From the NCBI RefSeq assembly GCF_000772955.1, contig NZ_JPVO01000049.1, positions 62,001 to 126,000 of the forward strand: a stretch of DNA of 64,000 bases, read 5' to 3'. Position numbers and translations under genes: made by a program. The first letter of the stretch is position 1. Each line of letters starts with the position of its first letter. Origin of the DNA: Ureibacillus sinduriensis BLB-1 = JCM 15800 (GTDB taxonomy: Bacteria; Bacillota; Bacilli; Bacillales_A; Planococcaceae). The notes beneath the pieces are model-generated. The model was not told the DNA's origin. It saw only the letters and a program-made list of their open reading frames with translations, and made no database searches. Of this stretch, positions 1 through 64,000 are shown in pieces.

Positions 1-825
1 ATTGAATTTTTTGACGGTCGATTCAATTTTTTCCGTAATTTGATGGCTCTGCCTTACGTCCAAATAGGGATTTACTGTTACCGTGACATCTATGAAGCTT
101 ACATTGCCGTGGGATCTTCCTTTAAAATCGATTAGATCGATAACGCCGGTAACGTTATTTATAAGCACGGACAAAGTTTCGGCTTCTTCAATATCAAAAC
201 TATCCGTCAATGTTTGGACGGATTCCCAAAAGATTTCGATGGCGGTTTTAATAATAATAATGGCCACAACCAGAGCGGTTAACGTATCAATAATGGGGAA
301 ACCGATGATTGCCCCGAAGATCCCGATGGCTGTCCCGATACTTACCAATGCATCAGAGCGGTTATCGTAAGCCGCCGCTTTTACTGCGGAGCTATTGATT
401 TTTTTTGAAAGGGCCAAATTATATCTGTATACCAAATACATTACAACTGCACTTCCTAATGCCACATAGGCGGTTAAGGTAGAGGGTGTCTCCCTGATGG
501 GGTCCCATAAGTTCATTATTGAACTAAGAAGGACCTGAAGACCTACCATCATCATGATAAAAGAAGCCACTAAAGAAGCAATTGTTTCTGCACGCAGATG
601 TCCGTAGGGGTGATTGGTATCCGGCGGCAGTTGGGAAATGCGTAAACCGATTAATACAGCAATGGATGCAATAATGTCTGTTGTATTATTTAATCCATCC
701 GCTTTTAATGCTTCTGATTCACCAAAATATCCGATTGTTAGTTTGATCGAACTTAGAATTAAATAGGTGCCAATTGATAACCAAGCGCCTTTTTCCCCAG
801 CTCGTAAATTTGTATATAGCTCCAC
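1..825 (-). CDS. Cation diffusion facilitator (CDF) efflux transporter, partial
   Basis: CDF-family cation/proton antiporter of the cytoplasmic membrane; the C-terminal end lies beyond base 1, so 275 codons are visible. Read from a GTG at 825-823 with AGGAGG seven bases upstream. Visible: a first membrane segment near residues 15-35, then DGLNNTTD (about 43-50) carrying the first metal-site acidic residues, HPYGH after TM2, and YDNRSD in the TM5 region. The DxxxD-type pattern, instead of the HxxxD of zinc CDFs, resembles the MneP/MneS manganese-type exporters of Bacillus; metal choice is inference. It lies downstream of a CNNM-type transporter on the same strand, separated by a hairpin. Confidence 0.9.
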   Translation of the reverse strand, partial: MELYTNLRAGEKGAWLSIGTYLILSSIKLTIGYFGESEALKADGLNNTTDIIASIAVLIGLRISQLPPDTNHPYGHLRAETIASLVASFIMMMVGLQVLLSSIMNLWDPIRETPSTLTAYVALGSAVVMYLVYRYNLALSKKINSSAVKAAAYDNRSDALVSIGTAIGIFGAIIGFPIIDTLTALVVAIIIIKTAIEIFWESVQTLTDSFDIEEAETLSVLINNVTGVIDLIDFKGRSHGNVSFIDVTVTVNPYLDVRQSHQITEKIESTVKKFN

Positions 826-854
826 AAAGTTTCCTCCTGGCAAAACTTTAGAAC

Positions 855-902
855 ATGACAAAACGGAGCCGCCTCATTTAGGTCCTGAGGCGGCTCCGTT
901 TT
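855..902. terminator. Strong GC-rich hairpin between the two minus-strand transporters
   Basis: GGAGCCGCCTCA pairs with TGAGGCGGCTCC around a short loop, flanked by A and T runs on both sides, so it can act on either strand. It most likely ends the CorC-type gene transcript before the CDF gene. Confidence 0.7.
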
Positions 903-909
903 TTGCGAA

Positions 910-925
910 AATCGCTTAAGCGATT
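910..925. promoter_or_regulatory. Perfect 16-bp palindrome AATCGCTTAAGCGATT
   Basis: Two perfect 8-base half-sites sit between the two metal-transporter genes; the symmetry extends imperfectly to TTGC/GCAA on the flanks. It could be an operator for the CDF gene or a small hairpin. No regulator can be assigned from sequence. Confidence 0.35.
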
Positions 926-1012
926 ATTGCAAAACATCACAGATCTATTAAAAGTAATAACCCAAAAGCTTATTGCCTAATCTTTTGGGACATATAAATT
1001 TCGTTCTTTAAA

Positions 1013-2371
1013 TCACTGTTCTGGTTTTTCTTCCAAATCCGATTCTTCTAGTTCGGGCAGTTTGGAAACTTCGATGTAGAGGATATGGTGGCCGTCGGAT
1101 TCCTTGATTTTGAATTCGTAACCGTCATAATCGAAGGTATCGCCTTCCACTGCATCAAATCGTTTGGTTAAGAACCAGCCGCCGATCGTATCTACATCCT
1201 CATCGTCTATGCTAATGCCAAGTATATCATTAACTTCATCCACCAGCAATTTAGCATCTATAATGTAATGATTATCACTAATTTCTTGTACTTCCGGGAT
1301 TTCGTCATCATCAAATTCATCTTGAATATCACCGACGATTTCTTCGATAATGTCTTCAATCGTTACTAAACCTGATGTTCCGCCGTATTCGTCCATTAGG
1401 ATAGCCATATGAATTCGTTCACCTTGTATTTTAAGTAATAAATCACTGATTGGAACTGTTTCAAATACACGAATAACGGGTTGCATATAATCCAGTACAG
1501 GCTTGTTGCCGTTTGCAGGATTTTTTATATAGGCGGTAAGCAAATGTTTCAAGTTTACCAGTCCGATTACGTGGTCTTTGTCTCCATCGATGATAGGGTA
1601 TCTAGTATATTGCTCAACCCCCATTACTTCAAATACTTCTTTGACTGTTAAGTCTTTTTCGAGACTCACAATCTCTGTTCGAGGTACCATGATTTCCTTC
1701 GCAGTACGGTCGGAGAATTCAAAAATACTATTAACATACTCGTATTCAGAATGATTGATTTCTCCACCCTTATAACTATCTGTTAAAATAATACGAAGTT
1801 CTTCTTCGGAATGTGCTACTTCGGATTCTGATGCCATTTTATATCCAAATAAACCTGACAATGCACGCGCAGACCCATTTAAAGCATGGATAAATGGATA
1901 CATTACCTTATAGAAAACAATTAATGGACCAGAAAGACGCAAAGTTAGTTCTTCCGATTTTACAATGGCAAACGTTTTTGGTGTTAATTCTCCTACGACA
2001 ACATGTAAATAGGTAACAAACATAAACGCAATAATGAATGAAAGAAGTGAAGAGACAGTTGCATCTAAATTCATTAATTCGAATAAAGGATGTAAAATCA
2101 TTTCAAACGTTGGCTCACCCAACCAACCTAAACCAAGGGCAGTAATGGTGATACCTAACTGACAGGCTGAAAGATATTCATCCAGATTCGATACAACCTT
2201 TTTAGCTTTCATTGCTTTTTTGTTGCCTTCAGCAACCAATTGATCAATACGAGTTGTTCTTACTTTTACGATTGCAAACTCAGTTGCAACGAAAAATGCC
2301 GTAGCAGCAATCAACAAGAAAAATGCCGCCAGCTTAATGGTTAGCTCTACTATGTCTACGTCCAAATACAT
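1013..2371 (-). CDS. CNNM/CorC (HlyC) family transporter with CBS pair
   Basis: Membrane protein of the DUF21-CBS-CorC family (452 aa), related to B. subtilis YhdP (MpfA) and its paralogues; members export Mg2+ or related cations. Residues about 1-190 form the DUF21 membrane domain, 215-345 a CBS pair (VPRTEIVSL at its start, DEYGG and IEDIIEEIVGDI near its end), and 355-440 the CorC/HlyC domain. The annotated start is ATG 2371, with GAGG eight bases upstream. That ribosome site lies inside the 3' arm of a hairpin and is overlapped by a short ORF with a much stronger ribosome site. It is followed by a CDF efflux gene, which suggests a divalent-metal export locus. Confidence 0.9.
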   Translation of the reverse strand: MYLDVDIVELTIKLAAFFLLIAATAFFVATEFAIVKVRTTRIDQLVAEGNKKAMKAKKVVSNLDEYLSACQLGITITALGLGWLGEPTFEMILHPLFELMNLDATVSSLLSFIIAFMFVTYLHVVVGELTPKTFAIVKSEELTLRLSGPLIVFYKVMYPFIHALNGSARALSGLFGYKMASESEVAHSEEELRIILTDSYKGGEINHSEYEYVNSIFEFSDRTAKEIMVPRTEIVSLEKDLTVKEVFEVMGVEQYTRYPIIDGDKDHVIGLVNLKHLLTAYIKNPANGNKPVLDYMQPVIRVFETVPISDLLLKIQGERIHMAILMDEYGGTSGLVTIEDIIEEIVGDIQDEFDDDEIPEVQEISDNHYIIDAKLLVDEVNDILGISIDDEDVDTIGGWFLTKRFDAVEGDTFDYDGYEFKIKESDGHHILYIEVSKLPELEESDLEEKPEQ

Positions 2372-2406
2372 TCTTTGTTCCTCGCCCGAATGAGGGGTAC
2401 GAACAA
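2356..2406 (-). CDS. Putative 16-aa leader ORF overlapping the CorC-type gene start
   Basis: TTG at 2406 lies eight bases after a perfect AGGAGG (2415-2420 on this strand). It encodes MFVPLIRARNKECIWT and stops at 2356, after passing the downstream ATG at 2371. A hairpin with 8-bp perfect arms (2373-2380 and 2401-2408) covers the downstream gene's ribosome site, so a ribosome on this ORF would open it. The ORF is seen directly; translational coupling is inference. Confidence 0.45.
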   Translation of the reverse strand: MFVPLIRARNKECIWT

Positions 2407-2438
2407 AGAGTACACCTCCTATAATTAAAAATAATTGA

Positions 2439-2468
2439 ATAATACAATGATAAAATATTTACAGGCAA
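2439..2468 (-). promoter_or_regulatory. Candidate sigma-A promoter of the CorC-type gene
   Basis: TTGCCT (2468-2463) and TATTAT (2444-2439) on the minus strand are spaced by 18 bases. Confidence 0.45.
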
Positions 2469-2522
2469 ATTACAAATAGTGGCTATGGATTATCGCAAAG
2501 ATATTTTTTTGTATGATGACAT

Positions 2523-2538
2523 TTTCATTTAAATGAAA
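2523..2538. promoter_or_regulatory. Perfect 16-bp palindrome TTTCATTTAAATGAAA
   Basis: It lies between the divergent CorC-type gene and the exporter leader, upstream of both promoters. The symmetry and position fit a repressor or activator site. AT-rich palindromes occur by chance more often, so confidence is modest. Confidence 0.3.
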
Positions 2539-2600
2539 TCATAAAATAAACAGGTTGATTGTTAAGTTATCGTAAAAGTTTTTCTATTTTCTAAAAATTG

Positions 2601-2630
2601 TTGACTTTCAAAAAATGGATATGCTACGCT
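2601..2630 (+). promoter_or_regulatory. Sigma-A promoter of the exporter leader
   Basis: TTGACT (2601-2606), an 18-base spacer and TACGCT (2625-2630) preceded by an extended TG. It sits about 40 bases before the leader-peptide ATG. Confidence 0.6.
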
Positions 2631-2670
2631 TTATAAGTAATTATAAATAAAGGAAAAGGAGGTTAGGATT

Positions 2671-2748
2671 ATGAGAATTAAATACATTTTGCCGCCAGCA
2701 ATTAAATATGATAATCCAAACCTACCTCGAGCTTTCTTTTATTTATAA
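2671..2748 (+). CDS. 25-aa leader peptide of the BmrCD-type exporter
   Basis: ATG 2671 with a strong AGGAGG nine bases upstream encodes 25 residues beginning MRIKYILPPAIKYDN and ending in RAFFYL. It is followed by two hairpins, the second a clear terminator. This is the layout of ribosome-mediated attenuation: slow or stalled translation under a ribosome-targeting drug changes leader folding and allows read-through into the exporter genes. B. subtilis bmrB plays this role for bmrCD. Whether this peptide is a sequence homologue of BmrB cannot be judged here; the gene order makes the analogy strong. Confidence 0.75.
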   Translation: MRIKYILPPAIKYDNPNLPRAFFYL

Positions 2749-2775
2749 CGAAGGACGCGCATAATTTTAATCGGA

Positions 2776-2802
2776 GGATACAGGTATTGGTTACTTGTAT
2801 CC
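2776..2802 (+). promoter_or_regulatory. Leader hairpin upstream of the attenuator
   Basis: GGATACAGGTA and TTACTTGTATCC form a stem just after the leader peptide stop. The TATCC of its 3' arm could instead pair with GGATA in the terminator's 3' arm, giving alternative folds. Confidence 0.5.
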
Positions 2803-2813
2803 TTTTACTATGA

Positions 2814-2847
2814 GCACCTATCTCACAGAAGGGATAGGTGCCTTTTT
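2814..2847 (+). terminator. Attenuator terminator before the exporter genes
   Basis: GCACCTATC (2814-2822) and GATAGGTGC (2833-2841) form a perfect 9-bp stem followed by CTTTTT. It lies between the leader peptide and the exporter, so it is an intrinsic attenuator and not the end of an upstream gene. Confidence 0.8.
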
Positions 2848-2885
2848 GTGCGCTTATAAGAAAGAATGGAAGAGGAGAGAGGATT

Positions 2886-2942
2886 ATGAAAAAGCGCTAC
2901 ACAAGGAAGTTATTAAAAAGAGAGTGTACAGATAGTGGATAG
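2886..2942 (+). CDS. 18-aa ORF between attenuator and exporter
   Basis: ATG 2886 follows a purine-rich GGAGAGAGG; the product is very basic (MKKRYTRKLLKRECTDSG). It lies after the terminator and 33 bases before the exporter ATG. It could be a second leader or a coupling peptide, but no homologue is recognised. Confidence 0.35.
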   Translation: MKKRYTRKLLKRECTDSG

Positions 2943-2975
2943 TGTAGTGAACACAAATTAGAAGAAGGTGCTTAA

Positions 2976-4721
2976 ATGTTTGAAGTATTATTCAAAATGA
3001 AATGGTTTTTTAAAGCTTATTGGAAGAGATATTTAATTGCCGTAGTGCTTTTAATGATTGCCAATGTGGCAGAAGTTATCCCCCCTTGGATAATAGGGGT
3101 TGCAATTGATGATATTGCCTTGGGGACAATGACAAAGGATTCTTTGTGGAATTATTTGTTATGGCTCGGGTTGCTCATAGTTTTCGGTTATGTGATCAAC
3201 TTTATGTGGCAATATCAATTATTTGGTGGAGCTCTTACGTTGGAGAGGATTTTTCGTAAGAAGCTAATGCACCAATTCTTGAGAATGACACCGACCTTTT
3301 ATGAAAAAAATCGTACAGGGGATTTGATGGCCCGTGCAACGAATGATCTAAATGCAGTCTCTTTAACTGCAGGTTTCGGGATCATGACGTTATTGGATTC
3401 CACAATCTATATGGGGGCCATTATCTTGGCGATGGGATTTTTAATTTCATGGAAGCTAACCATCTTTTCAATGCTTCCGATTCCCATAATGGCCGTCCTC
3501 ATGCAATATTACGGGAAAATTGTACATGAACGTTATATGAAAGCGCAGGATGCCTTTGGCGAATTGAATGATAATGTCCTTGAATCTGTTGCAGGTGTCC
3601 GTGTGATTCGTGCCTATGTACAAGAAAAGAAAGATGAAAAGCGTTTCGCTGATATGAGTGAAGAAGTTTACGAGAAAAATATCCATGTAGCAAAAATCAA
3701 TGCACTATTCGGCCCAATCACTAAAGTGGGTACCGGGATTAGTTATGTTGTAGCACTCGGCCTTGGTTCCTTCCTAGTATCCAGTGGGGAAATGACAGTT
3801 GGGCAGCTCGTTACTTTTAATGTGTATCTAGGTTTGGCAGTTTGGCCAATGATTGCAATCGGCGAACTAATCAATGTCATGCAACAAGGAAATGCTTCGC
3901 TGGACCGTGTACAAGAAACGTTGGATTATGAGCAGGATGTTCAAGATCCGAATGATCCAATCAAGGTTCATAGTCCAAACTCCCTTGGATTCAATGAATT
4001 CTCATTCCAATACCCGATGTCACAAATGATAAACTTGCAAAATATTTCCCTTCATGTCAAACGGGGCCAAACACTCGGCATTGTCGGGAAAACAGGTGCA
4101 GGTAAAACGACCTTCGTTAAGCAATTGCTGAAGGAATACCCGATGGCAGAAGGGCAATTTACGATCGGGGATGTTGATATTGCAAAGCTGACAAAGGAAC
4201 AGCTGCTTGAATGGATTGGCTATGTTCCCCAGGATCATGTGCTGTTCTCAAGAACGATCCGAGAAAATATCTTGTTTGGTAAAGAAGATGCTACAAAAGA
4301 AGAAATTGATGAAGCTGTCCAACTTGCTTATTTTGAGAATGACCTAAAAAATCTTCCATTAGGTCTTGAAACTTTGGTCGGCGAAAAAGGCGTTTCATTA
4401 TCCGGTGGGCAAAAGCAAAGGGTTTCGATTGCTCGTGCCATGATCAAAAATCCGGAAATCCTCATTTTAGATGATTCGCTATCTGCAGTAGATGCCAAAA
4501 CAGAAGCGAAGATTATTGAAAACATCGGCCGTGTGCGAAATGGCAAAACAACCATTATTACAACCCACCGTCTATCCGCGATTCAGCATGCGGATCACAT
4601 CATCGTTTTGGATGAAGGGAAAATAATCGAAGAGGGAACACATGCGGAACTTCTTCGAAATGAAGGCTGGTACAAGGAACAATATGATCGACAACAGCTA
4701 GAGGAGGTGCCTAGCGAATGA
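2976..4721 (+). CDS. bmrC: ABC exporter subunit with degenerate ATPase site (BmrC/YheI-like)
   Basis: First half of a heterodimeric multidrug ABC exporter (581 aa): six-helix transmembrane domain to about residue 310, nucleotide-binding domain from about 335. Walker A GKTGAGKT lies at 371-378, LSGGQ at 475-479, Walker B LILD ends at 499 and the switch motif is THR. The catalytic Glu position holds Asp500, the hallmark of the inactive-site partner in BmrC-type heterodimers. Ribosome site AAGGTG precedes ATG 2976. Its last four bases overlap the next gene (ATGA). Expression is probably set by the upstream leader peptide and attenuator. The family exports diverse drugs from the inner membrane leaflet. 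Confidence 0.9.
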   Translation: MFEVLFKMKWFFKAYWKRYLIAVVLLMIANVAEVIPPWIIGVAIDDIALGTMTKDSLWNYLLWLGLLIVFGYVINFMWQYQLFGGALTLERIFRKKLMHQFLRMTPTFYEKNRTGDLMARATNDLNAVSLTAGFGIMTLLDSTIYMGAIILAMGFLISWKLTIFSMLPIPIMAVLMQYYGKIVHERYMKAQDAFGELNDNVLESVAGVRVIRAYVQEKKDEKRFADMSEEVYEKNIHVAKINALFGPITKVGTGISYVVALGLGSFLVSSGEMTVGQLVTFNVYLGLAVWPMIAIGELINVMQQGNASLDRVQETLDYEQDVQDPNDPIKVHSPNSLGFNEFSFQYPMSQMINLQNISLHVKRGQTLGIVGKTGAGKTTFVKQLLKEYPMAEGQFTIGDVDIAKLTKEQLLEWIGYVPQDHVLFSRTIRENILFGKEDATKEEIDEAVQLAYFENDLKNLPLGLETLVGEKGVSLSGGQKQRVSIARAMIKNPEILILDDSLSAVDAKTEAKIIENIGRVRNGKTTIITTHRLSAIQHADHIIVLDEGKIIEEGTHAELLRNEGWYKEQYDRQQLEEVPSE

Positions 4722-6451
4722 GTACTAGTAAACGTTTATTCAAATATGCCATGTTTTTTAAAAAGCCAATTTTTATTGGATTAATATTGTTAACACTAGC
4801 TGTTTTTACGGATTTGGCAGGACCATTTATTGCAAAGCATATTATTGATCATTATATGACGCCAGGTTCAATTGAGCTCGAACCCATTATCAATTTGCTT
4901 ATCGTCTTTTTGGTTTTGGCTATTGCAACGGCGGTTCTTCGTTATTTTATGTTCATATATTTGCAAATTGGCGCAAATCGTATCATCCAAAAGTTGCGCA
5001 AGGATGTCTTTGGACATATTCAGACGATGTCCATTGACTATTTCGATAACTTGCCGGCAGGGAAAATTGTTGCTCGTGTAACGAATGATACAGAAGCCAT
5101 CCATAATTTATATGTCCAAGTGCTATCGCAATTTGTAACGAGCTTCATATCGATTTTGGGAGTTTATGTGGCTCTTTTCATCTTGAATGTGAAAATGGCG
5201 CTCGTCGCATTAATAGTAGTTCCAATCATCTATATATGGATGATTGCATATCGGAAGTACGCGTCTTCATATAATCATGTTGTCCGTACGAAAATTGCCG
5301 ATATTAACGCCATGATCAATGAATCCATTCAAGGCATGACAATTATTCAAGCGTTCAAGCGTGAAAAGCAGATGAAAGATGAATTTGCCGAGATGAATAA
5401 TGAACATTATGAATACCAAAGAAAACTATTATTTTTGGATTCCGCAACATCATTTAATTTAGTAAATATTTTGCGGTTATTGTTTTTTGTCATTTTTATT
5501 TATTATTTCGGTACGCAATCGATGACGACGGTTGAGGTGATTACAGCTGGAACGTTATATGCATTCGTGGATTATATAACGCGCTTGTTCGGTCCGATTG
5601 TAAATATCGTCAACCAATTTTCCCAATTGGAACGCTCTCTTGTTGCTGGTTCCCGTGTATTTGAGCTACTTGATCGCAAGGGCGAGGCAGTCAGTGAGGA
5701 ATCGATTCCAAGATATGAGGGGAACGTCGAATTCGAAAATGTATCATTTGCTTATAAGGACGATGATTATGTGTTGAAGAACATCAATTTCTCCGCCAAA
5801 AAAGGAGAAACAATCGCCCTTGTCGGTCATACAGGTTCAGGGAAAAGCTCGATTATGAACTTGCTGTTCCGTTTTTATGACCCGCAAAAGGGAAAAATCA
5901 TGATAGATGGCAAAAACATCTTATCGATTTCCCGCCAATCATTCCGGGAGCATATGGGCATTGTTTTGCAAGATCCATATTTATTCACAGGAACAATTGA
6001 AACGAACGTAAGTTTAAGAGATCCACGCATTTCAAGAGAAACGGTGGAAAAAGCGCTTGAGGCAGTTGGTGGGGAAAGAGTGCTGAAAAATCTCGAGAAA
6101 GGGCTTGATGAGCCTGTCATTGAAAAGGGAAGCACACTTTCCTCCGGCCAACGACAGTTGATTTCCTTTGCTCGTGCATTGGCCTTCGATCCAGCCATTT
6201 TGATATTGGATGAAGCTACATCGAATATAGACACGGAAACAGAAGAAATTATCCAGCATGCGATGGAAGTACTGAAAAAAGGAAGAACAACGTTCATCAT
6301 TGCCCACCGTTTATCTACAATCAAGAATGCAGATCAAATTCTAGTATTGGATAGAGGGGAAATTGTTGAGAGAGGTACCCATGAAGAACTTGTTGCATTA
6401 GGCGGTCGTTACGAAACGATGTACCGTTTGCAAGCTGGGGCGTTAAATTAA
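4718..6451 (+). CDS. bmrD: ABC exporter subunit with intact ATPase site (BmrD/YheH-like)
   Basis: Second half of the heterodimeric exporter (577 aa), translationally coupled to the first by a 4-base overlap. Transmembrane domain to about residue 310; Walker A GHTGSGKS at 370-377; Walker B LILDE with Asp498 and catalytic Glu499. Its signature motif is LSSGQ instead of LSGGQ. With Asp500 in the partner this gives one consensus and one degenerate ATP site, as known for BmrCD and LmrCD. It is shorter than B. subtilis BmrD (about 670 aa), lacking that protein's long insertion. A terminator follows at once. Confidence 0.9.
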   Translation: MSTSKRLFKYAMFFKKPIFIGLILLTLAVFTDLAGPFIAKHIIDHYMTPGSIELEPIINLLIVFLVLAIATAVLRYFMFIYLQIGANRIIQKLRKDVFGHIQTMSIDYFDNLPAGKIVARVTNDTEAIHNLYVQVLSQFVTSFISILGVYVALFILNVKMALVALIVVPIIYIWMIAYRKYASSYNHVVRTKIADINAMINESIQGMTIIQAFKREKQMKDEFAEMNNEHYEYQRKLLFLDSATSFNLVNILRLLFFVIFIYYFGTQSMTTVEVITAGTLYAFVDYITRLFGPIVNIVNQFSQLERSLVAGSRVFELLDRKGEAVSEESIPRYEGNVEFENVSFAYKDDDYVLKNINFSAKKGETIALVGHTGSGKSSIMNLLFRFYDPQKGKIMIDGKNILSISRQSFREHMGIVLQDPYLFTGTIETNVSLRDPRISRETVEKALEAVGGERVLKNLEKGLDEPVIEKGSTLSSGQRQLISFARALAFDPAILILDEATSNIDTETEEIIQHAMEVLKKGRTTFIIAHRLSTIKNADQILVLDRGEIVERGTHEELVALGGRYETMYRLQAGALN

Positions 6452-6459
6452 CTTGAAGG

Positions 6460-6492
6460 GGTTGGTCCGGGATTTTTGGATCAACCTTTTTT
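6460..6492 (+). terminator. Terminator after the exporter operon
   Basis: GGTTGGTCC and GGATCAACC form a stem (one mismatch) followed by TTTTTT. Confidence 0.75.
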
Positions 6493-6603
6493 AATTAAGT
6501 TAATAAGAAAAGAGGAAATATTACAAAAATACTATTGCCAATTAATAACGAAAACCGTATATTTAGAGTATCGAATTAATGTGCGGGAAGCGGTGTATTC
6601 GCC

Positions 6604-7869
6604 ATGAGTAAAAGGCTCAAAGATTGGTTTTTGAATATTATGTCCTTTAACCGGAATATTAAATTATTCATGCTTTCCAATATTCTCATTCAAATCGGGA
6701 TGGGTGTATTTGGTGTGATGTATAATCTTTACATCCGCGAATTAGGCTATTCGGAAACGGTAAATGGCAGTGTCATTTCGATTACTTCATTAGCGACTGC
6801 CCTAATGTTGGTACCGGCAGGAATTATAAGCGATCGAATTGGCCGTAAATCGATATTATTAGTAGGAACTTTTGTTACGGCCATCATGCTTTTTGGAAGA
6901 AGTGTTGTTTCGATTGAAGAGCCGATTTTAATGTTTGCTTTCTTGACAGGTATTGTATGGGCTTTTGTTCAAGTTTCGGGTGTTCCCTTCTTGGCGGAAA
7001 ATTCAACTCCAACGGAAAGAATGAATTTGTTTAGTATTCATTTTGCCTTGGTGACAGTCGCCAATGTAATAGGAAATTTGCTTGGAGGATTTGCTGCAGA
7101 TGGAATCCAGCTCGTATTTCATTTTAGTGAAGTGGCAAGCATTCGCGGATCGTTGCTTCTGGGAGCGATTATTTTCGCTTTTGGATTTCTCCCTTTGTTA
7201 TCACTAAGTTCTTCAAAAGTTGAAAATCAACAAGGACAATTAGTAAAAACAGTGGATGAACTAGAGGATTCCGAAGAGAGCAGTTTTAAAAAGAATTTTA
7301 AAATGATTATATTATTCGGAATTGCCAATTTGCTGATTGGTACCGGCTCAGGGTTGGTAATCCCATATTTGAATCTATATTTCGCCAACCGTTTTGACGC
7401 ATCCAATTCATATGTTGGGTTAATTATTGCTTTGGGATCTGCCATGACAGCTGTCGCGATGCTGATTGGACCATTGCTTGTGAAAAAAGTGGGGAAGGTA
7501 AGAGCTTTGGTTATCTTTCAGCTATTGTCCATTCCTTTCCTCTTTTTAACGGCTTTTACCAATTCGCTGCTTATTGCTTCAATTGGGTTTTTAATGCGTC
7601 AAGCGTTGATGAATGCGGGAAATCCAATTCAAAGTGCCATTGCAATGGATGTTGTTCATAATAAATATAAAGGGCTGGGGAATTCGGTCAGCCAGATGGT
7701 ATTTAATATAGGATGGGCTACAATGGGGCTCCCGGCCGCCTGGCTGGTGACGACGTATGGAAACTATTGGGGATATGCTTATGCATTTTCGATAACAGGC
7801 TTTCTTTATTTAATCGCATCAACCTATTTTTACTTAGTATTTAGTAGAAGGTATAAAGTAAATGACTAA
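6604..7869 (+). CDS. MFS transporter
   Basis: Major facilitator superfamily permease (421 aa) with about 12 predicted membrane segments and a central hydrophilic loop near residues 205-235. The motif GIISDRIGRKSILL after TM2 is the MFS loop 2-3 signature. The ribosome site before ATG 6604 is weak; ATG at codon 13 is a possible alternative. It stands alone between two terminators. Drug or metabolite efflux is the usual role of such proteins in this family, but no substrate can be read from the sequence. Confidence 0.85.
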   Translation: MSKRLKDWFLNIMSFNRNIKLFMLSNILIQIGMGVFGVMYNLYIRELGYSETVNGSVISITSLATALMLVPAGIISDRIGRKSILLVGTFVTAIMLFGRSVVSIEEPILMFAFLTGIVWAFVQVSGVPFLAENSTPTERMNLFSIHFALVTVANVIGNLLGGFAADGIQLVFHFSEVASIRGSLLLGAIIFAFGFLPLLSLSSSKVENQQGQLVKTVDELEDSEESSFKKNFKMIILFGIANLLIGTGSGLVIPYLNLYFANRFDASNSYVGLIIALGSAMTAVAMLIGPLLVKKVGKVRALVIFQLLSIPFLFLTAFTNSLLIASIGFLMRQALMNAGNPIQSAIAMDVVHNKYKGLGNSVSQMVFNIGWATMGLPAAWLVTTYGNYWGYAYAFSITGFLYLIASTYFYLVFSRRYKVND

Positions 7870-7902
7870 AGATGGCTGAAGAAGCTCCCTGGCTAGGTTT
7901 CC

Positions 7903-7940
7903 AAAATAAACGAGTTCGTCAAAGCGAACTCGTTTATTTT
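7903..7940. terminator. Bidirectional terminator, MFS gene and yheE
   Basis: A 16-bp perfect stem (7903-7918 with 7925-7940) has A and T tracts on both sides, between convergent genes. Confidence 0.9.
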
Positions 7941-7941
7941 T

Positions 7942-8151
7942 TCAATCATACACATGAAATAACATTAATTCATGGACCATCTTTTCAACACTTGAAATGT
8001 GTTCTTCTGCAGGCTTGTCTCCCAACCATGCAATCTGGCCATCTTTTTTATATTCAGCCCTAAATAACTGCTGTTTATAATAGAACGAGATTGCCCACCC
8101 CGGCAGTAAATCATTTTTGTACAAAGGTTTAAAATGAAAATGTTGAATCAT
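7942..8151 (-). CDS. yheE: YheE family protein (DUF5342-like)
   Basis: Small soluble protein of 69 aa beginning MIQHFHFKPLY, with start ATG 8151 placed eight bases after GGGGGG; an upstream in-frame ATG at 8175 lacks such spacing. Rich in aromatic and charged residues, no signal or membrane segment. It resembles B. subtilis YheE in length and position, between the exporter genes and yheBA. Function unknown. Confidence 0.75.
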   Translation of the reverse strand: MIQHFHFKPLYKNDLLPGWAISFYYKQQLFRAEYKKDGQIAWLGDKPAEEHISSVEKMVHELMLFHVYD

Positions 8152-8280
8152 TTGGGTCCCCCCTGAAACTTTCAATATAAGTTAATCGTACTAAAAGTTA
8201 GAGAGAATGGCTAACATTATCTTTATGAGATATGACTCTGATATAATAGGGTGGAGTTTGAAAGAAATGAGAGGGTTTAA

Positions 8281-9426
8281 ATGGAAAATGCAATGATCAC
8301 CATTATTTTCATGGCAATAGTCGGTGCAGTTATCGGGGGCTTTACAAACTTTCTAGCCATTAAAATGTTGTTCCGTCCATATAATGCACTATACATTAAG
8401 AAGTGGCGTCTGCCATTCACACCTGGTTTAATGCCAAAAAGACGTCAGGAATTATCAAAACAAATTGGGGTCACAGTAAAAAATTACCTTCTGACACCGG
8501 AAGTATTTCAAAAGAAGCTCTTCAATGAAGAAATTCAATCAACTGTTTTGAAATTTGCGAGGGAGAAAGTAGAAGGAACATTCTTTACAAATGAAAAAAC
8601 AATCAATGATTGGCTAACTCAGGGCGGTTTTGACCAATTGCCCGATACGATTGAACACAAAGTCGATGCAATTATTGAGAAGCAATTCCATACGATGAAA
8701 AACACTTTATCCACTAAATCGATTGAGGCATTACTACCGGCCAATGTGCACCAAGTGGTTGATCGCAAAATTCCTGAAGTTGTTTCTTATATTTTAGATA
8801 AAGGGGAGGAGTATTTCCTTTCACCTAAAGGGGAAGTAACAATCAAAAACATGATGGATGATTTCTTGGGATCGAAAGGTTCCTTTGGCGGAATGATTCA
8901 AATGTTTTTGGGGGATTCTGCTTCAATTGTTACGAAAATCCAACGGGAGTTAATCAATTTCCTGAAGGCGCCGGGCACAAAAAGTCTTTTAGTCAATATT
9001 ATTTCTCAAGAATGGGATAAAGTTAAGCAGCAGCCTATCATGAATTATTTGGAGGAAGTCGATTTCGCATCGATTTTGAGCAATCTTCAGAATTACGCGA
9101 AAAAAGAACTTAATATCCGGGAGCATTTAAACAAGCCAATCAGTTTTTATTGGCCACAAGGCAATGATTACGCAAAAAATGAATTATTGCCAAAATTGGT
9201 TGATAGAGGCTTCAAGGAAGCAGAAAGCAAACTGGAAGATGTATTGAATCGTCTAAACCTAGATGAAGTAGTTCGTGAACAAGTAGATTCTTTCCCATTG
9301 GAAAAGTTGGAGGAACTTGTGTTGAGCATTGCTTCCAAAGAGTTGAAAATGATTACAATTCTGGGTGCTATTTTAGGTGGCTTAATAGGTATCGTACAAG
9401 GTTTAATTGTGTACCTATTCAATTAA
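8281..9426 (+). CDS. yheB: DUF445 family membrane protein (YheB-like)
   Basis: 381-aa protein with an N-terminal membrane segment (about 5-25), a conserved stretch FTNFLAIKMLFRPY and FTPGLMPKRR, a long helical soluble domain, and a C-terminal membrane segment (about 355-378). This is the DUF445/YheB layout. Ribosome site GAGAGGG precedes ATG 8281; a TATAAT lies about 40 bases upstream. It forms an operon with yheA 21 bases downstream. In B. subtilis the protein is linked to spores and endospore protein sets; molecular function is not known. Confidence 0.85.
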   Translation: MENAMITIIFMAIVGAVIGGFTNFLAIKMLFRPYNALYIKKWRLPFTPGLMPKRRQELSKQIGVTVKNYLLTPEVFQKKLFNEEIQSTVLKFAREKVEGTFFTNEKTINDWLTQGGFDQLPDTIEHKVDAIIEKQFHTMKNTLSTKSIEALLPANVHQVVDRKIPEVVSYILDKGEEYFLSPKGEVTIKNMMDDFLGSKGSFGGMIQMFLGDSASIVTKIQRELINFLKAPGTKSLLVNIISQEWDKVKQQPIMNYLEEVDFASILSNLQNYAKKELNIREHLNKPISFYWPQGNDYAKNELLPKLVDRGFKEAESKLEDVLNRLNLDEVVREQVDSFPLEKLEELVLSIASKELKMITILGAILGGLIGIVQGLIVYLFN

Positions 9427-9447
9427 AAAAGAGAGTGGGAAAAAATT

Positions 9448-9792
9448 GTGATTAACATTTATAATGACATTAACAAATTAGAGGCTTCAATGCGTCAAAC
9501 AGATGAGTTCAAAGTTCTAAAGGACGCAGTCGAAGCGGTGCGTGCGGATGAAGAGGCGAGAGTCCTGTTTGCAAACTTCCGCGATGTACAAATGAAGCTG
9601 CAACAAAAACAAATGAACGGCGAAGAATTATTGAAAGATGAGTTGCTATACGCACAAAAAACAGCACAATTAGCCCAATCAAGCCCGACAATTTTAGCGA
9701 TGCTGGAAGCAGAAATGGCACTAAGCAAAATAATTGAAGAAGTAAACCGCGTTTTAGTAAAACCAATTCAATCCTTGTATGATGGATTGTAA
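9448..9792 (+). CDS. yheA: YlbF/YmcA family protein YheA
   Basis: 114-aa all-helical cytosolic protein of the Com_YlbF family, read from GTG 9448. The family includes YlbF and YmcA, which with YaaT form a complex acting on RNase Y and Spo0A phosphorylation; YheA itself has no settled role. The sequence shows heptad-like helices (RVLFANFRDVQMKLQQKQM). Second gene of the yheBA pair and followed by a terminator. Confidence 0.85.
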   Translation: MINIYNDINKLEASMRQTDEFKVLKDAVEAVRADEEARVLFANFRDVQMKLQQKQMNGEELLKDELLYAQKTAQLAQSSPTILAMLEAEMALSKIIEEVNRVLVKPIQSLYDGL

Positions 9793-9800
9793 TCCGTTCA

Positions 9801-9837
9801 AATCCCAAAAGCTTATAACAAGCTATTGGGATTTTTT
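9801..9837 (+). terminator. Terminator after yheA
   Basis: AATCCCAAAAGCTT and AAGCTATTGGGATT pair with one mismatch, followed by TTTTTT. Confidence 0.85.
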
Positions 9838-10114
9838 CGTGCAATATTATCTTTAAGGTTTTAACAAACCGTAGGATATGCCTCCTGAATGTTGTTTTGA
9901 TCGTCCTTGCAACTAGTACACTATTAGAAGTGTATTTACTAAACTTGCACAACACAACGTTACAAGCGAAAAAATACCATTTTCCCCGCACCATTTGTTA
10001 TATTAAAAAGACATGTTATAATTAACGCTTGAAATTAAAATTTTTTTGCAACTGGATAATATCTCCTTTGTTGTTAACGGTAATGCCTGAAATTAATAGG
10101 GAAGAGAGACGCAA
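9838..10114. other. Intergenic region before hemZ with promoter
   Basis: Contains a candidate sigma-A promoter TTGTTA (9995-10000), 16-base spacer, TATAAT (10017-10022), placed about 95 bases before hemZ. A small hairpin (ACACT/AGTGT) lies near 9920. No coding sequence is supported here. Confidence 0.5.
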
Positions 10115-11635
10115 GTGATGAAAAAAATCGAAGTAAATGAAGTGTTTAAAGAGGATTGGAACCGGGTTCTGAATCATATCGCCAACTTGTTCTACGAGGA
10201 CTCCAAAATCGTCGTAGCTGCCGAAGATGCGGAACTATCCTTCCATTTCCAACATTCAATAGATGAAGATTATACAATCCATACTGCATGTGAATTGGCG
10301 GTAGATGGATCAGCATATACAAGCAACTATTCCATTCAATATGAAACAGAAGGTACTGAAAAGGAACAGGGCATCCGTATGAAACGCGCCCTCTCCCATG
10401 TCATGCTGGATGTCCTTGAACAATATACGGGAATGACCCAGCAATGGGGTATCTTAACAGGTGTACGACCGACAAAGCTTTACCATAAATATCGCCAGCA
10501 AGGCATGAATGATGACGATATTTATGCGATATTAAAGAAGGACTTCCGCATATCAGATTCGAAAGTTGCTCTGATGCGGGAAATTGTTAAACGGCAGCTG
10601 GTTACGATTCCTGACTTGGATGAGCTAGGTAAAGAACTTTCCGTGTATATCGGGGTACCATTCTGTCCGACAAAATGTGCATATTGTACTTTCCCGGCAT
10701 ATGCAATCCAAAGCAACCGTAAAGCGGGCCGCGTTGAATCGTTTATTGATGGCTTGCACATTGAAATACGCGCAATGGGCAAATGGTTGAAAGACAACAA
10801 TATGAATATCACTTCCGTCTACTGGGGAGGGGGAACACCTACATCCATTGAAGCGCATGAAATGGATGCCCTATATAAAACGATGTTCGAATCGTTCCCA
10901 AATCCGGACAAAATTCGTGAGATTACTGTGGAAGCTGGGAGACCTGATACCATTACTCCCGAGAAAATCGAAGTTCTTAAAAAGTGGGGAATCGATCGGA
11001 TTTCCGTTAATCCACAAAGTTACACTGATGAAACATTAAAAGCAATTGGACGTCATCATACCGTTCAAGAAACAATTGATAAGTTTTGGTTGTCCCGACA
11101 ATCGGGAATGAATAATATCAACATGGATTTAATCATTGGCCTCCCAAATGAAGGAATCGAGGAATTCCAGCATTCACTGGATGAAAGTGCGAAAATGCAA
11201 CCCGAGTCATTAACGGTTCATACATTATCGTTCAAGCGTGCTTCTGAAATGACCCATAATAAGGACAAGTATAAAGTGGCTGACCGTGAAACAGTGACGA
11301 AGATGATGGAGATGGCCAGCAATTGGACGGAAGAAAATGGGTATGTCCCATATTACTTATACCGCCAGAAAAATATCCTGGGCAACTTAGAGAACGTGGG
11401 CTACTGTAAACCGGGTGAAGAGAGTATCTATAATATTGTCATTATGGAAGAAGTTCAGACAATTTTGGGCATCGGTTGTGGAGCATCAACGAAGTTTGTT
11501 AACCCTGATACCGGGAAAATCACCCAATTCCATAATCCTAAAGATCCGGCAGCGTACATTATGACTTTTGAAGATGCCATTGAAAAGAAAATCGACATGT
11601 TAAATGAATTGTATTCTACGCGAATCAGCCAGTAA
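10115..11635 (+). CDS. hemZ: Oxygen-independent coproporphyrinogen III oxidase-like protein HemZ
   Basis: Radical-SAM protein of 506 aa. The cluster-binding motif CPTKCAYC supplies Cys184, Cys188 and Cys191, and YWGGGTPTS is the conserved glycine-rich stretch after it. Length and N-terminal extension (about 165 residues before the radical-SAM core) match B. subtilis HemZ. It is associated with anaerobic porphyrin synthesis, though HemZ-type proteins are less certain as true HemN enzymes. GTG 10115 and ATG 10118 are both possible starts. Monocistronic with its own promoter and terminator. In firmicutes using the coproporphyrin-dependent haem route its exact role remains open. Confidence 0.88.
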   Translation: MMKKIEVNEVFKEDWNRVLNHIANLFYEDSKIVVAAEDAELSFHFQHSIDEDYTIHTACELAVDGSAYTSNYSIQYETEGTEKEQGIRMKRALSHVMLDVLEQYTGMTQQWGILTGVRPTKLYHKYRQQGMNDDDIYAILKKDFRISDSKVALMREIVKRQLVTIPDLDELGKELSVYIGVPFCPTKCAYCTFPAYAIQSNRKAGRVESFIDGLHIEIRAMGKWLKDNNMNITSVYWGGGTPTSIEAHEMDALYKTMFESFPNPDKIREITVEAGRPDTITPEKIEVLKKWGIDRISVNPQSYTDETLKAIGRHHTVQETIDKFWLSRQSGMNNINMDLIIGLPNEGIEEFQHSLDESAKMQPESLTVHTLSFKRASEMTHNKDKYKVADRETVTKMMEMASNWTEENGYVPYYLYRQKNILGNLENVGYCKPGEESIYNIVIMEEVQTILGIGCGASTKFVNPDTGKITQFHNPKDPAAYIMTFEDAIEKKIDMLNELYSTRISQ

Positions 11636-11638
11636 ACT

Positions 11639-11668
11639 TAAAGACAGAGTATCCCTCTGTCTTTTTTT
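11639..11668 (+). terminator. Terminator after hemZ
   Basis: AAAGACAGAG pairs with CTCTGTCTTT and runs into a T tract. Confidence 0.85.
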
Positions 11669-11671
11669 ATA

Positions 11672-11704
11672 CAAAAAAATGACCGGGCGCGTTAACTTGC
11701 CCGG
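11672..11704 (-). terminator. Terminator of the DUF2642-like pair
   Basis: CCGGGC and GCCCGG form a stem; on the minus strand it is followed by CATTTTTTT. Confidence 0.7.
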
Positions 11705-11765
11705 TTATCAAACAACAATCTATTATGTTATTACTGAACCGTATTTTTTGATGGTTCACTTCAAT

Positions 11766-11978
11766 CTAATTCGCTGGTACTTGGATAAAACTTACTTCGG
11801 ATAAAAGTACTACTACATTTCTGAACTCTCTTTCATAGGTATCGGTAGATTCTCTTAACCTGAGTACGAAATTATCAACCGATATTAGTTCCCCGCTATA
11901 CAATTCTTCACCAACCGCCACTTTAATATCTTGATTAACTAGTTTGCGAAGCTGGTTGAACAGATTATTTTCAAACAA
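11766..11978 (-). CDS. Small beta-barrel protein, DUF2642-like (second of pair)
   Basis: 70-aa protein beginning MFENNLFNQLRKL. The TTG at 11978 is chosen because it stands eight bases from GGGAGG; an in-frame GTG at 11987 falls inside that ribosome site. An amphipathic helix is followed by short beta strands (VAVGEELYSGELISVDNFVLRL), resembling the small DUF2642 proteins of spore formers. The upstream neighbour is of the same type, and both are divergent from a glycan operon. Spore-surface association is inferred from the family and context only. Confidence 0.55.
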   Translation of the reverse strand: MFENNLFNQLRKLVNQDIKVAVGEELYSGELISVDNFVLRLRESTDTYEREFRNVVVLLSEVSFIQVPAN

Positions 11979-11996
11979 CTTAAGCACCTCCCTTTT

Positions 11997-12173
11997 TTAG
12001 TAAGAAAAACTGATGATACTTGCTAACGGAACATAAATTAAATCGGCATTAGTTCTAAGCACAATATAGTCGCCCTTGACTTCTATCAATATTCCAGTGA
12101 CACTGGAATACTCTGTAGAAACTTCAATTGTCGAGCCTTCAAGAGAACTAAGAATTAAACGCAATTGCCACAT
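11997..12173 (-). CDS. Small beta-barrel protein, DUF2642-like (first of pair)
   Basis: 58-aa protein beginning MWQLRLILSSLEGS with start ATG 12173 after AAAGGAG. An in-frame upstream extension to 12317 has no ribosome site. The pattern GILIEVKGDYIVLRTNADLIYVPLASIISFSY-like ending is typical of Sm-like DUF2642 barrels. It is co-transcribed with the next gene 18 bases on. It is divergent from the glycosyltransferase operon, with a 167-base shared control region. Confidence 0.55.
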   Translation of the reverse strand: MWQLRLILSSLEGSTIEVSTEYSSVTGILIEVKGDYIVLRTNADLIYVPLASIISFSY

Positions 12174-12294
12174 ATTTATCTCCTTTCTTAAACAGTATGT
12201 TGAATTATATGTTTGATTGATAGATTTTGTTTGGGTGAATGTGTTGAAATTACCAACCTTTCTAAAAAAAGTTTGAAAAATAAGTAGAACGCAC

Positions 12295-12323
12295 AAACAA
12301 TGTGAAATAGAATTCATAGTTTA
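12295..12323 (+). promoter_or_regulatory. Candidate sigma-K promoter of the glycan operon
   Basis: AAAC (12295-12298), a 16-base spacer and CATAgttTA (12315-12323) match the sigma-K pattern AC-N16/17-CATAnnnTA. It lies 18 bases before the GT2 start. A match in AT-rich DNA needs testing, but no better sigma-A promoter is seen. Confidence 0.4.
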
Positions 12324-12340
12324 ATTTAGAGGTGATAACT

Positions 12341-13033
12341 ATGAAGAAAAGAGAAGAAGGGTTAGTTAGTTTCGTGATTCCGTGCTATAATGCATCACTT
12401 TACATTGAAGATTGCTTAAACGGACTACTATCTCAAACATATAAAAATCTTGAAGTCATTCTTGTAAATGATGGCTCGACAGATAATACAGAGCAAATCA
12501 TAGAACAATGGATAGAAAATTCAGATCCACCTTTTCCAGTAATTTTATGTAATCTTCCCGTAAATACAGGGTTTGCCGGGGCGCTTACTACGGGATATTT
12601 CATGAGTTCAGGGGAATATATCGCACTGAATGACGCTGATGATATTTCACATCCTTCCCGGGTGGAAAAACAAGTAGAATTCCTACTTAATAATCCTGAG
12701 TATAGTTTAGTAGGAACAAATTACCGTTCGTTTAGTGACGGTGATAAAGAGAGCGGCAAAGAAGCGAATTGGCTCCATTATGGGGAGGAAATTCGAAAAA
12801 TTTATGCTTTAGGGAAGCATTGTGTGTGTCATGGAACAATCCTGTTTCACGGTAAATGTTTTGATTTGCTTGGGGGGCCGACCAGAAGGATAAAGGGAGC
12901 AGAGGATTATGAATTCATCGTAAAATTCTTGAATGCCAAATTAAAAATAGAGAATCTAAAAGATGTTCTCTATTATTATCGCCTACATGACAAGCAGCGA
13001 TCCAAAATGTTCTATGGAAGTGGCGAAAAGTGA
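12341..13033 (+). CDS. Family 2 glycosyltransferase
   Basis: GT-A fold inverting glycosyltransferase (about 230 aa) that moves a sugar from a nucleotide donor. FVIPCYNASLYIEDCLNGL and VNDGSTDNTE form the nucleotide-binding half; NDADD is the DXD metal site. ATG 12341 is chosen because AGAGGTG sits six bases upstream; the in-frame GTG at 12332 is part of that site. It overlaps the next gene by GTGA. With the GT4 and pyruvyl transferase it makes a three-gene glycan operon. The acceptor is unknown. Confidence 0.85.
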   Translation: MKKREEGLVSFVIPCYNASLYIEDCLNGLLSQTYKNLEVILVNDGSTDNTEQIIEQWIENSDPPFPVILCNLPVNTGFAGALTTGYFMSSGEYIALNDADDISHPSRVEKQVEFLLNNPEYSLVGTNYRSFSDGDKESGKEANWLHYGEEIRKIYALGKHCVCHGTILFHGKCFDLLGGPTRRIKGAEDYEFIVKFLNAKLKIENLKDVLYYYRLHDKQRSKMFYGSGEK

Positions 13034-14172
13034 ATAACGAGAGAGTTTTACTTGTAATCGATGCTTTATATATCGGAGGAACTGAAACCCATGTGTTAGG
13101 TTTGGCAAAAGAGCTAATAAAAAATGACGTATTTGTCGCAATCGCTGCCAGTAAATCAGGTACTTTGGTAGGCTCCTTTGAATCATTAAATTGCCCGATT
13201 CATCATATTGATATTCCCCGTACTGTTAATCCTGATGGAAAACTGGAAAAAGAGTTGGTTGAGAAAATCGAAAGCATTATTGAAGAGGAGAAAATCACGC
13301 TAGTCCACATCCATCAATTCCCCTCTGGGTACCTGGCGGGCAAGGCAGCCAAAAATAAGGGAATTGCAACAGTCTTAACTGTACATGGAACTTATTATCC
13401 GGATCATGAAATTCGTAAGCTTCTCGAATTATCCGATTCGATCATTTGTGTAAGTCCACCACTAAGTAATTATATAAAATCCTTTGGAATTCAAAATCCT
13501 GTCTTAATACCAAATGGCATTAATCTGGAGGAGTATCCGCAAGATGTTTCATCCGAAGAATTAAGAAAAGAATTGAAAATACCGGAGGACTCGATAGTCG
13601 TTCTCTATGCCAGCAGGATTACTTGGGCAAAGGCAAGTGTTTGTTCCATTTTTCTAAGAGCTTGCAAGGATCTTAAACTAAAGTCCATCCCGAATCTTCA
13701 TGTCATTGTGGTGGGTGGTGGCGACAGGTTAGTTGACATAGAAAATTTAGCGCAAATGATCGAGAAACAATGCAAGGGAACTTTTATCCACATTATGGGG
13801 GAACAAAATAATATGCACGGTTATTATTCAATAGCCGATTGTGTGGTCGGAACGGGACGTGTAGCGTTAGAAGCGATGGCTACTGGGAAACCGGTTATAG
13901 CAGTAGGAAACCACGGATATTTTGGAACTGTTAATAAAAATAATATCGATGAAGCATGGAACCACTATTTTGGAGATCATGGTTCCAAAACAGCGTGCAG
14001 TAGACATATCTTGAGGGATGAACTTAAAAAACTTTTACTGGATAAAGAGCAAATGAAGTTATATGGAAAAGAGTCCAGAGAAATGGTGGAAGAGAAATTC
14101 AATATCCAAAACGTGGTGATGGATATGTTGAAAATTTACTCCGATACATTAAAAGGAGGAAGTGAAAAATGA
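13030..14172 (+). CDS. Family 4 glycosyltransferase
   Basis: GT-B fold retaining glycosyltransferase of 380 aa. The N-terminal domain starts VIDALYIGGTETHVLGLAKEL, the typical glycine-rich acceptor-side loop; IPNGINLEEY and ALEAMATGKPVIAVG are the usual donor-domain motifs. It starts at GTG 13030, overlapping the preceding stop, and overlaps the following ATG by four bases, so all three genes are translationally coupled. Cytosolic, probably membrane-associated at the site of glycan assembly. Confidence 0.85.
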   Translation: MNNERVLLVIDALYIGGTETHVLGLAKELIKNDVFVAIAASKSGTLVGSFESLNCPIHHIDIPRTVNPDGKLEKELVEKIESIIEEEKITLVHIHQFPSGYLAGKAAKNKGIATVLTVHGTYYPDHEIRKLLELSDSIICVSPPLSNYIKSFGIQNPVLIPNGINLEEYPQDVSSEELRKELKIPEDSIVVLYASRITWAKASVCSIFLRACKDLKLKSIPNLHVIVVGGGDRLVDIENLAQMIEKQCKGTFIHIMGEQNNMHGYYSIADCVVGTGRVALEAMATGKPVIAVGNHGYFGTVNKNNIDEAWNHYFGDHGSKTACSRHILRDELKKLLLDKEQMKLYGKESREMVEEKFNIQNVVMDMLKIYSDTLKGGSEK

Positions 14173-15233
14173 AAAAACTTCTATATATAGGTTGGATTGG
14201 ATTCAATAATTTAGGGGATGAACTATTATGGAACATCTTCAAGGATGTATGCGGCAAGTATTTAGATAAGGAGCGAATAGACCTCACCCCCTCTGTACCT
14301 GGTATTGATCTAAAAAAAATCGAGAAATATGATACGGTAGTATTGGGGGGGGGCTCCCTCTTATTGCCGGGATATCTCCAAATCCTCCAAAATGCCATTC
14401 AAAAAGGGAAATCCGTCGTTATATGGGGAACAGGCCTGGATTGGATTGAAAAGCGAAATTTAGATTTATTAATAAATGACGGATTAAATTCGTTGGAACA
14501 AAATTTTAAGCAAAAGGATGTTGAAGTGCTGGATGAAGTAATTGATCGCGCACTATTTGTAGGAGTTAGGGGGCCACTAACGAAAAAAGCGATCGAAATT
14601 ATGATCGGCAGCGAAAAGGCCAAAAAAGTGCAAATTATCGGGGATCCCGGTTTACTATTGCAGGAACCAAATACTGATATTTCCAACGAGAAGAAAAAAG
14701 TAATTGGCATCAACTGGGGCACTACATTCAATCGTTTATATGGAGCGAATGAAACGTTTGTTGAGGAACAGTTAGTGGAAACAGCAAAGACGTTAATCAA
14801 AGCGGGTTATAAGATCATGATCTATACTGTATGGGCCGATGATAGACCTTCCTGTCAAAGGTTATACGACAAAATAAATGATCCGGATAATGTGATACTT
14901 GATAAAAATCTTTATTCGGAAAATGAGTTGATCGCCAAACTATCAAGATGCAAAGGAACTATCAACTTTAAACTGCATGCAAACTTTTTATCCTTGACTG
15001 CAAAAGTTCCTGCGATTTCATTGGGATACCGGTTTAAAGTATTTGATTTTGCGGAATCAGTTGGATTGCAATATTTGGTCGTTTCCACGGATTCCAAGCA
15101 GTTAGCCCAAGATCTACTGGAACGTGTGGAATACATTGAAAAAAACGAAGCCAAAATAATTGAACAATACCAATCCACTAGAAAGAAATTTGAACCGCTA
15201 TTAGAATCACCATTTACCGGAAATTTGCTATAA
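14169..15233 (+). CDS. Polysaccharide pyruvyl transferase family protein (CsaB-like)
   Basis: 354-aa protein of the polysaccharide pyruvyl transferase family, which adds ketal-linked pyruvate to cell-surface sugars. Visible: WIGFNNLGDELLWN at the N-terminus, VVLGGGSLLLPGY near residue 58, IWGTGLDW, and the C-terminal FKLHANFLSL/PAISLGYRFKV that replaces the usual RLHxxxxA. AGGAGG lies eight bases before ATG 14169. CsaB anchors S-layer proteins by pyruvylating secondary wall polymer, while SpsB/YvfF-type relatives act on spore or biofilm glycans. Its linkage to two glycosyltransferases and a sigma-K-like promoter favours a spore-surface glycan. Confidence 0.8.
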   Translation: MKKLLYIGWIGFNNLGDELLWNIFKDVCGKYLDKERIDLTPSVPGIDLKKIEKYDTVVLGGGSLLLPGYLQILQNAIQKGKSVVIWGTGLDWIEKRNLDLLINDGLNSLEQNFKQKDVEVLDEVIDRALFVGVRGPLTKKAIEIMIGSEKAKKVQIIGDPGLLLQEPNTDISNEKKKVIGINWGTTFNRLYGANETFVEEQLVETAKTLIKAGYKIMIYTVWADDRPSCQRLYDKINDPDNVILDKNLYSENELIAKLSRCKGTINFKLHANFLSLTAKVPAISLGYRFKVFDFAESVGLQYLVVSTDSKQLAQDLLERVEYIEKNEAKIIEQYQSTRKKFEPLLESPFTGNLL

Positions 15234-15289
15234 AGAAGCGCTTTCGAGTAAATGCGGGGATGGCAACATTTAATTTAATGTCAAGCATA

Positions 15290-15333
15290 AGAGGCTACCA
15301 TTAGTAGATTAACGAATGGAAAGCCTCTTTTTT
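15290..15333 (+). terminator. Terminator after the glycan operon
   Basis: AGAGGCTaCCATT and AATGGaAAGCCTCT form a long imperfect stem followed by TTTTTT. Confidence 0.8.
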
Positions 15334-15636
15334 CACTCGCCATTAAGGTCCTCAGGTCACCCTAGTAACGGCAAGATAGAGAGAGAGTTATAGGGAGTGA
15401 TAATACACTACTCTCTTTTAAAATGACAAAAATAAGTCTATGTATGCAAAAAAAAGGGGATTAAATGACTTTGTTATTTTATTTATATAGTTAAAATGAT
15501 ATAGTAGAAAGAAGACAGAAAATTCCCTTTTGTGCGATTATTTTATTGTGTCAATTGTAAATAAGTAAAAAATCATGTATAAATGAAATATGATAGATAT
15601 GAGAAAAGTAGTGGGGATTGGTTAGGGAGTGATGAG
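15334..15636. other. Intergenic region before the GGDEF gene
   Basis: Holds a second weak hairpin (AGAGAGT 15382-15388 with ACTCTCT 15410-15416) and a sigma-A-like promoter TTGTAA (15555-15560), 17-base spacer, TATAAA (15578-15583). The -10 box covers the ATG at 15583, which argues against that ATG as a translation start. Confidence 0.5.
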
Positions 15637-17046
15637 TTGCAAGAACTAGAAGAACTGAAGATTACGATGGATGCCCTAGTAAGAGAGGGGCGGTTTGATG
15701 AATTTTTTAGTTTATTTGATCCAACAGCAAGTCTCGCATTACAAGAAAAAAATTATAGCTTATTGATAGACTTGAATTTAAATAGAAGTAAAATATATTA
15801 CAATATAGGGGATATTCAATCCTGTATTGCAGATTTGAAAAAGTTAACCGAGTGGATTGATGATTATGGAACGGACGGTCAGAGAATTTCCTATCTAAAT
15901 ACGTACGCAAGCGTTTGTGGGGAACTCGGAAACCAGGAGAAAAATCTGGAATATTTAAATAAAGCAAAATCATTGGCCATCGCAGTAAATGATATTTATT
16001 CTGTATGCAAAATTTATAATAACTTGGGTGTTTTTTATCTAGTTGAAAAGCAGCCGGAAAACGCCGTGGAAGTTCTTCTGGAAGCTTTGCGATTATCGAA
16101 GCAGCTTGACCACGAGCAAGAAGATGAATTAGTGGTTTATATTAGATTGAACCTATCGAAGGGCTATACGGATCTGGGAGAATTTCAGAAAGCTGAAGAG
16201 CTTTTTGATTTTTTATTTTCCCATATGGAAGGTAAGCAGATGATAAAAACATCAATTTATGCACTGCAATATAAAGGATTCTGGTTTAAAGCCCAAAAGC
16301 GATATGAAGAAGCAAATGATATTTTGCTCAAAGCGAAGGATTTTGCTTCCAGGAATAATGATTTAATATTATTGGAGGAAATCAACAAGCTTCTTGTGGA
16401 AGTAAGCACGGAGTTGGGTGATAAAGACCGATTGATTGCGATTCAAAAAGACTATATCGATATCCTGCTCAAGATTAAAGAAATCAATTTAAATCAAAAC
16501 ATCATCCAAATCGAAATGACTCAAAATGAAAAACAGTATGAATCCATCTCGACCAAGGATCCTTTAACGTCTTGCTATAATCGCCGGTACTTTGAGAAAA
16601 CTATTGAAAAATGGTTGAAGGACGCTGAAACAACTGCCCAATTAATCGGCTTTTTTATATTGGACGTGGACTATTTCAAACAAATAAATGATCAATATGG
16701 GCACCTCGTGGGAGATGACGTTCTAAAGTTTATATCAAATTTAGCGAAAGAATTTTTATCATCTTACGACAGCATTTTTGCCAGATATGGCGGGGATGAA
16801 TTTGTAGGGATGGTAAAAGTGTCATCGAGAAATGAATTGATGGATCTGATTGATCATCTTTATGGTAAAATCTCAAATACAATATTTGAAACCGATGAAG
16901 AAAACATCGCCATTCAAATCAGTTTTGGGGTAAGTACAAATAGCAATGGTATGGTTACCGAATATAAGGAAATTTTTAAACTAGCGGATGATGCGCTTTA
17001 CGAATCGAAACGCAACGGACGAAACCGGTATACTATGAATAGTTAA
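15637..17046 (+). CDS. TPR-repeat diguanylate cyclase (GGDEF)
   Basis: 469-aa cytosolic protein: tetratricopeptide-like helical repeats over about residues 20-300 (AKSLAIAVNDIYSVCKIYNNLG is one unit), then a GGDEF domain beginning KDPLTSCYNRRYFEK. The catalytic GGDEF is intact at 385-389, so it should make cyclic di-GMP from GTP. The RxxD inhibitory site expected just upstream is not seen. TTG 15637 is preferred: AGGGAG lies seven bases upstream, while ATG 15583 falls inside the -10 box. The TPR part probably senses a peptide or protein partner. Followed by a short terminator. Confidence 0.85.
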   Translation: MQELEELKITMDALVREGRFDEFFSLFDPTASLALQEKNYSLLIDLNLNRSKIYYNIGDIQSCIADLKKLTEWIDDYGTDGQRISYLNTYASVCGELGNQEKNLEYLNKAKSLAIAVNDIYSVCKIYNNLGVFYLVEKQPENAVEVLLEALRLSKQLDHEQEDELVVYIRLNLSKGYTDLGEFQKAEELFDFLFSHMEGKQMIKTSIYALQYKGFWFKAQKRYEEANDILLKAKDFASRNNDLILLEEINKLLVEVSTELGDKDRLIAIQKDYIDILLKIKEINLNQNIIQIEMTQNEKQYESISTKDPLTSCYNRRYFEKTIEKWLKDAETTAQLIGFFILDVDYFKQINDQYGHLVGDDVLKFISNLAKEFLSSYDSIFARYGGDEFVGMVKVSSRNELMDLIDHLYGKISNTIFETDEENIAIQISFGVSTNSNGMVTEYKEIFKLADDALYESKRNGRNRYTMNS

Positions 17047-17051
17047 CGAAT

Positions 17052-17077
17052 GAATAGCAAAATGCTATTCTTTTTTC
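17052..17077 (+). terminator. Terminator of the GGDEF gene
   Basis: GAATAGCA and TGCTATTC flank a 3-base loop, followed by TTTTTT. Confidence 0.75.
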
Positions 17078-17128
17078 TTTTAATAGTCAAGAAAACTGTG
17101 GAAAAAAGAAGCTTAATAGAGAAATGTA

Positions 17129-17160
17129 AACCCGTACTTGCAAAATGTGGAGTACGGGTT
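17129..17160 (-). terminator. Terminator of the YvbH-like gene
   Basis: AACCCGTACT and AGTACGGGTT form a perfect 10-bp stem after the minus-strand stop. Confidence 0.65.
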
Positions 17161-17172
17161 ATTAAGAATAAT

Positions 17173-17787
17173 CTAATTACGAATAAATAGCTCAAACACA
17201 TCGCTGTAATCCTCTTTTGAATAGTTGCGGCTGCTTTCATTTAACCAATGATTTGTAAACTCGACAATGGACTTAAATGACTCTCCAGGGGAAGATGGAC
17301 CATGGTTGGATGATGATAGACTTCTTGTTGCATATTCCAGACTATCAAACATATAATTCCGGTGCTTTTCATTTTCACGCATGATCCTTTCCATGGTAAC
17401 TAAGCATTTGTATAAATCTTTTGCTTTCACTGAATAGTTTTTATGAATATCAATATTAAAAGCGGTTTCACCAACAGTAAATTTAATTTCAATATCCAGA
17501 TCGATTGTTCCGGCAGTTTCAAAGGAGACATGGCGTAACGAATTGTATTTATAGTCATAGCGTTTTAGGGTGCGTTTTTTGCTTATGGCAGAATCTCCGT
17601 CGACATGAATTAATGCCAAATTTGTGAAACAATATTCATCAGTTTTTGTTTTAATAAGAAAATAAATGTGTTCTCCTTTTTCATATAATAAGTAATCATC
17701 ACATTCTGTTGTATCATATTCGTATGATTCAATTACTTTCCCAATATCCGATAGTCCTAGAGCGTCAGATGCAAACTTTTTAATCAT
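17173..17787 (-). CDS. YvbH-like PH-domain protein
   Basis: 204-aa soluble protein starting MIKKFASDALGLSDIGKVI, with ATG 17787 placed after AGGGAGAGAG; the open frame continues upstream to 17985 without a ribosome site. N-terminal bacterial PH-like domain (about 1-130, with EKGEHIYFLIKTKTDEYCFTN), then a helical C-terminal segment of the YvbH oligomerisation type. The length equals that of B. subtilis YvbH as recalled. Function unknown. Confidence 0.75.
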   Translation of the reverse strand: MIKKFASDALGLSDIGKVIESYEYDTTECDDYLLYEKGEHIYFLIKTKTDEYCFTNLALIHVDGDSAISKKRTLKRYDYKYNSLRHVSFETAGTIDLDIEIKFTVGETAFNIDIHKNYSVKAKDLYKCLVTMERIMRENEKHRNYMFDSLEYATRSLSSSNHGPSSPGESFKSIVEFTNHWLNESSRNYSKEDYSDVFELFIRN

Positions 17788-18022
17788 CTTCTCTCTCCCT
17801 TTTCTTGTAGCAAATTGGTGTTTAAAGGAACATATGCTATTACTATAGCTTGTATAACTATTAGTGGATGGGCTAATGGTAGCGTGGAACAAACAGGTAA
17901 ATTGAATTCGAGACCTGTTAGAAATTGACCTGCCTAACAATTCTGAAAATATGGTAAAATAAAATGAGAGTGCAGTTTTAGACAATCGTTAGCAAATAAA
18001 TCTTATTATTAGGAGATAGGTC

Positions 18023-18811
18023 ATGTCAGTAAATACAATTATTTTTGATTTGGATGATACTTTATTGTGGGATAAGCAAAGCATTAAAACGGCGTTCGAA
18101 AAAACCTGTGCATATGCACATGAAAAATGTGGTGTCGATCCTGCTAAACTGGAAGAAGCAGTAAGATTGGAAGCTCGTAAATTATATGAATCGTATGAAA
18201 CATATGATTACACGGTCCTGATAGGAATTAACCCTTTCGAGGGACTTTGGGGCACTTTTGATGATTCAACCGATTCATTTCAAAAAATGAAAGAAATTAT
18301 TCCGACATATCGCAAGGAAGCTTGGACAAAGGGCTTAATGGTTCTAGGAATCGAGGAACCAACACTTGGGGCCGAACTAGGAGAGCGCTTTGTGGAGGAA
18401 CGAAAGAAATCTCCTTTTGTATATGAAGATACATACGCTGTGCTGGATGCACTAAAGCACGATTATCAATTAGTATTACTGACAAATGGAGCACCTAGTC
18501 TGCAAAATCTGAAGCTTGAAATCACCCCGGAAATTCTCCCTTATTTCGACCATGTCATTATTTCAGGCGACTTTGGTAAAGGCAAACCGGATCCGGAATT
18601 ATTCGAATTTATGATGGCCAAGGCTGGGATAACGGCAAAAGAAGGGATTATGGTCGGCGACAACTTAAATACAGATATTAAAGGATCTGCAAGTGTCGGC
18701 ATGAGAAACGTATGGATAAACCGGGAGAGTAATGTAAATGATGGTGAAATAGAACCAACCTATGAAGTTACATCGTTAACAGAGTTTGTGGAGCTAATGA
18801 AGAGCCTATAA
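18023..18811 (+). CDS. HAD-superfamily hydrolase (YsaA-like)
   Basis: 262-aa cytosolic phosphatase-type HAD protein. Motif I DLDDTLLWD (residues 9-17), motif II LLTNGAP, motif III Lys in GKGKPDPELFEF and motif IV MVGDNLNTDI are all intact. AGGAGATAGG precedes ATG 18023. The convergent neighbour is serA. YsaA-type HADs have been proposed as phosphoserine phosphatases, which would fit that position, but the substrate cannot be read from the motifs. Confidence 0.8.
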   Translation: MSVNTIIFDLDDTLLWDKQSIKTAFEKTCAYAHEKCGVDPAKLEEAVRLEARKLYESYETYDYTVLIGINPFEGLWGTFDDSTDSFQKMKEIIPTYRKEAWTKGLMVLGIEEPTLGAELGERFVEERKKSPFVYEDTYAVLDALKHDYQLVLLTNGAPSLQNLKLEITPEILPYFDHVIISGDFGKGKPDPELFEFMMAKAGITAKEGIMVGDNLNTDIKGSASVGMRNVWINRESNVNDGEIEPTYEVTSLTEFVELMKSL

Positions 18812-18827
18812 TCAGAATGTTTCGGAT

Positions 18828-18866
18828 AGATGGATGAAAATAATCAATTTTCTCCATCTGTTTTTA
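18828..18866 (+). terminator. Terminator of the HAD gene
   Basis: AGATGGAtGAAAA and TTTTCtCCATCT pair, followed by GTTTTTATT. Confidence 0.7.
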
Positions 18867-18978
18867 TTGTCGCTTACTCCGACTTTGGTCTTGGGGTTAC
18901 TTCTGGAAGTATTCTACCTGAATCTGAATATCTCTGTTTCTTATTTTTGTTTATGGTGGGCATTATATATCCTAAAAT

Positions 18979-19011
18979 GGGATACCTCCCTGTAAACTAG
19001 AGAGGTATCCC
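18979..19011 (-). terminator. Terminator of serA
   Basis: GGGATACCTC and GAGGTATCCC form a perfect 10-bp stem just after the serA stop; the minus strand continues into ATTTTAGG. Confidence 0.75.
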
Positions 19012-19023
19012 GCATTTTATTTA

Positions 19024-20643
19024 TTAGAGTGTAATTGCTTTTACTTCATCGATATTTTCAAGCTGCGCTACATAGTTTAAATCTTCGGCAGTTACATCGT
19101 TGTCGATTGTCAGCATCATAATAGCTGTGCCACCGACCTGGTCACGTCCTACTTGCATTGTTGCGATGTTAATATCCTTTTCTGCAAGCTTGGTAGCTAC
19201 CCGGCCGATTGCACCAGGTTTGTCTGTGTTTTTAATATAAAGAAGGTGGCCTTGAGGTATTACGTCGACAACATAATTTTCAACCTTGACAATTCTTGCG
19301 CCTAAACCATTAAGCAATGTACCAGCCACGGTATGGACTTCGTTTTCAGTTTTCACCTCGACTGATATTAAATTTGTAAACCCTTTGGCAGTTGTAGTTT
19401 TATGTTCATTGATTTTAATGCCGATGCGTTCAGATAGGTAACGGGCATTTACATCATTTACATGGTCCCCATGGTTCTTTTGCAGCAAGCCTTTTAAATT
19501 GTTTGATGTTAAAGGACGGACATCATAGTTTGCTACTTCACCAGCATAAGAAATATTGATTTCCTTTATTGGCTCCGTCGTTACCTGTGATAGGAAATTC
19601 CCCAACTTCTCTGCTAGTTCAAAGAATGGCTCCACCTGTGCCAATAACTCTTTTGGAATGGATGGCATGTTCACGGGATTCGTCACTGTACCGGTTTTAA
19701 AGAATTTAATAATATCGTTTGAGACATCAACCGCAACAGATTCCTGTGCTTCAATTGTCGACGCACCCAAGTGTGGTGTAGCAATCACTTGAGGCAAAGT
19801 TAATAATTTGTGATTTGTCGCCGGTTCCTCTACGAAAACGTCAAGGGCAGCACCTGCTACTTTCCCTTCAACAATCGCATCATATAAATCATCTTCATCA
19901 ATAATTCCACCGCGTGCACAGTTAATGATGCGCACGTCAGTTTTCATGATCGCGAATTTGTCTTTATTGATCAAGTTGCGTGTTTCAGGAAGGAGTGGGG
20001 TATGTACCGTAATAAAATCAGCAGCTTGAACAACCTCATCCACTGAACCTTTTGTGATGCCAAGTTCTTTTGCGCGTTCTTCCGTCAAGAAAGGATCATA
20101 GGCAATAACATTCATGCGTTGCCCTTTTGCACGGTAAGCCACTTCAGTTCCGATACGCCCGAATCCGAGGACACCTAAAGTTTTATTTTTTAGTTCAACC
20201 CCTACGTAAGTTTTTCGATCCCAAAGCCCATTTTTCAATGCATTATAGGCTTGTGGAATATGGCGGGCAAGTGACGTCATCATCGCAATTGTATGTTCTG
20301 CAGCAGAGTTGGTATTTCCATCCGGTGCATTCACAACAATGACGCCATGTTCTGTTGCAGCGGCCAAGTCGATGTTATCTACCCCAACACCTGCACGGCC
20401 TATCAATTTCAAACTTTTGGCAGCCGCAATAATTTCACGAGTAACTTTTGTTTGGCTGCGTACTAAAAGGACATGAACATCTTGAATTTTTTCTATCAAT
20501 TGTTCAGGTGCAAGCCCCGTATCAATCACAACATTTAGATTTAAATCTGTTTCCTGTCGGAGAGGGAAAATCCCATCTTCGCTAAGTGGATCAGCAATAA
20601 ATACATTAATTAAATTAGTGGCAGTTGCAGTTTTTGTTACCAT
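19024..20643 (-). CDS. serA: D-3-phosphoglycerate dehydrogenase
   Basis: First enzyme of serine synthesis, oxidising 3-phosphoglycerate with NAD+. 539 aa, the long form: catalytic and NAD domains ([18 protein letters not shown] Rossmann loop; [22 protein letters not shown]; catalytic-His region TPHLGAST), an allosteric substrate-binding domain, and a C-terminal ACT domain ([17 protein letters not shown]). The N-terminus is about 14 residues longer than B. subtilis SerA. GGAG lies 12 bases before ATG 20643. Expression is controlled by a T-box leader and possibly PurR (see separate entries). Confidence 0.95.
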
Positions 20644-20764
20644 TGATAATACGCTCCTTTAAAATTTATTTAACAAAATATTTCGAAAATTATGTTTGCA
20701 CTTGATGCTTAACATCTTAAATCACAAAATATTGACTATTCTCTATGCCCTTTAAAAATATAAA

Positions 20765-21035
20765 AGCCCTCCACTCCTCACATATAATGTAAGGGGCGAA
20801 AGGCAAACTTATCATACTTACGCGGTACCACCCTTATTCGTTGCAAAACCTCTGGTTGTGCAACCTCTAAGCAAATGCGTAACGTGCATGACTCGGAAAG
20901 GCATACTCTTAATTTTCAGCCGATCTATTCTGGAGTGGAACCACAATCGCAGAAAACACTGATTTTCACCAACCATCAGCTCTCTAAAGATTTCAAACGA
21001 ACGAGCATGTCTCCGTCATAATATTTTTCGTTGAT
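20765..21035 (-). promoter_or_regulatory. T-box riboswitch upstream of serA, probably serine-specific
   Basis: On the minus strand the leader shows AGAGAGCTGATGGTTGGTG (stem I top), two TCC triplets near 20932-20939 in the specifier region, the canonical GGTGGTACCGCG T-box (20832-20821), and a terminator stem made of CCCCTTACATT/GTGAGGAGTGGAGGG followed by CTTTTA (about 20790-20765). Uncharged tRNA binding would stabilise the antiterminator. TCC is a serine codon, which fits serA; the exact specifier position needs a covariance fold. Confidence 0.92.
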
Positions 21036-21047
21036 TTAATTGTTAAC

Positions 21048-21077
21048 ATCATAATCCTTATTGTTCAGTTTTGTCAA
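21048..21077 (-). promoter_or_regulatory. Promoter of the serA T-box transcript
   Basis: On the minus strand: TTGACA (21077-21072), 18-base spacer, TATGAT (21053-21048). Confidence 0.7.
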
Positions 21078-21132
21078 TATAATTTCTAGAAAAATTTAAA
21101 AAATTAGATGAAAAGGCTTTCAAAAATAACTA

Positions 21133-21176
21133 TAATACGAACAATATATGATATTTTAGTTTTAATGTTCGTGTTA
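21133..21176. promoter_or_regulatory. Inverted pair of PurBox-like sites
   Basis: TAATACGAACAATA (21133-21146) and, on the other strand, TAACACGAACATTA (21176-21163) are inverted 14-mers, 12 of 14 identical, separated by exactly 16 bases. This matches the PurBox arrangement recognised by Bacillus PurR. It lies upstream of the serA promoter and about 240 bases upstream of the divergent FAD-dehydrogenase gene. Confidence 0.6.
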
Positions 21177-21416
21177 CAGGGAGCGAGATTTAACAGAGGA
21201 TAATCTTCATTTTCAGGATAATCACACTATATGTCAGAATATTATTGCGATTCAGGTCCCAATGTTAGTTGGAGAACTATTTGTTGATTTTATTCATTTA
21301 ACGCAATAAAGCGAATAATTGCCTCCGTTGGAAAATAAAAATAGCCCGCTTTAAAGGGAATCAAAAGTCAATAAAGAACACTATTAAATAAGCTTAAAGC
21401 AAAAAGGGGTGGGTAT

Positions 21417-23063
21417 GTGAAATATGATGTAATAATTATTGGAGCCGGACTTGCGGGCTTGACTGCGGCTTGTGAACTAATCGAGGCGGACAAAAAAGTA
21501 TTGCTGGTTGACCAGGAGCCGGCAAATTCAATTGGGGGACAAGCTTTTTGGTCGTTTGGAGGACTATTCTTGGTCGATTCACCTGAGCAAAGACGACTTG
21601 GCATCAAGGACTCTAAAGAATTGGCTTGGCAAGATTGGATGGGGACTGCCGGTTTTGATCGACTAGAGGATGAAGATAAGTGGGGTTATCAATGGGCAAA
21701 GGCATACGTCGAATTTGCAGCTGAAGAAAAATATAACTGGTTGCAATCACTTGGCATTAAAATTTTCCCCGTTGTCGGATGGGCGGAAAGGGGAGGTGCG
21801 CTGGCAGGAGGTCATGGGAACTCAGTCCCGCGTTTTCATATTGTTTGGGGTACAGGCCCGGGAATAGTTGAACCATTTGCCAAAAAAGTGAAGCAAGCTT
21901 CCGAAGAAGGATTACTCGATTATAAACCTCGTCATAAAGTGGATGAACTACTTACTGCTAATGGTGCGGTGATTGGAATACAAGGCAAAATTCTCGAGGA
22001 AAGTGCAATCGAGCGTGGGCAAGAAAGTTCCAGAGTAGAAGTGGCGGATTTTGAGTTTTATGGTGATGCCGTCATAGTGGCGAGTGGAGGGATTGGAGCG
22101 AATCTGGAGCTTGTCCGCAAAAATTGGCCAAGCAGATTAGGGGTCCCGCCCGAAAATATGGTTACCGGGGTCCCTGCCTATGTCGATGGCCGTATGCTGG
22201 GAATTTCGGAAAAAGCCGGTGCATCGATAGTAAATCGAGACCGGATGTGGCACTACACTGAGGGGCTTAAAAATTGGAATCCGATATGGAATAATCACGG
22301 CATCAGAATATTGCCGGGACCATCTTCATTATGGTTCGACGCATTGGGAAATCGTTTTGCACCGCCCAATTTTCCAGGGTTCGATACGTTAAGCACTTTG
22401 GAGGCCATTATGAAAACCGGGTATGATTATTCCTGGTTCATTCTTACGGAAAAGATGATCGAGAAAGAATTCGCCCTTTCCGGTTCAGAACAAAATCCCG
22501 ACCTTACAAATAAAAGTATACAAAAAGTACTTAAGCGTGTATTACCGGGTCCATCTGCACCAGTAAAAGCTTTTATGGAACATGGGGAAGACTTTATTCT
22601 AGCAGAAAGCCTAAAAGATTTAGTCGATGGCATGAATCGATTGGTGGGCAATGAGTTGCTGGATTTTATCAAGGTAAAGGACCAAATCCTGGCGAGGGAT
22701 CGGGAATTGGATAATAAGTTTACAAAGGATTTGCAAGTAATGGCCATGAGAGGTGCCCGACAATATATAGGGGACAAATTGATCCGGGTAGCGAAGCCGC
22801 ATAAAATACTTGATGCCAATAATGGCCGTCTAATTGCTGTAAGATTGAATATTTTATCGAGAAAGACATTGGGTGGATTACAGACTGACTTAAATGGACA
22901 AGTTCTAAATGAGCTCGGTGAACCGATTCAAGGCTTATTCGCTGCGGGTGAAGTAAGCGGGTTTGGTGGAGGAGGCATTCACGGCTACAGATCTTTGGAA
23001 GGGACTTTCGTCGGTGGATGTCTATTTACCGGAAGAATTGTTGGTAAATATTTAAGTAATTAA
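21417..23063 (+). CDS. FAD-binding dehydrogenase (KstD/fumarate-reductase flavoprotein superfamily)
   Basis: 548-aa flavoprotein. The N-terminus VIIIGAGLAGLTAACELIEA is the dinucleotide-binding motif, with SIGGQAFWSFGG following; near the C-terminus GLFAAGEVSGFGGGGIHGYRSLEG is the second FAD contact. Relatives are annotated as FAD-binding dehydrogenases and resemble 3-ketosteroid delta-1-dehydrogenases and fumarate reductase flavoproteins. No signal peptide, so cytosolic. GTG 21417 follows GGGGTGG. The downstream gene is an enoyl-CoA hydratase with its own FadR-like site. Substrate unknown. Confidence 0.8.
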   Translation: MKYDVIIIGAGLAGLTAACELIEADKKVLLVDQEPANSIGGQAFWSFGGLFLVDSPEQRRLGIKDSKELAWQDWMGTAGFDRLEDEDKWGYQWAKAYVEFAAEEKYNWLQSLGIKIFPVVGWAERGGALAGGHGNSVPRFHIVWGTGPGIVEPFAKKVKQASEEGLLDYKPRHKVDELLTANGAVIGIQGKILEESAIERGQESSRVEVADFEFYGDAVIVASGGIGANLELVRKNWPSRLGVPPENMVTGVPAYVDGRMLGISEKAGASIVNRDRMWHYTEGLKNWNPIWNNHGIRILPGPSSLWFDALGNRFAPPNFPGFDTLSTLEAIMKTGYDYSWFILTEKMIEKEFALSGSEQNPDLTNKSIQKVLKRVLPGPSAPVKAFMEHGEDFILAESLKDLVDGMNRLVGNELLDFIKVKDQILARDRELDNKFTKDLQVMAMRGARQYIGDKLIRVAKPHKILDANNGRLIAVRLNILSRKTLGGLQTDLNGQVLNELGEPIQGLFAAGEVSGFGGGGIHGYRSLEGTFVGGCLFTGRIVGKYLSN

Positions 23064-23082
23064 AGGGAAAAGGCAGCGAAAA

Positions 23083-23115
23083 ATTGAATATATTTACTGA
23101 ATGGTTATTCATTAA
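23083..23115 (+). promoter_or_regulatory. Promoter with FadR-like operator
   Basis: TTGAAT, 16-base spacer and TATTCA form a promoter overlapped by TGAATGGTTATTCATTAA (23098-23115). This agrees at 15 of 18 positions with the Bacillus FadR pattern TGAATGATTAATCATTCA. A close relative lies upstream of lcfB at 46194. Confidence 0.55.
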
Positions 23116-23132
23116 AACAAGGGGGCAAAAAT

Positions 23133-23915
23133 ATGGCTTATGAAACAATAAAAGTGGAGATTGCTGATCGTCGTGCAACTTTGTCATTTAACAGACCAAC
23201 CGTTGCTAATTCGATGAATCTTTTAATGATGCAGGAACTTGCGGACTGCCTGGAGTTTTTAAAAGATAATCCTGAAGTTCAGATACTCGTTATTAAAGGG
23301 GAAGGGAATATCTTTTCAGCCGGCGGCGATATAAAGATGATGGTCACTTCAGGAGAACCAAAGGACTTCGAGAACATTATGAACTATATAACAAGAATGG
23401 TTCTAGCCCTTTATCAATTACCGATGATTACGATCGCACAAATCCGGGGTGCTGCTGCTGGTTTGGGCTTTAGTTTGGCGTTGGGATGCGATATTATCGT
23501 GGCCGAGGAAAACAGCAAACTTGCCATGAATTTCATAGGTATCGGGTTGATACCGGATGGTGCCGGCCATTTCTTTATGAGAGAACGGGTTGGTACACCT
23601 AAAGCAAAACAACTGATCTGGTCCGGCGATATAATGAGCCCTAAAGAAGCCCATCAATTGGGCCTTGTTGATTATCAGGTTGACGAAGGAGAAGGGGATA
23701 GTTTTGTCGATCAGCTAGTCGGGAAGTTCTTATCCTCCCCAATTTTGGCCATGCTCGAAACAAAGGAAATTCTTCATGGCGAAAAAATTGCTGAATTAAC
23801 GAACGTTTTGAGAAGGGAAGCAAAAGGGCAAGTGAAGATGCGAAAAACCGAGGATCACTTGGAGGGAATCAAGGCATTTATTGAAAAAAGAGCACAGCAG
23901 TTCAAAGGGAAATAA
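23133..23915 (+). CDS. Enoyl-CoA hydratase/isomerase family protein
   Basis: 260-aa crotonase-fold protein. The oxyanion-hole segments FSAGGDIKMM and RGAAAGLGFSLALGCD are present. The usual catalytic-Glu region reads GIGLIPDGAGHFF, with Asp where many hydratases carry Glu or Gly, so the exact reaction (hydratase or isomerase) is uncertain. GGGGG lies seven bases before ATG 23133. A FadR-like site overlaps its promoter, which points to fatty-acid beta-oxidation. Confidence 0.8.
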   Translation: MAYETIKVEIADRRATLSFNRPTVANSMNLLMMQELADCLEFLKDNPEVQILVIKGEGNIFSAGGDIKMMVTSGEPKDFENIMNYITRMVLALYQLPMITIAQIRGAAAGLGFSLALGCDIIVAEENSKLAMNFIGIGLIPDGAGHFFMRERVGTPKAKQLIWSGDIMSPKEAHQLGLVDYQVDEGEGDSFVDQLVGKFLSSPILAMLETKEILHGEKIAELTNVLRREAKGQVKMRKTEDHLEGIKAFIEKRAQQFKGK

Positions 23916-23919
23916 TCAG

Positions 23920-23949
23920 AGGCGCCTCGAGCTTTTCGGGGCGCCTTTC
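23920..23949 (+). terminator. Terminator after the enoyl-CoA hydratase
   Basis: AGGCGCC and GGCGCCT form a stem extended by CGA/TCG, followed by TTTC. Confidence 0.8.
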
Positions 23950-23953
23950 ATCA

Positions 23954-24139
23954 TTAAACGTGGAATAAAAACAATTTTCCAGTAGAGTTTACAAGACGAT
24001 GGGTTTTATTCTCCACGCCTTTTTCCTCTACTTGTTTTTGTCCTTCTATCTTTGCTATTTCTTCACTTTCAAAAGTCCAAACTTCATCAAATAAAATTTC
24101 CCCTGTTTTCTCAAAAGCTGTGAAACGAAAATTCTCCAT
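23954..24139 (-). CDS. yhzD: YhzD-like small protein
   Basis: 61-aa protein beginning MENFRFTAFEKTGEILFDE, of the same length as B. subtilis YhzD and located beside yhaM as there. GGGGTAGGGAT precedes ATG 24139. Beta-rich start followed by a charged helix (EEIAKIEGQKQVEE). No signal peptide or membrane segment. Function unknown. Confidence 0.7.
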   Translation of the reverse strand: MENFRFTAFEKTGEILFDEVWTFESEEIAKIEGQKQVEEKGVENKTHRLVNSTGKLFLFHV

Positions 24140-24360
24140 ATCATCCCTACCCCTTTTTATAGAAGATATAGTACATTATACAAGAAATACGTGGATAATT
24201 CACTGGAATTTAGAGAAAGTGGATTCAGTGCTTTCAATTTTGATGTCTGATGTCTGAAGTAAATAGTTCTTATGAATTTCAATCGTAACAGCCGGGTTTG
24301 CATGTTACAATAGTAGTATCAGTCAAGAACTAGTATATATAACAAAGGAGTGTTTTCCAT

Positions 24361-25299
24361 ATGAAAGGAATCACACAACTCCAAGCGGGTGAACAAGTAA
24401 ACCAATATTTATTAATCAAGCAAGCTACTAAAGGAGTTACAACCGTAGGAAAACCTTTCATGACACTCATCCTGCAAGATAAGAGTGGGGATATTGAGGC
24501 GAAGCTATGGGATACCGGCGAAGATCATGAAAAAATGTATCGTCCCGAAGTAATTGTCCAAGTAGGCGGCGAAATCCATGATTACCGAGGAAAAAACCAA
24601 CTGCGGATTAAACAAATAAGAATTGCCAAACCAGAAGAGGGCATTCAAATCAATGACCTTCTTCCTTCTGCTGCCACGCCGAAAGAAGAGCTGTATGAAG
24701 AATTGACACAATTCTTTTTTGAAATTAAGAATCCAAGTATTTCCCGTATCACTAGATACATTCTCAAGAAGTATCAACAGGAAATCACCGTATTTCCGGC
24801 AGCTTCCAAGAATCACCATGATTACGCGTCCGGATTGATTGACCATGTTGTTTCCATGCTACGGCTTGGAAAGGCCATTTGTGATCTGTATCCTTCCTTG
24901 AACCGGGATTTGGTTTATGCAGGAATCATCCTGCATGATATTGGAAAAGTGAAGGAACTTACTGGTCCAATTGCGACCACTTACACGGTAGAAGGGAATT
25001 TATTGGGCCATATTTCCATTATGGTTGATGAAATTGGCCAAGCAGCCAAAGAGTTAAATATTGATGGTGAAGAAGTCGTCATTCTGAAACATATCGTCTT
25101 GTCCCATCACGGCAAAGAAGAGTGGGGCAGTCCGAAGAAGCCAATGATTCAGGAGGCTGAAATCCTCCACTATATCGATAATATTGATGCGAAAATGAAT
25201 ATGTTGACGAGAGCACTAGCAAAAACGAAACCTGGTGAGTTTACCGAAAGACTATTCCCGCTAGACAATCGTTCATTCTACAAACCAACATTTGAATAA
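24361..25299 (+). CDS. yhaM: 3'-5' exoribonuclease YhaM
   Basis: 312-aa cytosolic nuclease. The N-terminal OB-fold binds nucleic acid (about 1-100, with [12 protein letters not shown]); the HD domain follows ([30 protein letters not shown]), with metal-binding His-Asp residues intact. Length matches B. subtilis YhaM (314 aa). It trims RNA and single-stranded DNA 3' ends. AAGGAGTG precedes ATG 24361. Confidence 0.93.
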
Positions 25300-25309
25300 G
25301 TAATTTTTC

Positions 25310-25334
25310 AAGGCACTCTTGGTAAGAGTGCCTT
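25310..25334 (+). terminator. Terminator after yhaM
   Basis: AAGGCACTCTT and AAGAGTGCCTT flank a 3-base loop; only a short T run follows. Confidence 0.75.
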
Positions 25335-25438
25335 CTAAATTTAAGTCAGATCAGAAAGACTAACTCGTAATGCCGAATTCACAGGTTTATTCTGCCAAAC
25401 AATACCTCTTGTCCAATTGCATGGTGTTACTAAACGCT

Positions 25439-26014
25439 CTATTGAATATTCTTCAAGTCGTTCACGATTTCCTCGGTAGGAACTTCGCTATAGCCATCAT
25501 ACGATTTTACAACCGTTCCTTTTTGATCGACAAGGAAATATTTGATATCGTGAGCCACATCCTCTGAGCCTCTAAGTTTTTTTACAACTGTATTGAATGA
25601 TTGCAATGCGAATTGAGTCATTTCCGCTTGTTCATAGCCTGTTAGCAGCTCCCATTTTGATTGATCGTTGATTGGATAATAAGTTAAATAATTATTTAGG
25701 ATGTCCGGGGTATCGTGGGAAGGGTCTACGGTAAATCCCACAATTTTATAATTTTTGATTCCTTCTTTTTCAATTGCGTTGTGTACATCCACCATATTGG
25801 AAGTCATGGGTGGGCATACTGTGTTGCATCGGGTATAAACAAACATTGCGAGCCAAGGAGTCCCTTCAAAGCTATTTAAGGATATTCGCTTGTTTCGATG
25901 ATTTGTGTACTCGAAATCCTTTACCTTAAAATCATGCTCAGCCTCAAATTTTTCAGAAGAACATCCAGAGAGAAGCAATATAAAAGCTAAAATTGATATG
26001 TGGAATTTTCTCAT
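25439..26014 (-). CDS. SCO1/SenC family lipoprotein (YpmQ-like)
   Basis: Membrane-anchored copper chaperone family, thioredoxin fold, 191 aa. Signal peptide with lipobox LLSGC (lipidated Cys18); the CxxxC motif RCNTVCPP gives Cys63 and Cys67; the distal copper-ligand His lies in EDVAHDIKYFLVD. Such proteins deliver copper to the CuA site of cytochrome c oxidase on the outer face of the membrane. ATG 26014 is chosen over the in-frame TTG at 26017 from spacing to AAGGTG. Monocistronic. Confidence 0.9.
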   Translation of the reverse strand: MRKFHISILAFILLLSGCSSEKFEAEHDFKVKDFEYTNHRNKRISLNSFEGTPWLAMFVYTRCNTVCPPMTSNMVDVHNAIEKEGIKNYKIVGFTVDPSHDTPDILNNYLTYYPINDQSKWELLTGYEQAEMTQFALQSFNTVVKKLRGSEDVAHDIKYFLVDQKGTVVKSYDGYSEVPTEEIVNDLKNIQ

Positions 26015-26173
26015 CAAAACACACCTTCATTTTTAATAATTAGTTTGTGCAGAAACAAGAAATATTTTTCCTTTAAAATAGTTTTGCACCAAGATTTGAA
26101 GAAGTAATAGATGAAAGGAAGCATTTTCTATATACTTAAGGCTTGACCAAAGTAGAGAGTGAGGAGAAGAGAT

Positions 26174-26515
26174 ATGAGTTTGCCAAATTGTCCTAAATGT
26201 AATTCGCCATATACATACCAAGACGGAGAGTTATTCGTGTGTCCGGAATGCGCTCATGAGTGGAGTGTCGAAGAAGTGGAAGTACCGATTGAAGTGGAAG
26301 TATTGGTTGTAAAAGATGTTAATGGTCATCAATTGACCGATGGGGATACAGTATCGGTAATTAAAGATTTAAAAGTAAAGGGAAGTTCCTCTACTTTAAA
26401 AATGGGGACCAAGGTGAAAAATATCCGACTTGTTGATGGAGACCATAATATTGATTGTAAAATCGATGGGTTTGGCGCCATGAAATTAAAGTCGGAATTT
26501 GTTAAAAAAATCTAA
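26174..26515 (+). CDS. PhnA/YjdM family zinc-ribbon protein
   Basis: 113-aa protein starting [15 protein letters not shown]. The N-terminal zinc ribbon CPKC...CPEC is followed by the PhnA domain ([26 protein letters not shown]). ATG 26174 follows GAGGAG; the open frame runs upstream to 26159. The name alkylphosphonate-utilisation protein is historical, since no phosphonate role has been shown for this family. Convergent with prsA across a shared terminator. Confidence 0.88.
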
Positions 26516-26520
26516 GAAAA

Positions 26521-26550
26521 AAACGCGTAAACAATTGAGTTTACGCGTTT
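26521..26550. terminator. Bidirectional terminator between the PhnA-like gene and prsA
   Basis: AAACGCGTAAAC and GTTTACGCGTTT form a perfect 12-bp stem flanked by A and T runs. Confidence 0.88.
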
Positions 26551-26555
26551 GCATT

Positions 26556-27449
26556 TTATTTCTCGGAAGCATCCGCCTTTTTATCGGAAGAATCAGCTTC
26601 TGTATTAGTTAAATAAGTGTCTAAAGCTTCTTTTAAATCTTCGTCTTTAATATCCACATCAGCTTCTTTTAGCAAGTCCGTAATTTTTGCAGTAAAGTCG
26701 CCTTTTTTGGCAGCAATCGCTTCTTTAATTTCTTCTTTTTTCTCTTCTAGAGTCCCGTAGTCCTTGACTTCACGCTTGTCCGTAACTTCGATAATGTGAT
26801 AGCCGAATTGGGATTGTACTGGTTCACTAATTTCATTCAATTCAAGTGCGTAAGCAGCGTCATTGAATTCATCAACCATTGATCCAACTGTAAACCATCC
26901 GAGTTCACCGCCATTAGCTGCCGAACCATCAGAAGAGTATTCTTTTGCTAATTCTGCAAAATCTCCGCCGCCTTTTAATTTTTCAACTACAGTAAAGGCA
27001 GTTTCTTCATCAGCAACTAAGATATGGCGAGCATTCAACTCATATTTAGCTTGGTTATAATATTTTTCGATTTCTTCATCGGTTACTTCCACATCTTTAG
27101 TGGCTTTTTCTTGTAAAAGTTGGAAACGTACATTTTCTTTAAATGCTTCTTCTGTTAACCCGTTTTGTGCCAATACAGCTTCAAAAGATTCTCCATATTG
27201 TTCTTTTACCGATTTAAATTGTTCGTCAATTTCCTCATCAGTAACTTTGTAGTTATTTTCTAAAACTTGTTCAACAACAACCTGCTCCAGCAATGCTTTT
27301 CCAGCAAGTGATTTAATTTCTTCATAAAATTGGTCTTTTGTAATATCACCATAAGTAGAGGATACTACTACTTCGTCGCCAGAGTTACTACAAGCTGCTA
27401 AAGCGAAAACAGAAGTAGCTAGTGTTAGTGCTAAAAATGGTTTTTTCAT
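26556..27449 (-). CDS. prsA: Foldase lipoprotein PrsA
   Basis: Peptidyl-prolyl isomerase of the outer membrane face that folds secreted proteins; 297 aa. Signal peptide with lipobox LAAC (Cys20), N-terminal chaperone region, central parvulin domain (NARHILVADEETAF, GELGWFTVGSMVDEFNDAAYAL, FGYHIIEVTDKRE), and a low-complexity acidic-lysine tail. GGAGAG precedes ATG 27449. In B. subtilis Hpr/ScoC, found here 1.5 kb away, controls secretion-linked genes. Confidence 0.95.
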   Translation of the reverse strand: MKKPFLALTLATSVFALAACSNSGDEVVVSSTYGDITKDQFYEEIKSLAGKALLEQVVVEQVLENNYKVTDEEIDEQFKSVKEQYGESFEAVLAQNGLTEEAFKENVRFQLLQEKATKDVEVTDEEIEKYYNQAKYELNARHILVADEETAFTVVEKLKGGGDFAELAKEYSSDGSAANGGELGWFTVGSMVDEFNDAAYALELNEISEPVQSQFGYHIIEVTDKREVKDYGTLEEKKEEIKEAIAAKKGDFTAKITDLLKEADVDIKDEDLKEALDTYLTNTEADSSDKKADASEK

Positions 27450-27589
27450 GTGTTTATACTCTCCTAACTTGGATTGAAATCAATAGTAACTATATCATAA
27501 ACGCCTCAAAAACAAAATGGTTGCATGTTCGTTTGCCTATGCACGGTCTGCATGCAAGCATAGTATAGTCTTTGAAAGGGGGTGTCGTA

Positions 27590-27688
27590 ATGGGAAATAG
27601 CTATGGTGGCGGATATGGAAATGGTTTCGCTCTATTGGTTGTATTGTTCATCCTATTGATTATTGTAGGTGCAGCATACATTTACTAA
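27590..27688 (+). CDS. YjcZ/SscA-type small sporulation protein
   Basis: 32-aa peptide: a Gly/Tyr-rich head (MGNSYGGGYGNGF) and one hydrophobic helix (ALLVVLFILLIIVGAAYIY). This is the YjcZ family pattern; in B. subtilis SscA (YhzE) takes part in spore coat assembly and is encoded in the yha region. AAGGGGGTG lies five to six bases before ATG 27590. A CATAGTATA box at 27559-27567 could be a mother-cell sigma -10. A perfect terminator follows. Confidence 0.85.
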   Translation: MGNSYGGGYGNGFALLVVLFILLIIVGAAYIY

Positions 27689-27724
27689 TAATTAGGAAAC
27701 AATATTAGGAACGAAAGTGACAAG

Positions 27725-27754
27725 GAGCTAATGGCTTAGCCATTAGCTCTTTTT
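27725..27754 (+). terminator. Terminator after the YjcZ-type gene
   Basis: GAGCTAATGGCT and AGCCATTAGCTC form a perfect 12-bp stem with a 1-base loop, extended by TTTTT. Confidence 0.85.
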
Positions 27755-27796
27755 AGAGTGTAAAACATGATTATTTCCATAGTCTATCATGGGGAC

Positions 27797-27817
27797 ATTG
27801 CCATAGAATATGGCAAT
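27797..27817. repeat. Perfect inverted repeat ATTGCCATA-gaa-TATGGCAAT
   Basis: 9-bp perfect arms with a 3-base loop and no T run on either strand, in a 210-base gap that otherwise shows no gene. May be an operator or an RNA hairpin. Confidence 0.3.
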
Positions 27818-27901
27818 TATAACCCAGCCTTAAGATCATGATGTCCACAATCGTTGCACACCCGCGAGCCAAAAATTAAGTACATGCTATGAAACCTATT
27901 T

Positions 27902-28087
27902 TTACAATGCTACATAAACTTCAACATAAAATGAAATTAATAAAATAGTGACCAATATATTTATCGTTCGAAATATTTTTTCGTGTTTTTCTTCTGGGAT
28001 ATCTTTTTGCGTAACCAATGCATAAGTCATCCGATTAATTTGGAATAAATAAAATACCGAGAATAGCACTACAATTAGAAGTAGCAA
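27902..28087 (-). CDS. Small two-helix membrane protein, unknown
   Basis: 61 aa beginning MLLLIVVLFSVFYLFQ, with a second hydrophobic stretch ILVTILLISFYVEVYVAL and a basic-acidic loop between (TQKDIPEEKHEKIFRT). TTG 28087 lies seven bases from GGGGAGG, a good ribosome site, which supports a real gene. Not recognised as a named family. It lies between the YjcZ-type gene and the YhaJ-like gene. Confidence 0.6.
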   Translation of the reverse strand: MLLLIVVLFSVFYLFQINRMTYALVTQKDIPEEKHEKIFRTINILVTILLISFYVEVYVAL

Positions 28088-28194
28088 ATCTATTCCTCCC
28101 CTCTTTCACTTCCTTTAAGGATACAAAAAATGTCAATATAACACAAGTAAATGCTTCTCTCCAAAAAAACAGAAACTATAGGCAAAACAGCTGA

Positions 28195-28737
28195 CTAAAT
28201 AATTGACGGAACTAGAATTTCGCACCCTTTAGGTGTTTCTTCAATAACGGAATTTTTTGGAGCACGAATTAAATTTTTAATAAATAATAAGTCGATAAAA
28301 CAAATACTACAATGATAAGCCAACAGTAAGCATGAAAAATGTGCGTACTCTTCATAAGTAACGGCAATCGTTATGAGGAGGCCATTAATTACAATGAAAG
28401 GCATTGATAGGGTGAATACATATCGTTTTTTCGGAATGATTGCCTTTATGCGCATTTTGATGATTGGAATGAATTTATACTCTATTTTCATTCTTAGTTT
28501 TACCGACTTTCTATACTCAAATAATGAATAGTAATGAAGCAGTTTATGGATTGGGTAAATGAGCAAGAAGCTAAGTACAAATAACCAGAAAACATCATCT
28601 CGATAAAATGCTGGATGGATACGACCGAAAGCTAAAAACGATAGGGAAAAGACAATTATAAAGAGTGATATCGCCATAATTGTTAGCCATGTGGAGCCAT
28701 ATTCCTTTTTTATGTTAATTGTTTTCCAACAATGCAA
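28195..28737 (-). CDS. DUF3267 family membrane protein (YhaJ-like)
   Basis: About 180 aa with four predicted membrane segments. The family's HExxH-like position reads HKLLH (within IHKLLHYYS), so the glutamate of a metalloprotease motif is absent. TTG 28737 is chosen because AAGGGG lies nine bases upstream; the frame is open to 28770. Position next to hpr and yhaH matches B. subtilis yhaJ. Function unknown. Confidence 0.6.
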   Translation of the reverse strand: MHCWKTINIKKEYGSTWLTIMAISLFIIVFSLSFLAFGRIHPAFYRDDVFWLFVLSFLLIYPIHKLLHYYSLFEYRKSVKLRMKIEYKFIPIIKMRIKAIIPKKRYVFTLSMPFIVINGLLITIAVTYEEYAHFSCLLLAYHCSICFIDLLFIKNLIRAPKNSVIEETPKGCEILVPSII

Positions 28738-28942
28738 GATGGACGACCCCTTTTCATGAATTTTGTTCAAGGTTGCTGTTAGTCTGGACGAAATTAGATC
28801 AATGATTATGTATGTTTATTGTGAGCATCTAATTTTTATTTTTACTTACTTTTGCAGTGAAAATATTGTAAATGATATAAAAGGGAATTGCTACACTATT
28901 TCAAAAAAAAAATACAAAGGCCTAAAAAAGTGAAAAGAAAAA

Positions 28943-28960
28943 GAGTGTATCGCTACACTC
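28943..28960 (-). terminator. Terminator of hpr
   Basis: GAGTGTA and TACACTC flank a 4-base loop, with TTTTTC following on the minus strand. Confidence 0.75.
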
Positions 28961-29016
28961 ATAATAATCCTTGATATTCAATTTTGCACTATACAAGCTA
29001 GCCACTGTGTTTCATA

Positions 29017-29574
29017 TTATCTTTCGACAATCAGTTGTTGATTTTCGTTTTCAACAATAGAATCTTTGAAGTTTTTAAATGAACGTTCAAATATTTCGAT
29101 AAAATCTTCACCATAAATGTTACGAATAACGGCCATAACATCTAAGAACTCTGGGAATCTACCATATAGTTCCTTTAATGCTAGAGATCCTTCAAGGATT
29201 GAATGATGTGTATCGTAATAATGGTCGTACATTTCCAAAATTAACTCAGAGCCTTTTTGCGTAAGTTCCACATACGTATTCCGTTTGTCATCATCACGTT
29301 TAGAGAACTCCAGTAAGCCACGCTCCTCAAGTTTCTTTGAGAAGTTGAAAGCAGTAGAAACGTGCATAACACCAAATCTGGCAACATCCGATATGGATGC
29401 TCCTTTTAAATGAAATGCTATCCATAAAATATGGTGTTCATTAATGTTTAAATCGTAAGGCTTAATCCATTGCTGCCAATCTTTTTCAACCGCTTTCCAT
29501 AATGCCTTGGATAATTGTGCAATTCGTTGACTGTAAAGCATGGCTTCTTTCATAGTGTATGAATTTTCTGACAA
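29017..29574 (-). CDS. hpr: Transition-state regulator Hpr (ScoC), MarR family
   Basis: About 185 aa DNA-binding repressor that controls exoprotease, sporulation and transport genes in Bacillus. The core reads [45 protein letters not shown] (recognition helix) and [13 protein letters not shown] (wing), close to B. subtilis Hpr; the C-terminal tail is shorter by about 15 residues. TTG 29574 is favoured because AAGAAGG lies seven bases upstream; GTG 29583 lies inside that site. Confidence 0.93.
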
Positions 29575-29740
29575 AGCAAACACCTTCTTTCATTTACATT
29601 ATGAAAATATTATAGCAGTAAAAGAAAAAAGTTTAAAGTTAGAAAAATTAAATAATTGAATTAAGGTGAAAAAATGTTATAAATTAGTAAAAAAAGGTTG
29701 AAATATACTCATGAAAAAACCATTTTTTAGTAAGAAAGAA

Positions 29741-30130
29741 TTACTCAGTTTCTTCATCTTTCTTCTTCTTATTATTTAATTCCGATAGATTATTCTCGAT
29801 TTCTATAATAGATTTCTGTAATCCATCTATTTCTTCTTTCAATTTTGCAGTATCTGGTTCAATCTGCTGGGTAAATTTTGAAATGGATTGTTTTAATTCA
29901 TCCATTATTTCTGGGATATTATTGTTCACTTCATTTTTTATTGTTGCAATCGAATCTTTTACGCTCAAAGAATGGTGCTTAACTTCCCCAAGATATGATT
30001 TTGCAATGTTGGAATTTCTTTTGATATTCGATCTAAGTTGTCTCCCTGATTGCGGTGTTGTAAAGAGCAATGCTGTCAGCCCTCCGACCACACCAGCCGA
30101 TAATCCGATTAAAAAAGGTTTTGCACGCAT
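29741..30130 (-). CDS. yhaH: YtxH-domain protein YhaH
   Basis: 129-aa protein with one N-terminal glycine-rich membrane segment (FLIGLSAGVVGGLTALLFT), the conserved TPQSGRQLR of the YtxH family, and a long C-terminal coiled coil (residues 75-120). Probably anchored with the coiled coil in the cytosol. AAGGAGTG precedes ATG 30130. Position beside hpr matches B. subtilis. Related to stress or sporulation-induced genes; molecular role unknown. Confidence 0.85.
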   Translation of the reverse strand: MRAKPFLIGLSAGVVGGLTALLFTTPQSGRQLRSNIKRNSNIAKSYLGEVKHHSLSVKDSIATIKNEVNNNIPEIMDELKQSISKFTQQIEPDTAKLKEEIDGLQKSIIEIENNLSELNNKKKKDEETE

Positions 30131-30260
30131 TTATTTCACTCCTTGTGATATGTATCTTATTATATTTTTTTCCTTTAATATAAAATTTCCTATTCTTAAC
30201 CATATTAAACCATGAATTGTACAAATTAAAAAGAAGGGATGCATGAAAGGTTTAAAATGC

Positions 30261-30299
30261 AAAAAAGTGCAGACAAGTCGTATTAGACTATGTCTGCAC
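30261..30299 (-). terminator. Terminator of trpP
   Basis: GTGCAGACA and TGTCTGCAC form a 9-bp stem, followed by TTTTTT on the minus strand. Confidence 0.85.
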
Positions 30300-30305
30300 C
30301 CGAAA

Positions 30306-30839
30306 TTATGCTTGTGACACGGATGTTTTGAAATTTGCCCGTTTTAAAAGGTTTGTAATAATTGGGTAGATGATGATAAACGCAATTGCATTCATTACAA
30401 CGCCAGGCAGTACAACAGCTACAAACAATGCGGTAAATGCACTTCCTCCTGGTAAGCCAACTAAAATGGATGCCATGGAAAGGAAGATAGTTCCTGAAAG
30501 AATTGTACCTAACCCGACAAGTACTGCACCTACAGCTATCTTCTGGATTAAACTGCGTAGTGCCAATACAATTACAAAGAACACAATACCTGTTATCGCT
30601 TTATCGATGATATTCGGGAAAAAGCCACCGGGGAATGTTGAAAATAATCCGGACAGGACACCGGTTGTAATTGCCAATAATAATGTTTCCTTGAATGTGG
30701 GGAATAAGATAATCCCTATAAACATCATTGTCAGCATAAAGTCGGGTTTCATCCCTTCTCCATAACCCGGTATGATTAGGTAAAGAGCTGCACCTACGCC
30801 AACTAAAAGCGCCATTAAAACTAAGTTTTTCGTATTCAT
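30306..30839 (-). CDS. trpP: Tryptophan transporter TrpP
   Basis: 177-aa integral membrane protein with five or six predicted helices and the conserved PGYGEGMKPDFMLTMMFIG segment of the TrpP (YhaG) family. It takes up tryptophan. In B. subtilis its translation is repressed by the TRAP protein binding NAG repeats over the ribosome site; the same region here holds a spaced NAG array (separate entry). GGAGAG precedes ATG 30839. Confidence 0.9.
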   Translation of the reverse strand: MNTKNLVLMALLVGVGAALYLIIPGYGEGMKPDFMLTMMFIGIILFPTFKETLLLAITTGVLSGLFSTFPGGFFPNIIDKAITGIVFFVIVLALRSLIQKIAVGAVLVGLGTILSGTIFLSMASILVGLPGGSAFTALFVAVVLPGVVMNAIAFIIIYPIITNLLKRANFKTSVSQA

Positions 30840-30842
30840 TTT

Positions 30843-30870
30843 CTAAACTCTCCTCTACAATTCTATTCTC
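30843..30870 (-). promoter_or_regulatory. TRAP-like NAG repeat array over the trpP ribosome site
   Basis: On the minus strand: GAG-aa-TAG-aa-TTG-ta-GAG-ga-GAG-tt-TAG, six triplets at an exact 5-base period, five of them NAG, covering the ribosome site before ATG 30839. This is the spacing TRAP uses. TRAP itself is not encoded in the window. Confidence 0.5.
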
Positions 30871-30983
30871 TTAGATTCCCAACGTGCACTCATTGCCGTT
30901 GGCGAAACTTAAATTGATTTTAATCTCTATAGATATATTTTGCAACCTCATGTAATAGAATACTAATATTATAGTATCTTCTA

Positions 30984-31403
30984 TTATAGATGTTCTTTAA
31001 TTTGTGCAGCTACAGATTGAAGTACATCAGCTGTGAATTCCCCTTGCTTTGTTTCCCATGTAACCTTAAGCCCATCAGTCTCATCGTAGCGTGGAATGAA
31101 ATGCAGATGGTAATGGAATACCGATTGTCCTGCAAAGGCGCCATTATTATTGATCGTATTTAAGCCTTGTGGCTGGAAGGCCGTTTTAATTGCGTTGGCA
31201 ATTTTTGGAGCGGCAGCGTAAAGGTTTTTCGCCACATCTTCGGGCATTTCGAATAAATCTTGAACATGCTGCTTGGGAATAAGTAATGTATGGCCTTTTG
31301 TTAGAGGGAAAACATCCATAAATGCATATACGTTTTCATCTTCATATACTTTTGTGCTTGGAATGGATCCATCAATTATTTTACAGAAAATGCAATCACT
31401 CAT
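30984..31403 (-). CDS. hit: HIT family nucleotide hydrolase
   Basis: 139-aa cytosolic protein of the histidine-triad superfamily that hydrolyses nucleoside phosphoramidates or dinucleoside phosphates. The zinc-type N-terminus CIFCKIIDG is present, as is the catalytic triad HYHLH (His97, His99, His101). ATG 31403 is preferred; ATG 31412 falls in the ribosome site AAAGGATG. Divergent from ecsA, as in B. subtilis. Confidence 0.93.
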   Translation of the reverse strand: MSDCIFCKIIDGSIPSTKVYEDENVYAFMDVFPLTKGHTLLIPKQHVQDLFEMPEDVAKNLYAAAPKIANAIKTAFQPQGLNTINNNGAFAGQSVFHYHLHFIPRYDETDGLKVTWETKQGEFTADVLQSVAAQIKEHL

Positions 31404-31509
31404 TTGGAACATCCTTTCAAAAACATTTTAAAGTAATTTTAACATATGGGAACTGATTCTATTCACAATTTTTGTTAAACTGAAGAAAGAATGGAGTGAC
31501 TAAAAATTT

Positions 31510-32250
31510 ATGACAGTTCTACAATTAACAGACGTTACAGGTGGTTATACAAGAAAACCAGTAATTAAAGAATTATCTTTTACTATCGGTGAAGGTGAGC
31601 TGGTAGGTTTAATCGGTTTGAATGGTGCTGGGAAAAGTACAACGATTAAGCATATTATTGGAACACTCTTGCCTCAAAAAGGCGAAATTCGATTAAATGG
31701 CGTGACATTAAGCGAAGATCTTGATAAGTATCGCTCTTCGTTTTCATATATCCCGGAGACGCCCGTGTTATATGACGAGCTGACTCTGAGGGAGCATCTT
31801 GAGTTAACCGCAATGGCCTATGGTATAGATGAACAGACATTACAATTGCGCTCGCAAAGTCTGTTGAAGGAATTCCGCATGGAGAAACGCTTAAATTGGT
31901 TTCCTTCCCATTTCTCGAAAGGGATGCGCCAAAAAGTAATGATTATGTGTGCATTTCTAGTGAACCCACAATTATATATCATAGACGAACCCTTTGTTGG
32001 GCTTGATCCACTGGGGATTCAATCCCTGTTGGAACAAATGGATGAGAAGAAGAAGGATGGTGCTTCCATCCTGATGTCTACGCATATTTTATCGACAGCG
32101 GAAAAGCATTGTGACCGGATTATATTGCTGCATGAAGGGCGAGTGCGAGCACAAGGGACGATGGACGATCTACGGGGTGCCTTCGGGATGCCAAATGCAA
32201 CTTTGGATGACCTTTATATTGCCATGACAAAGGAGCAAGACCATGAATAA
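31510..32250 (+). CDS. ecsA: ABC transporter ATP-binding protein EcsA
   Basis: 246-aa ATPase. Walker A GLNGAGKST, Q-loop region IPETPVLYDELT, signature FSKGMRQK (family variant of LSGGQ), Walker B LYIIDEPFVGLD, switch THI. Works with EcsB, encoded next with an 8-base overlap. In B. subtilis, ecs mutants are defective in protein secretion, competence and sporulation; the transported substrate is still debated. The divergent 107-base gap with hit must hold both promoters. Confidence 0.93.
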   Translation: MTVLQLTDVTGGYTRKPVIKELSFTIGEGELVGLIGLNGAGKSTTIKHIIGTLLPQKGEIRLNGVTLSEDLDKYRSSFSYIPETPVLYDELTLREHLELTAMAYGIDEQTLQLRSQSLLKEFRMEKRLNWFPSHFSKGMRQKVMIMCAFLVNPQLYIIDEPFVGLDPLGIQSLLEQMDEKKKDGASILMSTHILSTAEKHCDRIILLHEGRVRAQGTMDDLRGAFGMPNATLDDLYIAMTKEQDHE

Positions 32251-33442
32251 TTTGCAGGATGTATGGTCAAAGCGGTTTAACCATTATATGACGGAAGTGC
32301 AAAAATATATGCGCTTCGTGTTTACTGGGCATTTGGCAATTGTGTTGGTCTTTGTCATCGGTGCGGTGGGCTATCAGTATAGCGAATGGTTGAAAGTGGT
32401 GGATGCCACTTTTCCAGCAGAGTGGATTGTGGCACTGGCGATTGGCTTCCTATTGGCCCTTAGTCGTCCGGTTACCCTGCTGAGGGAACCGGACCAGGTG
32501 TATTTGCTGCCGCTCGAATCAAAAATGACCACCTATTTTAGCAGTGCACTTAAATGGACATTTTGGTCGCAAATTGGACTTGCCATCGTTATCTATATTG
32601 TCGCAATACCATTATTGAAGGCCGTGACGGAATTATCTTCAGGGCAGATTTGGTTGTGCGTGGCGGTCATTATCGTTTTAAAGTACTTGAATGTGCATAT
32701 CGAGTTCAACTATCGGTATGCAAACCGTGGGGCCAGCTTAAGTATAGATCGGATGGCAAGGGGGGTACTTTCCATTCTGACGATCCAATCCGCTCTTACT
32801 GAGGGGTATTCCTATGTGATCATCTTCATCATTCTATTATTTGTGTATAATCGTACGTTAGCGAAAAAAGTGAAGATACAGCCCATTCCTTATGAACATT
32901 TTGTAAAGGTTGAGCAAAATCGAATGATGGGCTTTTATCGGTTTGCCAACTACTTTACGGACGTTCCACATTTACATGGTTCTATCCGGAGACGAGGCTG
33001 GTTGAATTTCATCTATTCGATTGTGCAACATAATCAAAATGGCACACAAAGCTATTTAGTATACCGTACTTTTATCCGAACGGACGATCATTTTTATTTA
33101 TGGGTTCGGTTAACCGCTATCTCTGGATTGATCGCATTGCTCGTCAATATCCCCATAGTGACCTGGGTTGTTGCAGGGGCTTTGTCTTTCGCCACTACGA
33201 TCCAATTAAAATATGCCCTGTTATCATCAGGTGATTTTCGTATGGATCGACTTTACCCGGTGCATGGCTCACAACGTAAAAATGCCGTCCGAAAAGTATT
33301 GAGGCTCTTTATGGTCATACAAGCGATTATTGTCATGCTTTGTTCTGTGGGACAACCATTGTTTTTTGTAACTGGAATTCTTATTGTTGCAGTCGGGGAA
33401 CTAACATTCCTCATGACAAAGGATCCTTCGCGTGAATATTAA
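32243..33442 (+). CDS. ecsB: ABC transporter permease EcsB
   Basis: 399-aa membrane protein with several hydrophobic segments grouped at about 25-60, 95-160, 180-205, 285-310 and 350-395, a typical EcsB layout. AAAGGAG precedes ATG 32243, which overlaps the end of ecsA, so the two are translationally coupled. Slightly shorter than B. subtilis EcsB (408 aa). No ecsC follows. Confidence 0.92.
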   Translation: MNNLQDVWSKRFNHYMTEVQKYMRFVFTGHLAIVLVFVIGAVGYQYSEWLKVVDATFPAEWIVALAIGFLLALSRPVTLLREPDQVYLLPLESKMTTYFSSALKWTFWSQIGLAIVIYIVAIPLLKAVTELSSGQIWLCVAVIIVLKYLNVHIEFNYRYANRGASLSIDRMARGVLSILTIQSALTEGYSYVIIFIILLFVYNRTLAKKVKIQPIPYEHFVKVEQNRMMGFYRFANYFTDVPHLHGSIRRRGWLNFIYSIVQHNQNGTQSYLVYRTFIRTDDHFYLWVRLTAISGLIALLVNIPIVTWVVAGALSFATTIQLKYALLSSGDFRMDRLYPVHGSQRKNAVRKVLRLFMVIQAIIVMLCSVGQPLFFVTGILIVAVGELTFLMTKDPSREY

Positions 33443-33447
33443 TGTAA

Positions 33448-33490
33448 AAGGAGTACGAAAGCTGCTGCATAATGGCTTTCGTACTCCTTC
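33448..33490. terminator. Terminator of ecsAB
   Basis: GGAGTACGAAAGC and GCTTTCGTACTCC form a perfect 13-bp stem followed by TTCTTTTA; it may also serve the convergent hmoB. Confidence 0.85.
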
Positions 33491-33520
33491 TTTTATTATC
33501 GTAAATAATGGGAATGCCGG

Positions 33521-34045
33521 CTATTTTTCTTCAGAAATTTTTCCTGAATAAGTAGTTACGTAACTTGAGGCGTTGAAAATGTTCTGTTGCTGGACGCCGG
33601 GGGTAGTACGGTCGGGTTTGCTATGTGCTTCTTTGAAGGCCCTCGAATTTTTCCACGCTTCAAAAGAGCTGGGACCAGTCCATTGGGTAAGCACAATATA
33701 CGTATCAGAGGCCAGTGGGCGCAGTAAGCGATAGGCAATGAAACCGGGTTCGTTTTCGATTGCGCGAGAACGGCTTAAGAACCGTTTCTCGAATACCGGC
33801 CGGCCTTCATCCGACACAGGAATGTTATTGAAAACAAAGTACCCTGTTTGTTCAATGGGATTCACACTGTCAATGACTTCGTATTTGCGAGGTGTTGAAA
33901 AAACAGTTTTTCCTTCGGTTTCATGTAGGAGAACGGAGTTGCCTGCACCGTGCAGCACGATCATCTTCTCTTTAGGCAAGTATTTTCTTCGCAAGTTATC
34001 CATAAAATCAGCAGTTCCGGAAGTTAAGTAAATATACATATGCAT
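33521..34045 (-). CDS. hmoB: Haem-degrading monooxygenase HmoB-like
   Basis: 174-aa two-part protein: N-terminal region (MYIYLTSGTADFMDNLRRKY) and a C-terminal antibiotic-biosynthesis-monooxygenase fold (NNIPVSDEGRPVFEKRF, LTQWTGPSSFEAWKNSRAF). Layout and length match B. subtilis HmoB (YhgC), which opens haem to release iron. AAAAGGGG precedes; ATG 34045 or 34039 may start. Divergent from hemEHY, which places haem turnover beside haem synthesis. Confidence 0.85.
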   Translation of the reverse strand: MHMYIYLTSGTADFMDNLRRKYLPKEKMIVLHGAGNSVLLHETEGKTVFSTPRKYEVIDSVNPIEQTGYFVFNNIPVSDEGRPVFEKRFLSRSRAIENEPGFIAYRLLRPLASDTYIVLTQWTGPSSFEAWKNSRAFKEAHSKPDRTTPGVQQQNIFNASSYVTTYSGKISEEK

Positions 34046-34459
34046 CAGACCCCTTTTATTGAAAGTTGCATTCCAACTGAAAGTATCAGTAAATTTGCAA
34101 TACCTCCATCAATCGATTCTAAAACACTACTTTGACGCTGTTTATTTTAATAAGAACAAAATAAGATTTTATTGTCAAAACTTTTGATGGAAAACGTTAG
34201 TTTATAGAACAATTTTATGACATTTGGTCGATAAAACTATACAATATCCCGCTAAAAGTATATATTTGAAAACGGATATCAATGACACATTTACACTCAT
34301 TGTTTGCTCAAAATAGCTATTTGAATAAAATAACTATCTTGTCGAATAATAATACGTTTTAGCAAGAAAAGGCTTACAATTCTAAAAACTCAAATTTGGA
34401 AGATGCCTCAAAAAGATGCGAGAGCGTAATTAATTTAAAGTCGAGGGGAAGGTACTTAG
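34046..34459. other. Control region between hmoB and hemE
   Basis: Divergent promoter region with no supported ORF; the pbpF gene found here in B. subtilis is absent. A minus-strand TTGACA (34178-34173) is a candidate -35 for hmoB, and TACAAT near 34376 a possible -10 for hemE with no good -35. No clear Fur or PerR box was seen. Confidence 0.4.
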
Positions 34460-35506
34460 ATGAAAGCATTTAATGATACATTACTGCGCGCTGCAAAGGG
34501 TGAACGAACAGAATACACTCCAGTATGGTATATGCGTCAAGCAGGCCGTTCTCAACCTGAATACCGTGCAATCAAAGAAAAATATTCTCTTGAAGAAATT
34601 ACTCATCAACCGGAATTATGTGCTTATGTAACAAGATTACCGGTAGAAAACTATAATGTGGATGCGGCAATTCTTTATAAAGATATTGTTACACCATTAC
34701 CAGGTATCGGTGTCGATGTGAAAATTAAAGCAGGAGTTGGCCCGGTTATTTCGAACCCTATCCGAACAGTTGCGGATGTCGAGAAACTTGGGGAATTCAA
34801 TGCGAAGGAACATACACCATTCGTACTAGAAACAATCAAATTGCTTACACAGGAGCAATTGAATGTTCCGTTGATCGGCTTTGCAGGTGCACCGTTCACT
34901 TTAGCAAGTTACATGATTGAAGGCGGTCCTTCCCGTAACTATAATAAAACAAAATCATTCATGGTTTCAGAACCGCGAAGCTGGTTTGCCCTAATGGATA
35001 AACTGGGTGATATGATCATTGCAGACATTGCTGCACAAGTGGAAGCCGGAGCCAAAGCCATCCAGATTTTCGACTCTTGGGTTGGCGCTTTGAATGTAGA
35101 GGATTACCGAGTGTTCATTAAACCAGTAATGACACGTATTTTTGGTGAACTGCGCAAAGAAAATGTACCATTAATCCAATTTGGTGTTGGGGCTAGCCAT
35201 TTAGTCAACGAATGGAATGACCTTCCAATCGATGTTGTCGGCTTGGATTGGCGCATGCCAATTCGTAAAGCACGCGAACTGGGTGTTGAAAAACCTGTAC
35301 AAGGGAACCTTGATCCATCGCTGCTGCTTGCAGATTGGTCTGTAATAGAGCAACGAACAAAAGATATTATCGATCAAGGACTTGAAGTGCCTGGGCACAT
35401 TTTCAATCTGGGTCATGGGGTCTTCCCGGAAGTGAATCCGGATGTATTAAAACGTCTTACAACCTTCATTCATGAGTATAGCCGTGAGCGAGTAAGCCAA
35501 CTATGA
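34460..35506 (+). CDS. hemE: Uroporphyrinogen decarboxylase
   Basis: 348-aa cytosolic enzyme decarboxylating the four acetate chains of uroporphyrinogen III to give coproporphyrinogen III. The family motif near the start reads [14 protein letters not shown], with the SQ variant common in firmicutes in place of [19 protein letters not shown] is the second signature. GAGGGGAAGG precedes ATG 34460. First gene of hemEHY. Confidence 0.96.
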
Positions 35507-35520
35507 TAATATGCGCTCAA

Positions 35521-35540
35521 CTAAACTATTTTTAGTTTAG
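35521..35540 (+). repeat. Small hairpin between hemE and hemH
   Basis: CTAAACT and AGTTTAG pair around ATTTTT. No strong T run follows; it may mark RNA processing or partial termination inside the operon. Confidence 0.35.
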
Positions 35541-35606
35541 CTTTGGATAGTGGAGTAACTGATATAGAAGCAAATCATAAACGAACAAAATTATGAGGTG
35601 AACAGA

Positions 35607-36539
35607 TTGAAACCAGTACGTGGATTATTAGTAATGGCCTATGGGACGCCATACAAAGAAGAGGACATTGAAAGATATTACACACACATTCGTCATGGGC
35701 GTAAACCATCGGAAGAGCATCTGGAAGATTTAAAAAGCCGTTACAAAGCAATCGGCGGAATTTCCCCGCTTGCCGAAATGACAAAGAAACAAGCTCAAAG
35801 CTTGGAAGCTCGATTAAACGAAGTGCAAGATGAAGTGGAATATAAGTTATATATCGGTTTAAAGCACATCGATCCTTTCATTGAAGATGCAGTGGAAGCA
35901 ATGGTCAATGACGGTATCGAAGAAGCGGTTTCTATCGTGCTGGCGCCCCATTTCTCAACATTCTCCATCAAATCTTATAATGGACGTGCGCAGCAAACGA
36001 TTGAAAAATTAGGAAGCAACATGAAGTTGACATCTGTAGAGTCTTGGTATTACGAACCAAAGTTCATAGAATACTGGAAGCAAGCGGTCAATGCGGCATT
36101 CGCGGATATGGCCGATGAAGAACGTGAAAAAGCTTGCCTGATTGTTTCAAATCACTCTTTGCCAGAAAAAATTAAAGAGGCCGGCGATCCATATGAAGAA
36201 CAGTTAATTGAAACTGCACGTTTAATCCAGGAAGCGACTGGTGTTAAAAACGTGGAAGTGGGTTGGCAATCTGCAGGTCAAACACCGGAACCTTGGCTGG
36301 GGCCGGATGTTCAAGATTTAACTCGTGACCTTTACGAAGAAAAAGGTTACCGCTCATTTGTTTATGTTCCGGTAGGATTTGTTACGGAGCATTTAGAGGT
36401 CTTATATGATAATGACTATGAATGTAAAGTGGTATGTGATGAGCTTGGAGCGAACTATCATCGCCCTCCAATGCCAAACACGCATCCCCTATTCATAGAT
36501 GCAATGGTTGACGCTATTTATAACAAGTTATCGCATTAA
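35607..36539 (+). CDS. hemH: Coproporphyrin III ferrochelatase
   Basis: About 310-aa soluble enzyme inserting Fe2+ into coproporphyrin III (CpfC) in the firmicute haem route. The sequence is very close to B. subtilis HemH over [28 protein letters not shown] (catalytic-His region) and [20 protein letters not shown] 35607 is preferred because GAGGTG lies six bases upstream; the in-frame GTG at 35598 is part of that site. Its 3' end lies 19 bases before the hemY start. Confidence 0.95.
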
Positions 36540-36558
36540 ATTGAGTGCAGGAAGTGTG

Positions 36559-37977
36559 ATGAGGGTGACAGGGGACAGACGAAAAGTTGCTGTAGTTGGT
36601 GGTGGCGTCACCGGGTTGACAGCGGCATACTATTTACAAAGATCAGCAAAACTGAATAACTTGCCGGTGGACGTTGTTTTAATCGAATCTTCTTTGCGCT
36701 TAGGAGGAAAAATCCAAACTTTGCGTAAAGATGGGTTTATTGTTGAACGGGGTCCTGAATCTTTTTTAGATTATAAAAATAGTGTTCGCGATTTGGCGAG
36801 GGATCTGGGTATCGAGCAACAAATGATTCCGAATAACGACGGTCAAACTTACGTGGCAGTAGGTAGTACTCTATATCCTATACCGAATCTATTGACGTTT
36901 GGCGGGGCACTTGAAGTCTCCTCATTCATTACTTCCGGATTATTTTCTTTAAGTGGCAAGCTTCGCGCTGCTGGGGATTTGCTATTACCGAAGATTAAAG
37001 ATGAAGAGGATGAACCAATCGGTGATTTCTTCAGGCGTCGCTTCGGTAAAGAGGTTGTAGAAAACTTGGTTGAACCATTGCTTGCTGGGACTTTTGCGGG
37101 GGACATCGACCATTTAAGCATTAAATCCATGTTCCCGCAGTTTTATCAACTGGAGAAAGAACACCGAAGTTTGATCCTCGGCTTAAAAAAATCGGGTGAG
37201 TCATTTAGAAATGACCATATTGAGCGATACCAAACATTTCAAAACGGATTAGAAACATTAATTGAATCATTGGCCTCACAATTACCGTCAAGTTCAATTT
37301 ACAAAGGTGTTAAAGTGGAATCCATCGATCGGTTGAATGATGGGACGGTCCAAATTTTTTCCAACAATATAGCCCCTATTAAATGTGACGCGGTCATTAT
37401 GACAACACCGTTTAATGCAGCAAAAGAGGTATTGGATCATTCAGGTCTTTTTGACGGGCTTCCCAAAATGAAATATGCAACGATTGCAACGGTAACAATG
37501 GCTTTCAAGCAGGGAGAATCGAAAAAGTATAAGGACGCCATGAACTTTTTTGTTTCAAGAAACAGTGACTTTGCCATCACGACGTGTACATGGTGTAACC
37601 ATAAATGGAATGATGTTGCCCCCGAGGGATATGATTTAATGCGGGTTTACATCGGGCGTGTGGGGGATGAAGCGATCGTTGAACTATCGGATAGCGATAT
37701 CGAAAAAAACGTATTGCGGGATCTGGAAAAGGCAATTGGATTGAAAGACGCGCCTCTATTTACAGTAGTTTCACGTTGGAAAGAATCCATGCCCCAATAC
37801 ACGGTAGGCCATGATAACCGCATGGAAGCAATGAACCAATATTTGTCTACACACTTTCCCAATGTAAAGCTTGTCGGCAGTTCCTACGAAGGAATAAGTG
37901 TGCCGGATTGTGTATTACAGGGCAAAAATATTGCACTGGAATTATTGAACGATTTGTTTGAAATGCAAAATGCTTGA
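36559..37977 (+). CDS. hemY: Coproporphyrinogen III oxidase (oxygen-dependent), HemY/CgoX
   Basis: 472-aa flavoprotein oxidising coproporphyrinogen III to coproporphyrin III. The FAD motif VAVVGGGVTGLTAAYYLQ is near the start; RGPESFLDYK, EPLLAGTFAGDID and the C-terminal GSSYEGISVPDCVLQG are family marks. ATG 36559 is chosen after AGGAAG; the open frame extends upstream into hemH without support. Last gene of hemEHY, followed by a terminator. Confidence 0.94.
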   Translation: MRVTGDRRKVAVVGGGVTGLTAAYYLQRSAKLNNLPVDVVLIESSLRLGGKIQTLRKDGFIVERGPESFLDYKNSVRDLARDLGIEQQMIPNNDGQTYVAVGSTLYPIPNLLTFGGALEVSSFITSGLFSLSGKLRAAGDLLLPKIKDEEDEPIGDFFRRRFGKEVVENLVEPLLAGTFAGDIDHLSIKSMFPQFYQLEKEHRSLILGLKKSGESFRNDHIERYQTFQNGLETLIESLASQLPSSSIYKGVKVESIDRLNDGTVQIFSNNIAPIKCDAVIMTTPFNAAKEVLDHSGLFDGLPKMKYATIATVTMAFKQGESKKYKDAMNFFVSRNSDFAITTCTWCNHKWNDVAPEGYDLMRVYIGRVGDEAIVELSDSDIEKNVLRDLEKAIGLKDAPLFTVVSRWKESMPQYTVGHDNRMEAMNQYLSTHFPNVKLVGSSYEGISVPDCVLQGKNIALELLNDLFEMQNA

Positions 37978-37980
37978 TGA

Positions 37981-38016
37981 AAAGAGTAGCCTCCGAGATT
38001 TGGAGACTGCTCTTTT
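37981..38016 (+). terminator. Terminator after hemY
   Basis: AAGAGTAGCCTCC and GGAGACTGCTCTT pair with two mismatches, followed by TTG. Confidence 0.7.
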
Positions 38017-38054
38017 GTATGTTCAGCACGTTTGGTTCAGGGGAAACAGGGAAG

Positions 38055-38092
38055 CCATGTTCACAATATTATCGATAGTATTGTGAACATGG
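38055..38092. promoter_or_regulatory. Long palindrome with 14-bp perfect arms
   Basis: CCATGTTCACAATA and TATTGTGAACATGG flank a 10-base centre (TTATCGATAG). It directly precedes TATACT (38099-38104), which has no good -35, so the repeat sits where an activator or repressor would act on the next gene. There is no T tract, so terminator function is unlikely. Confidence 0.55.
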
Positions 38093-38194
38093 GTACGTTA
38101 TACTAATGTTGGTTCAAACATTCCCATTTTGACTAAAATAGTGAAGTGTTGGAAAGATAAAAAGTATAAACAGATGGTGATGGAGGAAAAATCA

Positions 38195-38746
38195 ATGAAA
38201 AAATGGTTACTAAGTTTACTGGCAGTGCCTGCATTGTTAGTTGGCTGCGCATCGGATGAAGCAAAAGTGGATACAAATGATGAGCCGATCGATGCCGCTG
38301 CATTGGAAGTTATAGTCGACATCCTGACACCAGAGGAAGTAAAAGTAAATGAAACAATAGAACTGGCTGCCCATATCACACAGAATAAAGAAAATGTGAA
38401 TGATGCACAATCTGTCGAGTTTGAAGTATGGGAATCAGGTTTCCGTGAGGATGCACAAATGATTGATGGCGAATTGGAAGCTGATGGTGTTTATAAAGCA
38501 GAAATAACTTTTGATCACGATGGAGTATATTATATGTATGCACATACAACGGCACGTGGATTACACGTAATGCCAAAACAAAAAATTATCGTGGGCCAAC
38601 CGGATATGAGCAAAGTAAAAGAAGATGATAGTGACAATTCAATGGATATGAATATGGAAGGACATGTGGATACGTCTGAAGCCGATGGAGAGATGAACCA
38701 CACCGACCATGATTCTTCAGATGAAAGTGAACATGATCACGAGTAA
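38195..38746 (+). CDS. YtkA-like lipoprotein with His-rich tail
   Basis: 183-aa secreted lipoprotein: signal peptide and lipobox LLVGC, an Ig-like YtkA/FixH-type domain (about 40-135, with VDILTPEEVKVNETIELAAHI and DGVYYMYAHTTARGLHVMP), and a tail rich in Met, His and Asp/Glu (MDMNMEGH, NHTDHDSS, ESEHDHE). The tail looks suited to bind copper or zinc. GGAGG precedes ATG 38195. Standing alone after the haem operon and behind the large palindrome, it may take part in metal supply to respiratory enzymes; that is inference. Confidence 0.8.
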   Translation: MKKWLLSLLAVPALLVGCASDEAKVDTNDEPIDAAALEVIVDILTPEEVKVNETIELAAHITQNKENVNDAQSVEFEVWESGFREDAQMIDGELEADGVYKAEITFDHDGVYYMYAHTTARGLHVMPKQKIIVGQPDMSKVKEDDSDNSMDMNMEGHVDTSEADGEMNHTDHDSSDESEHDHE

Positions 38747-38764
38747 GAAGATACATTATTAGGA

Positions 38765-38803
38765 CAGGTTGCAGAAATGGAATTCATGTGCAGCCTGTTT
38801 TTC
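38765..38803 (+). terminator. Terminator of the YtkA-like gene
   Basis: CAGGTTGCA and TGCAGCCTG form a stem (one mismatch) followed by TTTTTCT. Confidence 0.75.
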
Positions 38804-38891
38804 TACTTTCACGAAGGGTGAAGTTATGTTTTTGCGACGGACCTTTTTCGAGGAAGTAGTCAATGTACATCCAATCATTCAGTAGATGGAA

Positions 38892-38927
38892 AAACCCCTC
38901 AAAGCATGAGCGTGCTTTGAGGGGTTT
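38892..38927. terminator. Terminator of yhfH (and possibly bidirectional)
   Basis: AAACCCCTCAAAGCA and TGCTTTGAGGGGTTT pair over almost their whole length. Confidence 0.8.
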
Positions 38928-39006
38928 GTTGTGTAAGCAGTTTACTTATAGGTTCATCTGTTATAGATGAGGGTCCAAAAATCAATAATAAAACGAATGA
39001 CGACGA

Positions 39007-39132
39007 CTATAGAGCGTTACATTTTTCGCAAGTGCTGTTGTAGCATTCGCTTTGTTCTTCAATTTTGTCTCCACATTGCACACATACTTTATCAGGTAAG
39101 TTTTTGAAAAACTCAACAACGTTTTCTAACAT
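39007..39132 (-). CDS. yhfH: YhfH-like zinc-ribbon microprotein
   Basis: 41-aa protein, below the size of most ORF lists, starting MLENVVEFFKNLPDKVC with ATG 39132 seven to eight bases after GGAGGGG. Two cysteine knuckles, CVQC and CEKC, with Cys30 between, suggest a zinc ribbon. It resembles B. subtilis YhfH in size and pattern, and lies near lplJ as there. Function unknown. Confidence 0.78.
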   Translation of the reverse strand: MLENVVEFFKNLPDKVCVQCGDKIEEQSECYNSTCEKCNAL

Positions 39133-39364
39133 GCCTTCGCCCCTCCTTTTTGGATATCTGTTATATTACTGATTTGATATTTTTAATTGTATTATAACAG
39201 TTTGAATTCGTCAATACCCTCCCGTCTATTAAAATAATTTTTTTTTACAATAATGATTGAACAAAAAACATAACTTTTCTCATCTTGTAAAATCCTTTCA
39301 TACAACTAATCAAGAATTTTCCCTTAGACCACTTATCACGAAAGAATGTAACAGTTCTTTTTAT

Positions 39365-39402
39365 TTTTGACTAATATAGTTGTCAAAATGACGTTAATCA
39401 TT
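39365..39402. promoter_or_regulatory. Operator-like inverted repeats before the XRE gene
   Basis: TTTTGAC (39365-39371) and GTCAAAA (39382-39388) flank 10 bases and include the -35 TTGACT; a second repeat AATGA/TCATT follows at 39387-39402. Autoregulation by the XRE protein is plausible. Confidence 0.4.
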
Positions 39403-39425
39403 TACTATCGAATTGAGGTGAAGAA

Positions 39426-39632
39426 ATGAAAACTCGACTCAAAGAATTAAGGGCAAGGGATGGGCTTAACCAGACGGAACTTGCAAAAAAAGCAAAAGTT
39501 TCCAGACAAACGATCAGTTTAATTGAAAGAAATGAATATATGCCGTCCCTTATTATTGCGGTTAGAATAGCAAAGGTATTTCAAGAGCCGATTGAAGATA
39601 TATTTATTTTTGCCGAGGAGGAATTGTCGTGA
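39426..39632 (+). CDS. XRE-family transcriptional regulator
   Basis: 68-aa single-domain helix-turn-helix protein: LKELRARDGLNQTELAKKAKVSRQTISLIERNEYMPS. Of the short YozG/YgzD type, which is often paired with a membrane protein gene. GAGGTG precedes ATG 39426. The downstream gene overlaps by four bases. Confidence 0.9.
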   Translation: MKTRLKELRARDGLNQTELAKKAKVSRQTISLIERNEYMPSLIIAVRIAKVFQEPIEDIFIFAEEELS

Positions 39633-40306
39633 AGTTGTTTGTCTTTTATACAGGAATATTGATTTATGGTTTATACGGATTGAAAGCAAGTTTTAATGAT
39701 CGGGTGATGGATGAGAATTTGTTAATTGCCGTTAATTTATCGGTTATTTTATGTTTAATGCTTGCCCGTCTCAACATAAATAAAGCCGTGCGGGGTAGCA
39801 AGATTGAAGTGGAAATTGAAAAGGAAGATGAACATCTAGCCGAGATGGAGAGAAAAGCTTATTCAGCTGCGATATACATACAAGTCGCCTTCTCGCTAGC
39901 AACGATTGCCACACTTGTTGGCTTTATTTTACTAAGGGAAAGTCAGCCGAAGATTGTCCTTGTTAGCTTCCTATTAATGGCAGTGTCATTTTTCAGCTTA
40001 TTTCCGAATGAAAATATTATTAAAATTACGAATCCTACATTCAAAATGCCGCATCCCAAATCGAAAAACTATCAACAACAATACTTTGACCAATTTGATG
40101 ATGGGGAAAAATATGTCATGCTTAAGGGTCTTTATAAAATTTATTCCCTTATTACTTGGGGATTGATCATATTGGCGTTTATCCTTATGTATTACTCTGT
40201 CTTTTCGGGGAACTCGCAAATAATGAGCATTATTGGAATCGGTCTTTTGTTCATGCTCGTACAGGTCAGTTTCACGCAGAGCCTGAAACCTCATAAAGCT
40301 GACTAA
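39629..40306 (+). CDS. Membrane protein paired with XRE regulator (DUF3169-like)
   Basis: 225-aa protein with about six hydrophobic segments: two N-terminal, a charged cytosolic stretch (SKIEVEIEKEDEHLAEMERKAY), two central and two C-terminal. GTG 39629 after GAGGAGG overlaps the regulator's stop. Firmicute XRE-plus-DUF3169 pairs have this layout; the membrane protein may sequester or signal to the regulator. Not established for this pair. Confidence 0.65.
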   Translation: MKLFVFYTGILIYGLYGLKASFNDRVMDENLLIAVNLSVILCLMLARLNINKAVRGSKIEVEIEKEDEHLAEMERKAYSAAIYIQVAFSLATIATLVGFILLRESQPKIVLVSFLLMAVSFFSLFPNENIIKITNPTFKMPHPKSKNYQQQYFDQFDDGEKYVMLKGLYKIYSLITWGLIILAFILMYYSVFSGNSQIMSIIGIGLLFMLVQVSFTQSLKPHKAD

Positions 40307-40411
40307 ATATTAAACGGGACAGCTTTTTTCATTGAAACTTACTAATAATGGCATAACTCGTGATTTTCTTGATATTTCGTGTAAAATAGAGGCTATAGAG
40401 GAGTGAAGACA

Positions 40412-41404
40412 GTGTATTTTGTTGATAACAAGGGGATTACAGACCCACGCATAAACTTGGCGATTGAAGAATTTGTTTTGAGAAATATGGATATCGAGAA
40501 GGATGATTTCCTGCTGTTCTATATTAATCAACCATCCATCATTATTGGGAAAAACCAGAATACAATAGAAGAAATCAATACAGATTATGTTGAAGATAAT
40601 GGCATTATTGTGGTAAGACGTTTATCCGGCGGTGGAGCAGTTTATCATGATTTAAACAATTTGAATTTCAGCTTTTTGACAAAGGACGATGGAAACAGCT
40701 TCCATAACTACAAGAAGTTCACGCAACCTGTTGTGGATGCATTGGAGAAATTGGGGATCAATGCAGAACTTTCAGGGCGAAACGATATATTGGCGGAAGG
40801 CCGCAAAGTGTCGGGGAATGCGCAATATTCCACTAGAGGACGGATGTTCAGTCATGGAACATTAATGTTTAAAACGGATGTTGATGCGGTGGTATCTTCG
40901 TTAAAGGTGAAAAAGGATAAAATCGAATCAAAAGGTATAAAATCGGTACGTTCCCGTGTAGGTAACATTTCGGATTATCTAAAAGAACCAATGACAATTC
41001 AAGATTTCAGAATGGAAATTTTAAAATCCATCTTTGGCGGCGAAGATAAGATTCAATACTATGAGTTAACTGAGGAAGATTGGAAAAAAATCCATGAAAT
41101 TTCCGAGGAACGTTACCAAAAATGGGAATGGAATTATGGGAAATCGCCACGCTTCAATATACAAAAAACAAACCGGTTCCCTTCAGGCGGCATTGATATA
41201 CGTCTAGAGGTGAATAAGGGGATTATTGAAGAAATCAAAATCTTTGGGGACTTTTTTGGTGTCGGGGATGTGGCGGACATTGAGGAGCTGTTGGTCGGTG
41301 TGAAGTATGATCGTACAAGCATTGCTGAAGCAATGGGTGACATTGATACAACACATTACTTTGGTGCCGTAACAAAAGAAGATTTCTTGAAATTAATTTA
41401 TTAA
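40412..41404 (+). CDS. lplJ: Lipoate-protein ligase
   Basis: About 330-aa cytosolic enzyme attaching free lipoate to lipoyl domains using ATP. Starts MYFVDNKGITDPRINLAIEEF; the RRLSGGGAVYHDLNNLNFSFL loop and GRNDILAEGRKVSGNAQY are lipoyl-AMP site motifs. GTG 40412 is preferred because GAGGAG lies eight bases upstream; the in-frame GTG at 40403 falls in that site. C-terminal accessory domain present. Position as in B. subtilis yhfJ. Confidence 0.94.
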   Translation: MYFVDNKGITDPRINLAIEEFVLRNMDIEKDDFLLFYINQPSIIIGKNQNTIEEINTDYVEDNGIIVVRRLSGGGAVYHDLNNLNFSFLTKDDGNSFHNYKKFTQPVVDALEKLGINAELSGRNDILAEGRKVSGNAQYSTRGRMFSHGTLMFKTDVDAVVSSLKVKKDKIESKGIKSVRSRVGNISDYLKEPMTIQDFRMEILKSIFGGEDKIQYYELTEEDWKKIHEISEERYQKWEWNYGKSPRFNIQKTNRFPSGGIDIRLEVNKGIIEEIKIFGDFFGVGDVADIEELLVGVKYDRTSIAEAMGDIDTTHYFGAVTKEDFLKLIY

Positions 41405-41412
41405 AAGTTAGG

Positions 41413-41441
41413 TGACTCTAAGTACTTTAGAGTCATTTTTT
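41413..41441 (+). terminator. Terminator after lplJ
   Basis: TGACTCTAA and TTAGAGTCA flank a 5-base loop, followed by TTTTTTT. Confidence 0.85.
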
Positions 41442-41529
41442 TATTGTAAAATAGGCTTGAACCAATCTAATCACCGCTAACTTATTACAGAAATCCATCC
41501 TGTGTCGCAAAAGAGATACATACTAGCGC

Positions 41530-41558
41530 GTCCCCTGTTTATGGGGGGACTCTTTTTT
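41530..41558 (+). terminator. Second terminator before the Bce-type operon
   Basis: GTCCCC and GGGGAC form a stem followed by TCTTTTTT. Its T run overlaps the -35 of the next promoter, so it shields the operon from read-through. Confidence 0.65.
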
Positions 41559-41585
41559 GATACACTATTAAAGTGTGAATACTAA
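41557..41585 (+). promoter_or_regulatory. Promoter of the Bce-type operon
   Basis: TTGATA (41557-41562), 17-base spacer, TACTAA (41580-41585). It leaves an 85-base leader before the response-regulator gene. Confidence 0.5.
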
Positions 41586-41670
41586 TTAGACAGAAGTTAA
41601 CCATGAATTAGAGTATTATGGAGCTTTTTATATAAAATTATAGCATTCCAATAAGAACGGGGGAATGAAC

Positions 41671-42375
41671 ATGGAAACAACAAGGATTTTTATTGTAGAG
41701 GATGATCAAAAAATCGCCTCTCTTTTAGCGGATACATTGAGAAAATATCAATATGAAGTTGAAATTGTCAACAGCTTTGAAGGAATAGTTGAAGAAACGC
41801 TCGCCTTTGCGCCCCACATTATTTTGCTGGATATTAATTTACCTTCTTATGATGGATATTACTGGTGCAGGCAATTAAGACAGTTTACGAAATGCCCGAT
41901 TATTTTCATTTCGGCACGCTCAGGGGAAATGGACCAAATTTTCGCATTGGAAAATGGCGGCGATGATTTTATAACAAAGCCGTTCAACTATGAAATTGTC
42001 CTGGCCAAGATTCGAAGCCACTTACGAAGAACGTATGGTGAATATTCTTCCCGGCAAGAAGAAAGAACGGTATCTCTGGGCCAGCTTACTTTATATCTCG
42101 AGCGTATGGAATTACATAAAAAGAAGATCGAAATTCCTTTGCAAAGAAAGGAATGCATTATTCTGGATTTACTGATGGGACAGGCCCCAAAGGTAGTCTC
42201 CCGGGAAAAATTGCTTGAGGAGCTATGGGATGACCAAGCCTTTGTAGATGAAAATACACTGAATGTCAATATGACGCGGGTTCGCAAAAAGTTGGCCGAT
42301 TATGGTGTAAGTTCCGTCATCGAAACAGTGCGTGGAGCTGGTTATCGCTTTGTCCTCAACCCGGAGGAAGAGTAA
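41671..42375 (+). CDS. BceR-type response regulator (OmpR family)
   Basis: About 234-aa regulator: receiver domain with acidic pocket (IVEDDQK), phospho-acceptor Asp in ILLDINLPSYDGYYW, Thr/Lys switch residues (ISARSG, TKPFNYE), then a winged-helix domain (KECIILDLLMGQAPKVVSREKLLEELW; VNMTRVRKKLADYG). The ATG at 41671 lies ten bases after GGGGGA; the in-frame ATG at 41665 lies four bases after it. The stop overlaps the kinase gene by one base. It should control an operon that detects and exports cell-wall antibiotics. Confidence 0.9.
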   Translation: METTRIFIVEDDQKIASLLADTLRKYQYEVEIVNSFEGIVEETLAFAPHIILLDINLPSYDGYYWCRQLRQFTKCPIIFISARSGEMDQIFALENGGDDFITKPFNYEIVLAKIRSHLRRTYGEYSSRQEERTVSLGQLTLYLERMELHKKKIEIPLQRKECIILDLLMGQAPKVVSREKLLEELWDDQAFVDENTLNVNMTRVRKKLADYGVSSVIETVRGAGYRFVLNPEEE

Positions 42376-43355
42376 TGGGGATGAAGTTATTTATAAAAGA
42401 ACATATTTCCTTCGTATTGTTTGAGATATTGATTGTACTCTTTATCCTGTCGCTTTATTGGCTGGACGGATTTCGTAATATGAGCACGGCCATTTACACG
42501 ATGATTATCAGCTTGATACTCATTATTTCATTTTTGGGTTTCCGGTATTTTAGAAGACAAAGCTACCTAAATAAAATCACTAATTTGCCCCAAACGATGG
42601 AAGATGCATTGCAAAAAAATGCGAAGTCTCCGGAACATTTCCAAACCGAAAGTTATTTGCAGGAACTATACCGAGTTTATCAGCATGAGGTTCAGGTACT
42701 TTATGCCTCGCAAAATAGGCAGGAGAAGTTTTTGAATCAATGGATACACCAAATGAAAACTCCTATATCCGTGCTTGAATTGTTATTGCAGGAAGAGGCG
42801 CCGCTTGATAAGAAAAGCGTACAAGAGGAAGTCGATCGCATCAAAAGAGGGCTTGAAATGGTGTTGATGAATGCACGGCTGGAAAAATTTGAGGACGATA
42901 TGCAAATAGAGCAGGTGTGCCTGAAACAAATTGTGAATGCAACAATCAACGAAAATAAGCGTTTATTTATAACAAATCGTGTATTCCCGGAAACACATAT
43001 TGAAGAAGGGTTGATCGTTGCAAGTGATTCAAAATGGTTAAAATTCATTTTAGTGCAATTTATTACAAATGCAGTAAAATACACGTTTGAACAAAATAAA
43101 CGTATTCTCGTCACTGCAACAAAAGCCGGTTCGGAAGTAAAGTTGACGATTCGTGATGAAGGAATCGGGATTCCCAAATCCGACTTAACGAGAGTGACAA
43201 AAGCCTTCTTCACAGGAGAGAATGGAAGAAAAACAGGCGAATCGACAGGAATGGGTTTATATTTGGCAAGCGAAATTTGCGAAAAACTGGGCCATCAATT
43301 CGAAATTGAATCCGAAGTAGGGGTGGGTACGACAATAACTCTTACATTTCAGTAA
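42375..43355 (+). CDS. BceS-type intramembrane-sensing histidine kinase
   Basis: 326-aa kinase with two N-terminal helices (about 12-30 and 37-57) joined by a very short loop and no extracellular sensor, the mark of intramembrane-sensing kinases. Phospho-acceptor His lies in QWIHQMKTPISVLELLL; ATPase boxes are QFITNAVKYT (N), DEGIGIPKSD (G1) and GESTGMGLYLA (G2). Such kinases read the state of their partner ABC transporter, encoded next. Confidence 0.9.
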   Translation: MGMKLFIKEHISFVLFEILIVLFILSLYWLDGFRNMSTAIYTMIISLILIISFLGFRYFRRQSYLNKITNLPQTMEDALQKNAKSPEHFQTESYLQELYRVYQHEVQVLYASQNRQEKFLNQWIHQMKTPISVLELLLQEEAPLDKKSVQEEVDRIKRGLEMVLMNARLEKFEDDMQIEQVCLKQIVNATINENKRLFITNRVFPETHIEEGLIVASDSKWLKFILVQFITNAVKYTFEQNKRILVTATKAGSEVKLTIRDEGIGIPKSDLTRVTKAFFTGENGRKTGESTGMGLYLASEICEKLGHQFEIESEVGVGTTITLTFQ

Positions 43356-43405
43356 ATGTTGCAACTCTTCTAACTATGAACTTTACGATAAAGAGGGATG
43401 AAACG

Positions 43406-44182
43406 ATGTCAATTTTACAAGTACAAGATGTGACAAAAGTATATGAGGGAAAAGTGACAAACCGTGCACTGAACCAGCTTTCTTTTGAGGTTGATAAGGG
43501 AGAGTTTTTGGCTGTGATGGGGCCATCCGGCAGTGGTAAATCCACCCTGCTCAATTTGATTTCAACCATTGATCGCCCAACATCCGGAGAAATCATTTTT
43601 AATGAGATGAAGCCCCAGAATTTAAATAGTAGTGAATTGGCTTATTTCAGAAGAAGGGAGCTTGGTTTTGTTTTCCAAGATTTTAATTTATTGCCCATGC
43701 TGACGGTGGAAGAAAATGTTGTGCTCCCTTTAACGCTGGATCAGAAACCTGTAAAAGTGATGGAAGAACGTTTAAGCCTTCTTGCCGAAAGGTTGGACTT
43801 AACGGCAATTTTACATAAGCGACCGAATGAAATCTCGGGTGGACAAGCACAAAGAGTGGCAATTGCAAGGGCCTTGATCCATGAACCGGCCATAATTTTG
43901 GCAGATGAGCCAACGGGTAATTTGGATTCGCACAATACACGCGAAGTTCTTGAATTGTTAAGCAATATTAATCGGGAAAGACAAGCGACTATCGTGATGG
44001 TAACGCATGATCCAATAGCTGCCAGTTATTGTGATCGGGTCTTGTTTATAAAAGATGGGGAGTTTTTCAATGAAATTCACCGCGATGACAGACGCCAAAC
44101 TTTTTTCCAACGAATACTAAACGTCCTTAGTTTATTGGGGGGAGGGCAAGTGGGTGACCTTTCATCAATTCGCTTACCGTAA
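43406..44182 (+). CDS. BceA-type ABC transporter ATP-binding protein
   Basis: 258-aa MacB-like ATPase: Walker A GPSGSGKST, Q-loop FVFQDFNLLPMLT, signature ISGGQAQR, Walker B IILADEPTGNLD. ATG 43406 follows GAGGG; the frame is open upstream from 43376. Its C-terminal 29 bases overlap the permease gene. With the permease it forms the resistance and sensing transporter of a Bce module. The peptide antibiotic it recognises cannot be told from sequence. Confidence 0.9.
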   Translation: MSILQVQDVTKVYEGKVTNRALNQLSFEVDKGEFLAVMGPSGSGKSTLLNLISTIDRPTSGEIIFNEMKPQNLNSSELAYFRRRELGFVFQDFNLLPMLTVEENVVLPLTLDQKPVKVMEERLSLLAERLDLTAILHKRPNEISGGQAQRVAIARALIHEPAIILADEPTGNLDSHNTREVLELLSNINRERQATIVMVTHDPIAASYCDRVLFIKDGEFFNEIHRDDRRQTFFQRILNVLSLLGGGQVGDLSSIRLP

Positions 44183-46085
44183 TGTTATCCGGAATATCCG
44201 CATCTACGCAGCCTATTTTATGGCGAGCTTTTTCTCGGTATTCGTATTTTTTATATACTCCATGTTGATGTTCCATCCGGAAATCGAGGACGGGTTTTTA
44301 GGGAATGTCCCCATTATCTGGATGGTTGTGGCAGAAATTATTTTAGTGGTGTTTACATGGTTTTTTATATTCTACTCGATGAGGGCCTTTTTAGAGGCTA
44401 GGGCAAAGGAATTCGCCATTCTACTCCATTTGGGCATGGAAAGAAGACAGCTTTCGAGGTTGATTTTTCTGGAAACGATTATCATCGGTTCCATCTCCAT
44501 CATACTTGGCATTATCTTTGGTTATGCTTTCTCGAAATTTTTCTTTATGATTGTCCGCGAAATTCTGATGCTGGAAGATTTGCCATTGTATCTTTCCTGG
44601 GAGCCGTTTTTATTAACAATTGGCGTTTATTTTAGTGCCTTTATTCTTATATCGCTATTCAGTGTGCATTTTTCCCCTGAACGAAAAGTCATTGATTTGT
44701 TAAATGGGTACAAAAATATTCAAATTGATGTGGACTTTACGAAGGCAAAGGCAATCCTGGGCATAGTACTGATTGTTATCGGATATGTGCTGGCCCTGCT
44801 GACGACGAGACAGACGATGGTTGTCTTTTCCGTTTTCATCCCATTCTTGATCATAATAGGAACCTATTTGTTCTTCACCGATACAACACAGTATTTTGTT
44901 GACAGATTGAAAGGCAGAAGGCTGATTTATTGGAAAAAATCAAGGATGCTGCCGATGGCGGAGCAAACCTTTATCTTAAAGAACAATGGGAAAATGTTTT
45001 TTGTCATGACGATTGTGACGACACTGGCTTTTTTATCGATTGGTTTATTGGCTACATTGTCTTCCTATACTTCCCAGTATGATAAATTAAATCCTTTGGG
45101 GCTAATATATAAGGGGCATATCGATAATCCAAAAGAGCGGGATCATATATCCTCCCTTATAAGCGAATTGGAGGACAAAGAATTATCGTATCAATTAACG
45201 CGATTTACGGTATTGAAGCAGACTTCCTCCTTTACAAAGTTTGAAGTGGAGGTTTTTAAAGAATCTGATATTAATAATCTGCTTATATCTTACGGGTATC
45301 CGATGGTGCGCTTGTCCAGAGGGGAAGCGATGTTCATCCCCTACTCGAAGGATTCGATAAAAGAGTTGGCAAAGAAAAGGGTAGAGACCGTTTTACTTGA
45401 AAATAATGTGAAGCTTACGATAGATCAAGTTTATCCACAGCTTATTTTCCCGCCTTCCATTGTCAGCCTGAATTCCATTATTATTAGTGATGTGGATTTC
45501 AGAAGATTGGTGAAGCCATATAGCATTTATCCACATGAAGAACCAGGATATCATTTGTTTACATTTGATATCCCACAGTGGGTGGAAGCGGACGAAGTGG
45601 GTGTAGCCCTTCAACAAGAAGTGGCGGAAGAATATTTAAAGGAAGAGTATGAGCTTCCATACTATTTTGAAAACGCCGGGTTGAATTACTCCTATATCCT
45701 ATCAACTTATTCATTATTTACTTTAGTTGGGTTGTTGGTGGCGGCCGTCTTTTTATTGGCAGCGGGAAGTTTTATCTACTTTAAGCTCCACACGAGTTTG
45801 GAAGCGGAGAAGAAAAAATTTGATGTCCTGAAACGTATGGGCATTTCAAATAATGAGCTGAAATCATTGGTAACAAAGCTTTTATTGCCGCAATTCTTCC
45901 TGCCATGGGGTGTAGCTTTATGCCACAGCCTCTTTGCGTTCTTTGCACTGCAAAATATATTGAAAAATTTTGCGAATGTCTCCATCGTAAAAGAAGTTGT
46001 TTTTGCATTTGTCTTTTTAATTATCCTGGAGATTATTTATTATAATTTGATTCGTTGGAGATATATTGCTCACGTTAAAGAGTAA
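44154..46085 (+). CDS. BceB-type FtsX-domain permease
   Basis: 643-aa permease with ten predicted helices: an N-terminal group of four (about 15-185), two near 200-245, two around 285-310 and 525-560, and a C-terminal FtsX core (KRMGISNNELKSLV). The long extracellular domain, about residues 310-525, is the proposed antibiotic-binding region of BceB-type permeases. GTG 44154 after GGGGGGAGGG overlaps the ATPase gene. Last gene of the RSAB operon. Confidence 0.88.
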   Translation: MTFHQFAYRNVIRNIRIYAAYFMASFFSVFVFFIYSMLMFHPEIEDGFLGNVPIIWMVVAEIILVVFTWFFIFYSMRAFLEARAKEFAILLHLGMERRQLSRLIFLETIIIGSISIILGIIFGYAFSKFFFMIVREILMLEDLPLYLSWEPFLLTIGVYFSAFILISLFSVHFSPERKVIDLLNGYKNIQIDVDFTKAKAILGIVLIVIGYVLALLTTRQTMVVFSVFIPFLIIIGTYLFFTDTTQYFVDRLKGRRLIYWKKSRMLPMAEQTFILKNNGKMFFVMTIVTTLAFLSIGLLATLSSYTSQYDKLNPLGLIYKGHIDNPKERDHISSLISELEDKELSYQLTRFTVLKQTSSFTKFEVEVFKESDINNLLISYGYPMVRLSRGEAMFIPYSKDSIKELAKKRVETVLLENNVKLTIDQVYPQLIFPPSIVSLNSIIISDVDFRRLVKPYSIYPHEEPGYHLFTFDIPQWVEADEVGVALQQEVAEEYLKEEYELPYYFENAGLNYSYILSTYSLFTLVGLLVAAVFLLAAGSFIYFKLHTSLEAEKKKFDVLKRMGISNNELKSLVTKLLLPQFFLPWGVALCHSLFAFFALQNILKNFANVSIVKEVVFAFVFLIILEIIYYNLIRWRYIAHVKE

Positions 46086-46156
46086 AGCGAGAAATGTTAT
46101 AAGTAGAATAATGTTTAATTTTCAATGGAAAAATAGTCATAAAATACAGAAAAATA

Positions 46157-46185
46157 TTGTTTTACTAATATATTTATTTTATAAT
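46157..46185 (+). promoter_or_regulatory. Promoter of lcfB
   Basis: TTGTTT (46157-46162), 17-base spacer, TATAAT (46180-46185). Confidence 0.65.
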
Positions 46186-46193
46186 ATCTGGTA

Positions 46194-46211
46194 AATGAAT
46201 AGTTATTCATT
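46194..46211. promoter_or_regulatory. FadR-like operator at the lcfB start site
   Basis: AATGAATAGTTATTCATT is a perfect 8-2-8 palindrome covering the expected transcription start of lcfB. It shares TGAATrGTTATTCATT with the site at 23098. The resemblance to Bacillus FadR operators and the fatty-acid ligase downstream fit FadR control. Confidence 0.6.
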
Positions 46212-46269
46212 TTTATTTTGTTTACATTTGAAGTGTGAACGAAAGTCAAATGCAAAGGGGATGGGTGTT

Positions 46270-47820
<1,551 letters not shown>

Positions 47821-47830
47821 CATAAATTTC

Positions 47831-47866
47831 CAAGTGGTGTCTCTCAACAGAGACACCACTTTTTTA
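47831..47866 (+). terminator. Terminator after lcfB
   Basis: AAGTGGTGTCTCT and AGAGACACCACTT form a perfect stem followed by TTTTTT. Confidence 0.9.
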
Positions 47867-47869
47867 GTA

Positions 47870-47988
47870 GTGCCAGGCCCACAAACAATTAAGAATTTTC
47901 AAAATTGTATTAGAATTGTTTGTGTGCCTGGCACCTGAACAAACGTGAATATTGTGAATTGTTCCGAAATTGTTTGTGTGCCAGGCAC
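47870..47988. repeat. Three-unit 21-bp repeat element (GTGCCAGGCAC/CACAAACAATT)
   Basis: Unit A (47870-47890) and unit B (47914-47934) are inverted copies, 20 of 21 bases identical. Unit C (47968-47988) repeats B in direct orientation with one change. Each unit ends in the palindromic core GTGCC(A/T)GGCAC. No ORF lies within, so it looks like a dispersed intergenic repeat or a MITE-like remnant. Confidence 0.7.
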
Positions 47989-48047
47989 TCCATGTGATAA
48001 TATTTATATTACGGGAATCGAAATAAAATTTCGGAAGGGTGGAAATG

Positions 48048-50045
48048 ATGGCAGAAAAAAGAGTTGTAGAAAAAGAGGATTTATTCAAAATCCAATCTGT
48101 TACAAATCCACAGCTTTCTCCAAATGATAAGGAAGCTGTGTTTATCAAAACGAAAATAGATGAACAGGAAAATAAATACTTCTCGGAAATCTTTCACTTG
48201 AATGTAGAGACAGATGAAGTGACGCAATGGACTTTTGGGAAAGAACGTGTATCTTCGCCCAAATGGTCGCCGAATGGTGAGCAAGTTGCTTTTATCTCCA
48301 ATCGAGATGAAAAAAATCAAGTGTATATAATGAATAAATCAGGTGGGGAAGCCAAAAAAATCACCAATGTTGAGTCAGGTATCAATTCCTTTTTATGGTC
48401 CCCATGCGGAGAGAAAATCTGGGTTACAAGCAGTTTAAAAGAAGGTGCTGCTTTTACAGACAAAACCGAAGAAAAGAAACAAGATAATGAAAAACCAACC
48501 GCCTATATAGTGGATAAAATGCGTTATAAAATGGATGGTTTAAAAGGGCATGGGTTAAGAAAGCAATTGGTGCATTCCCAAATTGCCATACTTTCATTAA
48601 AAGATGAATCAATCGAACAATTCTCGGAAGGTAAGTATTCTCATTCGTTGTACGATATTTCACCGGACGCCAAAAAGATCATTATCGGTGTAAACCGTGA
48701 GGAACACGAAGATTATGATTTTAGACAGCCGTTGATTATGGTCGATGTCGAGACAAATGAAGAAACGGTGCTAGTGGATCATGAAGGCTATTACGGTGGA
48801 GCGAAGTTTTCATATGATGGCAGCTATATCGCCTATACCGGAAGTGATGCCTCATACAAAAACGCTACACATACAAATGTTTATATTTATGATATAGAAA
48901 ATGGCACGACCCAAAACCTAACAGAGAGTATCGACAGTCCAGTAGGTGATTATGCTGTGGCTGATACACAGCAAGGGGTGAATGCCCCAAGCATTATGTG
49001 GACGGAGACGAACGATCTTTACTTCCAACTATCCACCTCGGGAGATGTGCAACTTTATTATGCCAGCCTGGAAGGGGCGATTTATCCTGCTTCTCCGGAG
49101 GGTGAGCATGTTTACGATTATGCCATTTCCAAGGACGGTCAATTTGCATTGGTCGGTGTATCGAATCCAACCTTCCCGGGTGAGTTATTTATTTCTGAAA
49201 TTGCAAAAGGTGAAAGAAGACAAGTCACTCATTTCAATGATGAATGGCTAACAGAGGTAAAACTAGCTAAAGCAGAGCCGGTTACCTATACTAGCACGAA
49301 TGATTGGCAAGTCCATGGCTGGTTGATAAAACCCGCTAATTTCGAGGAAAATAAAAAATACCCTTTAATCGTTGAGATACATGGTGGCCCTCATACGATG
49401 TACGCCAACTCATTTTTCCACGAATTGCAATTGCTGGCGGCAAAAGGCTATGGTGTACTATATGTTAATCCGCGTGGCAGCCATGGCTATAGCCAGGAAT
49501 TTGTGGATGGCGTGCGCGGGGATTATGGCGGTGGCGACTATGAAGATATCATGGCTGGTCTTGACTACGTACTGCGTGAAGAAACATGGATTGACGAGAA
49601 TCGCCTGGGAGTAACAGGCGGAAGCTATGGCGGATTTATGACCAACTGGATCGTTGGCCACACCGATCGTTTCAAGGCAGCAGTGACACAACGAAGCATT
49701 TCGAACTGGGTAAGTTTCTTTGGTGTGTCGGATATCGGATATTATTTCACGCCATGGCAAATCGGTACAGATATGCTGGATCCGGAAAAACTGTGGGATC
49801 ATTCCCCGTTGAAATATGCCAAAAATATCGAGACGCCTTTATTGATCTTGCACAGTGAACTCGACTTCCGTTGCCCGATTGAACAAGGTGAACAGTTATT
49901 TATTACTCTAAAATCAAAGGGAAAAGAAACAAGCTTTGTACGCTTCCCGGACAATGATCACAATTTATCCCGTACCGGTACACCGAACTTAAGAGTTCAA
50001 CGATTGGAACAAATTGTGTCATGGTTTGAACAATATTTAGTGTAA
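48048..50045 (+). CDS. S9 family peptidase (prolyl oligopeptidase type)
   Basis: About 665-aa serine peptidase/acylaminoacyl-peptidase. N-terminal beta-propeller repeats (VSSPKWSPNGEQVAFIS, SPDAKKIIIGV) over about 1-400; C-terminal alpha/beta-hydrolase domain with oxyanion region IVEIHGGPHTMY, nucleophile TGGSYGGFM, Asp in LILHSELDFRCP and His in PDNDHNLSR. No signal peptide, so cytosolic. ATG 48048 is preferred from spacing to GGGTGG; GTG 48039 and ATG 48045 are in frame. Substrates are short peptides in known relatives. Confidence 0.88.
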   Translation: MAEKRVVEKEDLFKIQSVTNPQLSPNDKEAVFIKTKIDEQENKYFSEIFHLNVETDEVTQWTFGKERVSSPKWSPNGEQVAFISNRDEKNQVYIMNKSGGEAKKITNVESGINSFLWSPCGEKIWVTSSLKEGAAFTDKTEEKKQDNEKPTAYIVDKMRYKMDGLKGHGLRKQLVHSQIAILSLKDESIEQFSEGKYSHSLYDISPDAKKIIIGVNREEHEDYDFRQPLIMVDVETNEETVLVDHEGYYGGAKFSYDGSYIAYTGSDASYKNATHTNVYIYDIENGTTQNLTESIDSPVGDYAVADTQQGVNAPSIMWTETNDLYFQLSTSGDVQLYYASLEGAIYPASPEGEHVYDYAISKDGQFALVGVSNPTFPGELFISEIAKGERRQVTHFNDEWLTEVKLAKAEPVTYTSTNDWQVHGWLIKPANFEENKKYPLIVEIHGGPHTMYANSFFHELQLLAAKGYGVLYVNPRGSHGYSQEFVDGVRGDYGGGDYEDIMAGLDYVLREETWIDENRLGVTGGSYGGFMTNWIVGHTDRFKAAVTQRSISNWVSFFGVSDIGYYFTPWQIGTDMLDPEKLWDHSPLKYAKNIETPLLILHSELDFRCPIEQGEQLFITLKSKGKETSFVRFPDNDHNLSRTGTPNLRVQRLEQIVSWFEQYLV

Positions 50046-50167
50046 GCTGATAAGGATTCCTCCCCGGTAGTGAAAAAAACGGCAATGTCCTGTAAAATGG
50101 AGGAGGTAGTCAAAAAAAATCATCGGTTTTGTAACAATCAACGATACTTGGAAACGGGGTTTGAAAA

Positions 50168-50635
50168 ATGCCAAAAATGAATGTCGAAAGCTTCAATCTA
50201 GACCATACAAAAGTAGCTGCTCCCTATGTCCGCCTAACAGGTATGAAAGAAGGGCAAAATGGCGATGTTGTACGAAAATATGATGTCCGTTTTAAACAGC
50301 CCAATGTCGAACATATGAAAATGGATGCCCTTCACTCGATCGAGCACTTAATGGCGGAAAATATCCGCAACCATACTGACCATGTTGTGGACATGAGCCC
50401 AATGGGATGCCAAACCGGTTTTTACTTAACTATGATAAATCATGATAATTACGATGAAGTATTAGCAATTTTAGAAAAAACATTACAAGATGTCGTAAAA
50501 GCAAATGAAGTTCCTGCATGTAACGAAGTACAATGCGGCTGGGCTGCGAATCACAGCTTGGAAGGTGCAAAAGAACTGGCAGCAGAAATGCTGGAAAAAC
50601 GCAGCGAATGGTCAATCATTTTCAAAGAAGATTAA
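50168..50635 (+). CDS. luxS: S-ribosylhomocysteine lyase
   Basis: 155-aa enzyme of the activated methyl cycle that splits S-ribosylhomocysteine to homocysteine and the AI-2 precursor. Metal ligands His56 and His60 in HSIEH and Cys123 in VQCGW; catalytic Cys81 in MGCQTG and Glu59. Stands alone with its own terminator; no SAM riboswitch was seen in the 120 bases upstream. Confidence 0.96.
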
Positions 50636-50645
50636 TAGACGCGCT

Positions 50646-50678
50646 AGGGTAGTCCTTAAAAGGGCTATCCTTTTTTTG
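50646..50678 (+). terminator. Terminator after luxS
   Basis: AGGGTAGTCCT and AGGGCTATCCT pair with two G-T contacts, followed by TTTTTTT. Confidence 0.8.
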
Positions 50679-50833
50679 TCTTATTTAAAGAAGCAATGGA
50701 GGTTGTTCAATAATATTGGAAATTCCCTTGCAAAACCCCTTCATCTTACTAAAGTTCTCTTTTTTCAGGTTGTTTGTTATAATCATGCAGGAGAAATTTT
50801 GAAAATGAGAACTTGATGTGAGTGAGGAAATAT

Positions 50834-51700
50834 ATGAGCAAAATTAACAAGAATAATGTATCCAATTCTACAAAAGATAGCATTAAGGAATACATTTATG
50901 TACTTCTTGGAGCAGCAATTATAGCATTTGGATTTAACGCATTTTTATTCCCCAATCAAGTAGCTTCCGGAGGCGTCAGTGGGATTAGTACCATTTTAAA
51001 TGGTCTTTTTGGTTGGAATGCAGGTATTGTTCAATATGCTTTTAATATTCCGCTGTTCATTGCAGGGGTAGTCGTTTTAGGCAAAAATTTCGGGCTGAAA
51101 TCATTTGTCGGGACGTTGGCACTTCCATTTTTCGTTATAGTATTTAGCAATATGGGTGCTTTAACGACAAATGCACTATTGGCTGCTCTTTTCGGGGGAA
51201 TTATTGTCGGTTTAGGTATTGGTTTCGTATTTAAAGGGAATGCTTCTACTGGTGGTACTGATTTATTGGCACAAATTATTACCAAATATACCGGACTCAC
51301 ATTAGGGACAAGCGTTCTTTTAATCGACGGCATCATTGCAATTAGTGCAGCATTGGTCTTTGATTTGGAAAAGGGCCTGTATGCGTTGATCGGTCTCTTT
51401 GTAACGACAAAGACCATCGATATTGTCCAGTTAGGTTTTAGCCAATCAAAAATGGTGTATATAATCTCTAACAGACAAGATGAAATTCGTGATGCAATCT
51501 ATGCGGATATTGATCGAGGCGTTACAAAGGTGCCTTCCTTTGGCGGGTATACCGGGGAAGAACGTCTTATGCTGATGGTTGTTGTCTATCAATCAGAATT
51601 CACAAAGCTGAAACAAATCATCCAAACCGTTGATCCGACTGCTTTTGTGATAGTTTCCGATGCTTATGAGGTTCTGGGCGAAGGTTTCAAACGTGTATAA
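50834..51700 (+). CDS. YitT family membrane protein
   Basis: About 288 aa: five or six hydrophobic segments in the first 180 residues (SGGVSGISTIL, FKGNASTGGTDLLAQII are family motifs), then a soluble DUF2179 domain (DEIRDAIYADIDRGVTKV, GYTGEERLMLMVVV). ATG 50834 follows GAGG; the frame is open from GTG 50822. Transport role is presumed for the family but not shown. Followed by the cytochrome c gene after 61 bases. Confidence 0.85.
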   Translation: MSKINKNNVSNSTKDSIKEYIYVLLGAAIIAFGFNAFLFPNQVASGGVSGISTILNGLFGWNAGIVQYAFNIPLFIAGVVVLGKNFGLKSFVGTLALPFFVIVFSNMGALTTNALLAALFGGIIVGLGIGFVFKGNASTGGTDLLAQIITKYTGLTLGTSVLLIDGIIAISAALVFDLEKGLYALIGLFVTTKTIDIVQLGFSQSKMVYIISNRQDEIRDAIYADIDRGVTKVPSFGGYTGEERLMLMVVVYQSEFTKLKQIIQTVDPTAFVIVSDAYEVLGEGFKRV

Positions 51701-51761
51701 CTTTGGTATAATGACCAATGTAAATCGTAATTTTAATATAATTTTTTGGAGGGGTTCAAAA

Positions 51762-52151
51762 ATGAAAAAAGCAATGTTGGCACTAATTTTCGGTTCAGCA
51801 TTATTCCTGGCTGCTTGTGGTGGCGGCAATGACGAAGCAACAGATACAGGTAATGACACAGCTACGGAAGATAAGGCGACAGACGAAGCAACAGATACAG
51901 GTACAGGTGATACTGCTGGTGGCGCAGATGCAGGACATGGTGAAGAACTTGTTAAATCAAATTGTATCTCATGCCATGGCGGTAATTTAGAAGGTATGGG
52001 TAATACACCTTCGTTGGCAGATGTCGGCAGCCGACTTTCTGAAGATGAAATTCATGATGTCATTGTAAATGGTCGCGGCGGGATGCCAGGTGGTTTGTTG
52101 CAAGGTGAAGATGCTGAAGCAGCGGCTGCTTGGTTAGCTCAACAAAAATAA
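51762..52151 (+). CDS. Membrane-anchored lipoprotein cytochrome c (c-551/CccB type)
   Basis: 129-aa small cytochrome c. Signal peptide and lipobox LAAC (Cys19), an acidic-Thr linker with the repeated unit DEATDTG (about 24-55), then a class I cytochrome domain: haem-binding CISCH (Cys68, Cys71, His72) and likely axial Met108 in RGGMPGG. GGAGGGG precedes ATG 51762. It should carry electrons on the outer membrane face to cytochrome oxidase, together with the Sco-type protein elsewhere in the window. Confidence 0.9.
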   Translation: MKKAMLALIFGSALFLAACGGGNDEATDTGNDTATEDKATDEATDTGTGDTAGGADAGHGEELVKSNCISCHGGNLEGMGNTPSLADVGSRLSEDEIHDVIVNGRGGMPGGLLQGEDAEAAAAWLAQQK

Positions 52152-52170
52152 TTCAATTACTGAATCTAAG

Positions 52171-52206
52171 AAGACAAAGTCATGATGATGGCTTTGTCTT
52201 TTTTGC
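52171..52206 (+). terminator. Terminator after the cytochrome c gene
   Basis: AAGACAAAGTC and GGCTTTGTCTT pair (one G-T), followed by TTTTTT. Confidence 0.85.
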
Positions 52207-52273
52207 GTTTAGCGTGATTAAAAATGAACAAAACAGAATTCATAAAATTCATCAAGACACTCATAAAATAATA

Positions 52274-52322
52274 AGAGGCACTCTGCTCAGCTGGTCGATA
52301 GTCAATAATGACTATTGCCTCT
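52274..52322. repeat. Two-level hairpin upstream of the CoA-transferase genes
   Basis: AGAGGCA and TGCCTCT form an outer stem enclosing a perfect inner hairpin ATAGTCA-ataa-TGACTAT. Only a short T run follows. It may be a second terminator or a small structured RNA. Confidence 0.4.
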
Positions 52323-52376
52323 TTACGATGAAAATATCATTTTTTCAAATAGTAGTAAAATTTAGAATATAGTAGT

Positions 52377-52405
52377 TTACTAGTTGGAAATCATATGCTT
52401 ATAAT
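52377..52405 (+). promoter_or_regulatory. Promoter of the CoA-transferase genes
   Basis: TTACTA (52377-52382), 17-base spacer, TATAAT (52400-52405). The -35 lies in ACTAGTTGG, which resembles half of the TetR-type operator at 54635. Confidence 0.5.
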
Positions 52406-52435
52406 AGAGGTAAATTTACTCGAAGGAGGGATTTT

Positions 52436-53143
52436 GTGTCCAAAGTAGAAAAAACAATACACGAAATAGTTGGAACTATGCAGGATGGCGCGACTATTTT
52501 AGTTGGCGGGTTTGGTCTTTGCGGTATTCCGGAGTATGCAATCAAGACAATTCGTGAAAAAGGCGTTAAAGATCTGACGGTTGTCAGTAATAACTGCGGC
52601 ATCGATGACTGGGGCTTGGGATTATTACTTTCCAACAAACAAATAAAGAAAATGATTTCTTCATACGTAGGTGAAAACAAAATATTTGAGCAGCAGTTCT
52701 TAAGTGGAGAGCTGGAAGTAGAGCTTACACCACAAGGAACATTGGCAGAACGAATTCGGGCTGGCGGGGCCGGCATTCCAGCATTCTATACAGCGACCGG
52801 TGTTGGAACACCAGTGGCAGAAGGAAAGCCAGTAAAGATATTTGACGGCAAGGAATATATTGAGGAACGTGCGATTACCGGGGATTATGCTTTTGTCAAA
52901 GCATGGAAAGCCGACAAACTAGGTAACCTTATTTATCGGAAAACTGCACGTAATTTCAATCCGATCATGGCTACAGCAGGAAAAATCACCATTGCTGAAG
53001 TGGAGGAAATCGTAGAGGTGGGGGAATTGGATCCGGATGCAATTCATACACCGGCAATATATGTGCAACATGTAATTTTGGGAGAAGGCTACGAAAAAAA
53101 GATTGAAAAACGGACGACAAGAGTTGAGGAGGCGATTGGATGA
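52436..53143 (+). CDS. scoA: 3-oxoacid CoA-transferase subunit A
   Basis: 235-aa subunit of succinyl-CoA:acetoacetate (or butyrate-type) CoA-transferase. [15 protein letters not shown] near residue 25 is the family signature 1 region. GTG 52436 follows AAGGAGGG. Overlaps the next gene by four bases. The downstream leucine operon yields acetoacetate, which this enzyme can activate to acetoacetyl-CoA. Confidence 0.9.
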
Positions 53144-53793
53144 CGGACGTAAAACTGCGGATTGTCAGACGCGCGGTACAAGAAATCGAAAACGGGATGA
53201 ATGTGAATCTTGGAATCGGGATGCCGACATTAGTAGCCAATGAAATTCCGAGTCATTATCAAGTACTGCTCCAATCGGAAAATGGATTGTTGGGCATTGG
53301 TCCATATCCTTACGAAAACGAGGTGGATCCAGACTTAATCAACGCCGGGAAAGAAACGGTTACAACTGTACCGGGGGCAACTTTCTTTGACAGCGCCGAA
53401 AGTTTCGCCATGATCCGTGGAGCACATATCGATGTGGCGATTCTGGGGGGAATGGAAGTTTCGCAAGAAGGCGATTTGGCGAATTGGATGATCCCGGGCA
53501 AGATGGTAAAAGGCATGGGTGGAGCGATGGATCTGGTTCAAGGAGCGAAGCGGGTCATCGTGATTATGGAACATGTTTCAAAATACGGGGAATCAAAAAT
53601 AAAAAAACAGTGCACATTGCCGTTGACTGGGAAACGGGTCGTCCACCGGCTTATTACTGATTTAGCTGTCTTTGACTTTACGGAAAATGGCATGGTTCTT
53701 ATCGAGACCGCACCTGGTGTTTCAGTGGAGGAAATTAAAGGGAAAACGGAAGCTGATTTCACTATTAGTGAAAATCTGAAAAACTATGCATAA
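53140..53793 (+). CDS. scoB: 3-oxoacid CoA-transferase subunit B
   Basis: 217-aa partner subunit. The catalytic glutamate lies in the [10 protein letters not shown] signature, which forms the CoA thioester; [19 protein letters not shown] is also conserved. Coupled to subunit A by an ATGA overlap. A 165-base gap with the TetR gene follows. Confidence 0.9.
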
Positions 53794-53958
53794 AGCAGAA
53801 AATAATAGTATGTTCGACATTATATATGTTATTTTACTAGATTCGAAAGTGGATGGATGCTATATTGTAAATAGAGAATATCGACAATTTGCGAAAAAAT
53901 TACCGTATTTCACAAGAAATGGAACGGAAATATAAGGGGTGATTGATGGGGGAGGGAG

Positions 53959-54588
53959 ATGAAGTTGGTCGTACAATCGCTGAAAGAAAGAATCATTGAA
54001 ACAGCACTGGACCTATTTCAACAAAAGGGCTACCACGGTGTATCGGTAGATGAAATTGTCGAAACAGCGGGAACGTCCAAGGGTGGCTTTTATCATAAGT
54101 TCAAATCCAAGGATGCTTTGTTATATGAAATACATGATGTGTTCATATCACATGTGTTAAATGAAACAAAAATTGCATATGACGAAAATGAAACGCCAAT
54201 CGATAAAGTTTGCGCCATGTTGTATGCGTTTACAAATGTATTTGATGTTTATCAGCGGCATATTACCGTCTTTTATGATGAAAGTGCGTATTTACCGCAC
54301 GAATTAAAAATTATTATCAAAGAAAAACGGACGGAATACCGTAAGTTAATTGAACAGGTGATTGAGGATGGAAAGAAAAGCGGGCATTTCCGACCTGAGA
54401 TTTCCACCACCATTACGACAATGGCTATCATCGGGTTGGTCAACTGGACATACAAATGGTACCGGCAAAATGGCAGTTTAACAATGAAGGAAATTACATT
54501 GCATTTTAACGACTTGATTTTAAGGGGTATTTTAACAGAACAAGGGAATCAAGAGGCAAAAGACAAAAAATACATTTTGCAGGAATAA
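53959..54588 (+). CDS. TetR family regulator of the acyl-CoA operon
   Basis: 209-aa repressor: N-terminal helix-turn-helix ETALDLFQQKGYHGVSVDEIVETAGTSKGGFYHKFKSKDALLYE-type region with GGFYHKF in the recognition helix, and an all-helical ligand domain. GGGAGGG lies close to ATG 53959; TTG 53965 is an alternative. Related TetR proteins bind acyl-CoA esters and control fatty-acid or branched-chain degradation. A 16-bp palindrome lies in the gap after it, before the first operon gene. Confidence 0.88.
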   Translation: MKLVVQSLKERIIETALDLFQQKGYHGVSVDEIVETAGTSKGGFYHKFKSKDALLYEIHDVFISHVLNETKIAYDENETPIDKVCAMLYAFTNVFDVYQRHITVFYDESAYLPHELKIIIKEKRTEYRKLIEQVIEDGKKSGHFRPEISTTITTMAIIGLVNWTYKWYRQNGSLTMKEITLHFNDLILRGILTEQGNQEAKDKKYILQE

Positions 54589-54634
54589 CTAGTTGACCAG
54601 TCACCTAAGCCTGGTTTTTTAAAAATCATGTACA

Positions 54635-54650
54635 AACCGACTAGTCGGTT
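54635..54650. promoter_or_regulatory. Perfect 16-bp palindrome AACCGACTAGTCGGTT
   Basis: Lies 34 bases before the acyl-CoA dehydrogenase ATG, a typical TetR operator (ACCGAC-GTCGGT arms). A looser TGAC-CA-GTCA repeat lies at 54593-54602. The regulator is most likely the adjacent TetR protein. Confidence 0.65.
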
Positions 54651-54683
54651 CTGCCGAGTAGTCAAAACTAAGGGGGAATACGG

Positions 54684-55826
54684 ATGAATTTTGAACTATC
54701 AAAAGAACAAGAAATGATTCGTGACATGGTGAAGGAGTTTGCGCAAGAAGAAATCGCTCCTTATGCGCGTGAGTTGGATGAGAAACATGAATTCAGGAAA
54801 GAAAGCTTTGATAAAATGGCGGAGCTCGGCTTATTCGGCATTCCGTTTCCTGAAGAATATGGCGGTTCGGGAGGGGATACAATCTCCTATGCTTTGGCGG
54901 TGGAAGAAATCGGCCGCGCTTGCGGAGGTACGGGCTTGAGCTATGCAGCTGCAGTCAGTCTGGGGGCAACACCATTTTATAACTTTGGGACAGAAGAACA
55001 AAAACAAGAATATCTCGTTCCAATGGCACAAGGAAAGACACTCGGTTCATTTGGACTGACAGAACCGAATGCAGGATCCGATGCAGGGGGCACAAGGACA
55101 AAAGCTCACCTTGACGGTGAAGAATGGGTCATCAACGGTGAAAAATGCTGGATTACAAATGCAAGTTATGCAAGGCAGGTTGTTGTGACAGCGGTAACAG
55201 GTAAGGATGAACGAGGAAAAAACATCATTACGGCCCTTATAGTCCCAACCGACACACCGGGTGTCACTATCCGTTCTGATTATAAAAAGATGGGTGTACG
55301 TGCATCGAATACTTGTGAAATCATTTTGGAAAACGTCCGGGTGCCTCGCGAAAATGTGCTGGGTGATGAAAAGAAAGGGTTCGGTCAGTTCTTGAATACG
55401 CTCGATGGCGGCCGTATTTCAATCGCTGCACTTTCAGTCGGCATTGCACAATCGGCGTTTGAGAAGGCACTGCAATATTCGAAGGAACGTGTACAATTTG
55501 GCCAATCAATCTCAAAGTTGCAGGCAATCCAGTTTAAATTAGCTGACATGGCGATGGAAATCGAACTTGCCCGCAATATGGTAATGAAGGCAGCATGGTT
55601 GAAGGATCATGGGAAGCCGTTCAAAAAAGAAGCGGCTTTTGCGAAGCTTTTTGCCTCTGAGATGGGATTCCGTACGTGCAATCAGGCAATCCAAATCCAT
55701 GGAGGTTCTGGTTATATGGCGGAGTATGATGTGGAACGTCATTTGCGCGATATCAAACTGATGGAAATCGGGGAAGGTACATCCGAAATCCAACGTGTCG
55801 TTATTTCACGACTATTGGGCTGTTAG
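54684..55826 (+). CDS. Acyl-CoA dehydrogenase (YngJ-like, leucine pathway)
   Basis: 380-aa flavoenzyme. Signatures FGLTEPNAGSDAGGT (FAD/substrate) and QIHGGSGYMAEYDVERHLRD are intact; near the end IGEGTSEIQR carries Glu at the catalytic position used by short- and medium-chain enzymes. Classical isovaleryl-CoA dehydrogenases have Ala or Gly there and a Glu elsewhere. The operon context points to isovaleryl-CoA as substrate, while that residue pattern fits a broader short-chain enzyme. AGGGGGAA precedes ATG 54684. Confidence 0.88.
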   Translation: MNFELSKEQEMIRDMVKEFAQEEIAPYARELDEKHEFRKESFDKMAELGLFGIPFPEEYGGSGGDTISYALAVEEIGRACGGTGLSYAAAVSLGATPFYNFGTEEQKQEYLVPMAQGKTLGSFGLTEPNAGSDAGGTRTKAHLDGEEWVINGEKCWITNASYARQVVVTAVTGKDERGKNIITALIVPTDTPGVTIRSDYKKMGVRASNTCEIILENVRVPRENVLGDEKKGFGQFLNTLDGGRISIAALSVGIAQSAFEKALQYSKERVQFGQSISKLQAIQFKLADMAMEIELARNMVMKAAWLKDHGKPFKKEAAFAKLFASEMGFRTCNQAIQIHGGSGYMAEYDVERHLRDIKLMEIGEGTSEIQRVVISRLLGC

Positions 55827-55859
55827 AACTTTGACAAATTCATAGGGGGAGGAATGCGT

Positions 55860-57503
55860 GTGGCAGAATTGGTGTATCAAACGCTTGGTGAGTTGCTAGA
55901 AGAGAAGTGTGAAAAATATCCGGAACGAGAGGCATTGGTTTATACGAACGAAAATTTGCGTATGACCTATGCCCAGTTCAATAAGCACAGTGACTTGGTG
56001 GCAAAAGCCCTTATGGCGATCGGACTGGAGAAAGGCCATCATTTTTCGGTATGGACGACGAATGTACATCAGTGGCCGGGTCTACAGTTCGGTTCGGGTA
56101 AGATGGGTGCGCCGCTAGTAACGGTCAATACAAATTACCGTACAAGTGAATTGGAATTTTTGCTCAAGCAATCCGATTCAAGGGCCATTATCTTAATCGA
56201 CCAGTATCGGGACCATTCTTTTATCGAGACATTATATGAAATTTGCCCAGAATTGAAAGACTGCGAGCCTGGACATTTGCAAAGTGAGCGCCTTCCGCTT
56301 TTGAAAACTGTAATTGTAATAAGTGATCAAAAATATCCCGGCACGTTCAGCTACGATGAATTTTTGGCAAATGGCAGCGGGGTGTCCGATGAACAGCTGG
56401 AGAAGCGCAAACAATCCTTAAAATATGATGATGTCATTAATATTCAATATACATCAGGAACTACCGGTTTCCCTAAAGGCGTTATGCTCAGGCATTCCAA
56501 CCTGATCAATAATGCGATCAATATTGCGGAATGCATGAAGCTGACTCACGAAGACCGTCTTTGCATTCCTGTACCGTTCTTCCACTGTTTCGGATGTGTG
56601 ATCGGAACATTGGCCATCGTTTCCGCTGGAGGCACAATGGTTCCTGTACAAGAATTCCATCCAGAGGAAGTTCTCCGTACTGTAGAAAAAGAAAAATGTA
56701 CGGCGCTGCATGGGGTGCCCACGATGTTTATCAGTGAGCTCAATTTGCCGAATATTAAGGAGTTTGACTTATCATCATTACGGACTGGCGTCATGGCAGG
56801 TTCCAATTGCCCGATTGAAGTGATGAGGGACGTCATCAACATAATGGGAATGGAAGATGTGACAATTTGCTATGGTCAGACTGAATCGTCGCCCGTCATC
56901 ACACAGACCCGAGCGGATGACCCACTCAATCTTAAAGTAGAAACGGTTGGCCGTGCTTTGCCGAATGTTGAAGTGAAAATTGTGAAGCCTGGTACTAACG
57001 AGGAGCTCCCAAGAGGAGAACAAGGCGAAATTTGTGCACGCGGATATGTCGTAATGAAAGGTTATTACAACAATCCAGCTGCAACCGAAGAGGCGATCGA
57101 CAAAGACAACTGGCTTCATACCGGCGACCTTGGCACAATGGATGAAAATGGGTACGTAAGAGTTACCGGTAGACTGAAGGATATGATCATTCGCGGTGGC
57201 GAAAACATCTACCCTCGTGAAATAGAAGAGTTCCTTTATCAACACCCAAAAGTGCTTGATGTGCAGGTGACGGGGGTTCCGGATGAGAAGTACGGAGAGG
57301 AAGCCGTAGCCTGGATTATCCTGAAAGAAGGACAAAATGCGACTGAAGAAGAGATAAAGGAATTCTGTACCGGGAAAATTTCAAGGCATAAGATTCCCCG
57401 TTATGTCTTTTTCATTGACAGCTATCCAATGACAGCGTCGGGGAAAATACAGAAGTTCAAACTTCGTGAACAGTTCAAAGGCTTCGTCAAAACATTGCAG
57501 TAG
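55860..57503 (+). CDS. AMP-dependent acyl-CoA synthetase (YngI-like)
   Basis: 547-aa acyl-CoA ligase, close to B. subtilis YngI along its length. P-loop YTSGTTGFPKGVMLRHSN, core ICYGQTESSPVI, LHTGDLGTMDENGY and TASGKIQKFKLRE lysine motif are all present. GTG 55860 is preferred, seven bases after GGGGGAGG; the ATG at 55854 is too close. It may activate acetoacetate or a branched acid in the same pathway. Confidence 0.88.
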   Translation: MAELVYQTLGELLEEKCEKYPEREALVYTNENLRMTYAQFNKHSDLVAKALMAIGLEKGHHFSVWTTNVHQWPGLQFGSGKMGAPLVTVNTNYRTSELEFLLKQSDSRAIILIDQYRDHSFIETLYEICPELKDCEPGHLQSERLPLLKTVIVISDQKYPGTFSYDEFLANGSGVSDEQLEKRKQSLKYDDVINIQYTSGTTGFPKGVMLRHSNLINNAINIAECMKLTHEDRLCIPVPFFHCFGCVIGTLAIVSAGGTMVPVQEFHPEEVLRTVEKEKCTALHGVPTMFISELNLPNIKEFDLSSLRTGVMAGSNCPIEVMRDVINIMGMEDVTICYGQTESSPVITQTRADDPLNLKVETVGRALPNVEVKIVKPGTNEELPRGEQGEICARGYVVMKGYYNNPAATEEAIDKDNWLHTGDLGTMDENGYVRVTGRLKDMIIRGGENIYPREIEEFLYQHPKVLDVQVTGVPDEKYGEEAVAWIILKEGQNATEEEIKEFCTGKISRHKIPRYVFFIDSYPMTASGKIQKFKLREQFKGFVKTLQ

Positions 57504-57514
57504 GAGGGTGGATT

Positions 57515-58876
57515 ATGTTCAAAAAAGTACTCATTGCGAATCGGGGAGAAATTGCAAGACGCATCATAAAAACTTGCAAAAGACTGGGCATCGACACAGT
57601 GGCGATTTATTCAGAAGCCGATGCGAACAGCCTTCATGTTAAAGAGGCAACAGAAAGCTTCTGTATAGGCAAACCGCCTGTCGCTCAAAGTTATTTGAAT
57701 ATTGATGCCATTCTGGATGTGGCAAAGCAGACAAATGCCGATGCAATACATCCGGGTTACGGATTATTATCCGAGAATGCCAACTTTGCAAAAAGGGTGG
57801 AAGACGAAGGGTTGACGTTTATCGGACCTAAGTCGGATGTCATTAAAATGATGGGCAGCAAACTGGAAGCGCGTAAAACGATGGAACAAGCCGGTGTGCC
57901 GATTGTGCAAGGTGTCAATGATCCGATTGCCGATACGGATGAAGCAGCAAAAATAGCCGGGGAAATTGGCTATCCGGTTATGCTGAAAGCTTCTGCCGGG
58001 GGCGGCGGAATCGGAATGCAGCTAGTGAACAATGAGGAGGAGCTTCGCAAAGCATTTGAAGGCAATCAAAAACGTGCACAAAGCTTTTTCGGAGATGGCA
58101 CAATGTTCATCGAAAAATTTATTGCAGAGCCGCATCATATCGAAGTGCAGGTGCTGGCTGATGAACATGGAAATGTCGTCCCAATTTTCGAGCGCGAATG
58201 CTCCATCCAAAGGCGCAATCAAAAGGTTGTGGAGGAAGCACCGTCACCATTCATATCCGAAGAAACACGTAAGAAAATGCTTGATGCCGCTGTGGATGCA
58301 GCAAAGCATATCGGTTATACAAATGCGGGAACGATCGAGTTTCTTGTAGACCGGGAGCAAAACTTCTATTTCCTTGAAATGAATACTAGGCTCCAAGTAG
58401 AACATCCGGTAACGGAGGAGATTACAGGACTGGACCTTGTGGAACAGCAGCTGAAGGTTGCCGATGGCGAGAAGCTTGCTTTTACAAGGGAGGACATCCA
58501 GAAAAAAGGGCATGCAATCGAGGTGCGAATTTATGCTGAGCACCCGGTGACATTCTATCCATCACCAGGAAAAATCACGAAACTTGAATTGCCACAGGGT
58601 GAAGGAATCCGCCATGAGATAGCAGTAGAAAGCGGGAGCGATGTTACACCATTCTACGATCCAATGATTGCAAAGTTGGTCGTGTTTGGAAAGACGCGGG
58701 AAGAAGCATGTGCAAAATTGGCGGATGCTTTACGTAACTATGAAGTCGAGGGAATCCAAACAAATATACCGATGTTATTGGAAACGGTGACACATGAACA
58801 GTTCCAAAAAGGCATGACAACGACGAAGTTTGTAGAGGAATATTATTTACCAAAAGTAACAACAGTCGGTAAATAA
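57515..58876 (+). CDS. Biotin carboxylase subunit of acyl-CoA carboxylase (YngH-like)
   Basis: 453-aa ATP-grasp enzyme that carboxylates biotin with bicarbonate. KKVLIANRGEIARRIIKTCKRLGI start, the glycine-rich KASAGGGGIGMQ loop, ERECSIQRRNQKVVEEAPSP and FLEMNTRLQVEHPVTE are diagnostic. AGGAGGG precedes ATG 57515. Next come a separate biotin carrier and, three genes on, the carboxyltransferase, together making a methylcrotonyl-CoA carboxylase. Confidence 0.92.
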   Translation: MFKKVLIANRGEIARRIIKTCKRLGIDTVAIYSEADANSLHVKEATESFCIGKPPVAQSYLNIDAILDVAKQTNADAIHPGYGLLSENANFAKRVEDEGLTFIGPKSDVIKMMGSKLEARKTMEQAGVPIVQGVNDPIADTDEAAKIAGEIGYPVMLKASAGGGGIGMQLVNNEEELRKAFEGNQKRAQSFFGDGTMFIEKFIAEPHHIEVQVLADEHGNVVPIFERECSIQRRNQKVVEEAPSPFISEETRKKMLDAAVDAAKHIGYTNAGTIEFLVDREQNFYFLEMNTRLQVEHPVTEEITGLDLVEQQLKVADGEKLAFTREDIQKKGHAIEVRIYAEHPVTFYPSPGKITKLELPQGEGIRHEIAVESGSDVTPFYDPMIAKLVVFGKTREEACAKLADALRNYEVEGIQTNIPMLLETVTHEQFQKGMTTTKFVEEYYLPKVTTVGK

Positions 58877-58968
58877 GACGAGAAGTGGCGCGAATGATTG
58901 GACTTTGGCGAGAACATATCGAACGCGTGCCGCTTCTCTACATTCTATATTACGCGGAGGGAAAATAT

Positions 58969-59181
58969 ATGACAATAGTAAAAGCAACGATGGCAGGGAC
59001 AGTATGGAAGGTTTTGGTGACGGAAGGGGAGCAAGTGGCAGCTGATCAGGACGTTGTCATTTTAGAATCCATGAAAATGGAAATTCCGATTGCTACGGAA
59101 GAAGCAGGAACAGTAAAACGCATTATTGCTTCGGAAGGGGATTTTATTAACGTAGACGATGATTTGCTTGAAATTGAATAA
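58969..59181 (+). CDS. Biotin/lipoyl attachment protein (YngHB-like)
   Basis: 70-aa stand-alone biotin carrier. Biotin is expected on Lys36 in ESMKMEIP (Ser replaces the usual Ala before Met). GGAGGG precedes ATG 58969. B. subtilis YngHB has the same size and place. It links the biotin carboxylase and carboxyltransferase subunits of the methylcrotonyl-CoA carboxylase. Confidence 0.92.
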   Translation: MTIVKATMAGTVWKVLVTEGEQVAADQDVVILESMKMEIPIATEEAGTVKRIIASEGDFINVDDDLLEIE

Positions 59182-59195
59182 GGGGAGTGTAGCCC

Positions 59196-60116
59196 ATGCA
59201 GCTGCCGAAACAAGTACAAATTAAAGAAGTCGGACCACGCGATGGATTGCAAAATGAAACGTTGTTCATTCCAAGTGCCGACAAAGTCAGCCTTGTTAAT
59301 CGGTTAAGTGAAACAGGACTGAATTATATTGAAGTGACGAGCTTCGTGCATCCAAAATGGATCCCGCAACTTGCAGACGCTGTAGAGGTATTGAAAGAAA
59401 TTAAGCGAAACACCGACGTTACTTACGCTGCACTTGTACCGAACAGCAAGGGGCTGGAAAGGGCACTTCAAGCTGAAGTCGATGAAGTAAGCATCTTTAT
59501 GTCAGCAAGTGAGGGACATAACAAAGCGAACATCAATAAATCCATCGATGAGACGTTTCCTGTATTGAAAGAAGTGGTGGATGGCGCCCTGGCTGCCGGC
59601 AAGACGGTAAGGGGTTATATTTCCACCGTCATTTCTTGCCCTCATGATGGCTATACAAAACCAGAACAAGTCGTGTACGTGGCTGAAAAATTATTTGATC
59701 TGGGTGTTTCGGAAATATCGCTCGGCGATACAATCGGCGTCGGGGTACCGACACAAGTGGATGCCCTGTTGGTGGAAATGTTGCGTCATTTCAAAGCGGA
59801 TCGGCTTGCAATGCATTTTCACGACACACGCGGTACGGCATTGGCAAATGTTATGGCGAGTCTTGCGCACGGCATTACGAAATTCGACAGTGCCATCGGG
59901 GGACTTGGCGGCTGCCCGTATGCGAAAGGGGCAACAGGCAATGTGGCGACTGAGGATCTATTGTATTTACTTCATAGGATGGGCATCGAAACAGGCGTCA
60001 ACCTGGATAAAATCCAGAAAACAGCACTCTATATGGAGCAGATTGTCGGTAAAAAACTATCATCCAAACTGGTGGCAATAGCACGGGGGGAGGAACAATC
60101 ATGCGAAATTTCGTAA
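59196..60116 (+). CDS. Hydroxymethylglutaryl-CoA lyase (YngG-like)
   Basis: 306-aa TIM-barrel lyase splitting HMG-CoA into acetyl-CoA and acetoacetate. EVGPRDGLQNE near the start, the metal His pair in LAMHFHDTRGTALAN, and catalytic Cys in GLGGCPYAKGATGNV are present. GGGGAGTG precedes ATG 59196. The C-terminus overlaps the next gene by 16 bases. Confidence 0.94.
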   Translation: MQLPKQVQIKEVGPRDGLQNETLFIPSADKVSLVNRLSETGLNYIEVTSFVHPKWIPQLADAVEVLKEIKRNTDVTYAALVPNSKGLERALQAEVDEVSIFMSASEGHNKANINKSIDETFPVLKEVVDGALAAGKTVRGYISTVISCPHDGYTKPEQVVYVAEKLFDLGVSEISLGDTIGVGVPTQVDALLVEMLRHFKADRLAMHFHDTRGTALANVMASLAHGITKFDSAIGGLGGCPYAKGATGNVATEDLLYLLHRMGIETGVNLDKIQKTALYMEQIVGKKLSSKLVAIARGEEQSCEIS

Positions 60117-60880
60117 CAGTGGAGATACAAGATGGTGTAGCAGTCATTCAATTTACCAGAAGTGAGGCCGCCAACGCGTTATCCGTTCAAATGTTACATG
60201 AAATCAACGAGGTGTTGGAAGAGATTCACTATAATCGTTTCATCCGTGCCGTCATTGTTACAGGCGCTGGAGAAAAAGCATTTTGTGCGGGTGCGGACTT
60301 GAAGGAACGAAAAGGAATGAATGAAGAAGAGACCCGTAAAACGATTGCCTTGATCGGCAAAACCGTGAATCACTTTGAAGCGCTTGCCCAGCCTGTCATA
60401 GCGGCGATAAATGGGGTCGCATTTGGCGGGGGTCTTGAGCTTGCACTTGCATGTGATATTCGAATGGCCAGCAGCACGGCGAAACTCGGATTGACTGAAA
60501 CCGCTCTAGGGATCATCCCGGGTGCGGGGGGGACGCAGCGACTCCCTCGCCTTATTGGGATCGGGAAGGCGAAGGAACTGATTTATACAGCCCGGCGAAT
60601 ATCGGCAGAGGAAGCATACCGATACGGGATTGTGGAGCACATCGTGGAACCGCAAGAACTGCTCGATCAGGCCAAAATTCTCGCACACGAGATAGGAAAA
60701 AATGCGCCTCTTTCACTCATTCAAGCGAAAACAGCCATCAATCAGGGGATGCAGACGGATATTTCGACTGGACTGCAGATCGAAACATTAGCTTATAGCC
60801 GTTTACTCCAAACGGAAGACCGTTTGGAAGGATTAAAAGCTTTTCAGGAGAAACGCTCACCAGTCTATCATGGCAAATAA
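60101..60880 (+). CDS. Enoyl-CoA hydratase, probable methylglutaconyl-CoA hydratase (YngF-like)
   Basis: 259-aa crotonase. AFCAGADLKERKGM and GVAFGGGLELALACDIR form the oxyanion hole; LTETALGIIPGAGGTQRLPR holds the catalytic glutamate. GGGGGAGGAA lies before ATG 60101, inside the preceding gene's end. Pathway position (between carboxylase and HMG-CoA lyase steps) gives 3-methylglutaconyl-CoA as expected substrate. Confidence 0.9.
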   Translation: MRNFVTVEIQDGVAVIQFTRSEAANALSVQMLHEINEVLEEIHYNRFIRAVIVTGAGEKAFCAGADLKERKGMNEEETRKTIALIGKTVNHFEALAQPVIAAINGVAFGGGLELALACDIRMASSTAKLGLTETALGIIPGAGGTQRLPRLIGIGKAKELIYTARRISAEEAYRYGIVEHIVEPQELLDQAKILAHEIGKNAPLSLIQAKTAINQGMQTDISTGLQIETLAYSRLLQTEDRLEGLKAFQEKRSPVYHGK

Positions 60881-60895
60881 AGGGGGATGGGAGAA

Positions 60896-62434
60896 ATGAC
60901 AAAATTGACAGCTGATAAGAATTATCAACAAATGAAAGATACCGTGTTAAAAGGCGGTCATGAAAAATACCATGAGAAAAATAAGGAACAGGGGAAATTA
61001 TTTGTTCGCGAGCGTCTGGAGCTGCTGTTTGACGAGGGGTTAATGGCCGAGGATGGAACGTTTGCCAATGTACTTGCAGGCGACCTACCTGCAGATGGCG
61101 TCGTCACGGGTATCGGAAAAATCCACGGACGGACTGTGTGTGTAATGGCAAATGATTCAACAGTCAAAGCAGGCTCTTGGGGAAAAAGGACGGTCGAGAA
61201 AATTATACGAATCCAGGAGACTGCCGAAAAATTAGGGGTACCACTCTTTTACTTGGTGGATTCGGCAGGTGCGCGTATTACGGATCAGTTGGAAATGTTC
61301 CCGGGCCGTCGTGGAGCAGGCCGGATTTTTTATAATCAGGTGAAATTGTCGGGCCGCATTCCGCAAATCTGTCTACTATTCGGCCCTTCAGCAGCGGGCG
61401 GCGCGTACATCCCTGCCTTTTGCGATGTGGTTGTCATGGTGGAAGGGAATGCCTCCATGTATTTAGGCTCGCCCCGTATGGCGGAAATGGTTATTGGGGA
61501 AAAAGTCGATCTTGAAACGATGGGCGGCGCGAAAATGCACTGTTCGGTTTCGGGCTGCGGCGATGTGCTTGCAAAAACGGAGGAAGAGGCAATTGCCTAT
61601 GCAAGACAGTACATTAGCTATTTCCCGGATAACTTCAAAAATAAGCCGAAAGTGGAAGAGCCAAAACTACCCGCAACGTTTGAGAAATCCATTGAGGAAA
61701 TTATCCCGGAAAATCAAAACGCGGCGTTTAACATGTACCACTTGATTGACCGGATTATCGATGAAGGTTCTTTCTGTGAAGTGAAAAAGCTATTCGCATC
61801 TGAAATCATCACCGGCTTTGCGCGCATCAATGGCCAGTCTGTCGGCATTATTGCCAATCAGCCCCGGGTCAAAGGCGGCGTGTTATTCCATGATTCAGCA
61901 GACAAGGCAGCGAAATTCATCAGCCTATGTGATGCGTTCCATATCCCGCTTCTCTTCCTGGCAGATGTTCCGGGATTCATGATTGGTACACAGGTCGAGA
62001 AGATGGGGATAATCCGCCATGGTGCGAAGATGATTTTTGCGATGAGTGAAGCAACTGTGCCGAAAATTACTGTCATTGTCCGCAAGGCCTATGGTGCAGG
62101 ACTTTATGCGATGGCCGGCCCAGCTTTCGAACCGGATGTATGCATTGCATTGACAGGCGCACAAATTGCAGTAATGGGCCCGGAAGCCGCAGTGAATGCG
62201 GTCTATGCCAACAAGATTGCAGCATTGCCTAAAGAGGAACAGGCAGCATTTATTGAACAGCAGCGTGAAGAATACCGAAAAGAAATTGATGTGTACCGAC
62301 TTGCGTCCGAGTTGATTATCGATGATATCATTGAACCGAATGAACTTCGCAGGACGTTGGAGCTTCGCCTAGAAGCCTATAAATCGAAAAACCAGACATT
62401 CACGGAGCGCAAACATGGTGTTAGTCCGGTATAA
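60896..62434 (+). CDS. Acyl-CoA carboxylase carboxyltransferase subunit (YngE-like)
   Basis: 512-aa carboxyltransferase transferring CO2 from biotin to 3-methylcrotonyl-CoA. Acetyl-CoA-carboxylase beta-type motifs DSAGARITDQLEMFPGRRGAG, FGPSAAGGAYIPAFCD and VPGFMIGTQVEKMGIIRHGAKMIFA-region residues are intact. ATG 60896 is preferred, with GGGGG upstream; ATG 60887 lies inside that purine run. Last gene of the operon. Confidence 0.92.
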   Translation: MTKLTADKNYQQMKDTVLKGGHEKYHEKNKEQGKLFVRERLELLFDEGLMAEDGTFANVLAGDLPADGVVTGIGKIHGRTVCVMANDSTVKAGSWGKRTVEKIIRIQETAEKLGVPLFYLVDSAGARITDQLEMFPGRRGAGRIFYNQVKLSGRIPQICLLFGPSAAGGAYIPAFCDVVVMVEGNASMYLGSPRMAEMVIGEKVDLETMGGAKMHCSVSGCGDVLAKTEEEAIAYARQYISYFPDNFKNKPKVEEPKLPATFEKSIEEIIPENQNAAFNMYHLIDRIIDEGSFCEVKKLFASEIITGFARINGQSVGIIANQPRVKGGVLFHDSADKAAKFISLCDAFHIPLLFLADVPGFMIGTQVEKMGIIRHGAKMIFAMSEATVPKITVIVRKAYGAGLYAMAGPAFEPDVCIALTGAQIAVMGPEAAVNAVYANKIAALPKEEQAAFIEQQREEYRKEIDVYRLASELIIDDIIEPNELRRTLELRLEAYKSKNQTFTERKHGVSPV

Positions 62435-62480
62435 CACACCCGATAGTTTATTTTCCCGCTGAAAATTAAATTATAGTAAA

Positions 62481-62512
62481 GAAGGGTGCCTCAACCATTT
62501 GGAGGCACCTTC
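62481..62512 (+). terminator. First terminator-like hairpin after the operon
   Basis: AAGGGTGCCTC and GAGGCACCTT pair across AACCATTTG. There is no T run; the same sequence recurs at 62711. Confidence 0.6.
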
Positions 62513-62514
62513 AG

Positions 62515-62559
62515 AGTGTAGACAAAGTCGATCTTCGACTTTGTCTACACTTTTTTTTA
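62515..62559 (+). terminator. Main terminator, 17-bp perfect stem
   Basis: AGTGTAGACAAAGTCGA (62515-62531) pairs without mismatch with TCGACTTTGTCTACACT (62535-62551), then TTTTTTT. The strongest terminator of the window. Confidence 0.92.
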
Positions 62560-62586
62560 GTCTATTTCCTTCAACGGAAAATTACC

Positions 62587-62712
62587 CAGACTGTCTTGAA
62601 AACGCTTGGCAGACAAGGCGGGCAGTCGAGTGAAGACCCGAATAGAACAAAACGTTCATGAGGGGACGAGCGAGACAACCAACGCAGGATGAAAGCGTTT
62701 GTCAACAGTCTG
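62587..62712. repeat. Structured 126-bp intergenic element
   Basis: CAGACTGT-cttg-AAAACGCTT (62587-62607) pairs with AAGCGTTT-gtca-ACAGTCTG (62693-62712), enclosing about 85 bases with an inner GAAC/GTTC hairpin flanked by CCC and GGGG. Its base composition is richer in G and C than nearby gaps, and it has no convincing ORF. Candidate dispersed repeat or small RNA. Confidence 0.55.
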
Positions 62713-62745
62713 AAGGTGCCTCAACCATTATGAGGCACCTTTTTA
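62713..62745 (+). terminator. Terminator closing the structured element
   Basis: AAGGTGCCTCA and TGAGGCACCTT pair across ACCATTA and run into TTTTA. Near-duplicate of the hairpin at 62481. Confidence 0.8.
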
Positions 62746-62950
62746 TGTTGTTGGCGGTTCGAATCGGTTTATGGAGAATTCCCAACTGAAGTGCGCTCCA
62801 TTCATTCTCGAAAGAAGCAATCAGGCCGCAAGATTTATTGCACCGTTCCCTTCGATTTGGTACAAGATTAAATACAATCTATGTGTAACATGTTAAAATA
62901 GGTACTATATGCCAAGTGTATGGATCACAGGTTGATAGGGGGTAATGAGT
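62746..62950. other. Gap before hprK
   Basis: About 200 bases with no supported ORF. A strong promoter is not obvious; TAAAAT near 62895 is a possible -10. Confidence 0.3.
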
Positions 62951-63886
62951 ATGCAGGTAACGACAAAGGAAGTCGTAGAAAAATTCAATTTAACGCTAGT
63001 AAGCGGGCATGAAGGGATTGGCCGTTATATTACAACGAGTGATATTTCGAGGCCAGGACTTGAAATGGCAGGCTATTTTACACATTATCCTGCAAATCGG
63101 GTTCAGTTAATCGGCAAAACTGAATTATCTTTTTTTGAAATGCTCCCAACGGAATTAAAAAAGGAGCGGATGTTGAAACTTTGCTCACATGAAACTCCCG
63201 CTATCGTCGTTTCACGAGGTTTGGAAGTGCCGGTGGAATTGATTGCCGCTTCCAATGAAAATGATGTTCCGGTATTGAGCACCTCAATGAAAACTTCAAG
63301 TTTCTCCAGTAGGTTGACGAATTTCCTGGAAAGTGAATTAGCGCCAACAGCAGCTGTGCATGGAGTGCTGGTCGATGTATATGGAATAGGCGTTTTAATT
63401 ATCGGAAAAAGCGGTGTTGGTAAAAGTGAAACAGCCCTGGAGCTCATAAAAAAGGGACATCGGCTAGTTGCGGATGATTGTGTTGAAATCCGCCAAGAAA
63501 CGGAAGACTTGATCATCGGCAGTCCACCACCTCTCTTGGAGCATCTTCTGGAAATCCGGGGGATTGGCATCATCGATATCATGACCTTGTTCGGCGCCAG
63601 TGCAATCCGTCCAACAAAACGAATTACATTAATCATTGAGCTGGAAAACTGGGATCCGGATAAAACCTATGATCGATTAGGTTTGGATGAAGAGAAAATG
63701 AAAATCATTGATACAGAAATTACCAAATTAACGATTCCTGTCCAACCAGGACGAAATGTATCTGTAATTATAGAGGTAGCAGCGATGAATTACCGATTGA
63801 AAAAAATGGGTGTAAACGCGGCACAGGAATTTTCCAGGAGATTAGATGAAGTCATCGCAATTCAAGATGAGATGGATGACTATTAA
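62951..63886 (+). CDS. hprK: HPr kinase/phosphorylase
   Basis: About 311-aa bifunctional enzyme that phosphorylates Ser46 of HPr and reverses it, the sensor of carbon catabolite control. Walker A GKSGVGKS at 152-159 and the family signature [17 protein letters not shown] are intact; N-terminal domain residues 1-130. ATG 62951 lies eight bases after GGGGG; ATG 62945 is too close. lgt follows 39 bases on, as in B. subtilis. Confidence 0.95.
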
Positions 63887-63925
63887 CGCCTTAATAAGGA
63901 TGTTCTAGATGAGAGGGGTATTTAA

Positions 63926-64000
63926 ATGGAACAAGTTTTACTTGCAATAAACCCTGTTGCTTTTTCGCTAGGGAACTTGGAAGTACGATGGTATGGAATC
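63926..64000 (+). CDS. lgt: Prolipoprotein diacylglyceryl transferase, partial
   Basis: The first 25 codons are visible before the window ends: MEQVLLAINPVAFSLG then LEVRWYGI, the conserved Lgt N-terminus. GAGAGGGG lies seven bases before ATG 63926. Lgt adds the lipid to lipobox cysteines, such as those of PrsA, Sco, the YtkA-like protein and cytochrome c seen here. Confidence 0.9.
   Translation, partial: MEQVLLAINPVAFSLGNLEVRWYGI

Follow-up and report, generated by a model that had tools for sequence, protein, structure and literature searches.

The leader of the bmrCD-type exporter genes in the window, by which we mean the whole stretch of 64,000 nucleotides analyzed here, carries two small upstream open reading frames with an intrinsic terminator between them, and comparison of related leaders shows the second of these, uORF2 (also ORF2), to be coding, conserved and placed in cis, and to bear a termination signature. 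In the most likely reading, uORF2 acts in cis, is read out at translation termination and adds a second layer of control on bmrCD, by a mechanism that we infer; we assign a probability of roughly 0.55 to a two-tier leader in which slow or conditional termination at uORF2 tunes bmrC. An earlier note on this DNA had guessed that the second ORF might be such an added layer, and the guess gains strength from the finding that 172 of 215 non-redundant bmrC leaders have such an ORF (142 distinct peptides), which is coding and conserved at its end, its effect on bmrC being presumed. BmrCD is a well-studied multidrug exporter and the attenuator of Bacillus subtilis is a published model, which would be incomplete if a second conserved uORF does act between attenuator and gene.

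Organization of the leader and the exporter genes

As read from the sequence, the leader spans positions 2601-2975 of the plus strand and contains uORF1, a second hairpin, a terminator and uORF2, followed by the bmrC/bmrD pair at 2976-6451. The bmrC-like gene (2976-4721, Shine-Dalgarno (SD) sequence AGAAGG at 2963-2968) encodes an ABC exporter half of 581 aa that matches the YheI chains 8t1p_C (E = 8.9e-235) and 7m33_C (E = 6.4e-234), and the bmrD-like gene (4718-6451), which overlaps it by 4 nt, encodes a half of 577 aa that matches the YheH chains 8t1p_D (E = 1.5e-213) and 7m33_D (E = 4.2e-213). The PDB sequences below 1e-150 were solely B. subtilis YheI (BmrC) for the first half and YheH (BmrD) for the second; both halves of a heterodimeric BmrCD exporter are thus matched by solved proteins in the same gene order, which bears out the BmrCD-type exporter that had been placed downstream of the leader. 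The closest named relatives of the window BmrC belong to Ureibacillus and Lysinibacillus and are 94 to 86% identical. A search of the whole window with Rfam at gathering thresholds returned a T-box leader on the minus strand (20789-21028) as its sole match, and none in the bmrC leader.

A candidate promoter lies at 2601-2630 of the plus strand. Its −35 element, TTGACT (2601-2606), is present as claimed before, and by eye TTGACA occurs at a like position upstream of uORF1 in several relatives, but the −10 element TGCTACGCT (2622-2630) is poor, a sigma-A consensus scan of 2560-2980 gave no site, and an exact search for TTGACT-N16-18-TATAAT gave no match in the window. The promoter in the window itself is therefore weakly backed by the consensus.

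The 25-aa peptide with a strong ribosome site was read directly: uORF1 (2671-2748, plus strand) has an ATG at 2671-2673, 25 codons and a TAA, is preceded by the SD sequence AAGGAGG at 2656-2662, and encodes MRIKYILPPAIKYDNPNLPRAFFYL, with a 100% match at 2671-2745. In the fold of 2645-2755 (−27 kcal/mol, z = −3.7), the SD/start region and the 3′ end of uORF1 pair with each other (hairpin at 2645-2744), a self-pairing that was absent from the earlier note's list of features. The hairpin and terminator on that list withstood shuffling. The second hairpin (2773-2805), with 14 bp and a short U run after it, has −18.1 kcal/mol and z = −5.7; the intrinsic terminator (2814-2847), an 11-bp stem at 2814-2841 with its U-tract, has −18.6 kcal/mol and z = −4.9, and for each of them 0 of 200 shuffles was as stable. 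A terminator scan found 1 against 0.2 expected, and the entire stretch 2637-2850 folds with z = −7.6. By shuffles as well as by comparison, hairpin, terminator and leader structures exceed chance. The window therefore shows the order of elements of a bmrB-type leader: a leader ORF, predicted to be translated, and then, here after a gap of 65 nt (uORF1 ends at 2748 and the terminator begins at 2814), an intrinsic terminator upstream of bmrC. The second hairpin directly precedes TTTT (2773-2810) and could serve as a pause site or as a first, weak terminator.

After the terminator, the 18-aa basic ORF was found as described before, at 2886-2942 of the plus strand. uORF2 has 18 codons and a UAG stop that ends 33 nt upstream of bmrC, encodes MKKRYTRKLLKRECTDSG, is preceded by the SD region GAGGAGAGAGG (2872-2882), and finishes in what comparison reveals as a [D/E]-[S/G]-G-stop end.

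Conservation of attenuator-like elements in related leaders

Leaders were taken from 55 bmrC homologues of named genomes and from further genomes of the family (247 genomes with a bmrC match at E ≤ 1e-160), the class (148 of 398) and genus g32 (30 of 43 matching genomes), the figures for family and class being genomes with a match, of which the leaders counted are those collected among the matches listed. Removal of a contig end (L020), six duplicates, and two leaders with no start codon at the aligned place (L120 and L254) reduced 187 leaders to 178; the final 215 add 37 of 56 further loci, the other 19 being duplicates. These sequences are related, so that the counts given here are not independent events. 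Shuffles were mononucleotide for the uORF1 calling set and for the accessibility of the bmrC site.

We called a uORF1 preceded by an SD in 172 of the 178 leaders, some calls being plainly wrong (that of L110 is ORF2 itself; L018 and L222 are other examples), and its stops are TAA in 91, TGA in 55 and TAG in 26 of 172. The 25-aa peptide of the window was found at E < 0.002 in 7 of 261 family genomes, all in the window's genus; uORF1 peptides differ between clades, and what is retained is mainly the pairing. Against dinucleotide shuffles, pairing of the SD/start region with the 3′ end of uORF1 had a mean z of −2.63, with 91 of 136 leaders below −2, and the same self-pairing measured over a slightly different stretch had a mean z of −2.68 (96 of 134 leaders below −2). 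As a control, both uORF1 stretches were paired with the ORF2-bmrC region, giving a mean z near 0. Because the paired letters vary from clade to clade (17 examples), it is the pairing of uORF1 that appears to be kept, and not its sequence. Between uORF1 and ORF2, a terminator-like hairpin was present in 130 of 136 leaders compared to 22 of 136 leaders shuffled once. Four leaders of other families (L239, L243, L244 and L246) have a uORF1-like ORF with self-pairing and no ORF2, with mononucleotide z values of −4.2, −3.6, −3.9 and −3.1, respectively.

The pairing that would connect uORF1 to the terminator was much less evident. In three examples from the window clade, the 3′ end of uORF1 pairs with the later leader, in the region of the second hairpin, at −15 to −21 kcal/mol. 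Over all leaders, this pairing had a mean z of −0.57 (13 of 134 below −2), and pairing of the uORF1 SD region with the later leader had a mean z of −0.82 (18 of 134 below −2). A classical antiterminator was also sought by equilibrium folding with a ribosome at 8 positions in each of 3 leaders, the seventh position being past the stop in two of the three, and the terminator formed in all 24 folds.

The earlier note had recognized the layout of ribosome attenuation and had proposed a comparison of leaders in relatives, holding that its reading would be refuted if neither the 25-aa ORF nor the terminator were conserved. Since relatives also have a uORF1 with self-pairing and a terminator-like hairpin, such a lack of conservation is not what we found, even though the 25-aa peptide itself is confined as described and antiterminator pairing is weak overall. 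Taken together, these comparisons support the attenuator reading in its anatomy, not in its mechanism.

Conservation and coding character of uORF2

uORF2 was called by a rule that used its C-terminal motif and an SD but not the type of stop, so that counts of Gly and D/E are partly set by construction, while the type of stop and the base after it are independent of the rule. With this rule, uORF2 was present in 138 leaders of the 178-leader set, compared to 1 of 1780 shuffled leaders; the rule applied at four shifted positions gave 1, 0, 1 and 0 of 178, and on the reverse strand 0 of 178. Named genera with uORF2 include Ureibacillus, Lysinibacillus, Cytobacillus, Neobacillus, Siminovitchia and Paenisporosarcina, and in the final set its stop ends 15-44 nt before bmrC (median 34). 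Over the window and 55 named loci, which amount to 1.15 Mb of strand, a search for the motif ORF gave 48 hits, of which 47 precede bmrC and one is a chance hit in antisense. A profile search of 299 Bacilli genomes gave a match at E ≤ 1 in 106; among 30 profile loci examined, one of them the window's own, 11 adjoin bmrC, including the 8 best, as judged by BmrC comparison only.

By the calling rule, 43 of the 215 leaders are without uORF2, including three from named Ureibacillus, which indicates that uORF2 is dispensable. In L021 (Ureibacillus acetophenoni) and L064 (U. manganicus), uORF1 and the terminator-like hairpin remain and ORF2 is gone or a remnant, and these leaders offer a natural comparison for ORF2 function. 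L035, L122 and L187 are also without ORF2, and L267 has the motif and fails the start rule. In L110 (identical to the leader of L111; genus g11), an intact ORF2 lies about 165 nt further upstream, with extra sequence before bmrC. By eye, the ORF2 stop has been lost in L119 and L134 (G238 and G239, from the window's genus) and the remnant runs in frame into bmrC, whose start there reads TTG, giving open frames of 632 and 639 codons.

The pattern of substitutions argues that uORF2 is coding in its own frame. Over 906 close pairs, pN/pS was 0.43 and fell to 0.36 in the last eight codons, compared to 1.0-1.5 for four other readings of the region (1.3-2.1 over the last eight codons); in genus g32 the frame contrast was weaker (0.49 vs 0.76 and 0.68). 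Of the last 10 codons, 7 were most variable at their third position, as tallied in 138 leaders and not in 172, the first two positions of codons −1 to −3 being partly set by the calling motif. Four different Gly codons are used at the last position, and Ser is encoded by AGT, AGC and TCT. From family to family the body of the peptide is almost wholly different, as in MNKGVIILVPLPELESG, MKIKWMVFMLPAGEINSG and MNVVGAIGMMYTGDLEGG, and the end stays: the residues directly before the stop are conserved against a shuffle control that allows for the calling motif. The leaders of g13 that have ORF2, and L210, end in EGD and also stop at UAG. The first part is basic, with a median charge of +4 when the last six residues are left out.

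Among the first 56 leaders compared, uORF2 was present in 50, with 44 distinct peptides, and all 50 ended in Gly, a residue favored in choosing, and stopped at UAG. A strict rule of UAG, and hence of release factor RF1, held in these 50 of 50, then in 134 of 138 leaders, was broken in genus g32, and was dropped as universal. uORF2 stops at UAG in 141 of the 142 leaders that have it outside genus g32, and inside this genus, which is probably Bacillus, at UGA in 16, UAA in 10 and UAG in 4; for comparison, besides the uORF1 stops given above, 327 long ORFs at the 55 named loci and in the window end with TAA in 192, TGA in 78 and TAG in 57. With all three stops in use in g32, uORF2 does not depend on one particular release factor across its range. 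A pyrimidine (C or T) follows the stop in 133 of 138 leaders, and in 159 of 172 in the final set. On the evidence of these leaders, UAG is retained strongly over most of the range and is not essential, and the [D/E]-[S/G]-G end is the wider constant.

Alternative explanations for uORF2

The most serious alternative is that uORF2 is a mere site of ribosome loading or coupling, whose SD draws ribosomes and hands them to bmrC with a peptide that is irrelevant. We consider this unlikely, while granting that the arrangement would suit it: the ORF2 SD has a median of −9.2 kcal/mol compared to −6.4 kcal/mol for the bmrC SD (partly by construction, an SD being required in calling ORF2), the stop lies at the short distance from bmrC given above, and in the genome inferred to be B. 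subtilis it is 2 nt from the bmrC SD. Coupling of this kind does not account for last residues that are conserved while the body is not, for a pN/pS that is lowest at the end, or for a stop identity that is kept outside genus g32. A read-through of ORF2 or its fusion to bmrC was rejected on the even spread of its frame relative to bmrC (52/43/43 of 138).

A small trans-acting peptide made within the operon, such as a partner of the exporter, would also be a selected coding ORF with a basic first part beside bmrC, as uORF2 is. This appears improbable, given that the body is nearly unconserved between families, that the residues kept are mainly those adjacent to the stop, and that the identity and position of the stop are kept, which a trans-acting peptide would not need.

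We also weighed classical translation attenuation of the erm/cat kind, in which uORF2 would be a second antibiotic sensor and a ribosome stalled on it would free a masked bmrC site. Its position between attenuator and gene fits, and the two leader peptides of ermB (PMC8274638, abstract) are a precedent. Over 138 leaders, the ORF2 region did not on average mask the ribosome site of bmrC, which had a mean unpaired probability of 0.528 compared to 0.532 with upstream sequence shuffled by mononucleotides. A ribosome at the uORF2 stop changed this mean to 0.545; the gain exceeded 0.2 in 9 of 138 leaders, and 17 of 138 leaders were below 0.4. The +x+ motif of macrolide arrest was under-represented in ORF2, being found in 45 of 113 peptides against 61.6 in shuffled ones. 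A site that is no more masked than after shuffling and is hardly opened by a ribosome makes erm/cat control very unlikely as a general rule.

Finally, an RNA or DNA element (a hairpin or binding site) in place of a peptide is scarcely credible, for although by eye CTA..TAG can close a small hairpin in some clades, this hairpin is broken in the window clade, where the partner is ACA, GTA or GCA instead of CTA, and the pN/pS, the variable third positions and the three Ser codons all argue for coding.

A proposed two-tier mechanism

The reading that we prefer is regulation by termination at uORF2, downstream of an attenuator. In the first tier, the presence and position of a ribosome on uORF1 would decide how the RNA folds before the terminator, and ribosomes slowed by 50S antibiotics would allow RNA polymerase to read past it, as reported for B. 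subtilis bmrB; by analogy, the window leader would presumably be induced by 50S inhibitors too. In the second tier, transcripts that pass the terminator would carry uORF2, and the nascent [D/E]-[S/G]-G at the stop, mostly UAG plus a pyrimidine, may make termination slow or conditional. Acidic residues near the C-terminal end, and UAG or UGA with a C after it, may weaken termination further. While waiting at the uORF2 stop, beside the bmrC ribosome site, a ribosome could then tune bmrC initiation through re-initiation, queueing or protection of the mRNA. RF1 and RF2 are both slow in releasing a peptide with a C-terminal Gly according to Pierson 2016, as cited in the available text of PMC7246954. 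Ribosome profiling in E. coli showed similar occupancy over UAG and UAA in the available part of PMC5373646, which counts against an effect of stop type.

We presume both that termination on uORF2 is slow and that it affects bmrC. Because the bmrC site is not specially masked and the ORF2 SD is the stronger of the two, we favor a direct action of the ribosome held at the uORF2 stop on the neighboring bmrC site or on mRNA stability, which could be of either sign.

More tentatively, and with less than even confidence, we suggest that uORF2 represents a new class of regulatory uORF in bacteria, in which a minimal signal for arrest at the termination stage, [D/E]-[S/G]-G before a stop, lies downstream of a transcription attenuator and is kept in many Bacillales families and B. 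subtilis. The exporter would then be gated twice, by elongation on uORF1, which would set the RNA made, and by release or recycling on uORF2, which would set the protein made. If true, a uORF that is best conserved in the part occupying the peptidyl-transferase center at release would offer a simple, natural means of probing slow termination, and is amenable to testing in a standard laboratory strain.

Comparison with B. subtilis and other known systems

One genome (G651) encodes 102 of 102 residues of the PDB YheI, and its GTG-to-TAA frame before bmrC measures 162 nt, the length used for bmrB in PMC4191407; on these two grounds it was taken to be B. subtilis. After its terminator we found a 26-codon ORF, MKTNTEARAVRAKLDEKSCKEKIEGG, that starts at GTG, stops at UGA and ends 17 nt before bmrC. 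The available text of PMC4191407 makes no mention of a second ORF in the B. subtilis bmrCD leader, and a search of titles and the starts of abstracts, with most subscription journals outside its coverage, returned nothing plainly on the 26-codon ORF. In that available text (Reilman 2014), bmrB-bmrCD is under ribosome-mediated transcription attenuation induced by 50S inhibitors, and control by lincomycin was seen with pRM3-bmrB162, a construct that by its name ends with bmrB, before ORF2; its response suggests that ORF2 is not needed for the first tier.

B. subtilis bmrB-bmrCD thus resembles the window in its exporter pair, its leader ORF, its terminator ahead of bmrC and, in the genome taken to be B. 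subtilis, its uORF2-like ORF. It differs in that the annotated bmrB (GTG, 162 nt) contains the terminator, whereas uORF1 of the window ends before it. In the inferred B. subtilis leader L256 (bmrC −302 to −119), the annotated bmrB frame overlaps a 23-codon ATG ORF, MPRNLRVYQTVSYWRGKPFVLFS, that has a better-placed SD and is the positional equivalent of uORF1 elsewhere. At least 5 of 11 leaders of the B. subtilis group have an early stop in the annotated frame, yet pN/pS favors that frame (0.48 vs 1.21).

Three other resistance leaders can be set beside this one, each as described in the available part of its source. The vmlR leader of B. subtilis (PMC9226507) combines a uORF, an anti-antiterminator, an antiterminator, a terminator and translation attenuation, but has one regulatory uORF, with none mentioned after the terminator. 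ermB (PMC8274638) also has two small ORFs ahead of one resistance gene, but is described as translation attenuation, in an abstract that mentions no terminator. MsrDL (PMC10314930) is likewise the leader peptide of a resistance gene, and its ribosome stalls at the stop and blocks release factors; it is, however, the attenuator ORF itself and stops mostly at UAA, whereas uORF2 follows the terminator, stops mostly at UAG and is presumed to stall.

One mark of a termination-arrest leader, conserved residues immediately before the stop codon, was found in uORF2. The bodies of TnaC and SpeFL carry conserved sensor residues, whereas uORF2 is conserved mainly in its last residues and has no known ligand. 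What uORF2 would share with these two metabolite-sensing termination-arrest peptides, which are named in the available text of PMC10314930, is conserved residues that act at the stop codon.
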